From NCBI GenBank assembly GCA_005223095.1, contig NJBQ01000009.1, forward strand, positions 1 through 41,357: DNA of 41,357 nt. The letters are read 5' to 3'. The notes under the pieces are model-generated. The model was not told where the DNA came from and ran no database searches. It worked only from the letters and a program-made list of their open reading frames with translations. This stretch comes from Candidatus Aerophobetes bacterium Ae_b3a (GTDB taxonomy: Bacteria > Aerophobota > Aerophobia > Aerophobales > AE-B3A). Of the stretch, positions 1 through 41,357 are shown one piece after another (position 1 is the first letter of the stretch; every line of letters begins with the position of its first letter). The position numbers were made by a program, and so were the translations under genes.

Positions 1-367
1 TCATCTTCTCCTTGTGATTAATGAGGAGGCGAGCTCGAAAGTAAACCAAGAGGGAACGGTCAAAGCCCTCGTAGTCAAGAGGAACATCTAAGGCATACTT
101 CCATTTTATGTTAAAGCGTAGCATCTCAAGAGCTTCTCTATCAGAGAGGTCCTCGTAAGTCTCTAAGATCAGAACTTTGGTAAGTCTTGCTGGGGGTACC
201 GAAGGCCTACCATTATTAAGGCAGTAAATATCGGCAAACTCATCATCAGTTATTATCTTATCAGCACATTCACGCATCTTAGCATAGAAGCTCTTTTTAT
301 CTATTAAGTGAGCACAGACGAAGTCGGTATCGAAAAAAGAGGTTTGGCGGTTTTCTTTTCCTAACAT
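1..367 (-). CDS. IS1182-like transposase, N-terminal part (cut by window start)
   Basis: Reading the - strand from an ATG at 365-367 gives an uninterrupted frame to the window edge, about 122 residues, beginning MLGKENRQTSFFDTDFVC. The segment with NNGRPSVPPARLTKVLIL and then DREALEMLRFNIKWKYAL is typical of the N-terminal DUF772 region of IS1182/IS5-like DDE transposases. A GAGGAG ribosome-binding site lies just upstream of the ATG. The catalytic DDE residues lie outside the window, so intactness cannot be judged. A consensus-like promoter on the same strand (412-440) and a possible element end near 491-520 suggest that the 5' part of the element is intact. The family call rests on the N-terminal pattern only. 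Confidence 0.75.
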   Translation of the reverse strand, partial: MLGKENRQTSFFDTDFVCAHLIDKKSFYAKMRECADKIITDDEFADIYCLNNGRPSVPPARLTKVLILETYEDLSDREALEMLRFNIKWKYALDVPLDYEGFDRSLLVYFRARLLINHKEKM

Positions 368-411
368 TTTGTCTCCTCATCAGGGTATTTTTTAATTTCA
401 AAATCGCCTCT

Positions 412-440
412 ATTATAGCACAGATAAGGATTTTTGTAAA
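412..440 (-). promoter_or_regulatory. Promoter of the transposase gene
   Basis: On the - strand, TTTACA (435-440) and TATAAT (412-417) are separated by 17 bases. The transposase start codon lies about 45 bases downstream. This is a near-consensus sigma70-type promoter. Confidence 0.6.
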
Positions 441-490
441 ATATTTGTCTTGAGAAAAAGCAAAGTTCAAATGAAACTCATGATCAAAAG

Positions 491-520
491 TAGGGGGTTT
501 TTCACCAGTCTCCTAGCAGC
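491..520. repeat. Possible terminal inverted repeat of the IS element
   Basis: The run TAGGGGGTTTTTCACCAGTC followed by TCC, read inward on the - strand as GACTGGTGAAAAACCCCC, resembles ends of IS1182-type elements. It lies about 125-150 bases upstream of the transposase start. The opposite end is outside the window, so the repeat cannot be paired here. The 590-base stretch 368-958 otherwise holds only this, two promoters and a fossil gene end. Confidence 0.35.
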
Positions 521-640
521 AGAGGGAAATTATCCTGAGGACTTTTTACCTTTTTGTTATCTTGGGAGATGGGGTATGGGCCCTTTGAGAACGGAAGCTT
601 TGCTGCTATTACTCAAAAGACACCTAAATAAGATATTCCA

Positions 641-778
641 TTAAGCTATCCCTGTGCACTGGACGGTATCTGCCCCACCATAGTAGAACTTAACCTCGCC
701 GTCATCTTCAAGAATAATTTTACTGATGAAAACAATTTGGTCCTTCCCAGTTTTGATGGAAACTGCACTAACACCTAT
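641..778 (-). pseudogene. Fossil C-terminus of a GH130-type glycoside phosphorylase/hydrolase
   Basis: On the - strand an open frame of about 45 codons ends in a stop at 641-643. Its last residues read EVKFYYGGADTVQCTGIA, which matches the conserved end of GH130 (mannosyl-oligosaccharide phosphorylase-like) proteins, usually YYGAADTVxxxA. It is preceded by a TGA in the same frame, and no start or N-terminal domain is present. This is therefore a decayed end of a carbohydrate gene, probably removed by the adjacent insertion element. The family call is by motif only. Confidence 0.45.
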
Positions 779-868
779 CTTTTGTCAATCCCAGTCACTA
801 TATTTTCCATATATGACTACGTATTATCGCGTAAAGTCACGTGGTGTGAAAAAATGGCGTAACAAAAC

Positions 869-896
869 TTGACAAAATGAAAAAATATGTTATAAT
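869..896 (+). promoter_or_regulatory. Promoter of the DeoR-oxidase operon
   Basis: TTGACA at 869-874 and TATAAT at 891-896 are both perfect consensus boxes with a 16-base spacer, 62 bases ahead of the regulator gene. A 9-base direct repeat AAAATATGT (882-890 and 912-920), 30 bases apart, brackets the -10 box and is a candidate operator for the DeoR protein itself. Confidence 0.8.
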
Positions 897-958
897 GTAA
901 CTAATTATTTCAAAATATGTCAGAAAATAAACTCTATTGTCGCTAAAAGGGAGTAAAG

Positions 959-1723
959 ATGATTCCAATTCAGAGAAAAGAAGAAATGCTTAAGTTAATA
1001 AAAGAAAATAATATTTGTACAATTGAGGGGTTAACCAAGAGATTTAATATTTCCAATGTAACCGTACACCGTATTCTAAATGAATTAGAGGAGGAAGGTT
1101 GGGTGAATAAAGTTCGTGGTGGGGTAAAATTAGCCAGCCCTTCACTTCCGGAAATAAGGTTTAATGTCCGAATGAGAACAAATCTTGCACAAAAAAGGGA
1201 AATTGCGAGGAAAGCAGTAACCTTCATTGAAGAGGGTGATTCGATATTTCTTGATGCTTCCACTACTTGTTTTGTTTTTGCAAAAGAAATATCCAGGGGT
1301 GATTTCAGTGATCTCACTGTGGTTACTAATTCCCCTTTTGTTGTCTGTGAGCTCTGCAAGTCCCCTAATATTCATGTTGTCTCTACCGGCGGAGAGCTTC
1401 AGTATCAATTAAATGGCCTTGCCGGTTCCTTAACTCTTAATTTCATCGCTGGTTTGCATTTAGACAAAGCATTTGTATCTGCAGCAGGAATTTCGCTTGA
1501 GAAGGGTTTAATGACCTCGCAGCCATTTATTGTCGAAGTTCTTCAAAAAACCTTTGAAGTAACTAATGAGATTAATCTATTAATTGATAGCTCAAAGTTT
1601 TCTAAGACGGCAATATTAACTATAGTACCTGTAGCACGTGTAACTCGGATAATCAGCGATAGCAAATTACCGAAGGAAATTATTGTTCAATGTCAGCAAT
1701 TGGCAATTGAGATTGTGGTATGA
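959..1723 (+). CDS. DeoR-family transcriptional regulator
   Basis: This 254-residue protein has the standard DeoR layout. An N-terminal winged helix-turn-helix lies at about residues 5-58 (RFNISNVTVHRILNELEEEG). A sugar-phosphate sensing domain follows, with the family's D-A-S-T-T segment near residue 100 and the late DSSKFSKTA segment. Such proteins usually repress a sugar catabolic operon and are released by a phosphorylated sugar. The ATG follows AAGGGAG by a few bases. The stop overlaps the next start by four bases (ATGA), so it is co-transcribed and probably translationally coupled with the oxidase. It probably regulates itself and the operon from 869. The effector is unknown. Confidence 0.9.
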   Translation: MIPIQRKEEMLKLIKENNICTIEGLTKRFNISNVTVHRILNELEEEGWVNKVRGGVKLASPSLPEIRFNVRMRTNLAQKREIARKAVTFIEEGDSIFLDASTTCFVFAKEISRGDFSDLTVVTNSPFVVCELCKSPNIHVVSTGGELQYQLNGLAGSLTLNFIAGLHLDKAFVSAAGISLEKGLMTSQPFIVEVLQKTFEVTNEINLLIDSSKFSKTAILTIVPVARVTRIISDSKLPKEIIVQCQQLAIEIVV

Positions 1724-3192
1724 GTTCACCCAAAGGGAGGAATGTTTTGGGAGTGAAGATGGACAAAAAGAATCATCAGCACGAGACGATTTATAGAGAA
1801 TTAGAAAATATTGTTGGTTCTCAGGACATTACCGATAAGAAGGTTGATAAGATTGTCTATTCAGTTGATTATTTCTGGATTCCAGAGATGCTAATTGACC
1901 GTGGATGTAATCCTCCTATGGCTGATTATATAGTTTATCCAGAGACAACTGAGGAAGTCTCAAGAATCATTCAATTAGCCAATACCTATAAAATTCCGGT
2001 CACAGCATGGGGTGGTGGCTCAGGCTCCCAGGGAGGAGCACTTCCTATAGACGGAGGAATTATCATTGATATTAAAAAATTAGACAAAATTTTAAAGACA
2101 GATGAAAAATCACTAATTGTGAATACGCAGAGCGGTATCATTGCCCAAAATTTGGAATGGAAGCTTAATGAAAGAGGCTACACTATGGGACATTTTCCTG
2201 CCTCGATCTTTTGCGCAACTATAGGAGGATTTCTTGCTCACCGGGGCTCTGGTGTCCTTTCAACTAAATATGGAAAGATAGAGGATATGATTATAGAAAT
2301 GGAAGTTGTTCTTCCCACTGGAGAGATTATTCGAACGGCGCCGGTTCCACGCCACGCAGCAGGCCCAGACCTTAATCAACTCTTTATTGGGTCAGAGGGA
2401 ACTCTAGGCATTATTACTAAAGCTACCTTCAAGATCCATCCTATCCCTGAAGAGCGTCGTTTCCGCGCCTTTATTTTTAAGAATTTACATAGTGGATATG
2501 AGGCAGGAAGAAAAATTATGACCTCACGTCTTAGACCATGCACAATAAGACTTTACGATGAAGTTGAGACCAAAAGATTAGTTAAAAGAGTTTTAGGTAT
2601 TGATAGAGAAGGAGTATATATGGTGTTTGGCTTTGATGGGGATAAGCAGATGGTAGATTTGGAGGAAAGGACAGCTATAAAAATTTGTCAAAATGGAGGT
2701 GGCGAAGATCTAGGGAGAAAAGGTGGAGAACATTGGTGGGAGCATAAGTATGATTTTTTCTTTCCCCCGTATATGTTTTGGATACCGCAAATGTATGGAA
2801 CCATGGATACAGTAGCTACCTATGATAAAATGGAGAAAATATTTGAGGAATTGAAAAAAGTCATAGAGAAAACCTATCCTCAAGCTTATGTCATCGCTCA
2901 TTTTTCCCACTGGTATGAATGGGGATGTATGGGGTATGTACGCTTTATTGTAGATGGTCCTCCCCAGCACCCTCAAGAAGCTCGAAAATTACATGATGGG
3001 ATATGGGATACCGGGATCAATACTATACTTGCTAATGGAGGAATGGTGAATGAGCATCATGGAATTGGCATAAAATTGGCAAGATTTATGAAGAAACAGT
3101 ATGGACCAGCTTTTACAGTGATGGAGAAGATTAAACAAGCATTGGATCCAAATAATATAATGAATCCGAAAAAATTAGGGTTTGGGGGTTGA
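1720..3192 (+). CDS. FAD-linked oxidase, GlcD/alkyl-DHAP synthase-like
   Basis: The protein has up to 490 residues. An FAD-binding type 4 (PCMH) domain lies at about 70-250, with the pyrophosphate-binding run WGGGSGSQGG and the segment GSEGTLGIITKATF. A FAD-oxidase C-terminal domain ends in DPNNIMNPKKLG. The HHGIG motif near the end resembles the HHG segment of alkyl-DHAP synthases and GlcD-type 2-hydroxyacid dehydrogenases. It probably oxidises a hydroxyacid or sugar acid and passes electrons to the adjacent Fe-S protein. The ATG at 1720 overlaps deoR, but GTG 1753 or ATG 1759 each have a GGAG-type site upstream and may be the true start. The substrate cannot be read from the sequence. Confidence 0.88.
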   Translation: MSSPKGRNVLGVKMDKKNHQHETIYRELENIVGSQDITDKKVDKIVYSVDYFWIPEMLIDRGCNPPMADYIVYPETTEEVSRIIQLANTYKIPVTAWGGGSGSQGGALPIDGGIIIDIKKLDKILKTDEKSLIVNTQSGIIAQNLEWKLNERGYTMGHFPASIFCATIGGFLAHRGSGVLSTKYGKIEDMIIEMEVVLPTGEIIRTAPVPRHAAGPDLNQLFIGSEGTLGIITKATFKIHPIPEERRFRAFIFKNLHSGYEAGRKIMTSRLRPCTIRLYDEVETKRLVKRVLGIDREGVYMVFGFDGDKQMVDLEERTAIKICQNGGGEDLGRKGGEHWWEHKYDFFFPPYMFWIPQMYGTMDTVATYDKMEKIFEELKKVIEKTYPQAYVIAHFSHWYEWGCMGYVRFIVDGPPQHPQEARKLHDGIWDTGINTILANGGMVNEHHGIGIKLARFMKKQYGPAFTVMEKIKQALDPNNIMNPKKLGFGG

Positions 3193-4321
3193 GGTGCTTA
3201 TAGAAAAATACCGTAAGACAATTGAAGCATGTAGATTCTGTCCCATGTGTAAAGTTGTCTGTACAGTAGGAAATATAACTAAAAATGAGGCTAATTATCC
3301 AAGAGGTAAAGCTTTAATTTTATTTACCATTTTGAAAAAGATGAGAGAATTTGATGAAGATATTGTGGAGCGTATATATCAATGTGCCATTTGTGGTCTT
3401 TGTAAAGACTGGTGTATTAGTGATTATGATATTCCTGAATTAATAATGGCAGCCAGGGCAGACATTGTGAACTCAGGAAAAATCCCCTCCAGAGTTTTGA
3501 AAATTTATGAGAATATTAGAAAAACAGAGAATCCTTATGCTATGGTGAATGATGAGAAAATCAGCGCAGTTCTTGATAAAGAGATAAGAGAAACAGGAAA
3601 AAGAGCAAAAATTCTCTACTTTATTGGGGATACTGCTTTCTCTCATCCAGAAATTTTTGAGGCAACGATTAAAATCTTCAATTATACTGGAATAGACTTC
3701 ACTATACTTCCAAAAAAAAACAGGGGTGTTGAGCTTTTATATCAGTTAGGTTTTCGTAAAGAGGCTAAAAGGTTAGCTAAGGAAAATGCCGAGGTAATTA
3801 ATGAAGCAGATGCCGAAGTACTTGTAACCTCAGATGCAGATGAATATTTGGCTTTCAAAAGAGAATATCCAAGATTGGGAGCAAGCTTAAATCCTGATAT
3901 TAAGATAATGCACATCACGGAGTATATTAATTTACTTTTACAGAAAAATAAACTCTCTTTTTCCAGAAAAATTAATAAATCCGTAACTTATCACGACCCT
4001 TCCAGTTTAGGAAGATACTTGGGGATTCACGAGCCTCCAAGAGAAGTTATCAAGGCAATTCCAGGAATAGAATTTAAAGGGATGAAGTGGAACAGAAGCA
4101 GAGCACGCTCCTGTGGAGCAAGTGGTGGACTTCTCTTTACCAATCCGGAAATAGCAGCCAAGGCAGCAGAAAATATAATTGATGAGGCTACCGAGATCGG
4201 AGCAGAAATTGTGGTCACGGCATCTCCACTTTGTAGGCAAAGTGTTGGTGACTGTAAAAAATTGAGAAATAGCAGCATAGAAGTTTACGATATTGCGGAA
4301 CTTATCGTAAAGGCTTTCTAA
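3182..4321 (+). CDS. Fe-S oxidoreductase, GlcF/heterodisulfide-reductase D-like (CCG domain)
   Basis: Two cysteine clusters near the N-terminus, CRFCPMCKVVC and CAICGLCKDWC, are ferredoxin-type 4Fe-4S motifs. The C-terminal half has a CCG-type cysteine-rich domain with HDPSSLGRYLG, a variant RSCGASGGLLF (one Cys where many homologues have two) and SPLCRQSV. It is most likely the electron-acceptor subunit of the preceding FAD oxidase, as GlcF is for GlcD. The open frame begins with TTG at 3182, overlapping the oxidase by 11 bases. GTG at 3194, after a GGGGG run, avoids the overlap and is at least as likely a start. No membrane segment is seen. Confidence 0.87.
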   Translation: MGVEVLIEKYRKTIEACRFCPMCKVVCTVGNITKNEANYPRGKALILFTILKKMREFDEDIVERIYQCAICGLCKDWCISDYDIPELIMAARADIVNSGKIPSRVLKIYENIRKTENPYAMVNDEKISAVLDKEIRETGKRAKILYFIGDTAFSHPEIFEATIKIFNYTGIDFTILPKKNRGVELLYQLGFRKEAKRLAKENAEVINEADAEVLVTSDADEYLAFKREYPRLGASLNPDIKIMHITEYINLLLQKNKLSFSRKINKSVTYHDPSSLGRYLGIHEPPREVIKAIPGIEFKGMKWNRSRARSCGASGGLLFTNPEIAAKAAENIIDEATEIGAEIVVTASPLCRQSVGDCKKLRNSSIEVYDIAELIVKAF

Positions 4322-4345
4322 ATCTCTTACAAAAGGAGAAGAAAT

Positions 4346-4999
4346 TTGCTGAAGATATATTTTGACGGTGCTAATACCGAGAAGATAAAAGAGGCTTATA
4401 GCTGGGGAGTAATTGATGGCGTCACTACTAATCCTACACTTATCTCTAAGGAAAATAGACCCTTTAGAGAACTTGTTGAGGAGATTTGTTCTATTGTTGA
4501 TGGACCTGTGAGCGTAGAAGCCGTAAGCCTTGATGCAGAAGGGATGATAAAAGAGGCCAGAGAACTGTCAAAAATTCACAAAAACATTGTGGTTAAGATT
4601 CCGATAATAAAGGAAGGTTTAAAGGCAGTCAAGGTGCTAAGTGAAGAAGGCATTAAGACAAATGTTACTCTTGTCTTCTCTGCTGGCCAGGCAATACTTG
4701 CCGCTAAAGCAGGAGCTTCCTATGTTAGTCCCTTCATTTGGCGATTAGAAAGAGTAGGTCAAGTTGGTTTTAAATTGGCAGAAGAAATTGCGCGGATTCT
4801 TAGAAACTATAATGATTGTAAAACAGAAATGATCGTTGCCAGTGTATTAGACCCAAGGTATATTGCGGAAGCAGCCCTGGTAGGTGCAGATATCATCACC
4901 TTACCTTTTGAAATTCTTGAGGAAGTGGTAAAACATCCAATGACGGATATTGGAATAAAACAATTCTTGGCAGATTGGAAGAAGGTGCTAAGAGGTTAG
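4346..4999 (+). CDS. fsa: Fructose-6-phosphate aldolase / transaldolase-like (FSA/TalC)
   Basis: At 217 residues this is the length of the small transaldolase subfamily (FSA/TalC), a TIM barrel that forms a Schiff base. [10 protein letters not shown] lies near residue 25, and the lysine in IVVKIPI is K84. The later segments [13 protein letters not shown] and [11 protein letters not shown] also match the family. It splits fructose 6-phosphate or a related sugar phosphate, or transfers dihydroxyacetone units. The start is TTG at 4346, seven bases after AAGGAG. It is the last gene of the deoR operon and links the oxidative genes to central sugar phosphates. Which of the two family activities it has cannot be decided here. 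Confidence 0.88.
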
Positions 5000-5586
5000 A
5001 AGATATTCCTTGGACAGAGACAGGAAATATCTCTAATTTTGAAGCTGGCTAATTTAAAAGAGTCAAAAAGTTCTTACTCAAAAAGGTAATTTACTATAGG
5101 GCCATTTGTCCCCATGGTCAAGATGATTGATATAATTCAGGACTAAAGAACCTATTTTATAAAAGTTCTTTGTCAGACTCTATTTAAGCTTATTCTTTGT
5201 TTTTTCTCATAGGTTTTCCTGGGAAGATAGTTGAGGAAAAATAAATGTTTCATTTGCTCTTCTCAGAGGACATTGTCTGAATAATCTTACTAAAAATTTG
5301 AGTGAGACTTCAAAAAATTATTAACGATTAGTGAAATTTTCCCCACAGAATAGGGGTAACTGACGGTAATTTTTCGTGAGGTTAAGTCTTCAAAAGGGAA
5401 AGTTAAAAATAGGGCCAGAAGGGTGGTGAGAAATAAGAGAATAAATAGGCCGTTAGCTGGGGAAAAGGGAAGCCCTACAGAGAAAAGAGTATGGAAAGAT
5501 TAGTTTTTCTTGGAGAGGCTTTCCGCAGAAATATGGTGCCACATGGCGCCATAAGAGACAAAATAAATTATGTCTAGGAGAAAAAA
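5000..5586. other. Long intergenic region ahead of the ABC transporter
   Basis: No credible gene lies in these 587 bases. An imperfect hairpin (AGATATTCC with GGAAATATCT, about 5001-5032) just after the aldolase may terminate the first operon. A 7-base inverted repeat AAAGAAC/GTTCTTT (5145-5151, 5165-5171) is followed by T-rich sequence. A strong palindrome lies at 5533-5552. I recognise no riboswitch core. Confidence 0.5.
5533..5552. promoter_or_regulatory. Candidate operator palindrome
   Basis: ATGGTGCC, a 4-base spacer and GGCGCCAT form an inverted repeat with one mismatch, 34 bases upstream of the sugar-binding protein gene. Its size and placement fit a LacI- or GntR-type repressor site. 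No cognate regulator gene is adjacent. Confidence 0.45.
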
Positions 5587-6909
5587 ATGAGAGGTATTAG
5601 AAAGAGACTTATTGTTGTGTTCATAGGGATATTAATGCTAGGAGTATTAAGTTTGGGGTGTGTTCTAACAGCAGCTAGTGCAGAGAAGACAACTGTTACT
5701 CTTTTGAGCCCGTTTCCCAATCCTTCCCAAGAGCCTTGGACAACTTGGGTGTCAGAAATCCTTGGTACAATATCTCCTGAAGTTAACCTAAAGGTAACTA
5801 CTGCACCATGGGCTACAATTAAAGACAAGCTGATGCCAGCTATAGCTGCTGGAAATCCTCCAGATATTGTCCAACTAGGAAGACCTGTTTTTGAGTGGGC
5901 CGCAAGAGGGTATGCAGAGCCTTTAGATGAACTCGTTGAGGCGGATCCTGAGGTAAATCCTGCTGACTGGTACCCGGGGGTATGGGGGGATATGTTATAC
6001 AAAGGCCACGTATATGCTCTTCCCTTTGAATCTGATAGTATGGTTTTCTACTGGAATAAAGATTATTTTATAGAAGCTGGACTCGATCCTGAGAAATCTC
6101 CAAAAACATGGTCTGAATTAGATCTCTACACCGAGAAGCTCACCGAGAAGGACGCTACAGGCAAGTACAAAATTATAGGTTTTATTCCTTGGGACGATAG
6201 AAGCCAAGAATTCATGCATTGGGGGTGGAAAAATGGAGGAAAATTTTATGATCCTGAAACTGGCCGCATTACAGCAGCTGATCCTCAAAATGTAAAGGCT
6301 TTAGAATGGGAAGTGTCCTATGCCAAGAAATATGGGGCCACCAAAATATCAACATTATTACAAGCTACCGCTGCTGCTGGCCCTGGTGGAAAAACAATTA
6401 ACTCGTTTACCTGTGGTCTTACAGCTATGATGGCAGGGGGAAGCTTTTCCTACTCACAAATGGATAAATATGCACCTCATATTAACTACGACATGACTCC
6501 ATATCTACCTATCCCAGAAGGTGGTAGACAAGCAGGAATATCTGCAGGAACGCTGATATTCGTACCCACGGGGGCAAAGGGAATGAAAGAGTATCCAGAG
6601 GCAGTTTGGGAAGTTATGAAATGGTATTCAATTGTTGCAATGCCCCTCTGGTGTTATCAGGTGGGAGATTTAGTTAGCCGTCCAGAATACGCTAATTTGT
6701 GGATGTTTGCCTCTGATTGGAAGGTTAACGTATCTGTGGAGGCTCTTGCATTTTCTCATCCATGGCCTTCTGTTCCTGTGCTTGGGTTTTATAGAGATGA
6801 GTTGATAGCGGCAGTTGAGTACGCTATATATGGTCAAAAGACACCTAAGCAGGCTTTGGAGGATGTGGAGAAATCCGTTCAGGCAGAATTGGAAAGAATA
6901 GTTAAATAA
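5587..6909 (+). CDS. ABC transporter sugar-binding protein (family 1 solute-binding)
   Basis: This 440-residue exported protein begins with a basic tip (MRGIRKR) and a hydrophobic stretch to about residue 26. It then has an AXA-type cleavage site (TAASA). A cysteine in SLGC could be a weak lipobox, so anchoring is possible but not certain. The body matches maltose-type binding proteins: an early KVTTAPWATIKDKL, GNPPDIVQLG near 95 and FESDSMVFYWNKDYF near 150. It would deliver a sugar or oligosaccharide to the permeases downstream. AGGAG lies six bases before the ATG. A large hairpin follows the gene and probably makes it more abundant than the permeases. The ligand is unknown. Confidence 0.9.
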   Translation: MRGIRKRLIVVFIGILMLGVLSLGCVLTAASAEKTTVTLLSPFPNPSQEPWTTWVSEILGTISPEVNLKVTTAPWATIKDKLMPAIAAGNPPDIVQLGRPVFEWAARGYAEPLDELVEADPEVNPADWYPGVWGDMLYKGHVYALPFESDSMVFYWNKDYFIEAGLDPEKSPKTWSELDLYTEKLTEKDATGKYKIIGFIPWDDRSQEFMHWGWKNGGKFYDPETGRITAADPQNVKALEWEVSYAKKYGATKISTLLQATAAAGPGGKTINSFTCGLTAMMAGGSFSYSQMDKYAPHINYDMTPYLPIPEGGRQAGISAGTLIFVPTGAKGMKEYPEAVWEVMKWYSIVAMPLWCYQVGDLVSRPEYANLWMFASDWKVNVSVEALAFSHPWPSVPVLGFYRDELIAAVEYAIYGQKTPKQALEDVEKSVQAELERIVK

Positions 6910-6926
6910 CTAGAAACCGTAAGAAG

Positions 6927-6988
6927 GGTCTAAGAGGGAGGGGGAATTTCTTTCTATGTTTCGACCCCTTCCCCCTTTCTCGTAGACC
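6927..6988 (+). terminator. Stem-loop between binding protein and permease genes
   Basis: A 20-base left arm (6927-6946) and right arm (6969-6988) pair at about 18 positions around a 22-base loop. There is no U-run after it, so it is probably a partial attenuator or 3'-end stabiliser of the binding-protein message, common at this position in ABC operons. Confidence 0.7.
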
Positions 6989-7001
6989 TAAGGAGAAATA
7001 A

Positions 7002-7910
7002 ATGAAACTCAAGAAGAAAAGTCAATCTAAAAGAATAGAGAGGGCTAACTTAAGAAATGGTTTATTGTTTGTTTCTCCTTTTTTGATTGGGTTTGCTGTT
7101 ATTTATCTTTATCCTTTTGCAGCTTCTCTTTATTATTCTTTCACTACTTATAGTGTAATAGGAGAACCAAAGTGGGTGGGATTCTTAAACTATAAACTCT
7201 TGTTGGACGATAGTTTGTTCAGGATTTCTTTATTTAACACATTCTATTATGTTGGAGTTTTTATTTCTCTGGGATTAGCAGCAGATATCATAATAGCTGC
7301 TCTCCTAAATGTGAGCATAAAATTTAGATCTACATTCAGAGCAATCTACTTTCTGCCGAGCGTTATAACCCCTGTAGCTATGGGTATACTTTGGGTCTGG
7401 GTTCTCAATCCTCATTATGGGATAGTCAACAATGTTTTGGAATTCCTGAAAATGCCTGCTCCTAATTGGTTAGGCGATCCTAAATGGTCAAAATTCTCAT
7501 TTGTAATCCTAGGTATTTGGAGTTCTGGGCGAATGATCATTATCTTATTAGCTGGATTTCAAGGAATCCCGAAGCAATTGTACGAGGTAGCTGAGTTGGA
7601 TGGCACTACCTGGGTGCATAATTTCATTTATATTACTCTCCCTTTGTTGAGTCCTGTTATATTATTTGTTCTGATACTAGATTTAATACTGGGGTTCCAA
7701 CTATTCACTCAGGTTTATGTGATGACAGATGGTGGACCTGCGAATACCACCTTATTTTACGCTCTTTACCTATATCGTTCGGCGTTTAGTTACTTTAAAT
7801 TCGGTTATGCCTCCGCATTAGCTTGGATTCTATTCGTTATAGTGCTGTTATTTACGTTAGCCATATTTAAGACTTCCGCAAGGTGGATATATTATGGGAG
7901 GGAAGAATAA
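7002..7910 (+). CDS. ABC sugar transporter permease (MalF/UgpA-like)
   Basis: The 302-residue membrane protein has about six transmembrane helices (roughly residues 20-45, 75-100, 112-135, 165-188, 212-238 and 265-290). The cytoplasmic EAA loop, EVAELDGTTWVHNFIYITLP at about 195-214, docks on the ATPase. It fits the MalF/UgpA type of carbohydrate uptake permease without the large MalF periplasmic insert. AGGAG precedes the ATG. It abuts the second permease gene directly (stop 7910, start 7911). Confidence 0.92.
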   Translation: MKLKKKSQSKRIERANLRNGLLFVSPFLIGFAVIYLYPFAASLYYSFTTYSVIGEPKWVGFLNYKLLLDDSLFRISLFNTFYYVGVFISLGLAADIIIAALLNVSIKFRSTFRAIYFLPSVITPVAMGILWVWVLNPHYGIVNNVLEFLKMPAPNWLGDPKWSKFSFVILGIWSSGRMIIILLAGFQGIPKQLYEVAELDGTTWVHNFIYITLPLLSPVILFVLILDLILGFQLFTQVYVMTDGGPANTTLFYALYLYRSAFSYFKFGYASALAWILFVIVLLFTLAIFKTSARWIYYGREE

Positions 7911-8753
7911 ATGAGGAGCAAAAGAAAATCCCAAATAATAAGGGCAGGAGTAGTATATATTTTTCTTGCAGTGGGGGCGGTTACTTTCCTTATTCCTCTG
8001 GCTTGGATGTTTGTAACTTCCTTAAAAATACCAACTCAGATTTTTACTTTTCCTCCTATCTGGATACCTAATCCTGTTAGGTGGGAAAATTATCCAGAGG
8101 CTCTAATGTTCATACCTTTTGCAAAATACCTCTTTAATACCCTTTATCTTTGTATTATGAATGTCGTAGGAACAATTCTCTCCTGTTCGCTTGTCGCTTA
8201 CGGTCTCAGTCGTATTCGATGGCCAGGGCGGAATATAGTATTCATAGCCATTATAAGTATTATAATACTTCCTTACCAGGTTATTATGATCCCCTTATAT
8301 ATTATATATCAGCATGTAGGATGGCTTGGAACCTATAAGCCCCTTTGGGTACCGGCTTTTCTTGCAGCCAGGGCTTTTTATATTTTTCTTTTACACCAGT
8401 TCTTTATGAATATTCCTCACTCCATTTCAGACGCTGCGAAGATAGATGGTTGCTCTGAATTCAGTATTTATTGGAGGATAGTGTTTCCTCTCTCTAAGGC
8501 TGCTCTTTTTACTGTAGGTTTACTTCAGTTCTTAGAGATCTGGAATGATTTTCTCAGACCTTTAATCTATATTAGTGAGGACTCTATGTTTACTTTATCT
8601 TTGGGCCTGAGTGGTTTTCAAGGCGCACATCATACAGCAGTTAATTTATTAATGGCAGTTTCCAGTATGATGACCATTCCAATAATTGTAATATTTTTCT
8701 TTACTCAAAGGACATTTGTTGAGGGCATAACCTTAACAGGGCTAAAAGGGTAG
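7911..8753 (+). CDS. ABC sugar transporter permease (MalG/UgpE-like)
   Basis: The 280-residue partner permease has about six helices and an EAA loop, DAAKIDGCSEFSIYWRIVFP, at about 174-193. It ends EGITLTGLKG, the usual C-terminus of MalG-type subunits. It begins on the base after the previous stop, so the two permeases are made together. No ABC ATPase follows. The system must use an ATPase encoded elsewhere, as seen with shared MsmX-type ATPases. Confidence 0.92.
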   Translation: MRSKRKSQIIRAGVVYIFLAVGAVTFLIPLAWMFVTSLKIPTQIFTFPPIWIPNPVRWENYPEALMFIPFAKYLFNTLYLCIMNVVGTILSCSLVAYGLSRIRWPGRNIVFIAIISIIILPYQVIMIPLYIIYQHVGWLGTYKPLWVPAFLAARAFYIFLLHQFFMNIPHSISDAAKIDGCSEFSIYWRIVFPLSKAALFTVGLLQFLEIWNDFLRPLIYISEDSMFTLSLGLSGFQGAHHTAVNLLMAVSSMMTIPIIVIFFFTQRTFVEGITLTGLKG

Positions 8754-8854
8754 AGAGATCGAATTAAAACTAGAGCTTAACTTTGACAGTTAAAGGTCAA
8801 CAATAGCCATTTTAACCACTGAAATCTGCACAAAATAGAATTTTAAATAGTGCT

Positions 8855-8874
8855 AGATTTTCCAAGGGAAATCT
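8855..8874. other. Short hairpin in the transporter-amidase gap
   Basis: AGATTTTCC and GGGAAATCT pair over nine positions (one wobble) around AA. No U-run follows. It could be a weak terminator of the transporter operon or an operator. Nothing else stands out in 8754-8993. Confidence 0.3.
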
Positions 8875-8993
8875 TAGGTGGTAGCCTTGAATCAATGCAG
8901 ATGCAGATAACAAAAAAAGTTGGTCTTTTCCACTTGAATTACCTTAGAAGAAGGCAAGCAATTTTTACCAAAACACTTTAGGAGCTGTAGTTA

Positions 8994-9971
8994 ATGAAAC
9001 GGATATCACGTAAAGAGGCTATGAAGTATGGGTTTAACAGACATGATGAACCTGTTTTAAGAGTAAGAGAAGGGGAAGTCTTTGCAGTGGAGACAGAGGA
9101 TGCCTTCTCTGGGTATCTTAGGTCTGAAGATAGACTACCAATAATCGAGCATCTGCCTGTCCTAAAGTTTAACCCTCCGAAAGGTAATCCTATGGCCGGG
9201 CCTGTATATATAGAAGGAGCCAGAAAAGGAGATCTTCTTGTGGTAAATATTAAGGAAATAATTCCCGATAAACAGGGGGTAACCGCTTTTTGTGGTGGAC
9301 GGGGTCCTCTAGGGGATTCTAAAAAGTGGGAAATTCTTAGTGAACCTTATACACATATCCTAAAGCACCTACCAGGCCCCAGTGGAACAACAAGAGATGG
9401 AAGAGCTGTATTTAACGATAAAATTACTTGGGATCTCCATCCTTTTATTGGTACAATAGGTGTAGCTCCAGAATTCGAAGTTGAAACAAGTGTTGTTGGA
9501 CAAGGAAGTTGGGGTGGAAATTTGGATAGTCGTGATATTAAGGAAGGAACTAAAGTATATATTAATTGTTACCACGATGGTGGCCTACTGTATGTGGGAG
9601 ACGTACATGGAACTCAGGGAGATACAGAGTTCTACGGTGCAGCCGATGAAACCCGAGCAGAAGTTACACTAAGCTGCAATGTTATTAAAAATAAAGTTAT
9701 TCCATTTCTTCGCTTAGAAAAGAAAGAATCGATTGTGTCTTTGTATTCTTATCGGCCTTTGGAAGAAGCTGTGGAAAGAGCTATTATCTATCTCATGGAG
9801 TGGATGGTCGAAGAATATGGGGTGAGTGAAAGAGAAGCGTACATGCACGTATGTATCAATCCAGAATTTAGAGTTAATATTTATCAAATGGTTAAATTAG
9901 GAAGGATTCAATATACTGTGGGTGCAGAAATACCTAAGAAATATCTTGTGGCAGAATATGGTTCAAGATAG
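8994..9971 (+). CDS. Acetamidase/formamidase family protein (FmdA/AmdA)
   Basis: This 325-residue protein spans the whole FmdA/AmdA fold. Family-typical segments include the N-terminal GPVYIEGARKGDLLVVNI, the central HPFIGTIGVAPE and DVHGTQGDTEFYGAA, which carries the His and Asp/Glu residues of the zinc site. The family releases ammonia from short amides such as formamide or acetamide, and many members have unknown amide substrates. An AGGAG (8980s) precedes the ATG. In this context it could release nitrogen from an acylated or amide sugar derivative, which is inference. Confidence 0.88.
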   Translation: MKRISRKEAMKYGFNRHDEPVLRVREGEVFAVETEDAFSGYLRSEDRLPIIEHLPVLKFNPPKGNPMAGPVYIEGARKGDLLVVNIKEIIPDKQGVTAFCGGRGPLGDSKKWEILSEPYTHILKHLPGPSGTTRDGRAVFNDKITWDLHPFIGTIGVAPEFEVETSVVGQGSWGGNLDSRDIKEGTKVYINCYHDGGLLYVGDVHGTQGDTEFYGAADETRAEVTLSCNVIKNKVIPFLRLEKKESIVSLYSYRPLEEAVERAIIYLMEWMVEEYGVSEREAYMHVCINPEFRVNIYQMVKLGRIQYTVGAEIPKKYLVAEYGSR

Positions 9972-9973
9972 TT

Positions 9974-10272
9974 TTAATAACAGAAGCAATCTTTCATAGC
10001 ATTGCCCAGGTGATAATTTACAGCTTCCCAGATATGAAAATAATCATACTGGATCTTTGCCTTACGATAAACTTCATATATAGCTTGAGGGAAAGATTTC
10101 CACATATCCACAATGAAGCAAGTAACCTCTTCTATTCCCAAGCTTTTAAGGGTGATAAGATATTTTGCCACCTCTTGTTCACTCTGACTTAAAAGAGCAC
10201 CAAAATAGAGCACCTTATCTGAGGCGATAAGGTGCTTACGAGTAAACCTTTCAGGGTCAAGATTATCAAAAA
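9974..10272 (-). pseudogene. ISL3-like transposase fragment
   Basis: On the - strand about 99 codons are open, ending at 9974. The segment FIVDMWKSFPQAIYEVYRKA and then YDYFHIWEAVNYHLGNAM matches the DDE domain of ISL3-family transposases, where an Asp is followed by P-x-A and later FH-x-x-x-x-L. The open reading continues upstream of the first ATG through DPERFTRKHLIASDKVLYFG, so the start and N-terminal zinc-finger part are gone. It ends two bases after the amidase gene, and the intact RBS of the next gene lies just beyond it. It is a dead insertion remnant. Confidence 0.72.
10210..10235. repeat. Perfect inverted repeat inside the transposase fragment
   Basis: GCACCTTATC, a six-base loop and GATAAGGTGC form a perfect 10-base stem. 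It lies 56 bases upstream of the aminotransferase start, so in that transcript it would be a stable 5'-leader hairpin or weak terminator. Confidence 0.5.
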
Positions 10273-10290
10273 AAGGAGGAGTTAAAGAAT

Positions 10291-11532
10291 ATGGCTAAAT
10301 TAGCAATAAATGGAGGGGATAAAGCGGCGGAAAGATTGGCTGCGAAGATACCTGTATGGCCTAAGGCAACGGAGGAGGACAAAAAAGTTCTTTTGGAGGT
10401 TCTCGAGAGCTCTCTCTGGAGTTTCCCTCACACTAGAGTAGAGCAATTCGAACAGGCATTTGCTAAATATCAGGATGCAAAGTATGGCATTGCCGTGGCA
10501 AACGGTACAGTGAGTTTGGAGTTGTGCTTAAAGGCAGGAGGAATAGAGCCGGGCGATGAGGTTATAGTGCCTGCAATTACCTTCATCTCCACCGTTTCTA
10601 CTGTAACCGAGGTTGGAGCTATCCCTGTGTTTGTTGACTCCGATCCCGATACCATCTCCATAGATCCAAAGGCCATAGAGAAGGCTATCACGTCCAGGAC
10701 AAAAGCGGTTATAGCCGTTCACTATGGAGGGTATCCCGTGGACTTTGATGCCATTTTGCCCATTGTAAGAAAGCATAACCTATTGCTTATCGAGGATGCT
10801 GCTCATGCTCATGGAACTAAATGGAAGGAAAGAAAAGTTGGAGCAATAGGAGATTTTGGCGGTTTTTCCTTTCAGCAGAGTAAATCCCTCACTGCTGGAG
10901 AAGGAGGTATAGTTCTTACCAATAATGTAAAATTAGCAGAAAAAGCTTCCCTTATACGGAATATAGGTAGAAAGGCAGGTGTACCAGGCTACCTTCACCT
11001 TATCTTATCTTCTAACTACAGGATGACGGAATTCCAGGCGGTCTTGCTCCTTTCCCAAATGAAGCACCTCCCAGAATGGACAGAGCTAAAGCACAAAAAT
11101 GGTGAATATCTGGCTAGGGAACTTCGTAAGATTGGTGGAGTAGAGCCTTTAAAGAGAGATCCCAGAATTACCAAGAGGGGCTATTACTTTTTTATTATAA
11201 GATATAACAGCGATGAATTTAAAGGACTTCCCAGGGATAAATTTATAGAGGCATTAAACGCAGAAGGCGTTCCCTGTGGTACTGCTTATGGTGTACCCCT
11301 TTACAAAAATCCTGCATTTAAAAAGGAGAACCTAAAGGGTATCTGGGCTAAGGGTATAGGCCCCATCCCGGATTACGAAAAGCTTTATTTACCTGTAGCT
11401 GAAGAGTTCTGTGCCCATCAGCAGGTAGCGCTTAGCCATAGAGTTCTTATGGTTGACCGTTCTGGAATTCAGATGATCATCGATAGCATTGCCAAGATCA
11501 AGGACAATGTAGATGAACTAATAAAAAAGTAG
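10291..11532 (+). CDS. DegT/DnrJ/EryC1/StrS-family PLP aminotransferase
   Basis: The 413-residue protein matches the sugar/cyclitol aminotransferase family. GDEVIVPAITFISTVSTV lies near 88-105 and LLIEDAAHAHG near 165-175 (Asp169 would contact the pyridine nitrogen). The PLP lysine is in FSFQQSKSLTAGEGG (K198). The N-terminal run LAINGGDKAAERL is typical of the StsC/AHBA-like branch that acts on inosose or keto-sugars. It moves an amino group, usually from Glu or Gln, to a keto-sugar or cyclitol. AAAGGAGG lies a good distance ahead of the ATG. It stands alone between two mobile-element scars. A breakdown role, run in reverse, is possible given the surrounding catabolic genes. Confidence 0.9.
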   Translation: MAKLAINGGDKAAERLAAKIPVWPKATEEDKKVLLEVLESSLWSFPHTRVEQFEQAFAKYQDAKYGIAVANGTVSLELCLKAGGIEPGDEVIVPAITFISTVSTVTEVGAIPVFVDSDPDTISIDPKAIEKAITSRTKAVIAVHYGGYPVDFDAILPIVRKHNLLLIEDAAHAHGTKWKERKVGAIGDFGGFSFQQSKSLTAGEGGIVLTNNVKLAEKASLIRNIGRKAGVPGYLHLILSSNYRMTEFQAVLLLSQMKHLPEWTELKHKNGEYLARELRKIGGVEPLKRDPRITKRGYYFFIIRYNSDEFKGLPRDKFIEALNAEGVPCGTAYGVPLYKNPAFKKENLKGIWAKGIGPIPDYEKLYLPVAEEFCAHQQVALSHRVLMVDRSGIQMIIDSIAKIKDNVDELIKK

Positions 11533-11579
11533 AAGGATTAATTCAAAATAATAAGGAGTTCAGATTTATAAAAAAATGC

Positions 11580-11690
11580 CAGAATACCCCTCAGCTTGCT
11601 GGGGGGATGAATGGCAGGGGTTATAAGGGAACGGAGTCCCCTTATCCTTGCATTTGAAAATGCCCACAGCTCTGCTGTGGGGCATATTTA
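11580..11690. mobile_element. Hairpin cluster, probable IS200/IS605-type end remnant
   Basis: Three stem-loops lie in about 100 bases. CCCCTCAGC/GCTGGGGGG (11587-11606) is the first, ATAAGGG/CCCTTAT (11623-11645) the second, and CCCACAGC/GCTGTGGG (11663-11681, extended by ATG..CAT) the third, followed by TTTAC. Tight loops, GC-rich arms and TTAC-like flanks are features of IS200/IS605 or derived palindrome elements. No tnpA or tnpB frame is left here. Confidence 0.45.
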
Positions 11691-11815
11691 CTGATATTCT
11701 TCTTGGGAGCTCTAAGAATAAGGTTATGTGATCAAAGGTCTATCAAACGTTGATTAAATAGGCACCTCCGAGGTCCACAAGTTGAAATTTCCGGAAAAGA
11801 GGTGGTAGTAGAAAG

Positions 11816-12820
11816 GTGGGGCAAAAGATAAATGTTGGTATTATTGGCAGTGGGAGGATGGGGAAGATTCATGCTCAATCTCTCTCCCGGATTCCGGAGG
11901 CTAAGTTAATAGCAGTAAGTGACATAAATTTGAAAGTGGCAAAAGAATTAGGTCAGAAATATTGTGTTCAAGCTGTCTCTGACCAAAATATAATTCTTAA
12001 CCATCCAGAGATCGATACCGTTATTATCGCTACTCCAACGCCTTTTCATACCCAAACAATAATAAAAGCTGCTGAAAAGGGAAAGAATATTCTTTGTGAG
12101 AAACCTTTAGCCCGAACTATAGAAGAGGGAGAAAAGGTAGTAAAAGCAGTGGAAGAATCAAGAGTTAAATTTGGAGTAGGTTTTCATAGGCGATTTTCCT
12201 GGCCAGAAAAGAGGATTAAGAAATTACTTCCTCTTTTGGGAAATTCAAAAATAGGGCATATTGCTTATGTAAATAACCAATATAGTCGTAAATGGGGTGA
12301 GTGGTTTGCTGACTCAGAAGCCTGCGGCGGCTTTATTGTGGACACAATGATTCATCTTTTTGACCTCTTCCGCTGGTACTTTGGAGAGGTAATTAAAGTT
12401 TCGGGAGAGGGTCTTTTGCTTGATCCAAAGCTTGCAGAACCAATGGATTATGCGTTTGCAAACCTAGGTTTTCAGAGCGGTCTTCTCGGTTTAGCCAACG
12501 GCGGTTGGATTAGAAGAGGAGTTCCGATTGATAATTATTTTTACCTTGTAGGAACAGAAGGAACAATCTACTACGATGACTTCAGTAAAGTGATTAAGGT
12601 GTTTACCCGAAAGAATAATTTTGAAGAAGGAGAACAGAATAAAGAAGAAAGAGAAGAACCCTATTTCGCAGAGATGAAAGCATTTGTTCAAAGTCTAGTT
12701 GAAGAAAGACAAGTTTTACCTTCGGTGAGAGATGGAATGGAATCGTTGAAGATAGCCTTGGCAGTCGTAGAATCAATCCAGAAGAAGAAGGTAGTATGGC
12801 TTATGCGAAGAAAAAAATAA
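11816..12820 (+). CDS. Gfo/Idh/MocA-family NAD(P)-dependent oxidoreductase
   Basis: The 334-residue protein has a Rossmann domain at the N-terminus ([16 protein letters not shown], residues 8-23). It also has the family's cofactor/catalytic motif [16 protein letters not shown] near 95 and a C-terminal alpha/beta domain with [20 protein letters not shown], which carries the active-site D and H. Homologues include inositol 2-dehydrogenase (IolG) and other sugar dehydrogenases. The start is GTG at 11816. An AGGTGG-type site lies about ten bases upstream. It is followed at 12902 by a TIM-barrel isomerase/epimerase, a pairing common in inositol and sugar pathways. The substrate is not determined. 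Confidence 0.9.
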
Positions 12821-12901
12821 TAGAGTTGACAACGCTGTGGCTTAACTTAGGAATGAGTGAGCAGTATTTAGAAATAAAAAATATTAGAGGAGGTAATTTC
12901 T

Positions 12902-13762
12902 ATGAAAATTGGTTTTCTCGCAGATTACTCTGAAGAAATATTGGGGTTTGCTTGTGAGGCTGGCTTTAAGAGTCTACAGCTACGAGCTCGTCCCGATGAA
13001 AGGCTTGATGCTTATAAAATGCTTGCTGGTGGGATTGAGGAAGTAAAGTCGACTATTAGTAAATATGATATAGAAATTTCGTCTTTACTTAGTGCTCCCA
13101 ACCATTTAGACCCTGATTCTACACAAAGAAAAAAGAACAACAATTATTTTATGAAACTCATTGACGTTTGCTCTTTACTAAATGTCAAAGTAGTGGGTAC
13201 TTTTGCCGGGAGAGACCCAGAAAAAAGCATTGAAGACAATATCCCTTTATTTAAGGAAGTATTTACTGTTTATGTAGAGCATGCTAAAGAAAAGGGAGTG
13301 AAAATAGCTATTGAGAATTGTCCTATGATGCGGGGACATTATGGATTTCCTTTTCGAGGAGTAAATATGGGCTATACGCCAAAAGCTTGGGATTTAATAT
13401 TTAATGCAGTTGATTCCCCTTACCTGGGATTAGAGTTTGATCCTTCACACCTATATTGGCTTCAAATTGATTATGTACAAGCGATATATGGTTATGGAGA
13501 GAAGGTTTACCATGTACATGCTAAAGATGCGGAAATACTGCATAATAAGCTTGCAAAGGAGGGAGTTTACGGGAAGGGCTGGTGGCGATATCGAATCCCG
13601 GGTATGGGCAGTATTAATTGGCAGAGAGTTATTACTGCATTGCTTGATGTAGGATACCAAGGAAGTATAGATATTGAACATGAAGACCCTGTATTAGAAG
13701 GTAAAAGGCACAAAGAAGGACTATTAATAGGGTTAAAACATCTGTCTCGCTTTATCCTTTAA
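12902..13762 (+). CDS. Sugar phosphate isomerase/epimerase-like TIM barrel
   Basis: The 286-residue xylose-isomerase-like TIM barrel has metal-binding positions visible as Glu in IAIENCPMM, Asp in LEFDPSHLYW, His in VYHVHAKDAE and Glu in DIEHEDP. This set occurs in IolE, IolI, hydroxypyruvate isomerase and ketose 3-epimerases. AGAGGAGG precedes the ATG. With the dehydrogenase just upstream, it probably acts on the keto product (for example an inosose or keto-sugar). The specific reaction is inference. Confidence 0.85.
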   Translation: MKIGFLADYSEEILGFACEAGFKSLQLRARPDERLDAYKMLAGGIEEVKSTISKYDIEISSLLSAPNHLDPDSTQRKKNNNYFMKLIDVCSLLNVKVVGTFAGRDPEKSIEDNIPLFKEVFTVYVEHAKEKGVKIAIENCPMMRGHYGFPFRGVNMGYTPKAWDLIFNAVDSPYLGLEFDPSHLYWLQIDYVQAIYGYGEKVYHVHAKDAEILHNKLAKEGVYGKGWWRYRIPGMGSINWQRVITALLDVGYQGSIDIEHEDPVLEGKRHKEGLLIGLKHLSRFIL

Positions 13763-13829
13763 GAGGTTTCCAACCTAAAAAGAATGTCGCATTAATGCTT
13801 AAAGGTATGGATTTTGAAGGGAGGAAGAG

Positions 13830-14171
13830 ATGTTAAAGAAAATAGAATGTTTTTTTCAACCATCCAAACTGGATGAGATAAAGGATGAATTAGTAAAGAT
13901 GGATGTTGGGGGAATGAGTGTAAGCGAAGTTAAGGGTTTTGGAACTCAGAGGGGCTATCTTGAAGGAGAAAAGATAAATAAAAAGGTTAAGTTCTTACCC
14001 AAGATAAAGGTAGAGATAGTTGTGGATGAGGAGATTGTAGAACAAGTAATTGAGACTATTCGAAGACTTTGTACAGCAAAGACTATTGGAGCAGGTAAGA
14101 TATTTGTCATCCCGGTAGAAGATGCTGTGAGAATAAGGACGGCCGAAGTAGGAAAAAGTGCCATTTATTAG
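13830..14171 (+). CDS. PII-family nitrogen regulatory protein (GlnB/GlnK-like)
   Basis: The 113-residue protein carries the PII fold signatures: VKGFGTQRGYLEGE before the T-loop, KFLPKIKVEIVVDEE after it, and TIGAGKIFVIPVEDAVRIRT as the C-terminal signature. PII proteins are trimers that sense ATP/ADP and 2-oxoglutarate. The T-loop is one residue shorter than in E. coli GlnB and has no tyrosine at the uridylylation position (51), so control by GlnD-type uridylylation is unlikely. It lies directly ahead of glutamate dehydrogenase, not an ammonium transporter, which suggests a role tied to Gdh. AGGGAGG precedes the ATG. The frame overlaps the longest possible gdh frame but not its likely start. 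Confidence 0.92.
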   Translation: MLKKIECFFQPSKLDEIKDELVKMDVGGMSVSEVKGFGTQRGYLEGEKINKKVKFLPKIKVEIVVDEEIVEQVIETIRRLCTAKTIGAGKIFVIPVEDAVRIRTAEVGKSAIY

Positions 14172-14187
14172 TTTTAGAGGGAGCTCA

Positions 14188-15438
14188 ATGGAAAAAAAAT
14201 CTAATCTCTGGGAAATGACTTTGAGTCAACTGGATGAGGTAGCTGAAGAAATCAATCTTGATGAAAATATTCACCAAATTTTGAGGCATCCTAAAAGGTG
14301 CCTTACTGTTTCCATCCCCGTACAGATGGACAGTGAAAAAATAGAAGTATTTACTGGATTTCGGGTTCAACACAATGTAACTCGTGGTCCGGCCAAAGGT
14401 GGCATCCGATATCATCCTGATGTTACCTTAGAGAAAATAAAAGCATTAGCTATGCTGATGACCTGGAAATGTGCTGTTGTAGGAATACCTTACGGAGGTG
14501 CTAAAGGAGGCATAATTTGTGATCCTAAGAAGTTATCTCTAAAAGAGATAGAGAAACTAACCAGAAGATATGTGAGCGAAATTATATCTTTTATTGGACC
14601 AGAAAAGGATATTCCTGCTCCCGATGTTAATACCAATCCTCAGGTTATGGCCTGGATTATGGATACCTATAGTATGGATGTAGGTTATTCTGTTTCCGGA
14701 GTAGTTACCGGAAAGCCTATATCCATTGGTGGATCTTTAGGAAGAGATGCGGCTGCGGCAAGAGGAGTAATGTTCACTTTAATGAATACCGCCAAGAAGT
14801 TTAAATTTGACCCTTTTGAAAAGACGATCGCTATTCAAGGTTATGGTAATGTAGGTGAGAATTTAGCTCATCTTCTTAGCCGGCAGGGTTATAAGATTAT
14901 TGCTATTAGCGATGTAGCAGGTGGTATATACAATCCCAAAGGATTGAATCCTGTCCAAGTGTCTTTGGCTTTAAAAGATAGCGGTTCCGTGATTGGTTAT
15001 AAGGACGGGCAGAGAATCACCAACCAAGAGCTCTTGACTATGGATTGTGACATTTTGATTCCTGCAGCAGTGGAAAATCAGATTACCGAAAAGAATGCCG
15101 GTGAAATAAAGACAAAACTCATAGTGGAAGCAGCCAATGGACCCACCACTCCTAAAGCGGACCAGATAATCAAAGAAAGAGGCATTTCTATCATCCCCGA
15201 TATTCTGGCTAACGCGGGAGGTGTTACTGTTTCTTACTTTGAGTGGGTTCAGGGACTCCAAGCTTCCTTTTGGACGGAGAGAGAAGTTAATCTCAAACCA
15301 AGAGACATTATGCAGAAAGCCTTTGATAACGTCTATCGAGTTAGCGAGAAAAGAAAAGTTACCATGCGCAAAGCAGTTTATATTCTAGCTATAGAAAGAG
15401 TAGCTGAAGCCACGAGAATACGGGGACTATATCCATAG
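14188..15438 (+). CDS. gdhA: Glutamate dehydrogenase (Glu/Leu/Phe/Val dehydrogenase family)
   Basis: From ATG 14188 the product has 416 residues, the usual length of hexameric glutamate dehydrogenases. The active-site lysine runs are present (RGPAKGGIRYHP and YGGAKGGIICDP), as are DVNTNPQVMAWIMDTYS, the dinucleotide-binding GYGNVGENLA and a late ILANAGGVTVSYFEWVQ. The open frame can be extended to GTG 14158 inside the PII gene, but GAGGGAG just before 14188 supports the shorter form. It interconverts glutamate with 2-oxoglutarate and ammonia. Next to PII and an aminotransferase/amidase region it could dispose of, or capture, amino nitrogen. Specificity for glutamate over leucine is judged by overall similarity. 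Confidence 0.92.
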   Translation: MEKKSNLWEMTLSQLDEVAEEINLDENIHQILRHPKRCLTVSIPVQMDSEKIEVFTGFRVQHNVTRGPAKGGIRYHPDVTLEKIKALAMLMTWKCAVVGIPYGGAKGGIICDPKKLSLKEIEKLTRRYVSEIISFIGPEKDIPAPDVNTNPQVMAWIMDTYSMDVGYSVSGVVTGKPISIGGSLGRDAAAARGVMFTLMNTAKKFKFDPFEKTIAIQGYGNVGENLAHLLSRQGYKIIAISDVAGGIYNPKGLNPVQVSLALKDSGSVIGYKDGQRITNQELLTMDCDILIPAAVENQITEKNAGEIKTKLIVEAANGPTTPKADQIIKERGISIIPDILANAGGVTVSYFEWVQGLQASFWTEREVNLKPRDIMQKAFDNVYRVSEKRKVTMRKAVYILAIERVAEATRIRGLYP

Positions 15439-15497
15439 AGTCTCCGGACTTTCCTCAAAATCTTACTTAAGTTTCTTTAGAAATTTTGGGGAGACTC
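15438..15497 (+). terminator. Stem-loop after glutamate dehydrogenase
   Basis: GAGTCTCC (15438-15445) and GGAGACTC (15490-15497) are exact inverted copies, with further pairing of CCTCAAAAT with ATTTTGGGG inside. No clean U-run follows. It probably marks the operon end. Confidence 0.4.
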
Positions 15498-15614
15498 CTG
15501 TTGTATCTCGCATAAAAGAAGAAACTACGATAGATATAGAGAAAATCTTAAAACCATTGCTAATTCTACTTAATAGAGCATACTTTTGATGAAGGCTATC
15601 ATAAAAGGAAAAAA

Positions 15615-17351
15615 ATGCTATATCCAAGGATGAATGAGTTCAGGGATGTTCTAGATCTATCCGGATTTTTTGGTTTTAAACTTGATCCTGATAAGATTGG
15701 TGAAAAAGAAAGATGGCAGGAAGGTGTTGAAGGATGCCGGGATATCGCTGTTCCTGCCAGTTGGAATGAGCAGTTTCTCGATACAAAGAATTATATGGGC
15801 CTGGCCTGGTATTTCAAAAAATTCTACTTACCTTCAGCCTGGCAAGGAAAACTCATATGGCTAAGGGTTGGCTCAGCAAATTACTATGCCAAGGTCTGGG
15901 TTAATGGAAAGTTCATAGGAGAACATGAGGGAGGGCATCTACCCTTTCAATTTGAGATTACTGATAAGGTGATAGTTGGGGGAGAGAATATGATAGCAAT
16001 TGCAGTTGAGAATGAGCTCTCTCCAACAAGGGTACCTCCGGGAAATATTCCTGCCGAGGATAAATCTTCTTCTCGAAATCAGCTATACCCGAATGTTCAC
16101 TTCGATTTCTTTCCCTATAGTGGTATCCACAGACCTGTTTATCTTTTTTCTACTCCCAGAAACTACATTGAGGATATAACTGTAGTTACTGACATTGAAA
16201 ATAAAAAAGGAATAGTTGATTACAAGATAATTAAACAAGGAGGAGACGGAGAGAGAGGTTATGTCCATTTGGTAGGTGATAAGGTAAAACTTTATAAGGA
16301 GATAGAATTTCGGGGAAATCTTGCAAAAGGAAGACTTGTTGTAGAAGATGCTTCTTTCTGGTCTCCGGAGAATCCTTATTTTTATGAGCTAACGGTGGAG
16401 CTTTGTTCGTCCAAGGGAATAATTGATAGATATTCCCTGTCCATAGGTATCCGAACAATAGAAGTTAGAGGAAACAAGTTGCATCTCAATAAAAAAGCCA
16501 TTTTTCTTAAGGGTTTTGGAAAACATGAGGATTTTCCCATCATTGGTCGGGGACTAAACCATGCCTTGATTATTAAAGACTTTTCTTTAATGAAATGGAT
16601 AGGAGCCAATTCTTTCAGAACCTCTCATTATCCTTACTCAGAGGAAATGATGGATATAGCAGATAAAGAGGGGTTTCTCATCATTGACGAGATTCCTGCG
16701 GTGGGCCTTTTCTTTGGAAAAGGCACCGAGAGAAGACTCACCCTCTGTAAACAATACCTTAATGAGCTCATCAGCCGGGATAAAAATCATCCCAGTGTTA
16801 TTATCTGGTCTGTAGCCAACGAGCCGCATTCAACGAAACCGGAAGCTAAACACTTTTTTAAAGAACTATATCAACATGCTAAGAATCTCGATTCCTCCAG
16901 GCCAGTAACCTTAGTTTCCATGCTCGGACTAAAGGAACAGTCCCTTGAATACTTTGATTTGATCTGTTTGAATAGATACTATGGTTGGTATAGCGAACCC
17001 GGACAGCTCGACTTAGCCTGTCATAAATTGGATCAGGAACTGGAAGAGCTACACAAGATTCACAGGAAACCAATCATTTTGACTGAGTTTGGAGCCGGAG
17101 CTATAGCCGGTCTTCATGCTCATCCACCGGAGCTGTTCACCGAAGAATATCAAGCTGAACTCATTAAAAGGTACTGCGAGGTTGTTGAATCCAAGCCCTA
17201 TATGGCAGGTGAGCATATATGGTGTTTTGCTGATTTCAAAACAGCTCAGCATTCTCGTCGGGCTATTCTGAATCGAAAAGGTGTTTTCACCAGAACACGG
17301 GAACCGAAGTTGGCTGCCCATCTTCTCAAAAGAATATGGGCAGGGAGTTAG
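15615..17351 (+). CDS. uidA: Beta-glucuronidase (glycoside hydrolase family 2)
   Basis: At 578 residues it aligns end to end with E. coli UidA (603). Examples are DIAVPASWNEQF, GKVWVNG-like YAKVWVNGKF, TGFGRHED-like KGFGKHEDFP, IGANSFRTSHYPY and the C-terminal GVFTRTREPK. The general acid/base is Glu403 in WSVANEP and the nucleophile Glu491 in LTEFG. The N-x-K pair that binds the glucuronate carboxylate in true glucuronidases is retained (N553-R-K555). There is no signal peptide, so it acts in the cytoplasm on imported glucuronides. The sugar-binding, immunoglobulin-like and TIM-barrel domains are all complete. It is separated by 176 bases from gdhA and followed by a peptidase gene. Confidence 0.93.
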   Translation: MLYPRMNEFRDVLDLSGFFGFKLDPDKIGEKERWQEGVEGCRDIAVPASWNEQFLDTKNYMGLAWYFKKFYLPSAWQGKLIWLRVGSANYYAKVWVNGKFIGEHEGGHLPFQFEITDKVIVGGENMIAIAVENELSPTRVPPGNIPAEDKSSSRNQLYPNVHFDFFPYSGIHRPVYLFSTPRNYIEDITVVTDIENKKGIVDYKIIKQGGDGERGYVHLVGDKVKLYKEIEFRGNLAKGRLVVEDASFWSPENPYFYELTVELCSSKGIIDRYSLSIGIRTIEVRGNKLHLNKKAIFLKGFGKHEDFPIIGRGLNHALIIKDFSLMKWIGANSFRTSHYPYSEEMMDIADKEGFLIIDEIPAVGLFFGKGTERRLTLCKQYLNELISRDKNHPSVIIWSVANEPHSTKPEAKHFFKELYQHAKNLDSSRPVTLVSMLGLKEQSLEYFDLICLNRYYGWYSEPGQLDLACHKLDQELEELHKIHRKPIILTEFGAGAIAGLHAHPPELFTEEYQAELIKRYCEVVESKPYMAGEHIWCFADFKTAQHSRRAILNRKGVFTRTREPKLAAHLLKRIWAGS

Positions 17352-17353
17352 TA

Positions 17354-17381
17354 GATACCCACGACTTTAATCGCGGGTATC
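17354..17381 (+). terminator. Hairpin between uidA and the peptidase gene
   Basis: GATACCCACGA and TCGCGGGTATC pair at 10 of 11 positions around CTTTAA, three bases after the uidA stop. No U-run follows, so this is a weak terminator or mRNA-end stabiliser. Confidence 0.5.
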
Positions 17382-17412
17382 TAGAATCTCTGGAAGGGGG
17401 AGAGGAAATATC

Positions 17413-18201
17413 ATGAAAGTCTATATAATGACTGATTTAGAAGGAGTAGCAGGAGTGTTTGATTTTGAAAGCCAGGCCTATCCAAACGGTAGATATTATG
17501 AGGAATCCAGAAGTCTTTTGACTCAGGAAGTTAATGCAGCTATAGAAGGCTCACTTTTAGCGGGAGCAGAGGAAATCTTAGTTATTGATGGGCATGGCTA
17601 TGGTGGTATAAAGTATGAAGAGCTCCATTCAAAAGCAAAGGTCTTCTTAGGTAAGCCTGTCCCTAAGCCTTTTTGTTTTTTAGATGAGAGCTTTGCAGCT
17701 GTTTTCCTTATAGGTCATCATGCAATGTCTGGCGTTGAAGATGGAAACCTTAACCATACCTATTGCCCTACATCTATTGCCAATATGTGGTTAAATGGAA
17801 AAAAGATAGGAGAAATCGGAATTCTCATCATTCTAGCTGGTTGTTTCAATGTACCAGTGTTATTGATAACCGGAGATAGAGCTGCCTGCGAGGAGGCCAG
17901 AAGCTATATTCCCAATATAGAGGTAGCTATAGTTAAGGAAGGAATAAATCGAACCGCTGCTATTTGTCTTTCCAAAGAATCCTCAAGAGGCCTGATTGCC
18001 GAAAAAGCGAAAAAGGCTCTTCAAAGAAAGAACGAAATCGAACCTTATTACTTAAAAGGCCCTTTTGAGTTGGTTACTGAGTATACCTCTTCGGCTCTCG
18101 CTTGGGCTGCATATCAAAGATACGGAGTAGAAAAAGTAGATTCCAAAACGACAAAGATTAAAGCTGATAACATCTTGGATTTAGCAAAAAAGAAGCAATA
18201 G
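17413..18201 (+). CDS. M55 family metallopeptidase, D-aminopeptidase DppA-like
   Basis: The 262-residue protein keeps all DppA zinc and catalytic positions: Asp8 and Glu10 in MTDLEGVAGV, His61 in DGHGYGG, His103 in GHHAMSG, His115 in NHTY and Glu134 in GEIG. The Bacillus subtilis enzyme is a cytoplasmic decamer that frees D-amino acids from short peptides. AAGGGGGAGAGG precedes the ATG. It follows uidA, perhaps in one transcript. A link to cell-wall peptide or D-amino-acid recycling is the family inference. Confidence 0.9.
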   Translation: MKVYIMTDLEGVAGVFDFESQAYPNGRYYEESRSLLTQEVNAAIEGSLLAGAEEILVIDGHGYGGIKYEELHSKAKVFLGKPVPKPFCFLDESFAAVFLIGHHAMSGVEDGNLNHTYCPTSIANMWLNGKKIGEIGILIILAGCFNVPVLLITGDRAACEEARSYIPNIEVAIVKEGINRTAAICLSKESSRGLIAEKAKKALQRKNEIEPYYLKGPFELVTEYTSSALAWAAYQRYGVEKVDSKTTKIKADNILDLAKKKQ

Positions 18202-18264
18202 AGAGCATGAAGTAGTTTCGTGATGAAGTAGACCCAAAATTTACATATTACACCAAGATACTGT

Positions 18265-18284
18265 ACACCTTACTGGTGAGGTGT
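18265..18284 (+). terminator. Short stem-loop after the peptidase gene
   Basis: ACACCTTAC and GTGAGGTGT pair over nine positions with one wobble and are followed by TTAT. This could be a weak terminator. Confidence 0.35.
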
Positions 18285-18374
18285 TTATCGACAATTACGA
18301 TTTGGTTAAACCACAAAACTTTCCGACTAAATTTATTAGTACTGAGTCACTAATCATTGAAAGCGAGGGGATAT

Positions 18375-19718
18375 ATGAACCGATTAAAAGTAGGATTTAT
18401 TAGTTTGGGCGGATCAAACTTTGATACAGAATGTGCAAAATTAATTTTGGCTGAGTCTATAAGGAAAATAAAGACCATAGATAATGTTGAAATTATTCCC
18501 ATAGAGAAATTAGTCACTAATCTAGAGGAGGTAAATGAGGCAATAGTCAAATTTAAGAGCGTGAATGTTGATGTTTTAGTTGTCCAAAATGGCACGTTTG
18601 CTTGGGGAGGATTGATAGTGAACATTGCTCAGGAATTCAATGTTCCTATACTTCTTTGGGCCGTCCCGGAGCCATCCTTTGAAGGAGGCAAACCAAAACT
18701 AAACTCACTATGTGGAGTTAATTTAAATTCAAGTATTCTGACAAAGATGGGGAGAGAGATCAAGTTCATTTATGCTGAGTCTACCGAGGAAGAATTTCTC
18801 AAATCGATGAGTCGGTTTCTAAGGGTGGTAGAAACCATAAATCTTCTCAAGAAGACACGGGTAGGTTTAGTGGGATATAGAGTTCCAGGATTTTATAATG
18901 TGGTTTTCGATGAGTTGGCTTTAAGAAAAGTTTTTGGCATTGAAATCCATCATATTGATATAGCAGAAGTCTTTGCTAGGGCAGAGAAGGTTTCTAATAA
19001 AGAAATTAACTTGACTATAAAGGAGATTATAGAAAACTACGATGATATTACAGGAATTCCTAAAGTAAAACTAGAAAAGTTTGCTAAACTCTATCTTATT
19101 TTTAGAGAAATTATAGAAGAATATGCACTAAATGGCTTAGCAGTTAAGTGTTGGCCAGAGTTTATTAGTCTTTATGGGCTAGCAGCATGCTCCACTCTTT
19201 CCAAACTTACTAATGGTGGTTTTCCAACAAGCTGTGAGGCAGATGTAGAGGGAGCAGCAACTATGCTTATCCAAAAATATCTAACAGGAAAACCACCCTT
19301 TTTTGCAGATTTGATCTCTATAGATAAGGCAGAGAATACGGCTCTCCTATGGCATTGTGGTTCAGCCCCTTTTTCTTTAGCAGCTGATGATGCGAAAATA
19401 ATTTTGTCTGAGGGTATCGCCAGAGGTACAGGCCTGAATTCACGGTTTCCACTTAAGGAAGGAGCAGTAACTATTGCCAGGCTTGGAAATATAAGAAATA
19501 AGTATAGGATGTTTATTACCCAAGGCAAGGCAATCAAGACAGAGACTAATCTAGATGGGAATTCACAGGAAGTAAAACTGGAAAGTAAAGTTGAAGATGT
19601 TTTAAATACTATTATTTACGGAGGTTTCGAGCACCATTTCTCAGTAATTTACCAGGATATTCAGGAAGAACTTATAGAGTTATGTAAACTCTTAAAAATT
19701 GAGGTAGTTATAGTGTAA
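18375..19718 (+). CDS. L-fucose/L-arabinose isomerase-like protein
   Basis: The product is 447 residues from ATG 18375, which follows a GCGAGGGG site. The longer frame from TTG 18357 has no such site. The pattern matches the FucI/AraA-like superfamily: an N-terminal Rossmann-like half with VVQNGTFAWGG, a middle domain with VGLVGYRVPGFYN, and the C-terminal segments CWPEFISLYG, SCEADVEGAATM and LLWHCGSAPFSL. These carry candidate metal-binding Glu, Asp and His. The superfamily interconverts aldoses and ketoses, but many members are uncharacterised. It stands 174 bases after the peptidase gene and before a broken aldolase gene. Confidence 0.85.
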   Translation: MNRLKVGFISLGGSNFDTECAKLILAESIRKIKTIDNVEIIPIEKLVTNLEEVNEAIVKFKSVNVDVLVVQNGTFAWGGLIVNIAQEFNVPILLWAVPEPSFEGGKPKLNSLCGVNLNSSILTKMGREIKFIYAESTEEEFLKSMSRFLRVVETINLLKKTRVGLVGYRVPGFYNVVFDELALRKVFGIEIHHIDIAEVFARAEKVSNKEINLTIKEIIENYDDITGIPKVKLEKFAKLYLIFREIIEEYALNGLAVKCWPEFISLYGLAACSTLSKLTNGGFPTSCEADVEGAATMLIQKYLTGKPPFFADLISIDKAENTALLWHCGSAPFSLAADDAKIILSEGIARGTGLNSRFPLKEGAVTIARLGNIRNKYRMFITQGKAIKTETNLDGNSQEVKLESKVEDVLNTIIYGGFEHHFSVIYQDIQEELIELCKLLKIEVVIV

Positions 19719-19777
19719 GTCTAAAGTCTCCAGTATGGGCTTGGGACATTACTATTCTGTTAAAAAGGAGAAGCACA

Positions 19778-19867
19778 ATGTTTTTAGAACCAAAAGGAAT
19801 TATACCTGCAATGGTAACACCGTTTGATGGTAAAGACCGAGTCAACGAAGCTGTACTGCGAAAGCTC
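19778..19867 (+). pseudogene. N-terminal stub of a dihydrodipicolinate synthase-family aldolase
   Basis: An intact AAGGAG and ATG start a frame reading FLEPKGIIPAMVTPFDGKD, the family's N-terminus (IxPAMVTPFDxxG). Homology stops near residue 30. From there the frame continues as a transposase C-terminus. The TIM barrel and Schiff-base lysine are missing. The family includes keto-deoxy-sugar-acid aldolases, which would fit the neighbourhood. The gene was broken by an IS200-type event. Confidence 0.75.
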
Positions 19868-20002
19868 TGGGCACGCGGATACTATATTGGAATATCAGGA
19901 GATAAAGTCACCGCAGATGAGATCAAAAAATATATAAGATATTACCAGCACCACACAGAGCAGTTAGAGCTCTGTGCTAAGGAAACGAAAGAACCCCACT
20001 AA
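19862..20002 (+). pseudogene. IS200/IS605 TnpA (Y1 transposase) C-terminal remnant
   Basis: Residues after the aldolase stub read KLWARGYYIGISGDKVTAD and continue EIKKYIRYYQ. This is the conserved end of TnpA proteins (W-A-R-G-Y-F-V...G...I-x-x-Y-I). The catalytic tyrosine and HUH motif are gone. It is fused in frame to the aldolase stub and ends at TAA 20000-20002, four bases from the element's end hairpin. Confidence 0.7.
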
Positions 20003-20003
20003 T

Positions 20004-20029
20004 AAGCCACCACCCTTGGGTGGTGGCTT
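20004..20029. repeat. Subterminal hairpin of the IS200-type remnant
   Basis: AAGCCACCACCC and GGGTGGTGGCTT form a perfect 12-base stem with a TT loop. This is the imperfect-end hairpin type that Y1 transposases recognise, placed directly after the tnpA stop. Confidence 0.75.
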
Positions 20030-20036
20030 GGTGACC

Positions 20037-20339
20037 ACTCTCTACGGTGCAAGTTACTTTATGATGGCTATTAATACAGAAAACTTCGCAGGAAGTGAGC
20101 AATTCAAACTCAAAGTCCATCGTTTAATTAGAGACTGTAAATCTTGTGTTCCTGTGGAAGGGTTTAAGCAAGTTCTGTTACCAGGAGAAATCGAATTTAA
20201 AGAAGCTCAAGAAAGAAAGAAAAAAGGTATTCCCGTAGAAGAGAAGCAATGGGAAGATATGGTAGAGATCTTGAAATCAAATGGAATAAAACTAAATTTC
20301 CGAAAAAATATTTTATCTTTATCTGGAGCACGTTTTTAA
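20037..20339 (+). pseudogene. C-terminal remnant of a malate/L-lactate dehydrogenase (Ldh_2 family)
   Basis: About 100 codons open after the IS hairpin read GASYFMMAINTENFAG, then KVHRLIRDCKSCVP, VEGFKQVLLPGE and EKQWEDMVEIL. This is the end of the Ldh_2 family (malate, ureidoglycolate and sulfolactate dehydrogenases). The NAD-binding and catalytic parts are missing. An apparent frame from 19974 overlaps it but crosses the IS end, so it is no genuine start. Confidence 0.75.
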
Positions 20340-20373
20340 TTTAGAATGAAATACTAAAGAAAGAAGGATTTAG

Positions 20374-20958
20374 GTGGGTAGATTGGAAGGCAAGGGTGTG
20401 GCCATGTTGGTCGCTCACGAGTTCGAAGATATTGAGGTTCTTTATCCATTACTACGACTGAGTGAAGAAGAAGCAAAAATCATCTTGGCTACTTTAGAAA
20501 CTGGTTTTCATCCCCGACCAGTTTTTCCAGGTAAACCTATTACTGGCCGATTTGGTTCCGTAATTCCTCCTATTGTAATGGAAGAGGGAGGGAGATTTAT
20601 ACACGTCACTATTGATAAGTTAAATGTCGATGAGGTTGATTGTATTATTATCCCTAGCGGATTCGCACCGGATCGCTTGCGGATTGACGAAAAAACTCTT
20701 AATATTGTCGGGGCGGCTCATGAACAGAAAAACATAATCGCCGCCATCTGTCATGGACCACAAGTTCTAATTTCAGCTAGGATAGTAAAAGGGAAAAGGG
20801 CTACCGGTTATGCTGCTGTAAAAGATGATCTGATCAATGCAGGTGCAGATTTTCACGATATTCCTGCTATTCGTGATGATAATATTATTACCGGCAGGGT
20901 CCCGGATGATCTTCCTGAGTTCTGTCAGGAAATCATAAAGGCTCTCTCAGAGAGCTAG
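20374..20958 (+). CDS. DJ-1/PfpI-family protein (type 1 glutamine amidotransferase-like)
   Basis: The 194-residue protein starts at GTG 20374 after AAGGA. The nucleophile elbow AAICHGPQVL places the catalytic Cys at 126 with His127 beside it, and VAHEFEDIEVLYPL near 13-26 supplies the conserved Glu. The family covers intracellular proteases, chaperones and glyoxalase/deglycase-like enzymes. The exact activity cannot be read. It follows the broken Ldh_2 remnant by 34 bases and might once have been in its operon. Confidence 0.87.
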   Translation: MGRLEGKGVAMLVAHEFEDIEVLYPLLRLSEEEAKIILATLETGFHPRPVFPGKPITGRFGSVIPPIVMEEGGRFIHVTIDKLNVDEVDCIIIPSGFAPDRLRIDEKTLNIVGAAHEQKNIIAAICHGPQVLISARIVKGKRATGYAAVKDDLINAGADFHDIPAIRDDNIITGRVPDDLPEFCQEIIKALSES

Positions 20959-21256
20959 CTCCTTTTCAAAATGCTTATACTGGCGACATTTCTCATCTTT
21001 CTGGTTCCCAGGCACCTGGTAAAGAGAGGAATTTGGCAAAGTTTGTAGGAGAAATATGGCTTCTGCAGAAGCAAGGTTCTTCTAGATAAGGTCATATGAT
21101 CTCATCTAGAAAGATCGGTTTTATTTATCTTTCGAGGTGGTTTAAAGATCATGATAGCGTTGCTTCCCGCTATTTACAAGTGAAGGAGTTGGTTTTTACT
21201 TAAATTCTTGTTAAAGTCCAGTATCAGTTCATAAATTAAAAGCTGAGGAGTGAAAG
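20959..21256. other. Intergenic region with an unidentified gene tail and a palindrome
   Basis: From about 20973 a 42-codon open stretch on the + strand with no start reads NAYTGDISHLSGSQAPGKE and ends at a TAA near 21090. It looks like a coding remnant, but I do not recognise it. The 32-base dyad at 21080-21111 overlaps its end. Confidence 0.35.
21080..21111. promoter_or_regulatory. 32-base near-perfect palindrome
   Basis: TTCTAGAT and ATCTAGAA form the outer arms around a centre of CATATG. Of the 16 symmetric pairs, 14 are Watson-Crick and one is G-T. It is followed by T-rich sequence (GGTTTTATTTATC) and could be a terminator or a dimer-binding operator for iolB 146 bases downstream. Confidence 0.5.
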
Positions 21257-22039
21257 ATGAATCTACTAGAAAAGTACACTCAAAAAGAAGGTTATGCTGA
21301 AATTATCGCTGAGAGTGATAAGAGGATGAAACATATTGAGTTCGGAATACTAAGGTTAAAAGAGGAAGCTACTTTTAAAGAGGAGATCAACGACAAAGAG
21401 GTAGTCCTCATTATCCTCAGCGGTAAGTGTTCAGTGAAGGGGAGGGATTTTGAATTTAAAGATATTGGTGAGAGGTTAAATGTGTTTGCTGGCAAGCCTT
21501 ATTCGGTATATCTACCCTGCCATACATTTTACGAGGTAACAGGAGGAAAAGGAACGGTAGAAATAGCTATATGTAAAGCTTCTTCAGATGTTGGAGGGGA
21601 GGTTGAATTGATCACTCCAGATAAGGTAGTGCATAAATCTCTGGGGCGGTTAAATTGGACAAGAGATGCCTATTTCATTATTGATTCCAGGATAAAGGCG
21701 AAGAATTTATTTATTGGGGAGACAATGCTTCCTTCTGGTAACTGGACCTTTCCACCTCATCGCCATGATTTTGATAATTCACCTGAAGAAGCAAATATGG
21801 AAGAAATTTATTTCTTTCGAACAAAACCTTCCCAAGGGTTTGGAATGCAAAAGATCTATACCGATGACGGCTCAATTGACGAAACTTATACAATAGGGAA
21901 TAATGATGTTACTCTACTTCCTAAGGGTTACCATCCAGTAGTTGTTTCTCCGGGAAATTTTCTCTATATATTGTGGATCATGGCGGGAGAAAAACGTCTC
22001 TTTCTTTCTCGGCCTGATCCTCGTTATAAAAGTGTATAA
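21257..22039 (+). CDS. iolB: 5-deoxyglucuronate isomerase-like protein (IolB/KduI family)
   Basis: The 260-residue bicupin matches IolB. The C-terminal half has the metal site PPHRHD (His168, His170), Glu182/183 in MEEIYFFR, QGFGMQKIYTDD, DETYTI and the fourth ligand His226 in LPKGYHPVV. IolB turns 5-deoxyglucuronate into 2-deoxy-5-keto-gluconate in inositol breakdown, and the related KduI acts on unsaturated uronates. GAGGAG precedes the ATG. No iolC, iolD or iolE of clear type is adjacent, so its substrate here may be a uronate instead. It begins the iolB-kinase-oxidase group. Confidence 0.87.
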   Translation: MNLLEKYTQKEGYAEIIAESDKRMKHIEFGILRLKEEATFKEEINDKEVVLIILSGKCSVKGRDFEFKDIGERLNVFAGKPYSVYLPCHTFYEVTGGKGTVEIAICKASSDVGGEVELITPDKVVHKSLGRLNWTRDAYFIIDSRIKAKNLFIGETMLPSGNWTFPPHRHDFDNSPEEANMEEIYFFRTKPSQGFGMQKIYTDDGSIDETYTIGNNDVTLLPKGYHPVVVSPGNFLYILWIMAGEKRLFLSRPDPRYKSV

Positions 22040-22135
22040 TCCTGTCGCAATGACCAGCCTCGATTTGACCTGAATACGCGGCCTATTTATGAAAAGAACC
22101 ATTTGGGTAAACTCGATTATTAAGAAGGAATATGA

Positions 22136-23662
22136 ATGAACGGCGGGCGAACTTGTATGCTTGGTGTGGACATTGGGACAGGAGGATGTAAATCTACCCT
22201 TGTTGATGTAGATGGAAATATCCTGAGCAGTGCCTATCAAGAATATCCTACTTTTTATCCTCAACCGGGATGGGCAGAGCAAAATCCAAATGATTGGTAC
22301 AATGCCTTTCGGCAAACATTAAAACAGGCGATGTCGCAACAGAGTATTCAGGCAAAGGATATTACTTGTGTATGCATTGATGGTCCAACCCATACTATGA
22401 TTTTGTTAGACAAAGAGGATAATATTATACCACCTGTAATCTTATGGACAGATCGAAGGACTATGCCGCAAGTAGAATGGTTAAGAAAAAACTTTGGCAA
22501 AGATATTTTCAAAATCACCTATCAAGAGCCTAACATCAACTGGACGCTTCCCTATCTTCTCTGGGTAAAAGAGAATAAGCCTGAAGTATGGGAGAAATTT
22601 GATAAGCTTTTCATAACCAAGGATTACATTCGCTACAAGCTAACAGAGATTTGGGCAACAGATAGAGCGGATGCATTGGGAACTCTTATGTATGATGCTG
22701 TAAACCAGAAGTGGTCTGAAGAGATTCGTAGTGAGATTTTAGGTATTTCCCTGAACAAGCTCCCGCCAGTTTATTCTGCAACTAAAGTGATAGGAAAAGT
22801 AACCAGAAAAGCAGCTCGAGAAACAGCTCTTGCCGAGGGGACTCCGGTAATAGTGGGAAGCACTGATCAGGCAGTGGAAGCTTTTGGGAATGGAGCTATA
22901 AAGGAAGGACAGGGCATAATTAAGCTTGCCACAGCCGGCAATGTCGCCGTAGTGACGGAGAAACCGTATCCAACTCCAGGGATAATCACTTACTACCATT
23001 TACATCCTAAAAAATGGTATATGCTCAGCGCAACTACTTCCTGTGCCATATCGTACCGGTGGTTCCGTGATGCTTTATGTGAAGAAGAGGTAACTTCTGC
23101 AAAAGCATCAAATATCTCTCCCTATGAATTAATGAATACTAAAGCCGCTCTTGCTCCTATAGGATCGGAGGGGCTTATCTTTCATCCCGACCTACAAGGG
23201 GGAATTCAGAATCCCTACCTGAGGGGAGACTTTGTAGGTATTACTATGCGTCATGGAAAGGAACATTTTACCAGAGCGGTATTAGAAGGAGTCGCTTTTT
23301 CCTTAAGGGACCGCCTCGAGGTACTGCAAAGGTTAAATATTCCTATGAGGGATTTTCGGCTAATTGGTGGAGGAGCAAAAAGTTCTCTCTGGGGACAGAT
23401 TGTGTGTGATGTAATGGGAATAAGAGCCTTTAGAACTACAGCAGATGATTCTTCCTTTGGGGCAGCTCTTCTGGCAGGGGTTGGCGTAGGTATCTTTAAG
23501 AATATGGAGGAGGCAGTTAAAAGATGCGTTAAAGTTGTAGATGTCCTGAAACCAAAACCAGAAAATTATGAAAAATATACGAAAATCTTTCAGGTCTATC
23601 AAAAAATGCATAATGATTTGATGGAATCCTACAAGCTTCTTTATGAAGTTCTAAGGGAATGA
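22136..23662 (+). CDS. FGGY-family carbohydrate kinase (xylulokinase-like)
   Basis: The 508-residue ASKHA-fold kinase starts with the phosphate-1 motif CMLGVDIGTGGCKSTLVDVDG-type sequence (residues 7-26). It has NPNDWYNAFRQTL, GSTDQAVEAFGNG and the C-terminal adenosine motif LIGGGAKSSLWGQI, followed by SSFGAALLAGVG. It phosphorylates a sugar or polyol with ATP in the cytoplasm. ATG 22136 is in frame. An out-of-frame ATG lies four bases earlier. AAGAAGG serves as the RBS. The stop overlaps the following oxidase start by four bases (ATGA), showing translational coupling. The substrate is undetermined, with xylulose, a cyclitol or another ketose possible. Confidence 0.92.
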   Translation: MNGGRTCMLGVDIGTGGCKSTLVDVDGNILSSAYQEYPTFYPQPGWAEQNPNDWYNAFRQTLKQAMSQQSIQAKDITCVCIDGPTHTMILLDKEDNIIPPVILWTDRRTMPQVEWLRKNFGKDIFKITYQEPNINWTLPYLLWVKENKPEVWEKFDKLFITKDYIRYKLTEIWATDRADALGTLMYDAVNQKWSEEIRSEILGISLNKLPPVYSATKVIGKVTRKAARETALAEGTPVIVGSTDQAVEAFGNGAIKEGQGIIKLATAGNVAVVTEKPYPTPGIITYYHLHPKKWYMLSATTSCAISYRWFRDALCEEEVTSAKASNISPYELMNTKAALAPIGSEGLIFHPDLQGGIQNPYLRGDFVGITMRHGKEHFTRAVLEGVAFSLRDRLEVLQRLNIPMRDFRLIGGGAKSSLWGQIVCDVMGIRAFRTTADDSSFGAALLAGVGVGIFKNMEEAVKRCVKVVDVLKPKPENYEKYTKIFQVYQKMHNDLMESYKLLYEVLRE

Positions 23663-25128
23663 TAAGCAAGAAATTTGATTTATTTGAAAGGTGGAATAGA
23701 TTGAAAGGATACAAGAAAATAAGTGCTGGGGCAATAGAAAGATTAAAGGAAACTGTGGGTGAAGATAATGTTATTTTAGATAAAGAGAAAATGACGGACT
23801 ATTCTCACGATGAGTGTTCCCTTGATTGGGTGCATCACTTTCCAGAAGTAGTGGTAAAGCCAAGGAATGCAAAAGAGATCTCCCAAATTATGAAGCTGTC
23901 CAATAAAGAGAAGTTTCCTGTTACTCCTCGAGGAGGTGGGACAGGCCTAGTTGCTGGCTGTGTTCCTATTTATGGGGGCGTAGTTTTATCTCTCGAGAGG
24001 ATGAATAAAGTGTTAGAGATAGATAAGAAGAACTTGATGGCAGTCGTTGAGCCCGGAGTTACCCTGATGGACTTTTATGAAGAAGTTGAAGGAGCAGGAC
24101 TTTTTTTTCCACCTCATCCGGGAGATGAATCAGCCTATCTGGGAGGTACTATTGCTACCAATGCTGGGGGAGCAAGAGCAGTAAAATATGGAGTAATGAG
24201 AGATTTTGTAAAGGGGCTAGAAGTTGTTCTTCCCAATGGTGAGATTTTAGACCTCGCCGGTAAGCTGATGAAAAATTGTACCGGTTATAGCCTTTTGCAT
24301 CTAATGATTGGTTCAGAAGGCACCTTAGGCATTATTACCAAGGCAGTAATACTTCTTATGCCTCCCCTGCACAAGGTAAGGACTCTAATTATTCCTTATA
24401 ACTCATTGCATAATGCTATAGAAACAGTTCCCAGGATAATTTTAAATGGTATAAGGCCTATGGCTATAGAATTTATACAAAACGATACTCTTTCGTTTTC
24501 TGAAAAACTATTGGGGAAAAAGTGGCCTTCTGAAAAAGGGAAAGCATCTTTAATGATAATTATAGACGGTTCCTCCGAAGATGAAATAGATAGAGCATCA
24601 GAGCTCATAGCAGATATTTCTACAGCTTGTAATGCTCAAGATATTTTAGTAGCAGACGATAGAGGAAAACAGGCAGATATTTTAGCCATTAGAAGTAATC
24701 TTTACGAGGGCCTAAAGCCAAATACTATTGAGATACTGGATATTACGCTTCCCCGCTCTGAGATAGCCAATCATATAGACAGGGTAGATGAGATTGCTAA
24801 AGAATATAATATATGGCTTCCCAGCTATGGCCATGCCGGAGATGGAAATGTACATACTCATATTATGAAACTTATAGAAGAAGGTAAGGAGTTTAAGGAA
24901 CTAAAAGAAGAGGAGTGGAAAGAAAAGTATGCTATAGTTAGAGAACTTTTACATGAGGACTGTATAAAACGTGGTGGCGTAATATCGGGAGAACACTGTA
25001 TAGGAGTTATTAAGAAAGAATATATTCCCATGGCATTTAGTGATACACATCTTGAGATGTTAAGGGAAATAAAAAAGGCTTTTGATCCCAATAATATTTT
25101 AAATCCTGGTAAGATATTTGATTTATGA
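23659..25128 (+). CDS. FAD-linked oxidase, GlcD/D-lactate dehydrogenase-like
   Basis: The 489-residue protein has a PCMH-type FAD domain with VTPRGGGTGLVAGCVPIYGG near 92-111 and MIGSEGTLGIITKAV. Its C-terminal half has the metal/substrate site GHAGDGNVHTHI, then GEHCIGVIKKEY and FDPNNILNPGKIF. These are hallmarks of GlcD and D-lactate dehydrogenase. It oxidises a 2-hydroxyacid. Unlike the oxidase at 1720, it has no Fe-S partner next to it. It overlaps the kinase gene by four bases. A TTG at 23701 after GAAAGGTGG is a possible alternative start. Confidence 0.9.
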   Translation: MISKKFDLFERWNRLKGYKKISAGAIERLKETVGEDNVILDKEKMTDYSHDECSLDWVHHFPEVVVKPRNAKEISQIMKLSNKEKFPVTPRGGGTGLVAGCVPIYGGVVLSLERMNKVLEIDKKNLMAVVEPGVTLMDFYEEVEGAGLFFPPHPGDESAYLGGTIATNAGGARAVKYGVMRDFVKGLEVVLPNGEILDLAGKLMKNCTGYSLLHLMIGSEGTLGIITKAVILLMPPLHKVRTLIIPYNSLHNAIETVPRIILNGIRPMAIEFIQNDTLSFSEKLLGKKWPSEKGKASLMIIIDGSSEDEIDRASELIADISTACNAQDILVADDRGKQADILAIRSNLYEGLKPNTIEILDITLPRSEIANHIDRVDEIAKEYNIWLPSYGHAGDGNVHTHIMKLIEEGKEFKELKEEEWKEKYAIVRELLHEDCIKRGGVISGEHCIGVIKKEYIPMAFSDTHLEMLREIKKAFDPNNILNPGKIFDL

Positions 25129-25227
25129 TGGGATTACTGATAATTCCCTATCCATGAGCCTTCCAAAATTCCTACAATTCCAATAAGAGAGCTTCTACGA
25201 TAATATCTCCTCGTTTCCTCCCATTAT

Positions 25228-25257
25228 TTACCTTCGCCACTGTTACCTTCGCCACTT
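25228..25257 (+). repeat. Tandem 15-base direct repeat at the proS promoter
   Basis: TTACCTTCGCCACTG and TTACCTTCGCCACTT lie end to end and run into the -35 box. An inverted partial copy (GAAGGTAAA, 25293-25301) lies just after the predicted transcript start. This arrangement fits an activator or repressor site. Confidence 0.6.
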
Positions 25258-25284
25258 GACAGTCTCTTTTATATTTACTATTAT
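25256..25284 (+). promoter_or_regulatory. Promoter of the proS-nusA-infB operon
   Basis: TTGACA (25256-25261), a 17-base spacer and TATTAT (25279-25284) form a strong promoter. The transcript would begin near 25291, giving a leader of about 65 bases before proS. Confidence 0.75.
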
Positions 25285-25295
25285 TGTCAGCAGAA

Positions 25296-25340
25296 GGTAA
25301 AACATTTACCGAGCCCCTCAAAAGGGCTCTTATTTTTTTA
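25296..25340 (+). terminator. Tandem hairpins and U-run in the proS leader (attenuator or terminator)
   Basis: GGTAAA/TTTACC (25296-25310) is followed directly by GAGCCC/GGGCTC (25311-25329) and then TTATTTTTTTATT. The second hairpin has intrinsic-terminator form. Because it lies after the promoter at 25256 and before proS, it is more likely an attenuator than the end of the upstream operon, although it could do both. Confidence 0.65.
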
Positions 25341-25356
25341 TTAAGGGGTTAAATTA

Positions 25357-27054
25357 ATGAGATTTTCTCAATATTTAGTTACCACTTCTAAGGAAGCTTC
25401 CAGGGAAGCTGAGTGTGTGAGTCACCAGTTAATGCTTCGAGCAGGATTGATAATGAAATTTGCTGCTGGTATTTATTCTTATCTTCCTATGGGGTATAGG
25501 GTTCTGGCCAGGATTACTTGCATTATAGAAGAAGAAATGGAACGAATCGGAGCGCAGCGATTACTTCTTCCTTTTATCCAACCAGCCGAGCTCTGGAAGA
25601 AAAGCGGAAGATGGGAGAGTTGGGGAGAGGAACTTGTTCGTTTCAAGGATAGAAAAGGAGCTGACTTTGTGCTTGGTCCCACCCACGAGGAAGTAATCAC
25701 TCAATTAATCGAACAGCAAATAAACTCTTATAAAAAGCTTCCGGTCATAGTTTATCAGGTTCAGGCAAAATTTCGAGATGAGCCGCGAGCACGGGGCGGA
25801 GTAATCAGGGCAAGAGAATTCTTGATGAAAGACGCCTATAGTTTTTGCCAGAGCAAAGAAGAGGCAAAAGCGATTTATGAGAAAATGAAAGAGGCTTACA
25901 AGAGAGTCTTCTCTCGCTGTCTTTTGGATTATAGATTAGTAGAGGCTGACACAGGAACTATGGGAGGAGAATTCTCGCATGAGTTCATAATTCTGACTGA
26001 TTCAGGTGAAGATAGAATAGTGGAGTGCGAAAAATGTGGATATGTAGCTAAGTTGGAAAGAGCTGTCTGTATAACAGATGAGGCAGAAAAGGGTGAAAGG
26101 CAGCCAGTGAAGGAGGTATCTACACCAGGAATTCGGACCATCAAAGAACTTAGCCATTTTCTTGCTTGCCAGGAAAAGAAGACCTTAAAAACCATCTTTT
26201 ATGAGACTGATAAAGGCCTGATAGCAGTTTTAGTCAGAGGCGACCATTATGTAAATGAGGAGAAACTGAGATTGCTTCTTAAGGCAAAGGAACTAAAACT
26301 CGCTTCAGATAACCTGACCAGAAAAGAGATAGGAGCAGAGATAGGATTTATTGGACCAGTAGGGCTTGACAGAAATAAGCTTGTGGTGGATAATACAGTG
26401 ATGCAAGGAAAGAATTTCGTTACAGGAGCCAATAAGAAGGATGTTCATTTAATAAATGTTAATCCTAATAGGGATTTCAAACCGACTCTCACAGGCGATA
26501 TAAGGTTTCCTGTTTTAGGAGATAGTTGTCCTTTGTGTGGAAATGAGACAAAAATAAAAAGAGCAATTGAATTGGGTCAGATTTTTCACTTAGGAGAAGG
26601 ATATAGCTCCAGCTTGGGAGCTACTTTTCTGGACAAAATGGGAAAGGAAAAATACTTCATCATGGGGTGTTACGGTATAGGAGTGAGCAGACTTTTAGCA
26701 GCAGTTATTGAGCAGAATTATGATAAGGATGGTATTATCTGGCCAAAGGAGATTGCTCCCTTTCAAGCGGTAGTTATAGCCACTTCTCCTGATACTGCCA
26801 GGGCAGCAGAGGGGACTTATCTTCGTTTAAAAAAAGCAGGAATAGATACATTGTGGGATGACCGGGATGTAAGTGCAGGAATAAAGTTTAGCGATGCAGA
26901 TCTTCTGGGTATTCCTTTTAAGGTAATTCTTGGTAATATTTTCCTAAAGGAAGATAAGATAGAGATCAAAACTCGCCGGCGAGGGGAGAAAGAAAAAGTC
27001 GGGAGAAACGGGATTTCCCAAAGAGTAAAGGAGCTAATAAAGGATGCAGAATAG
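25357..27054 (+). CDS. proS: Prolyl-tRNA synthetase (bacterial type)
   Basis: The 565-residue class II enzyme has motif 1 to motif 3 regions recognisable in MRAGLIMKFAAG-like LMLRAGLIMKFAAGIYSYLP, LGPTHEEVITQL (the TxE region near 110-120), FRDEPRARGGVIRAREFLMKD and GCYGIGVSRLL. Between about 225 and 380 lies the bacterial editing insertion (INS) domain. The anticodon-binding domain follows at the C-terminus. It charges tRNA-Pro in the cytoplasm. It leads an operon where rimP often stands first. It overlaps nusA by 11 bases. Confidence 0.96.
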   Translation: MRFSQYLVTTSKEASREAECVSHQLMLRAGLIMKFAAGIYSYLPMGYRVLARITCIIEEEMERIGAQRLLLPFIQPAELWKKSGRWESWGEELVRFKDRKGADFVLGPTHEEVITQLIEQQINSYKKLPVIVYQVQAKFRDEPRARGGVIRAREFLMKDAYSFCQSKEEAKAIYEKMKEAYKRVFSRCLLDYRLVEADTGTMGGEFSHEFIILTDSGEDRIVECEKCGYVAKLERAVCITDEAEKGERQPVKEVSTPGIRTIKELSHFLACQEKKTLKTIFYETDKGLIAVLVRGDHYVNEEKLRLLLKAKELKLASDNLTRKEIGAEIGFIGPVGLDRNKLVVDNTVMQGKNFVTGANKKDVHLINVNPNRDFKPTLTGDIRFPVLGDSCPLCGNETKIKRAIELGQIFHLGEGYSSSLGATFLDKMGKEKYFIMGCYGIGVSRLLAAVIEQNYDKDGIIWPKEIAPFQAVVIATSPDTARAAEGTYLRLKKAGIDTLWDDRDVSAGIKFSDADLLGIPFKVILGNIFLKEDKIEIKTRRRGEKEKVGRNGISQRVKELIKDAE

Positions 27055-28297
27055 TGAATTTTTCTTTCTCTTAGAGCGTGTGGGGAGAGAAAGAGGCCTT
27101 TCTTCAGAGGCGTTATTAAAAAGTGTTGAGGAGGCTTTGACCTCTGCTTATAAAAAGAAATATAATCAGCCAATAGAAGATTTGAAAGTACTTTTAGACG
27201 AAAAAAATGAAAGGCTGCAGGTTTTGGTTACTAAAGAGGTGGTGAAAGAGGTATACAATCCTGGAATAGAGATTTCTTTAGAGGAAGGGAAGCAAATTGA
27301 TAAGAAGGTAAAATTGGGAGATAGAATAGAAGTAGAGACAGATCCTCTTCAGTTTAGTAGGATTGCTGCTAGCACAGGTAAGTACGTAATGATGCAGCAA
27401 ATTGTGGAGATGGAAAAAGATCTAATCTACGAGGAATTCAAGAAAAGAGAAGGAGAAATAATTAGTGGGACGGTGCGTTACCGAGCTGATCGCTTTATTC
27501 TTATTGATCTGGGTAAAACAGAAGGGATTCTTCCTAAGAGAGAGCAGTTACTTGGTAGAAGGTATAGACAGGGAGAACGGGTAAGAGCTTATATTTTACG
27601 AGTTACTCGAGAACCTAAAGGTCCTCGCATTATTCTTTCTCAGACCCATCCCGATTTCTTGAGAAGACTCTTCGAGCTGGAGGTGCCAGAAATAGAAGAA
27701 GATATTGTCAAAATCAGGCAGATAAAACGAGAAGCAAGTAGGAGAGCCAAGGTAGTGGTGGAATCTACGGAAGAAAAGGTGGATGCTGTAGGGGCTTGCG
27801 TAGGTTTGCGTGGTTCTCGTATCAAAGCAGTCCTGCGGGAGCTGGAAGATGAGAGAATTGATATAATACGCTATAGTGAAGATACTTCTACCTTTATAAA
27901 GAATTCCTTGAAACCGGCTGAGGTAGTCGAAGTTAAACTTGATGAAAGCAAAAAACAAGCAAAGGTTATAGTTACTGACAGCCAACTTTCTCTAGCTATT
28001 GGAAGTAGGGGAGAGAATGTAAAACTGGCGGCAAAACTAACTGGCTGGCAGATTGACATAAGATCCCTGGGCCAAATAATAGAAGAGACAACTTTTTTGA
28101 AACATCTGACGGGAGTAGGAGAGAAAACGTTGATTTCTTTGAGAGAAGCTGGTTTTCTGACCAAAAAGGATATTTTAAGAGGTGGAGTAGAAGCTTTGTG
28201 CAGAGTCAAAGGGATTGGGACTAAGACAGCGGAAAAGATTCTGGAGGAAACCAGCCAGGCAAACCAAAAACCTGAAGAGCCGGAAGGGGAGGATTAA
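27044..28297 (+). CDS. nusA: Transcription termination/antitermination factor NusA
   Basis: The 417-residue protein has an N-terminal RNA-polymerase-binding domain (1-130), an S1 domain (EIISGTVRYRADRFILIDLG, about 137-200) and two KH domains. Their RNA-binding loops are VGLRGSRIKAVLREL and AIGSRGENVKLAAKL. A C-terminal helix-hairpin-helix repeat follows (GVGEKTLISL and KGIGTKTAEKIL). NusA binds elongating RNA polymerase and modulates pausing. It starts inside the end of proS and its stop shares one base with the infB start (TAATG), so the genes are tightly coupled. ylxR and L7Ae genes that often follow nusA are absent. Confidence 0.96.
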   Translation: MQNSEFFFLLERVGRERGLSSEALLKSVEEALTSAYKKKYNQPIEDLKVLLDEKNERLQVLVTKEVVKEVYNPGIEISLEEGKQIDKKVKLGDRIEVETDPLQFSRIAASTGKYVMMQQIVEMEKDLIYEEFKKREGEIISGTVRYRADRFILIDLGKTEGILPKREQLLGRRYRQGERVRAYILRVTREPKGPRIILSQTHPDFLRRLFELEVPEIEEDIVKIRQIKREASRRAKVVVESTEEKVDAVGACVGLRGSRIKAVLRELEDERIDIIRYSEDTSTFIKNSLKPAEVVEVKLDESKKQAKVIVTDSQLSLAIGSRGENVKLAAKLTGWQIDIRSLGQIIEETTFLKHLTGVGEKTLISLREAGFLTKKDILRGGVEALCRVKGIGTKTAEKILEETSQANQKPEEPEGED

Positions 28298-29967
28298 TGC
28301 GTATTTATCAGTTGGCTAGAAAGTTGAATCTATCTAACCAGGAGCTTCTGAAGGTTCTTTCTCAGTTGAAGATAAAAGGAAAGACCAGTGTAAGCGGTCT
28401 TTCCGCACAGGAGATTAAGAGGGTAGAAGGAAAGCTGGTAAAGAAGAAACCTTCCCCTAAAGAGAAAGGATTAATAGCACGCACTCCCGTCGTGACTTTA
28501 TTGGGTCACGTAGACCATGGGAAAACTTCCCTTTTGGATGCTGTGCGTAAAACTAACGTAGCTGGAGGGGAAGTGGGAGGGATTACTCAAAAGATTGGAG
28601 CCTCAGAGGTGGAATGTAAAGGGAAAAAGATAGTATTTATTGATACTCCCGGCCATGAAGCTTTTACCAATATGCGGGCCCATGGAGCCCAGGTTACCGA
28701 TATTGCTGTTTTAGTTGTTGCCGGTGATGATGGAGTTATGCCTCAGACAATAGAGGCGATTAATCATGCCAGAGCGGCTAAAGTGCCTATTATGGTGGCT
28801 ATAAATAAAATAGATAAAGCAGAAACAAAATTGAAAAGAGTCAGGGAGCAGCTAAGCAAATATGATTTAGTGCCAGAAAAATGGGGAGGCGAGACCATAT
28901 TTGTGGAGGTTTCCGCTTTGAAGGGTCAAGGGTTAGATGAATTCCTGGAAATGATACTCTTAGAGGCAGAAATGCTGGAATTAAAGGCAGAGCCAGAGGG
29001 AGATTTCCAGGGGGTAGTTATAGAAGGTGAATTAGATAGACAAAGGGGTCCCTGTATTACTCTCCTTGTCCAGAAGGGAACCTTAGAGATAGGTGATATA
29101 TTGGTGGGAGGTTCCACTTACGGAAGGGTAAGGACTCTTATTAATTGGAAAGGAGAGACAATTAAGAAAGCAGGGCCATCTATGCCAGTAAGAGTTTTAG
29201 GGCTTTCTGATGTGAGTATGCCTGGAGATACCTTCAGAAAGGCAAAGAATGAGAAGGAGGCTCGGCAAATAGCAGAGTCAATCAAAGAAAAAGAACGAGA
29301 GAAGGGCTTAATAAAGAGAGACGTATTTACTTTAGAGAGTCTGTCCCAGCCGGAAGAAGAACAAAAGACTATGAATATCATTGTCAAAGTAGATACTCAG
29401 GGCTCCTTAAGAGCCATTTCAGACACAATAAAGAATTTGGAAAGCGAGGAAGTAAAGATAGACATCCTTCACGCAGCAGTGGGCGAAGTGCAAAAATCCG
29501 ATATTCTTCTGGCCTCTGCTTCCCAGGCGATAATAATAAACTTTAATACAGTGGCATCCTCAGCCAATAGAGATTTAGCCAAAGAAGAAGGGGTAAACAT
29601 AAGAAATTATCAGGTTATCTATGCAATGATAGATGATATTAAGAAAATGAGAGAAGGTCTCATTGAGCCTCGCTATGAAGAGAAAGAGGTTGGAGAGGCT
29701 CAGGTTCGGGAGATATTTAGCATCCCCAAAGCAGGGAAAATAGCTGGTTCTTATGTTAGCCAGGGGAAAATGACGAGGGGAAGCAAGGTAAAGGTCTTTA
29801 GAGGGGAAGAGGTAATAGGAGAGGGGGTTATTGGCAGTCTTAAACGTTTTAATCGAAATGCCAGTGAGGTTTTGACTGGACTGGAATGTGGAATAAATAT
29901 AGATGGTTTTAGTAATATAGAAAAGGGCGATTTGATCAAAGCCTATGAAAGTAGAAGAGTTGAGTAA
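28297..29967 (+). CDS. infB: Translation initiation factor IF-2
   Basis: At 556 residues this is a short IF-2. A single IF2N domain ([18 protein letters not shown]) joins the G domain with only about 25 linking residues, where many bacteria have 100-400. G1 is GHVDHGKT (70-77), G3 DTPGHE and G4 NKID, followed by domain II, the IF-2 domain 3 and the C-terminal fMet-tRNA-binding domain ([16 protein letters not shown]). It positions initiator tRNA on the 30S subunit. It starts on the last base of the nusA stop codon. Confidence 0.96.
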
Positions 29968-29973
29968 AGAACG

Positions 29974-30255
29974 ATGGTGATAGGTGTGTTAGAGTTGGAC
30001 ATCCGCTTGTTTTCTCCTAATTCTTTAAAAGACAAACGCAGTATTATAAAAAGGCTAATTAGCCGTGTAAGAAATACTTTTAATGTTTCTGTTTCTGAGA
30101 TTGGTTATCAGGATTTGTGGCAAAGAGCATTGGTGGGAGTAGCCCTCATAACTACGGAAAGAAGCTTCGCTCAAAGGGTTTTATCTAAGATTATGAGGTT
30201 TGTAGAAAAGGAGAGAGATATTTCTCTCATAGATTCAAAAATGGAAGTTCTCTAG
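29974..30255 (+). CDS. DUF503 family protein (YlxP-like)
   Basis: The 93-residue protein has the DUF503 signature GVLELDIRLFSPNSLKDKRS at its start, then KRLISRVRNTFNVSVSEIG. It sits between infB and truB as in many Gram-positive-type operons, normally followed by rbfA, which is absent here. Its function in ribosome biogenesis is suspected but not established. Spacing from infB is six bases. Confidence 0.9.
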   Translation: MVIGVLELDIRLFSPNSLKDKRSIIKRLISRVRNTFNVSVSEIGYQDLWQRALVGVALITTERSFAQRVLSKIMRFVEKERDISLIDSKMEVL

Positions 30256-30312
30256 AGATTTTCCCGCCTGTCACCGCCAGAAGCGAACGACGAGGCAATC
30301 TCCAAGACAGAT
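30256..30312. repeat. Dispersed-repeat-like sequence between ylxP and truB
   Basis: On the - strand this reads GAGATTGCCTCGTCGTTCGC and then TTCTGGCGGTGACAGGCGGG. It is like the REP-type units found scattered in many bacterial genomes. It occupies the short space where rbfA would normally lie. Confidence 0.45.
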
Positions 30313-30317
30313 TTACA

Positions 30318-31292
30318 ATGAAAAAGAAAGAAATTTTGGAGAAAATAGATTATACCAGAAATAGACTGGATGGGGTCCTTTTAGTTGACAAACCAGGGGG
30401 GCTAAGTTCCCATGATGTAGTGGATAGAGTCAGACAAGTTTTTAAGATAAAAAAAGTAGGACATACAGGAACATTAGACCCAATGGCCACAGGACTTCTT
30501 CTCATATGTTTGGGTCGGGCTACAAAATTAGCTCCTTTTCTACAAGTCCTAAGTAAGGTTTATGAGGGCAAAATGATTTTCGGAGTTACTACCTCCACTC
30601 TGGATAGCGAAGGAGAGATAGTGGAAGAGAAAGACGCTTCTTCTTTGTCGCGGGAAAAAATAGAGGAAATATTTGCTCATTTCCAGGGGGAAATAGTCCA
30701 GACTCCTCCCATGTTCTCTGCGATTCATCATGACGGCAAGCGACTGTATGAACTGGCCAGAAGTGGCCAGGAGGTAAAGCGTCCCCCCAGAATAGTTAAT
30801 GTTCATCAGCTTCAAGCTCTTCGATTCAGCTTTAATTCCCATCCTCAAGTAGAATTCAGAGCCCATTGTTCCAAGGGAACTTATATTAGAAGCCTTTGTG
30901 CGGACATAGGGGAAGCTTCCGGTTTTGGAGCCTATCAGTTATCTCTTCGTCGCACCAGAATAGGTCTCTTTGATTTGAAGCAGGCCAGGAAACTTGAGGA
31001 TTTAGATGGGAAAAGTAAAGAAGAAAGAGAAGAAATCCTTCTTTCTTTGAAAGATGCTTTGCCACACCTCCCTCTAGTTACAATAAAGAGGGGAGTGGAA
31101 AAGATAGTTAGATGGGGTAGACCCCTTTATTTATCCCACATACACGAGCTACCCTCTAAGCTAGAAAAAGGTGATAGAGTTAAATTGTGTACGCAGGAGG
31201 GAAAACTTCTAGCAGTGGGGATAAGCTTACAAAAGGGGACCCACTTCTGCCAGGACAGAGTGGGATTTAAATATCTCAGAGTATTGATCTAA
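30318..31292 (+). CDS. truB: tRNA pseudouridine(55) synthase TruB
   Basis: The 324-residue enzyme has DGVLLVDKPGGLSSHDVVD near 18-36 and the catalytic Asp54 in VGHTGTLDPMATGLL. RPPRIVNVHQL-type and KGTYIRSLCADIG segments also match the family, and a PUA-like domain lies at the C-terminus. It converts U55 to pseudouridine in the T-loop of tRNA. The RBS is weak because a repeat unit lies just ahead. ribF follows after two bases. Confidence 0.94.
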   Translation: MKKKEILEKIDYTRNRLDGVLLVDKPGGLSSHDVVDRVRQVFKIKKVGHTGTLDPMATGLLLICLGRATKLAPFLQVLSKVYEGKMIFGVTTSTLDSEGEIVEEKDASSLSREKIEEIFAHFQGEIVQTPPMFSAIHHDGKRLYELARSGQEVKRPPRIVNVHQLQALRFSFNSHPQVEFRAHCSKGTYIRSLCADIGEASGFGAYQLSLRRTRIGLFDLKQARKLEDLDGKSKEEREEILLSLKDALPHLPLVTIKRGVEKIVRWGRPLYLSHIHELPSKLEKGDRVKLCTQEGKLLAVGISLQKGTHFCQDRVGFKYLRVLI

Positions 31293-31294
31293 AA

Positions 31295-32209
31295 ATGGAG
31301 GTTAGAAGAGGTTTCTCTCAAAGGGAAAAGTATAAGGATGTCATTCTCACGATTGGGTTCTATGACGGAATTCATAAAGGACATCAAGAGATCATCAGGT
31401 ATGTGGCAGGCCAGGCAAAGAGAAGGAAGGGGAAAAGCTGTATTATTACTTTTGCTTCCCATCCTTTTGGATTTTTTTCTGGTAGGCCCTTATCTCTCAT
31501 AACCACCTGGGAAGAAAAAGAAGAGATTTTAGCTCAAATAGGAATAGACTTAGTTGTGCTTCTTGATTTCACTTCCCAACTTGCCTCTCTTTCTCCCCAC
31601 TCCTTTATCGAAAAAATCAGACAAGTTCTAGAAATACGGGAGATGGTAGTAGGAGAAGATTTTGTTTTTGGCAATAAAAGAGAAGGAGACGTCCGTTGGC
31701 TAAGGGAGAACGAGAAAGTATTTGAATATAAGCTAAAGGTAATTCCTTGTTTGAAAGTAGGAGAGGAAAAAGTCAGTAGTTCTTTGATTCGCCACTGGTT
31801 AAAAGAAGGAGAAGTAAAAAAAGCTGCCCTTTGGTTAGGTCGTTATCCCACTATTCTGGGAAAAGTAATTAAAGGTAAAAGGCGAGGGCGAAATTTAGGC
31901 TATCCTACGGCCAATTTAGAGCCTTATGCCCAGAAGCTTTTGCCTGGCCCAGGAGTCTATGCAGGAAAAGTAATAGTAGGAGGAAATTATTATAAAGGGA
32001 TTGTGAATGTAGGCAGTAAACCCACTTTCAAAGATATGTCTTTTGGGGTAGAAGTACACATACTGGGGTTCCAGGATGATATCTACGGTGAGGAGATTAA
32101 GATTGAGCTGGTGGCCAGACTGAGGGAGATAGAGCAATTCTCTTCTTCTCTTGACTTGGCTAAAAGGCTAGAAGAGGATAAAAGAGAAGCGGAGAAAATA
32201 TTAGAATAG
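31295..32209 (+). CDS. ribF: Bifunctional riboflavin kinase / FAD synthetase
   Basis: The 304-residue protein has an N-terminal nucleotidyltransferase domain: TIGFYDGIHKGHQEII near 19-34, then VVGEDFVFGNKREGDV and VSSSLIRHWLKEGEV. A C-terminal kinase domain has GRNLGYPTANLEP and GVYAGKV. It makes FMN and FAD, supplying the flavin oxidases of this window among others. It begins two bases after truB and ends before a repeat-rich gap. Confidence 0.94.
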   Translation: MEVRRGFSQREKYKDVILTIGFYDGIHKGHQEIIRYVAGQAKRRKGKSCIITFASHPFGFFSGRPLSLITTWEEKEEILAQIGIDLVVLLDFTSQLASLSPHSFIEKIRQVLEIREMVVGEDFVFGNKREGDVRWLRENEKVFEYKLKVIPCLKVGEEKVSSSLIRHWLKEGEVKKAALWLGRYPTILGKVIKGKRRGRNLGYPTANLEPYAQKLLPGPGVYAGKVIVGGNYYKGIVNVGSKPTFKDMSFGVEVHILGFQDDIYGEEIKIELVARLREIEQFSSSLDLAKRLEEDKREAEKILE

Positions 32210-32211
32210 TA

Positions 32212-32402
32212 AATTAGTTCATTGTTCATGGTTCATCGACAAAATAATGCTCCTCTCCCCCTTTTGTGTTCATTGTTCGTAGTTCATTGTTCATTGACCT
32301 GCTAGCTCCGTTAGCCAACTGGTTCATCGTCCGTTCTTTGTATCGATGAACCATGATTTTGTGCTTTTTCTTGTTTTCTTCCATGAACTATGAACTAATA
32401 GA
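32212..32402. repeat. GTTCAT-rich direct and inverted repeat region
   Basis: GTTCATTGTTC-type units recur several times. TCATGGTTCATCGA (32226-32239) is exactly inverted at 32343-32356. The unit continues as CCATGAACTATGAAC to about 32396. It resembles a small non-autonomous repeat element. It runs into the longest possible birA frame, which makes that frame's first codons repeat-derived. Confidence 0.6.
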
Positions 32403-32433
32403 GGCAAAGGGTGAGGGGGAAATATCCCAGATT

Positions 32434-33192
32434 ATGAGCCCAACTTCAGATACAAGAGTGTTCGGAAAAAGAGTCTATTCATACTCTAAAGTAGAATCTA
32501 CTAATGATATCGCCTATACACTGGCAGAACAGGGAGCAGAAGAAGGGACAGTAGTAATAGCAATAGAGCAAACTGAGGGAAAGGGGCGAGTGGATCATTA
32601 TTGGTTTTCTCCTCCGCGAGGATTATGGCTTTCTCTTATCCTACGTCCTTTGATGGTAAGTTCTTCTATATCTCAATTGAGTCTTTTGGGAGCCCTGGGA
32701 ATAACTACCAGTATAAAGAGAATGTTTCCTCTTCTTTCCTCTGGAATTCGTTGGCCTAACGACGCTGTAATAAACGGGAAAAAGATAGGAGGAGTTCTCT
32801 GTCGGGCAAAGAATGAGCAGAGAAAAGTGGTTTTTGTCATAATGGGTATTGGTGTTAACGTGAATATAGAGGAGTTTCCTTCTCCTTTGTGCTTTACTGC
32901 TACTTCCCTTAAGAGAGAGACCGGATGTTATGTTCCAGAAGAAACTTTTCAACACTGTCTATTAGAAGAGCTGGAGAGACTTTATTTTTCTTTTTTGGAT
33001 GATTCTTCAGCCCTTTTGCAGGAAATTCGGCTATTTTCTTCTTTATTGGGAAAACAGATAAAGGTTAAAATCAACCAGGAAGAGCTTACTGGATTAGTGC
33101 AGGATATAGATGAGAAAGGAAGATTAGTTCTGAGACTAGAGAGTGGGATACAGAGAAGGATTGGTCCTGAAGAAGGGTGTATTAGCGGATAG
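32434..33192 (+). CDS. birA: Biotin-[acetyl-CoA-carboxylase] ligase
   Basis: From ATG 32434 the product has 252 residues, a class I ligase without the DNA-binding domain. It shows SKVESTND (substrate entry), EQTEGKGRVDHYWFSPPRGL (the biotinyl-AMP loop, GRVDH in place of the usual GRxGR), WPNDAVINGKKIGGVL with its catalytic lysine, and a C-terminal SH3-like domain. It attaches biotin to carboxyl carrier proteins. The frame can be extended to ATG 32353, but those extra residues come from the upstream repeat. Confidence 0.92.
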   Translation: MSPTSDTRVFGKRVYSYSKVESTNDIAYTLAEQGAEEGTVVIAIEQTEGKGRVDHYWFSPPRGLWLSLILRPLMVSSSISQLSLLGALGITTSIKRMFPLLSSGIRWPNDAVINGKKIGGVLCRAKNEQRKVVFVIMGIGVNVNIEEFPSPLCFTATSLKRETGCYVPEETFQHCLLEELERLYFSFLDDSSALLQEIRLFSSLLGKQIKVKINQEELTGLVQDIDEKGRLVLRLESGIQRRIGPEEGCISG

Positions 33193-33195
33193 GGA

Positions 33196-33252
33196 AAACA
33201 AGAAACATTGAGGAGAGTACCCTTGTCCTCAGGAGAGAGGGGCAGGGTGAGG
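33196..33252. repeat. Short C/G-rich inverted repeat between birA and coaX
   Basis: ACCCTTGTCCTCAGGAGAG and then GGGCAGGGTGAGGGG fold on themselves and resemble scattered CCTCACCCT-type repeats. It forms the ribosome-entry region of coaX. Confidence 0.35.
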
Positions 33253-33257
33253 GGAAA

Positions 33258-34016
33258 ATGAATCTAACAATAGATGTAGGCAATACTTTAGTTAAGGTAG
33301 GATTATTTAAGAAGAGAAAGTTGATTCTAAGTGGTGAGTTTGCCACCCATCCCAGGAAGGAGATCGATGAATGGGGAATCCTGCTTTCGCAGTGGACAAA
33401 CAATTGCCAGGAAAAAGTCACTATTGAAAAAGCAGTTATTTCTTCTGTAGTTTCTTCTATTTTTGCTCCTCTGAAAAGAGCAGTGGAGAAATATTTCAGG
33501 GTTCCCTCTTTTGAGGTAAAAGGAGATAAAATAGGAGTTCCTATTCTTTGCGACAATCCAGGAGAAGTCGGAGCGGATAGAATAGCCAATGTGGTTGCTG
33601 CTTCTGAATTATACAAACTTCCGGCAATAGTCATAGACTTCGGGACTGCTACCACCTTTGATGTAATATCGAAAAAGGGAGAATATCTAGGGGGGGTCAT
33701 TGCTCCGGGAGTAAGATGCAACATAGAAAGCCTGGCTGAAAAAGCAGAAGCACTCTTTGCTGTGGAATTAAGAAAACCAGCAGGGGTAATTGGCAAAAAT
33801 ACCAGGAACAGTCTGGTTTCAGGAATATTCTACTACTCGCTGGGAGGAATTAAGCAAATAATAAAAGAGATAAAGGAGGAACTGAGAGAAAAAACAGAGG
33901 TCATCGCTACAGGAGGTCTGGGTATTCTCTTGGCTCAGGAATGCGAAGAAATAGATGATGTCAATCCTATATTGACCCTGGAAGGACTCAATCTGATCGG
34001 GGAAAAATGGGCATAA
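33258..34016 (+). CDS. coaX: Type III pantothenate kinase
   Basis: The 252-residue ASKHA-fold kinase has the phosphate-binding IDVGNTLVKVGLF at the N-terminus, NPGEVGADRIANVVAA near 98-113, the catalytic-site VIDFGTATTFDVI and GVIAPGVRCNIESLAEKA. It makes 4'-phosphopantothenate, the first step of CoA synthesis. It ends the birA-coaX pair, an arrangement common in bacteria. AGGGTGAGGGG precedes the ATG. Confidence 0.94.
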   Translation: MNLTIDVGNTLVKVGLFKKRKLILSGEFATHPRKEIDEWGILLSQWTNNCQEKVTIEKAVISSVVSSIFAPLKRAVEKYFRVPSFEVKGDKIGVPILCDNPGEVGADRIANVVAASELYKLPAIVIDFGTATTFDVISKKGEYLGGVIAPGVRCNIESLAEKAEALFAVELRKPAGVIGKNTRNSLVSGIFYYSLGGIKQIIKEIKEELREKTEVIATGGLGILLAQECEEIDDVNPILTLEGLNLIGEKWA

Positions 34017-34034
34017 TAGGTCTCGAATCTTCCT

Positions 34035-35228
34035 ATGAGTGAAAGAAATGTATCTGCCAATATCCTCAGGTCGGTATCCTTGGGTCATGCCTTAACTGAT
34101 ATGTACTGGCTCATCTTCCCCATTCTTCTTCCCCTTATTAAGAAGGAATTCAGTCTAAGCTATACCCAGGCAGGTCTTCTAATTACCGCTTTCACTGTGA
34201 CTACCGGCCTGGGTTCTTTCATTAGCGGCTATTTAGGTGACCGTTTTGGCCAGAGAATTCTCCTCAGTGGAGGATTCTTGATTGCTTCTTTGGCCCTGAT
34301 ACTCTGTGCTAACACCAGCTTCTACTGGCAATTGCTCCTTGCCTCACTTCTGGTAGGAGCAGGAGCCAGTACTTTTCATCCGAGCACGATTGCTTTGCTT
34401 ATGAACTTGTTCTCTGAAAGAAGAGGCAGAATTCTAGGCACTTTTATGCTCTCCGGGTGGATAGGAGCGGCAGTTATGCTTACAGGAGTATCCTATCTGG
34501 CCGGTAGAATGTTAAGCTGGCGGCAGATAGTCTTTATTCTTGCCTGGCCGGGCCTAATATTTGCTCCTTTCTTTTTCCGTTCTCTTCGTTTTCCAATAAG
34601 GAAACGGGAGTCGCACCCTCAAACCAAATTAGAGTCGGCTCACCTATCCCGGGATACTCTATTTCTCTTGATTATCTTCTTTGCAGCTAACCTGATACTA
34701 ACTATAAGCTTCTATGGTGTGTATAATTTCATTCCTACTTTTATGGTGCACGCAAAGGATATATCAGTAGGGAAAGCTGGCTACTTTTACATATTTGCAG
34801 CTATGGGAGGAATGATAGGTTCGTTCTTCAGCGGGAGATTAGTGGATAGATTTTCTTCCTTGCTGGTTATTCTGATGGCAACAGTCATCGCTATTCCGGT
34901 CATTCTTCTATTGACGCTGGCCACTAACCCCATTAACCTGGCATTACTTCTCATTCTTTTCGGAATCTGCTATTCGAGTGTATTTCCTCCACAAAACGTC
35001 TATCTGGCTAATCTAGTCTCAAGTTATGCTCTGGGAAAGACCTATGGGCTCATTCAGTGTCTATCTATTCTGGTAGGTGCTGCCGCCCCTGGGATAATGG
35101 GTTTCTTGGCTGACAACTTGGGACTTATTTCAGCCTTGCAATTAGGCGCTGTCCCTCTTTTACTAGCAGGAGCGCTTTTTATATATCTTAGAACTCGTGA
35201 TTCTCTAGCAGGTACAAAACTTGTATAA
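34035..35228 (+). CDS. Major facilitator superfamily transporter
   Basis: The 397-residue protein has about 12 hydrophobic helices in two halves. The typical loop 2-3 motif GYLGDRFGQRILL is near residue 66, with a counterpart SGRLVDRFSSLLV in the second half. The start follows coaX by 18 bases. No binding residues identify the substrate. The following DUF1537 kinase suggests a hydroxyacid or sugar acid, but this is weak inference. Confidence 0.88.
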   Translation: MSERNVSANILRSVSLGHALTDMYWLIFPILLPLIKKEFSLSYTQAGLLITAFTVTTGLGSFISGYLGDRFGQRILLSGGFLIASLALILCANTSFYWQLLLASLLVGAGASTFHPSTIALLMNLFSERRGRILGTFMLSGWIGAAVMLTGVSYLAGRMLSWRQIVFILAWPGLIFAPFFFRSLRFPIRKRESHPQTKLESAHLSRDTLFLLIIFFAANLILTISFYGVYNFIPTFMVHAKDISVGKAGYFYIFAAMGGMIGSFFSGRLVDRFSSLLVILMATVIAIPVILLLTLATNPINLALLLILFGICYSSVFPPQNVYLANLVSSYALGKTYGLIQCLSILVGAAAPGIMGFLADNLGLISALQLGAVPLLLAGALFIYLRTRDSLAGTKLV

Positions 35229-35289
35229 CTCTCACCAGAATGGCAATTTCTCAATGACATATGATTCAGATCTGGTTTGAGGAGAGCAA

Positions 35290-36579
35290 ATGATAGGTAT
35301 CGACGATTATCAAAAGAATGCTATAGTTATTGCAGATGATTTGACCGGAGCACACGAGATTGGAATGATTCTCGTAGGTTGTAAAAAGAGAAGTTTTGTC
35401 TTGATTAGAGAGCCAGGAGATGCAGAAATTGAATCTCTTCTGAATCACTATGATGCGTTAGTAATTGATCTCGACTCTCGTCACCTGGATGGAAAGAGAG
35501 CCTATGAGCGAGTAAAAGCTGTCCTGGGTTGCTCTGAGAAGATTAGGAGTGGATTGATGTACAAGAAAATAGATTCTACTGTTCGGGGCAACCTAGCCGA
35601 AGAAATAGATGCAATCCTGGATGAGAAATTGGCGGATATGGTTTTTTTCGTTCCCGCTTTGCCCGAGATGAAAAGAATCACTGTGGGAGGATATCATCTG
35701 GTAAACCACATTCCTGTTGGCAAAACGCAATACTCAGAGGGCATTGGGTCTTCAAAGGTATCCTATCTTCCCACTCTAATAAGAGAGAAAAGCAGATACG
35801 AAGTGGATAGAATTCCCCTTCAAGTTGTAGAATCAGGATATGAGGAGACAATAAAGTACTCTAGAACCTGTTATGAAAAAGGAGCGAGAATTCTGGTAGG
35901 CGACGCCTGCACGAACGAAGATTTAGGTATTATTAGAGAGGCGATTCTAAGAATCGATCTGAAGATATTGCCTGTGGGTTCAGCAGGCCTTTTTCAACAA
36001 TTCTTCCCGCCACGCAGCTTCCGTGATACTTATCCTTGTCTGGTGGTCTGCGGTTCTCTGAACAAAGTTAGTCGAGCTCAAGTAGAAAAGCTCAGGGCAC
36101 ATCACCAAGTAAAGACAGTAGAGTTAAGTCTAATGCAGGTTTTCAAGAACAAAGCTCATGAGCTCAAAAGAACTATCAAGACAGTGTGCTCGATTCTAGA
36201 GGAGGGCTCTAACGTAATCCTTTCTACTCCTCAGAATAATTACCAGCCAAATTTGCCAAACAAACCTAAGAAGGAAAACTACTTCGCTACCGAAATAGAG
36301 CAATTCCTTGCCAGGGTTGTGAGAGAGACAATAGATATCCAGAAGGTCTCTGGGCTAGTACTTACAGGTGGCGATATTTCAGTATCCATCATTCGTGCTT
36401 TAGAGGCCACGGGAATAGAGGTAAAAAGACAATTGGCTGATCTAGTCCCCGTAGGCATTCTTAGGGGTGGTCCTTTTGATGGGCTATCAGTCATAACCAA
36501 AACAGGGGGATTTGGAGAAGAGCAGATATTGATAAATGCGGTAGAATATTTAAGAAATAAAACGCTATATGAGGGATAA
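35290..36579 (+). CDS. Four-carbon acid sugar kinase family protein (DUF1537/OtnK-like)
   Basis: The 429-residue protein has both halves of the family. The N-terminal domain has IVIADDLTGAHEIGM and YKKIDSTVRGNLAEEI (the substrate-binding KxDST-RG motif). The C-terminal nucleotide-binding domain has LVLTGGDISVSIIRAL, GPFDGLSVITKTGGFGEE and a final LINAVEYLRN. Members phosphorylate threonate, erythronate or related acids, and some have other substrates. GGAGAG precedes the ATG. It could work with the oxidases in sugar acid degradation. It is the last gene before the tRNA. Confidence 0.88.
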   Translation: MIGIDDYQKNAIVIADDLTGAHEIGMILVGCKKRSFVLIREPGDAEIESLLNHYDALVIDLDSRHLDGKRAYERVKAVLGCSEKIRSGLMYKKIDSTVRGNLAEEIDAILDEKLADMVFFVPALPEMKRITVGGYHLVNHIPVGKTQYSEGIGSSKVSYLPTLIREKSRYEVDRIPLQVVESGYEETIKYSRTCYEKGARILVGDACTNEDLGIIREAILRIDLKILPVGSAGLFQQFFPPRSFRDTYPCLVVCGSLNKVSRAQVEKLRAHHQVKTVELSLMQVFKNKAHELKRTIKTVCSILEEGSNVILSTPQNNYQPNLPNKPKKENYFATEIEQFLARVVRETIDIQKVSGLVLTGGDISVSIIRALEATGIEVKRQLADLVPVGILRGGPFDGLSVITKTGGFGEEQILINAVEYLRNKTLYEG

Positions 36580-36687
36580 CAAGTCTTTACTTAGACAAAA
36601 CTACAAAAACTCTATCCTACTGCGGTCTTCGAGCCCACAGATCAACAAGCACAAACTATCTTGCAGGCTTCCAAAACAGAGTAAGTA

Positions 36688-36716
36688 TTGACCAGAACGC
36701 TTTTTTGTGATAGAAT
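36688..36716 (+). promoter_or_regulatory. Promoter of the tRNA-Arg gene
   Basis: TTGACC (36688-36693) and TAGAAT (36711-36716) with a 17-base spacer lie about 60 bases ahead of the tRNA. Confidence 0.6.
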
Positions 36717-36775
36717 GCTTTTGAGACAAGAAGAGAGGGCTTCACAAATCCCGTATCAAGAGTCTTTCCAGGCAT

Positions 36776-36852
36776 GCGCCTGTAGCTCAGGAGGATAGAG
36801 CAGCGGTTTCCTAAACCGCGGGCCGCGGGTTCGAGTCCTGCCAGGCGCACCA
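36776..36852 (+). tRNA. tRNA-Arg (anticodon CCT), with encoded CCA
   Basis: All four stems pair. The acceptor is GCGCCTG/CAGGCGC, the D arm GCTC/GAGC and the anticodon stem GCGGT/ACCGC around TTCCTAA. The T arm is GCGGG/CCTGC around TTCGAGT. The anticodon CCT (36810-36812) reads AGG. Discriminator A is followed by CCA. A - strand frame across it is not a gene. It is the likely attachment site for the accessory genes that follow. Confidence 0.96.
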
Positions 36853-36883
36853 GCAATCCCTTTAGTGAAAAAGGTTTCAGGAC

Positions 36884-36993
36884 CTACCTCATTCGGTCAC
36901 TTCCTTGATTTCCCCTTCTTGTGACCAATTTGTGACCATCCAATTCTTCTATGTTATTTACTTCAATCCATTTTTCAATTTTTCTGACTTTGA
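36884..36993 (-). pseudogene. Possible integrase C-terminal remnant next to the tRNA
   Basis: On the - strand 36 codons are open between a TGA and the TAG at 36884. They read IKVRKIEKWIEVNNIEEL and then DGHKLVTRRGNQGSDRMR. GHKLVT-like tails occur on some tyrosine integrases of tRNA-inserted elements, and the tail lies only 30 bases from the tRNA 3' end. No catalytic residues are present, so this is a weak call. Confidence 0.25.
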
Positions 36994-37001
36994 TTCAATT
37001 C

Positions 37002-37035
37002 GGGGGTTGACACCCCCTTTCTAATTATTTATAAT
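37002..37035 (+). promoter_or_regulatory. Consensus promoter with overlapping palindrome
   Basis: TTGACA (37007-37012), a 17-base spacer and TATAAT (37030-37035) are a perfect consensus. GGGGGT-TGAC-ACCCCC (37002-37017) is a perfect inverted repeat lying over the -35 box. The predicted start near 37042 leaves only 8-14 bases before the first gene's ATG. Confidence 0.8.
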
Positions 37036-37049
37036 TGAGTCGGGAGCTG

Positions 37050-37292
37050 ATGAGAATGACCAAGAAGAGCAAAGTCAAAATTGTGCTGGGGGAAAACGAC
37101 GTTTCGAAAGAGGGCCCTATGAACCCTAAGTGGGCAGCAAGGATGCTCGAAATGGGTATTGAGGGTCAGATACGTAGGTTTAAGAAGTGCCCGAATGTTC
37201 TTGCGGAGATGGGTTACAAAGCATCGGTTAAAAAAGGAGAGCGACGAAGGAGGGGGAGAGAGGAGAGTCGAAGAGAAAATGACGAATGGTGA
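37050..37292 (+). CDS. Small basic protein of unknown function
   Basis: The product is about 80 residues from ATG 37050 (or 78 from 37056) behind GGGAG. The C-terminus is very rich in Arg, Lys and Glu. The middle part MNPKWAARMLEMGIEGQI, then RRFKKCPNVLAEMGY, looks like a compact helical segment. I do not recognise the family. It is expressed from the strong promoter at 37007 with almost no leader. It overlaps the following membrane protein gene by 14 bases, so the two are probably coupled. Confidence 0.6.
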   Translation: MRMTKKSKVKIVLGENDVSKEGPMNPKWAARMLEMGIEGQIRRFKKCPNVLAEMGYKASVKKGERRRRGREESRRENDEW

Positions 37293-37752
37293 GCTGCAAA
37301 GGGATATTCGAACTGTAGAAAAAATTTATGAGATTGTTAAAAGTGAATTTGATTTTATATTAAACATCGATACCGGTCATGCTCAGAGAGCAGCTACTGT
37401 TTTTAGTTTTAGTGGAGTAATATTGTCTATTGCCTTTGCACTTTATCCGCGTGGTATACCATTTGTTCCGCTTTTCATAACTGGAGTATGCGTTATTTGT
37501 GCTAGTCTTGTTTTGTCATTCTTTGCCATAAAGACTTGGAAGATCAGAGGAGGTCCTACTCCTCGAGTATTGGCTAGGAAATATGTAGACGCAGACTACG
37601 AGAGTGTTCTAAGGCAAGTCATTTCGGTTCTTATAGACGCTTTGACGTACAATAAGAAAAAAGCTTTTATGAGAGGTCTTATAGTTGATTGGGCATTAGT
37701 TTGTGTAGTTGTTGGAGTGATTTTTCTTGCGTCAAGCGTTTTAGTTAATTAG
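37279..37752 (+). CDS. Three-helix membrane protein of unknown function
   Basis: From ATG 37279 the product has 157 residues. The longer frame from 37159 covers the previous gene and is unlikely. A soluble N-terminal helix (1-35) is followed by two close membrane helices (about 38-56 and 60-82). A cytoplasmic stretch with PRVLARKYVDADYESVL comes next, then a C-terminal membrane helix (about 132-155). This order resembles small effector-like membrane modules such as the SLATT and Pycsar TM families, but no diagnostic motif was recognised, so the link is only topological. It overlaps the basic protein gene. Confidence 0.7.
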   Translation: MTNGELQRDIRTVEKIYEIVKSEFDFILNIDTGHAQRAATVFSFSGVILSIAFALYPRGIPFVPLFITGVCVICASLVLSFFAIKTWKIRGGPTPRVLARKYVDADYESVLRQVISVLIDALTYNKKKAFMRGLIVDWALVCVVVGVIFLASSVLVN

Positions 37753-37772
37753 CTAGAAAGGGGGCGATTTTA

Positions 37773-37907
37773 TTGAGTGCAAAGAAGAAAAATAACTCGG
37801 ATAATGAACCTTTGCCAGACCCTGACCTGACACAGTATTTTAGGAAAGGCCGTGTAGTTGAAGGAGAGGAGAAGGGAAAGAAAAGCACCGAGGAAAAAGG
37901 AGATTAG
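37773..37907 (+). CDS. Small charged protein, 44 residues
   Basis: TTG at 37773 follows AAGGGGGCG. The product starts MSAKKKNNSDNEPLPDPDL and continues TQYFRKGRVVEGEEKGKK. It has no membrane segment. The frame is short and unrecognised, but the RBS and position 20 bases after the membrane gene in the same direction support it. Its last codons form the left arm of the inverted repeat at 37891-37920. Confidence 0.5.
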   Translation: MSAKKKNNSDNEPLPDPDLTQYFRKGRVVEGEEKGKKSTEEKGD

Positions 37908-37920
37908 TTTCCTTTTTCCT
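37891..37920 (+). terminator. Purine/pyrimidine inverted repeat at the end of the small operon
   Basis: AGGAAAAAGGA and TCCTTTTTCCT are exact 11-base inverted copies with an 8-base loop. It spans the stop codon of the 44-residue gene. The pyrimidine arm may also act as a U-rich terminator tail. Confidence 0.5.
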
Positions 37921-37959
37921 GCTCACTGAAAAGAAGAAGCGATAAAGATTATTTAGAGA

Positions 37960-38100
37960 ACAGGATGATGTATTATCTGCCCCCATTAACTGTACCACTT
38001 TCTTAAGTTAGAGTCACGGTCATAATGGCCTCAGGTGCAGGTGGCCGATAATTTGAACACAATATGGCCGTACTTGCCCAAAACTGGATTGACAAGTATT
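37960..38100. mobile_element. Possible IS21-like terminal region
   Basis: Regularly spaced TGGCC units (near 38026, 38040 and 38064) and TAACTGTACCACTTT resemble the multiple short terminal repeats at IS21-family ends. No istA or istB frame is visible. This is a weak pattern call. Confidence 0.25.
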
Positions 38101-38277
38101 AAGATTTGCCCTGCGTTGGACCGGAATATCATAGGCCGGAATCTTTATTTCTCCTTCGAAGTTTTCGAAAAAAATTCTGATATCGTCCTGCCAGAGGTAC
38201 CAGGCAATCCCGTGACTACAAAGGGAAGTTTTACTGGGAGGGGTATGACATTTTATTTTGTAGAAAGGGTGACATAA
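38035..38277 (+). CDS. Doubtful 80-residue ORF
   Basis: The frame runs from GTG 38035 and includes PVTTKGSFTGRGMTFYFVE. It has no good RBS and begins inside the TGGCC repeat region. It may be a gene fragment rather than a working gene. I do not recognise it. Confidence 0.2.
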   Translation: MQVADNLNTIWPYLPKTGLTSIKICPALDRNIIGRNLYFSFEVFEKNSDIVLPEVPGNPVTTKGSFTGRGMTFYFVERVT

Positions 38278-38309
38278 TTAGTTTATGTTGACATTACGAG
38301 CACAGACAC

Positions 38310-38337
38310 TTTACAGATTGTAGATTTTGTATATGAT
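38310..38337 (+). promoter_or_regulatory. Candidate promoter of the PEP-synthase-like genes
   Basis: TTTACA (38310-38315) and TATGAT (38332-38337) with a 16-base spacer lie about 80 bases ahead of the gene. Confidence 0.45.
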
Positions 38338-38418
38338 CAGGTCATACACAGATGTACGCCGAAGTCTGAAAATGGTAGAAAGATTTATGAACCTACTCGG
38401 TTATCCAATCATAAAGAG

Positions 38419-39393
38419 GTGGTTGAAATCGGCACGGTAAGAATGCTTCTAGAAATACAGAAGCCAAAAGTCTCAGAACTTGGAGGCAAGGGATACTCGT
38501 TAGCCATACTAGCCAGTAAGGGTTTTGATGTCCCTAAGGGTTTTGTAGTCACGTCTAAGGCATTTCTCAGTTTTTTGGAGCATAATAATCTAGTGGGAAA
38601 AATGGAGCAAGTGGCATCTAGAATTGATAAGACAAATTTCAAGGCAAATGGTAAGGAGATTAGGAGTTCAATTTCAGCAGGGGAAATGCCCCCAGAAATA
38701 GTTTCAGAGACCGAGAAGTGCTCAAATAGTCTGGATGCTCGATATGTCGCTGTGAGGTCGTCCGCTGTGGGCGAAGATAGCTTAAGAACATCGTTTGCTG
38801 GCATGCACGATACATACCTGAACATAAAGTCAGAGACTGGCTTGATCGTAAATTACGTCAAGAAATGCTGGGCATCTTTTTTCAATGAGAGAGCGATTAT
38901 TTATCGTATTAGAAAGAGCTTGCCTCATCTAGAAAGTATGGCAGTACTGGTTCAGGAGATGGTCCCGTCAGAGATCTCTGGAACCACATTTACAGCACAT
39001 CCTGATACCCGAGATGTAGACGTTATTGTGATAGAATGCTCATGGGGCCTTGGCGAAGCAGTAGTCTCGGGCTTGGTTATCCCTGACCGTTATATCGTTG
39101 AGAAAAGCAGTCTCAAAGTCATTAGAAAGATCCTTGGAAGCAAAAAAGTAACAATAGAAACTACAGAAAACGGTGTGGTGCGAATAGACACGCCTGAAGA
39201 TAAAACGATTTCATTTTGCCTGGATGACGTTCTGATTGAAAATCTTGCCAAGGTCTGTTTAGACATAGAGAGAGTTCTTGAGTATCCACAAGACATAGAA
39301 TGGTGTATCCAAGAAAATAAGATATGGTTACTTCAATCACGATATATAACGACCTTGGGAGGTAACATTCATGAAAAGTCAAACCATGAATAA
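38419..39393 (+). CDS. Stand-alone PEP-synthase/PPDK-type ATP-grasp domain protein
   Basis: The 324-residue protein is just the nucleotide-binding domain of PEP synthase, PPDK and rifampin phosphotransferase. It shows LGGKGYSLA near 20, DVPKGFVVTSKAFLSFL, the ATP-site VAVRSSAVGEDSLRTSFAGM, EISGTTFTAHPDT, CSWGLGEAVVSGLVIPDRY and QDIEWCIQENKIWLLQSR. In full enzymes it phosphorylates a swivelling histidine domain using ATP. Here the chain ends after this domain, and the middle domain is the next gene, overlapping by 23 bases. GTG 38419 has a poorly placed RBS. ATG 38443 is an alternative start. It is a natural split enzyme or an independent subunit, and its substrate is unknown. Confidence 0.87.
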   Translation: MVEIGTVRMLLEIQKPKVSELGGKGYSLAILASKGFDVPKGFVVTSKAFLSFLEHNNLVGKMEQVASRIDKTNFKANGKEIRSSISAGEMPPEIVSETEKCSNSLDARYVAVRSSAVGEDSLRTSFAGMHDTYLNIKSETGLIVNYVKKCWASFFNERAIIYRIRKSLPHLESMAVLVQEMVPSEISGTTFTAHPDTRDVDVIVIECSWGLGEAVVSGLVIPDRYIVEKSSLKVIRKILGSKKVTIETTENGVVRIDTPEDKTISFCLDDVLIENLAKVCLDIERVLEYPQDIEWCIQENKIWLLQSRYITTLGGNIHEKSNHE

Positions 39394-40546
39394 CAAGGTA
39401 GATTGGGCAAAAATCCTGACCAGACAAATTACTCCACAAATCATGCCGATAGTAACATCACCTAAATGTTACTTTTTTAGCGCATTGGGGGCTGGATTTA
39501 AGAATCAGATGTATGTACCAAGAGGGAGAAAGCATGAGTTTTACTTTGGTGGGAAAGAATGGGGTGATTTTGGCGAAGCAGTAATCAAGAAAATCGAAGG
39601 AGATGAGAACTTCATATGGGGTCATACTAAAGCCTGTGTTGCTCTGTGTGATGAAATTAGATCTTTTACTAAGCAAATTAGGCACACAGACTTGACTAAA
39701 GAGACCAGACAAGAACTGAGAAATATCTATTCTGAGTACATTAACAAGTTCGAGGAATATTACCTTTTCATGTGGACACCTCATATAATTGAAGACTATC
39801 TTGAAGGGGCAATAAAAGAAGACCTCAAAAAGGAGCTAGAAAAAATTGGTAAGATGGGCTTGTTCGATAATTTTATGAGTACAATATCGACAAAAGTTAG
39901 ACTAAATCTTGCAGAATTAGAGGAAGTGGAGCTATTGAAAATTGCCAAAAAGTTGAAAAATAGAGGCAGCAGAATCGACGAGGAAATTGATGGATTGATA
40001 GAGAACCATGCAGCCAGCTGGGCATGGCTTCCATTTTACAGTTTGGATATGGATATTTGGCAAAAGAATTATTTTGCTGAAAGGATAAGGAAATTTGAAG
40101 ATCCTACAGGTGAACTCTTGAAGAGAGAGCAAAATACGTCGGAGAAGGAAGAGGATCTAAAAAAAGTGAAGCAAACACTGAAGAAAAATGAAAAATTGCT
40201 AAATCTAATAGACATATTGCAGGATTATTTATTCTTAAGAACTGATAGAACAGATACACTAAGAATAGTACTTTATAATGTCAAGCCTTTTCTTGACGAG
40301 GTTGCTAGAAGGATTGGCTGGAAATATGATGAGGTCATATATCTAACACCGGATGAAGTCTTGAATCTTTTGAATGGAGGTGTTTTGGTTGATAGAAACG
40401 AAATCAAAGATCGCCAAAAACATTTTCTAATTTTGGCAAAGGGAGAAGAACAAATACGTATCGTTTCAAAGGAAGATGAGATAAGAAGGGTTATTGTCTT
40501 AAGAGGCATCATTTTTTATGTTTTTTCTATTGGTTTATTTTTCTAA
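39371..40546 (+). CDS. PEP-utilising enzyme middle region, lacking the phosphohistidine domain
   Basis: The 391-residue mostly helical protein resembles the central acceptor-binding part of PEP-synthase/rifampin-phosphotransferase-like proteins. It has WAWLPFYSLDMDIWQKNYF near 210-230 and DEVARRIGWKYDEVIYLTP. DRQKHFLI and SKEDEIRRV come near the end. In relatives a (L/K)RG(I/V)-type turn leads into the swivelling domain with the catalytic His. Here the reading after VIVLRGI becomes FYVFSIGLFF and stops in AT-rich DNA. It looks truncated at about 40510. GGGAGGT lies ahead of ATG 39371, and the start lies within the ATP-grasp gene. Confidence 0.75.
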   Translation: MKSQTMNNKVDWAKILTRQITPQIMPIVTSPKCYFFSALGAGFKNQMYVPRGRKHEFYFGGKEWGDFGEAVIKKIEGDENFIWGHTKACVALCDEIRSFTKQIRHTDLTKETRQELRNIYSEYINKFEEYYLFMWTPHIIEDYLEGAIKEDLKKELEKIGKMGLFDNFMSTISTKVRLNLAELEEVELLKIAKKLKNRGSRIDEEIDGLIENHAASWAWLPFYSLDMDIWQKNYFAERIRKFEDPTGELLKREQNTSEKEEDLKKVKQTLKKNEKLLNLIDILQDYLFLRTDRTDTLRIVLYNVKPFLDEVARRIGWKYDEVIYLTPDEVLNLLNGGVLVDRNEIKDRQKHFLILAKGEEQIRIVSKEDEIRRVIVLRGIIFYVFSIGLFF

Positions 40547-40570
40547 GATTTAAAGACTTAATAAAAAAAC

Positions 40571-40596
40571 ATTAAGTTTAAACAGTTCAACTTAAT
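40571..40596. other. AT-rich inverted repeat after the truncated gene
   Basis: ATTAAGTT and AACTTAAT form an 8-base inverted repeat flanked by A runs on both sides. It is a weak terminator or an insertion boundary. Confidence 0.3.
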
Positions 40597-40681
40597 AAAA
40601 AACAATAAAGTTAAATATACTAGAAATACAAATTTAGAATTGTAATGATTTCCAATGTTAAAAGAAAATTTGTGGTAAATT

Positions 40682-40873
40682 ATGAATAAAAAAGAATTTA
40701 TCAAAAATAGAAATAAAGAGCTAATGAATATGAATGTACCAGAATGTATTAAATACTTACAAGGGAAAATTGATTGGTATGAGGAGATTATGCTAAGAGA
40801 GAGGAAGAAAGGGAATCTAGGGGGCTCTTTTTTTATGAATAACAACTTAGAGTTATATAAAAATTTTTATTAA
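40682..40873 (+). CDS. Small hypothetical protein, 63 residues
   Basis: The frame reads MNKKEFIKNRNKELMNM, then ECIKYLQGKIDWYEEIMLRE, a plausible amphipathic helical protein. It lies in very AT-rich DNA with only a weak GTGG-like RBS, so it may be real or chance. The family is not recognised. It stands alone between two oppositely directed genes. Confidence 0.4.
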   Translation: MNKKEFIKNRNKELMNMNVPECIKYLQGKIDWYEEIMLRERKKGNLGGSFFMNNNLELYKNFY

Positions 40874-40907
40874 AGAATTATAAATAGTTGTATTTAACCT
40901 AGAAAAA

Positions 40908-41357
40908 TTAATATTTAAAAATAGAATCAATATCCATTTCAATGAAATTAAATCCAATCTCTAATTTTTGGATATTTTTTGTTTTAAGTAATAAATCCCT
41001 TGGAATGAGTTTATCTGGAATAATACGGGTAATATCAGCAATATTTTCATTAAATTCTTTAGAAATATAGCTAAATTCCATATGTATAAGAACTTTTCCA
41101 ATTTCGATAAAATCTCCTCCATAATTTTTTAATATCTTTTTAGGATTTTCATAAATTTTCCTTGCAACAACAACGGGGATTATTTTTAAATCAAAATTAA
41201 TAAGTTTTTCGAAGAATTCATAAAGTTGTAGATTTCTATATGGGTTCAATGAGTTTTTTATATCTACAAATATTTTAGAGCTACTAGGTTGTATTGTGTC
41301 TAGAATTAAATCTATATCTGGCAATTTCTTGAGCTGTTTATCTCTAATATTAAAAAA
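40908..41357 (-). CDS. Hypothetical protein, N-terminus beyond the window end
   Basis: A - strand frame runs from the window edge to the stop at 40908, about 149 residues. It includes IDLILDTIQPSSSKIFVDI, NPYRNLQLYEFFEKLI, IIPVVVARKIYENPKKIL and IPRDLLLKTKNIQKLEIGF. The upstream codons to the edge are open, so the first TTG (41324) is unlikely to be the true start. The alternation of strands and loops is reminiscent of T4 beta-type phage/defence proteins (Beta_protein family), but the match is by feel only. Base composition is much more AT-rich than the rest of the window. Confidence 0.6.
   Translation of the reverse strand, partial: FFNIRDKQLKKLPDIDLILDTIQPSSSKIFVDIKNSLNPYRNLQLYEFFEKLINFDLKIIPVVVARKIYENPKKILKNYGGDFIEIGKVLIHMEFSYISKEFNENIADITRIIPDKLIPRDLLLKTKNIQKLEIGFNFIEMDIDSIFKY

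Follow-up and report, generated by a model that had tools for sequence, protein, structure and literature searches.

A remnant of an IS200-type element at the joint between two broken genes in Candidatus Aerophobetes bacterium Ae_b3a

Elements of the IS200 group carry tnpA only, and their transposase is recognised by the models NF033573 and PF01797. ISDra2, a functional reference for such elements, inserts 3' of TTGAT (PMC2806898). Degraded elements can also keep their hairpins; in the part of the Borrelia plasmid report drawn on here, stem-loops of a degenerate IS605/IS200 element lie beside host genes (PMC2775950). The locus described here is like those Borrelia remnants in having the hairpin of a degraded element near genes and differs from what that part of the report describes in that the remnant would mark a deletion joint in two protein genes, with both joints readable to the base. 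It shares a TnpA C-terminus and a right-end hairpin with the IS200 group and differs from it as a dead remnant. An intact copy elsewhere in the genome, on contig C103, belongs to the group by its NF033573 score. Hairpins lie near its ends, and its flank reads TTGAC, which is akin to but not the same as the TTGAT of ISDra2.

Layout of the locus

The window is the whole 41,357-nucleotide stretch that was analysed, contig C112 of the source MAG (2.37 Mb in 141 contigs, 87% complete, 3.7% contamination). The preliminary description reported an aldolase N-terminus, an in-frame TnpA C-terminus, a hairpin and an Ldh_2 C-terminus at 19778-20339. Pfam searches and matches to intact copies confirmed that all four are real and follow each other in that order on the + strand (Table 1). 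Their joints could be placed at base level, and the event behind them is of an ordinary kind. The remnant block is flanked by two intact genes, one of sugar-isomerase type (18357-19718) and one of PfpI type (20374-20958).

Table 1. Features of the remnant block, in positions of the window
Feature	Positions	Strand	Basis
DHDPS-superfamily (KDG-aldolase/NanA-type) aldolase 5' remnant, ~30 codons	19778..19866	+	Pfam DHDPS; start codon; AAAAAGGAG upstream
Left joint: putative deletion breakpoint, GAAAGCT in the window	19860..19866	+	Base-by-base comparison with C91 aldolase and C103 IS
IS200-type tnpA 3' remnant: C-terminal helix region and stop	19867..20002	+	Amino acid and DNA match to C103 copy
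IS200/IS605 right-end hairpin AAGCCACCACCC/TTGGGTGGTGGCTT	20004..20029	+	20-nt core shared by three copies; DNA fold
Right joint: inferred IS right terminus (..GGTGAC) against Ldh_2 coding sequence	20035..20036	+	Limits of C103 and G006 homology
Ldh_2 (malate/L-lactate/sulfolactate-type) dehydrogenase 3' remnant, ~100 codons	20036..20339	+	Pfam Ldh_2; G006:C46 match

The four pieces and their intact counterparts

The open reading frame at 19778-20002 encodes 74 amino acids, with the Shine-Dalgarno-like AAAAAGGAG ahead of its start. Residues 5-30 matched the Pfam DHDPS profile (positions 2-27, E 0.0055) and residues 27-54 matched Y1_Tnp (positions 93-119 of 121, E 0.0019). Both matches fell under the family cut-offs, as expected because the fragments are short. 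The isolated 30-aa aldolase piece matched the same DHDPS positions, 2-27, with an E-value of 0.0012, and its nearest intact N-terminus was MSFTARGIIPAMVTPFD...LRKL, from an aldolase paralogue on contig C91 of the same genome (G000:C91). Covering just positions 2-27 of 289, the piece lacks the full TIM barrel and the Schiff-base lysine, and on this coverage it is a pseudogene fragment.

The Ldh_2 C-terminus was unambiguous (Pfam E 1.5e-16, profile 263-332 of 333). An intact reference gene was supplied by G006, a Candidatus Aerophobetes MAG of the same family, which gave the sole match in an alignment search of the genome contigs with Ldh_2. The piece is 67% identical to that gene (G006:C46) in amino acids and 73% in DNA, with no frameshift. 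Being confined to profile positions 263-332, it is missing a complete dehydrogenase domain and is likewise a pseudogene fragment. The locus should be annotated as two pseudogenes, not as a fusion protein. The possibility that the fusion works as a protein was rejected, as neither the aldolase barrel nor the TnpA HUH motif is present.

The one intact copy of the element in the source genome carries a tnpA of 149 aa at C103:31498-31944 and no tnpB. Its product is a Y1 HUH transposase (PF01797 E 1.3e-41; NF033573 160 bits against a cut-off of 55), with the HUH motif seen as DHVHLF. The TnpA piece in the window is 88% identical to residues 101-149 of this protein (E 1e-24), and window positions 19860-20035 are 93% identical to the C103 IS in DNA (E 4e-69). 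The weak Y1_Tnp call is firm because an intact copy in the same genome matches at these levels. The window retains TnpA from about residue 101 to residue 149 together with the right end; the HUH motif and the left end are absent, and the fragment is therefore not capable of moving itself. By its content it is a dead remnant and not an element, and neither transposase nor enzyme function would be expected of it. A third copy, on contig C115, keeps the last 115 bp of the IS at 84% identity and is truncated at its 5' side. This tail (L009:1501-1615; G000:C115:6343-6457) has a perfect hairpin and lies between the genes for a sugar-binding protein and an ATPase in an apparently intact ABC transporter operon.

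The C103 copy has hairpins at both ends, with TTGAC before the left end and TTGAC closing the right end; as a single intact copy it provides no statistics on the target. The right ends read TTGAC in C103, TTGAT in C115 and GTGAC in the window. From these three copies we infer the IS termini and a TTGAC target, and a comparison with the ends of two distant tnpA relatives (L043 and L044) was of no help in fixing the termini. The right-end hairpin AAGCCACCACCC-TTGGGTGGTGGCTT is far more stable than shuffled sequence when folded as DNA (z -4.4). The 2.37 Mb genome contains three exact copies of the hairpin's 20-base core, all of them at the end of this tnpA or of a remnant of the gene; the core is identical in C103, C115 and the window, and the hairpin is perfect in the last two. 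No T-run was found 3' of the hairpin on the + strand, and a terminator role on that strand was rejected for this reason.

The two joints

At the left joint, the window tracks the C91 aldolase paralogue 5' of 19860 and the IS from 19867. Across the seven positions between, the C91 aldolase and the C103 IS both read GAAAACT in the same register, and the window reads GAAAGCT. Breakpoint pairs between these two sequences that share at least 7 nt make up about 0.05% of the random background. The comparison supports an illegitimate joint that connects the interiors of the aldolase and tnpA through 7 nt of microhomology, and the match suggests that one deletion took place between short direct repeats. 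That the deletion would have used this microhomology is deduced through C91, a paralogue of the lost aldolase, and with the window one base off GAAAACT. The aldolase and TnpA pieces are fused in frame because both parental proxies encode K-L at the joint.

At the right joint, homology to the C103 IS ends at 20035 and DNA homology to the G006 Ldh_2 begins at 20032. The two homologous stretches meet within 4 nt and have TGAC in common, the trace to be expected of an insertion 3' of TTGAC. From 20036 the window aligns codon for codon with G006; at the joint the window codons GTG ACC ACT CTC TAC stand opposite TTG AGC ACC CCC TAT. The shared TGAC and codons in line with the intact gene argue that the IS sat inside Ldh_2, after a presumed TTGAC, and they support reading this joint as a normal transposition end, at which the IS, with its right end intact, borders on the interior of Ldh_2. 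The preliminary description took the IS as the joint of two broken genes. The joint is real, but the IS would have lain inside one of the genes and not merely between them.

The window tnpA differs from the C103 copy at 12 of 147 positions, and outside the three joint codons five of the nine changes are silent. Since neither the tnpA piece nor the Ldh_2 piece contains a premature stop, and given this share of silent changes, the small numbers suggest that the deletion is recent relative to the divergence of the IS copies.

Origin of the joint and its context

We consider it very probable that an IS insertion in Ldh_2 and one later deletion through short direct repeats made the joint. The element, of IS200 type and ~580 bp long, with tnpA as its only gene and TTGAC as its right end, would have inserted 3' of TTGAC in the last third of Ldh_2, with an aldolase gene upstream of the interrupted gene at that time. 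A single deletion between GAAAACT in the aldolase and GAAAACT in tnpA would then have taken everything in the aldolase past codon ~30, the front of Ldh_2 and, from the IS, its left end and two thirds of tnpA, leaving a non-functional joint between the sugar-isomerase-type gene and the PfpI-type gene. The loss of the rest of the aldolase, most of the IS and the front of the dehydrogenase after an IS200/IS605 insertion had been proposed before, and it is supported here with both joints explained at base level. Nothing at the locus requires that the IS itself triggered the deletion.

In favour of this order of events are the intact IS in the same genome, the TGAC overlap, the TTGAC at the left flank of C103, the 7-nt match, the gene order at one distant locus (L109), a DHDPS gene ~4.5 kb from Ldh_2 in G006 and the lack of the joint in the other genomes searched from the phylum. 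Against it, the single-deletion step is built on proxies, the C91 paralogue and a 67% homologue, and the window is one base off at each joint, with GTGAC in place of TTGAC and GAAAGCT in place of GAAAACT. The required adjacency is also atypical: of about 30 distant Ldh_2 loci, one (L109) has DHDPS as the next gene upstream in the same orientation. On this observation, and with the two genes of G006 on opposite strands, adjacency before the deletion is to be regarded as possible. A nucleotide search of the locus found neither the joint nor an intact version, including an intact aldolase-Ldh_2 pair, in any of the 16 other genomes searched from the phylum. The same fused order in other genomes had been named in advance as an observation that would speak against the proposal.

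A history of at least two separate deletions or rearrangements, with insertion of the IS into Ldh_2, loss of its front and independent loss of the aldolase and Ldh_2 parts, would allow pieces to be joined from different places. The C115 remnant (115 bp, 84%), truncated at its 5' side without obvious loss of an adjoining gene, and the opposite strands of DHDPS and Ldh_2 in G006 fit such a course. It is improbable nonetheless, as one deletion, giving one illegitimate joint, suffices when the other joint is a legitimate IS end.

An assembly artefact, with the IS repeat bridging a chimeric join, deserves mention, as the MAG is fragmented (141 contigs) and incomplete, with the contamination given above, and contains another copy of the IS. 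The joint sits mid-contig, the left joint falls within tnpA at the 7-nt match and not at a repeat border, and the window and C103 copies differ at the 12 tnpA positions. The preliminary description had also named assembly breakpoints at the joints as contrary evidence; the lone repeat there is too diverged to hint at a misassembly, its longest exact match being 43 nt. We regard an artefact as very unlikely.

It is slightly less likely still that the 74-aa fusion or the hairpin is kept for some use such as transcript punctuation or attenuation, an idea suggested by the intact frame and by the perfect hairpins in the window and between two sugar ABC operon genes on C115, since the shared K-L codons account for the frame, the needs of a mobile element explain the hairpin's conservation, no T-run follows and none of the 16 other genomes keeps the joint. 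Equally doubtful is that the two 5'-truncated right-end tails, each a tnpA C-terminal piece with its hairpin, would have been kept as punctuation between sugar-operon genes.

On the favoured reading the locus is a clear case of IS insertion followed by microhomology deletion, with two genes of a catabolic cluster broken in an uncultured phylum. The scar is unusually readable, but the pseudogenisation is of a common type and leaves the understanding of IS biology unchanged.

The neighbouring genes resemble those for sulfoquinovose isomerase, IolB and an FGGY kinase of xylulokinase type. Judged from these neighbours, the earlier suggestion that the lost genes belonged to a sugar acid pathway is plausible. 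Pathway loss cannot be claimed, because the source genome retains relatives of both lost genes, an aldolase on C91 and a distant Ldh_2 on C67. The isomerase-type protein (18357-19718) scored 345 bits against the sulfoquinovose isomerase model NF048012, well under the curated cut-off of 700. The top NCBIfam match of the broken Ldh_2 piece was sulfolactate dehydrogenase; a divergent sulfosugar or sugar-acid pathway is possible.

Further traces of such elements were observed. In a genome of the same family, a decayed internal piece of the IS at G003:C16:10272-10388 (L046:1501-1594 region) covers TnpA residues 88-125 at 82% identity. An imperfect match to the hairpin stands solitary on C121 (L055:1501-1520; G000:C121:35106-35125), with no tnpA seen nearby; it resembles the IS right end and has GTCAAT and ATTGAC on its two sides, inverted relative to each other. 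Two loci in the source genome, L003 (G000:C59) and L004 (G000:C133), hold IS605-type elements of another family, each with tnpB and a 48-codon C-terminal piece of tnpA. The tnpA pieces are cut at about the same point in both copies, and these elements may rely on TnpA supplied from elsewhere.
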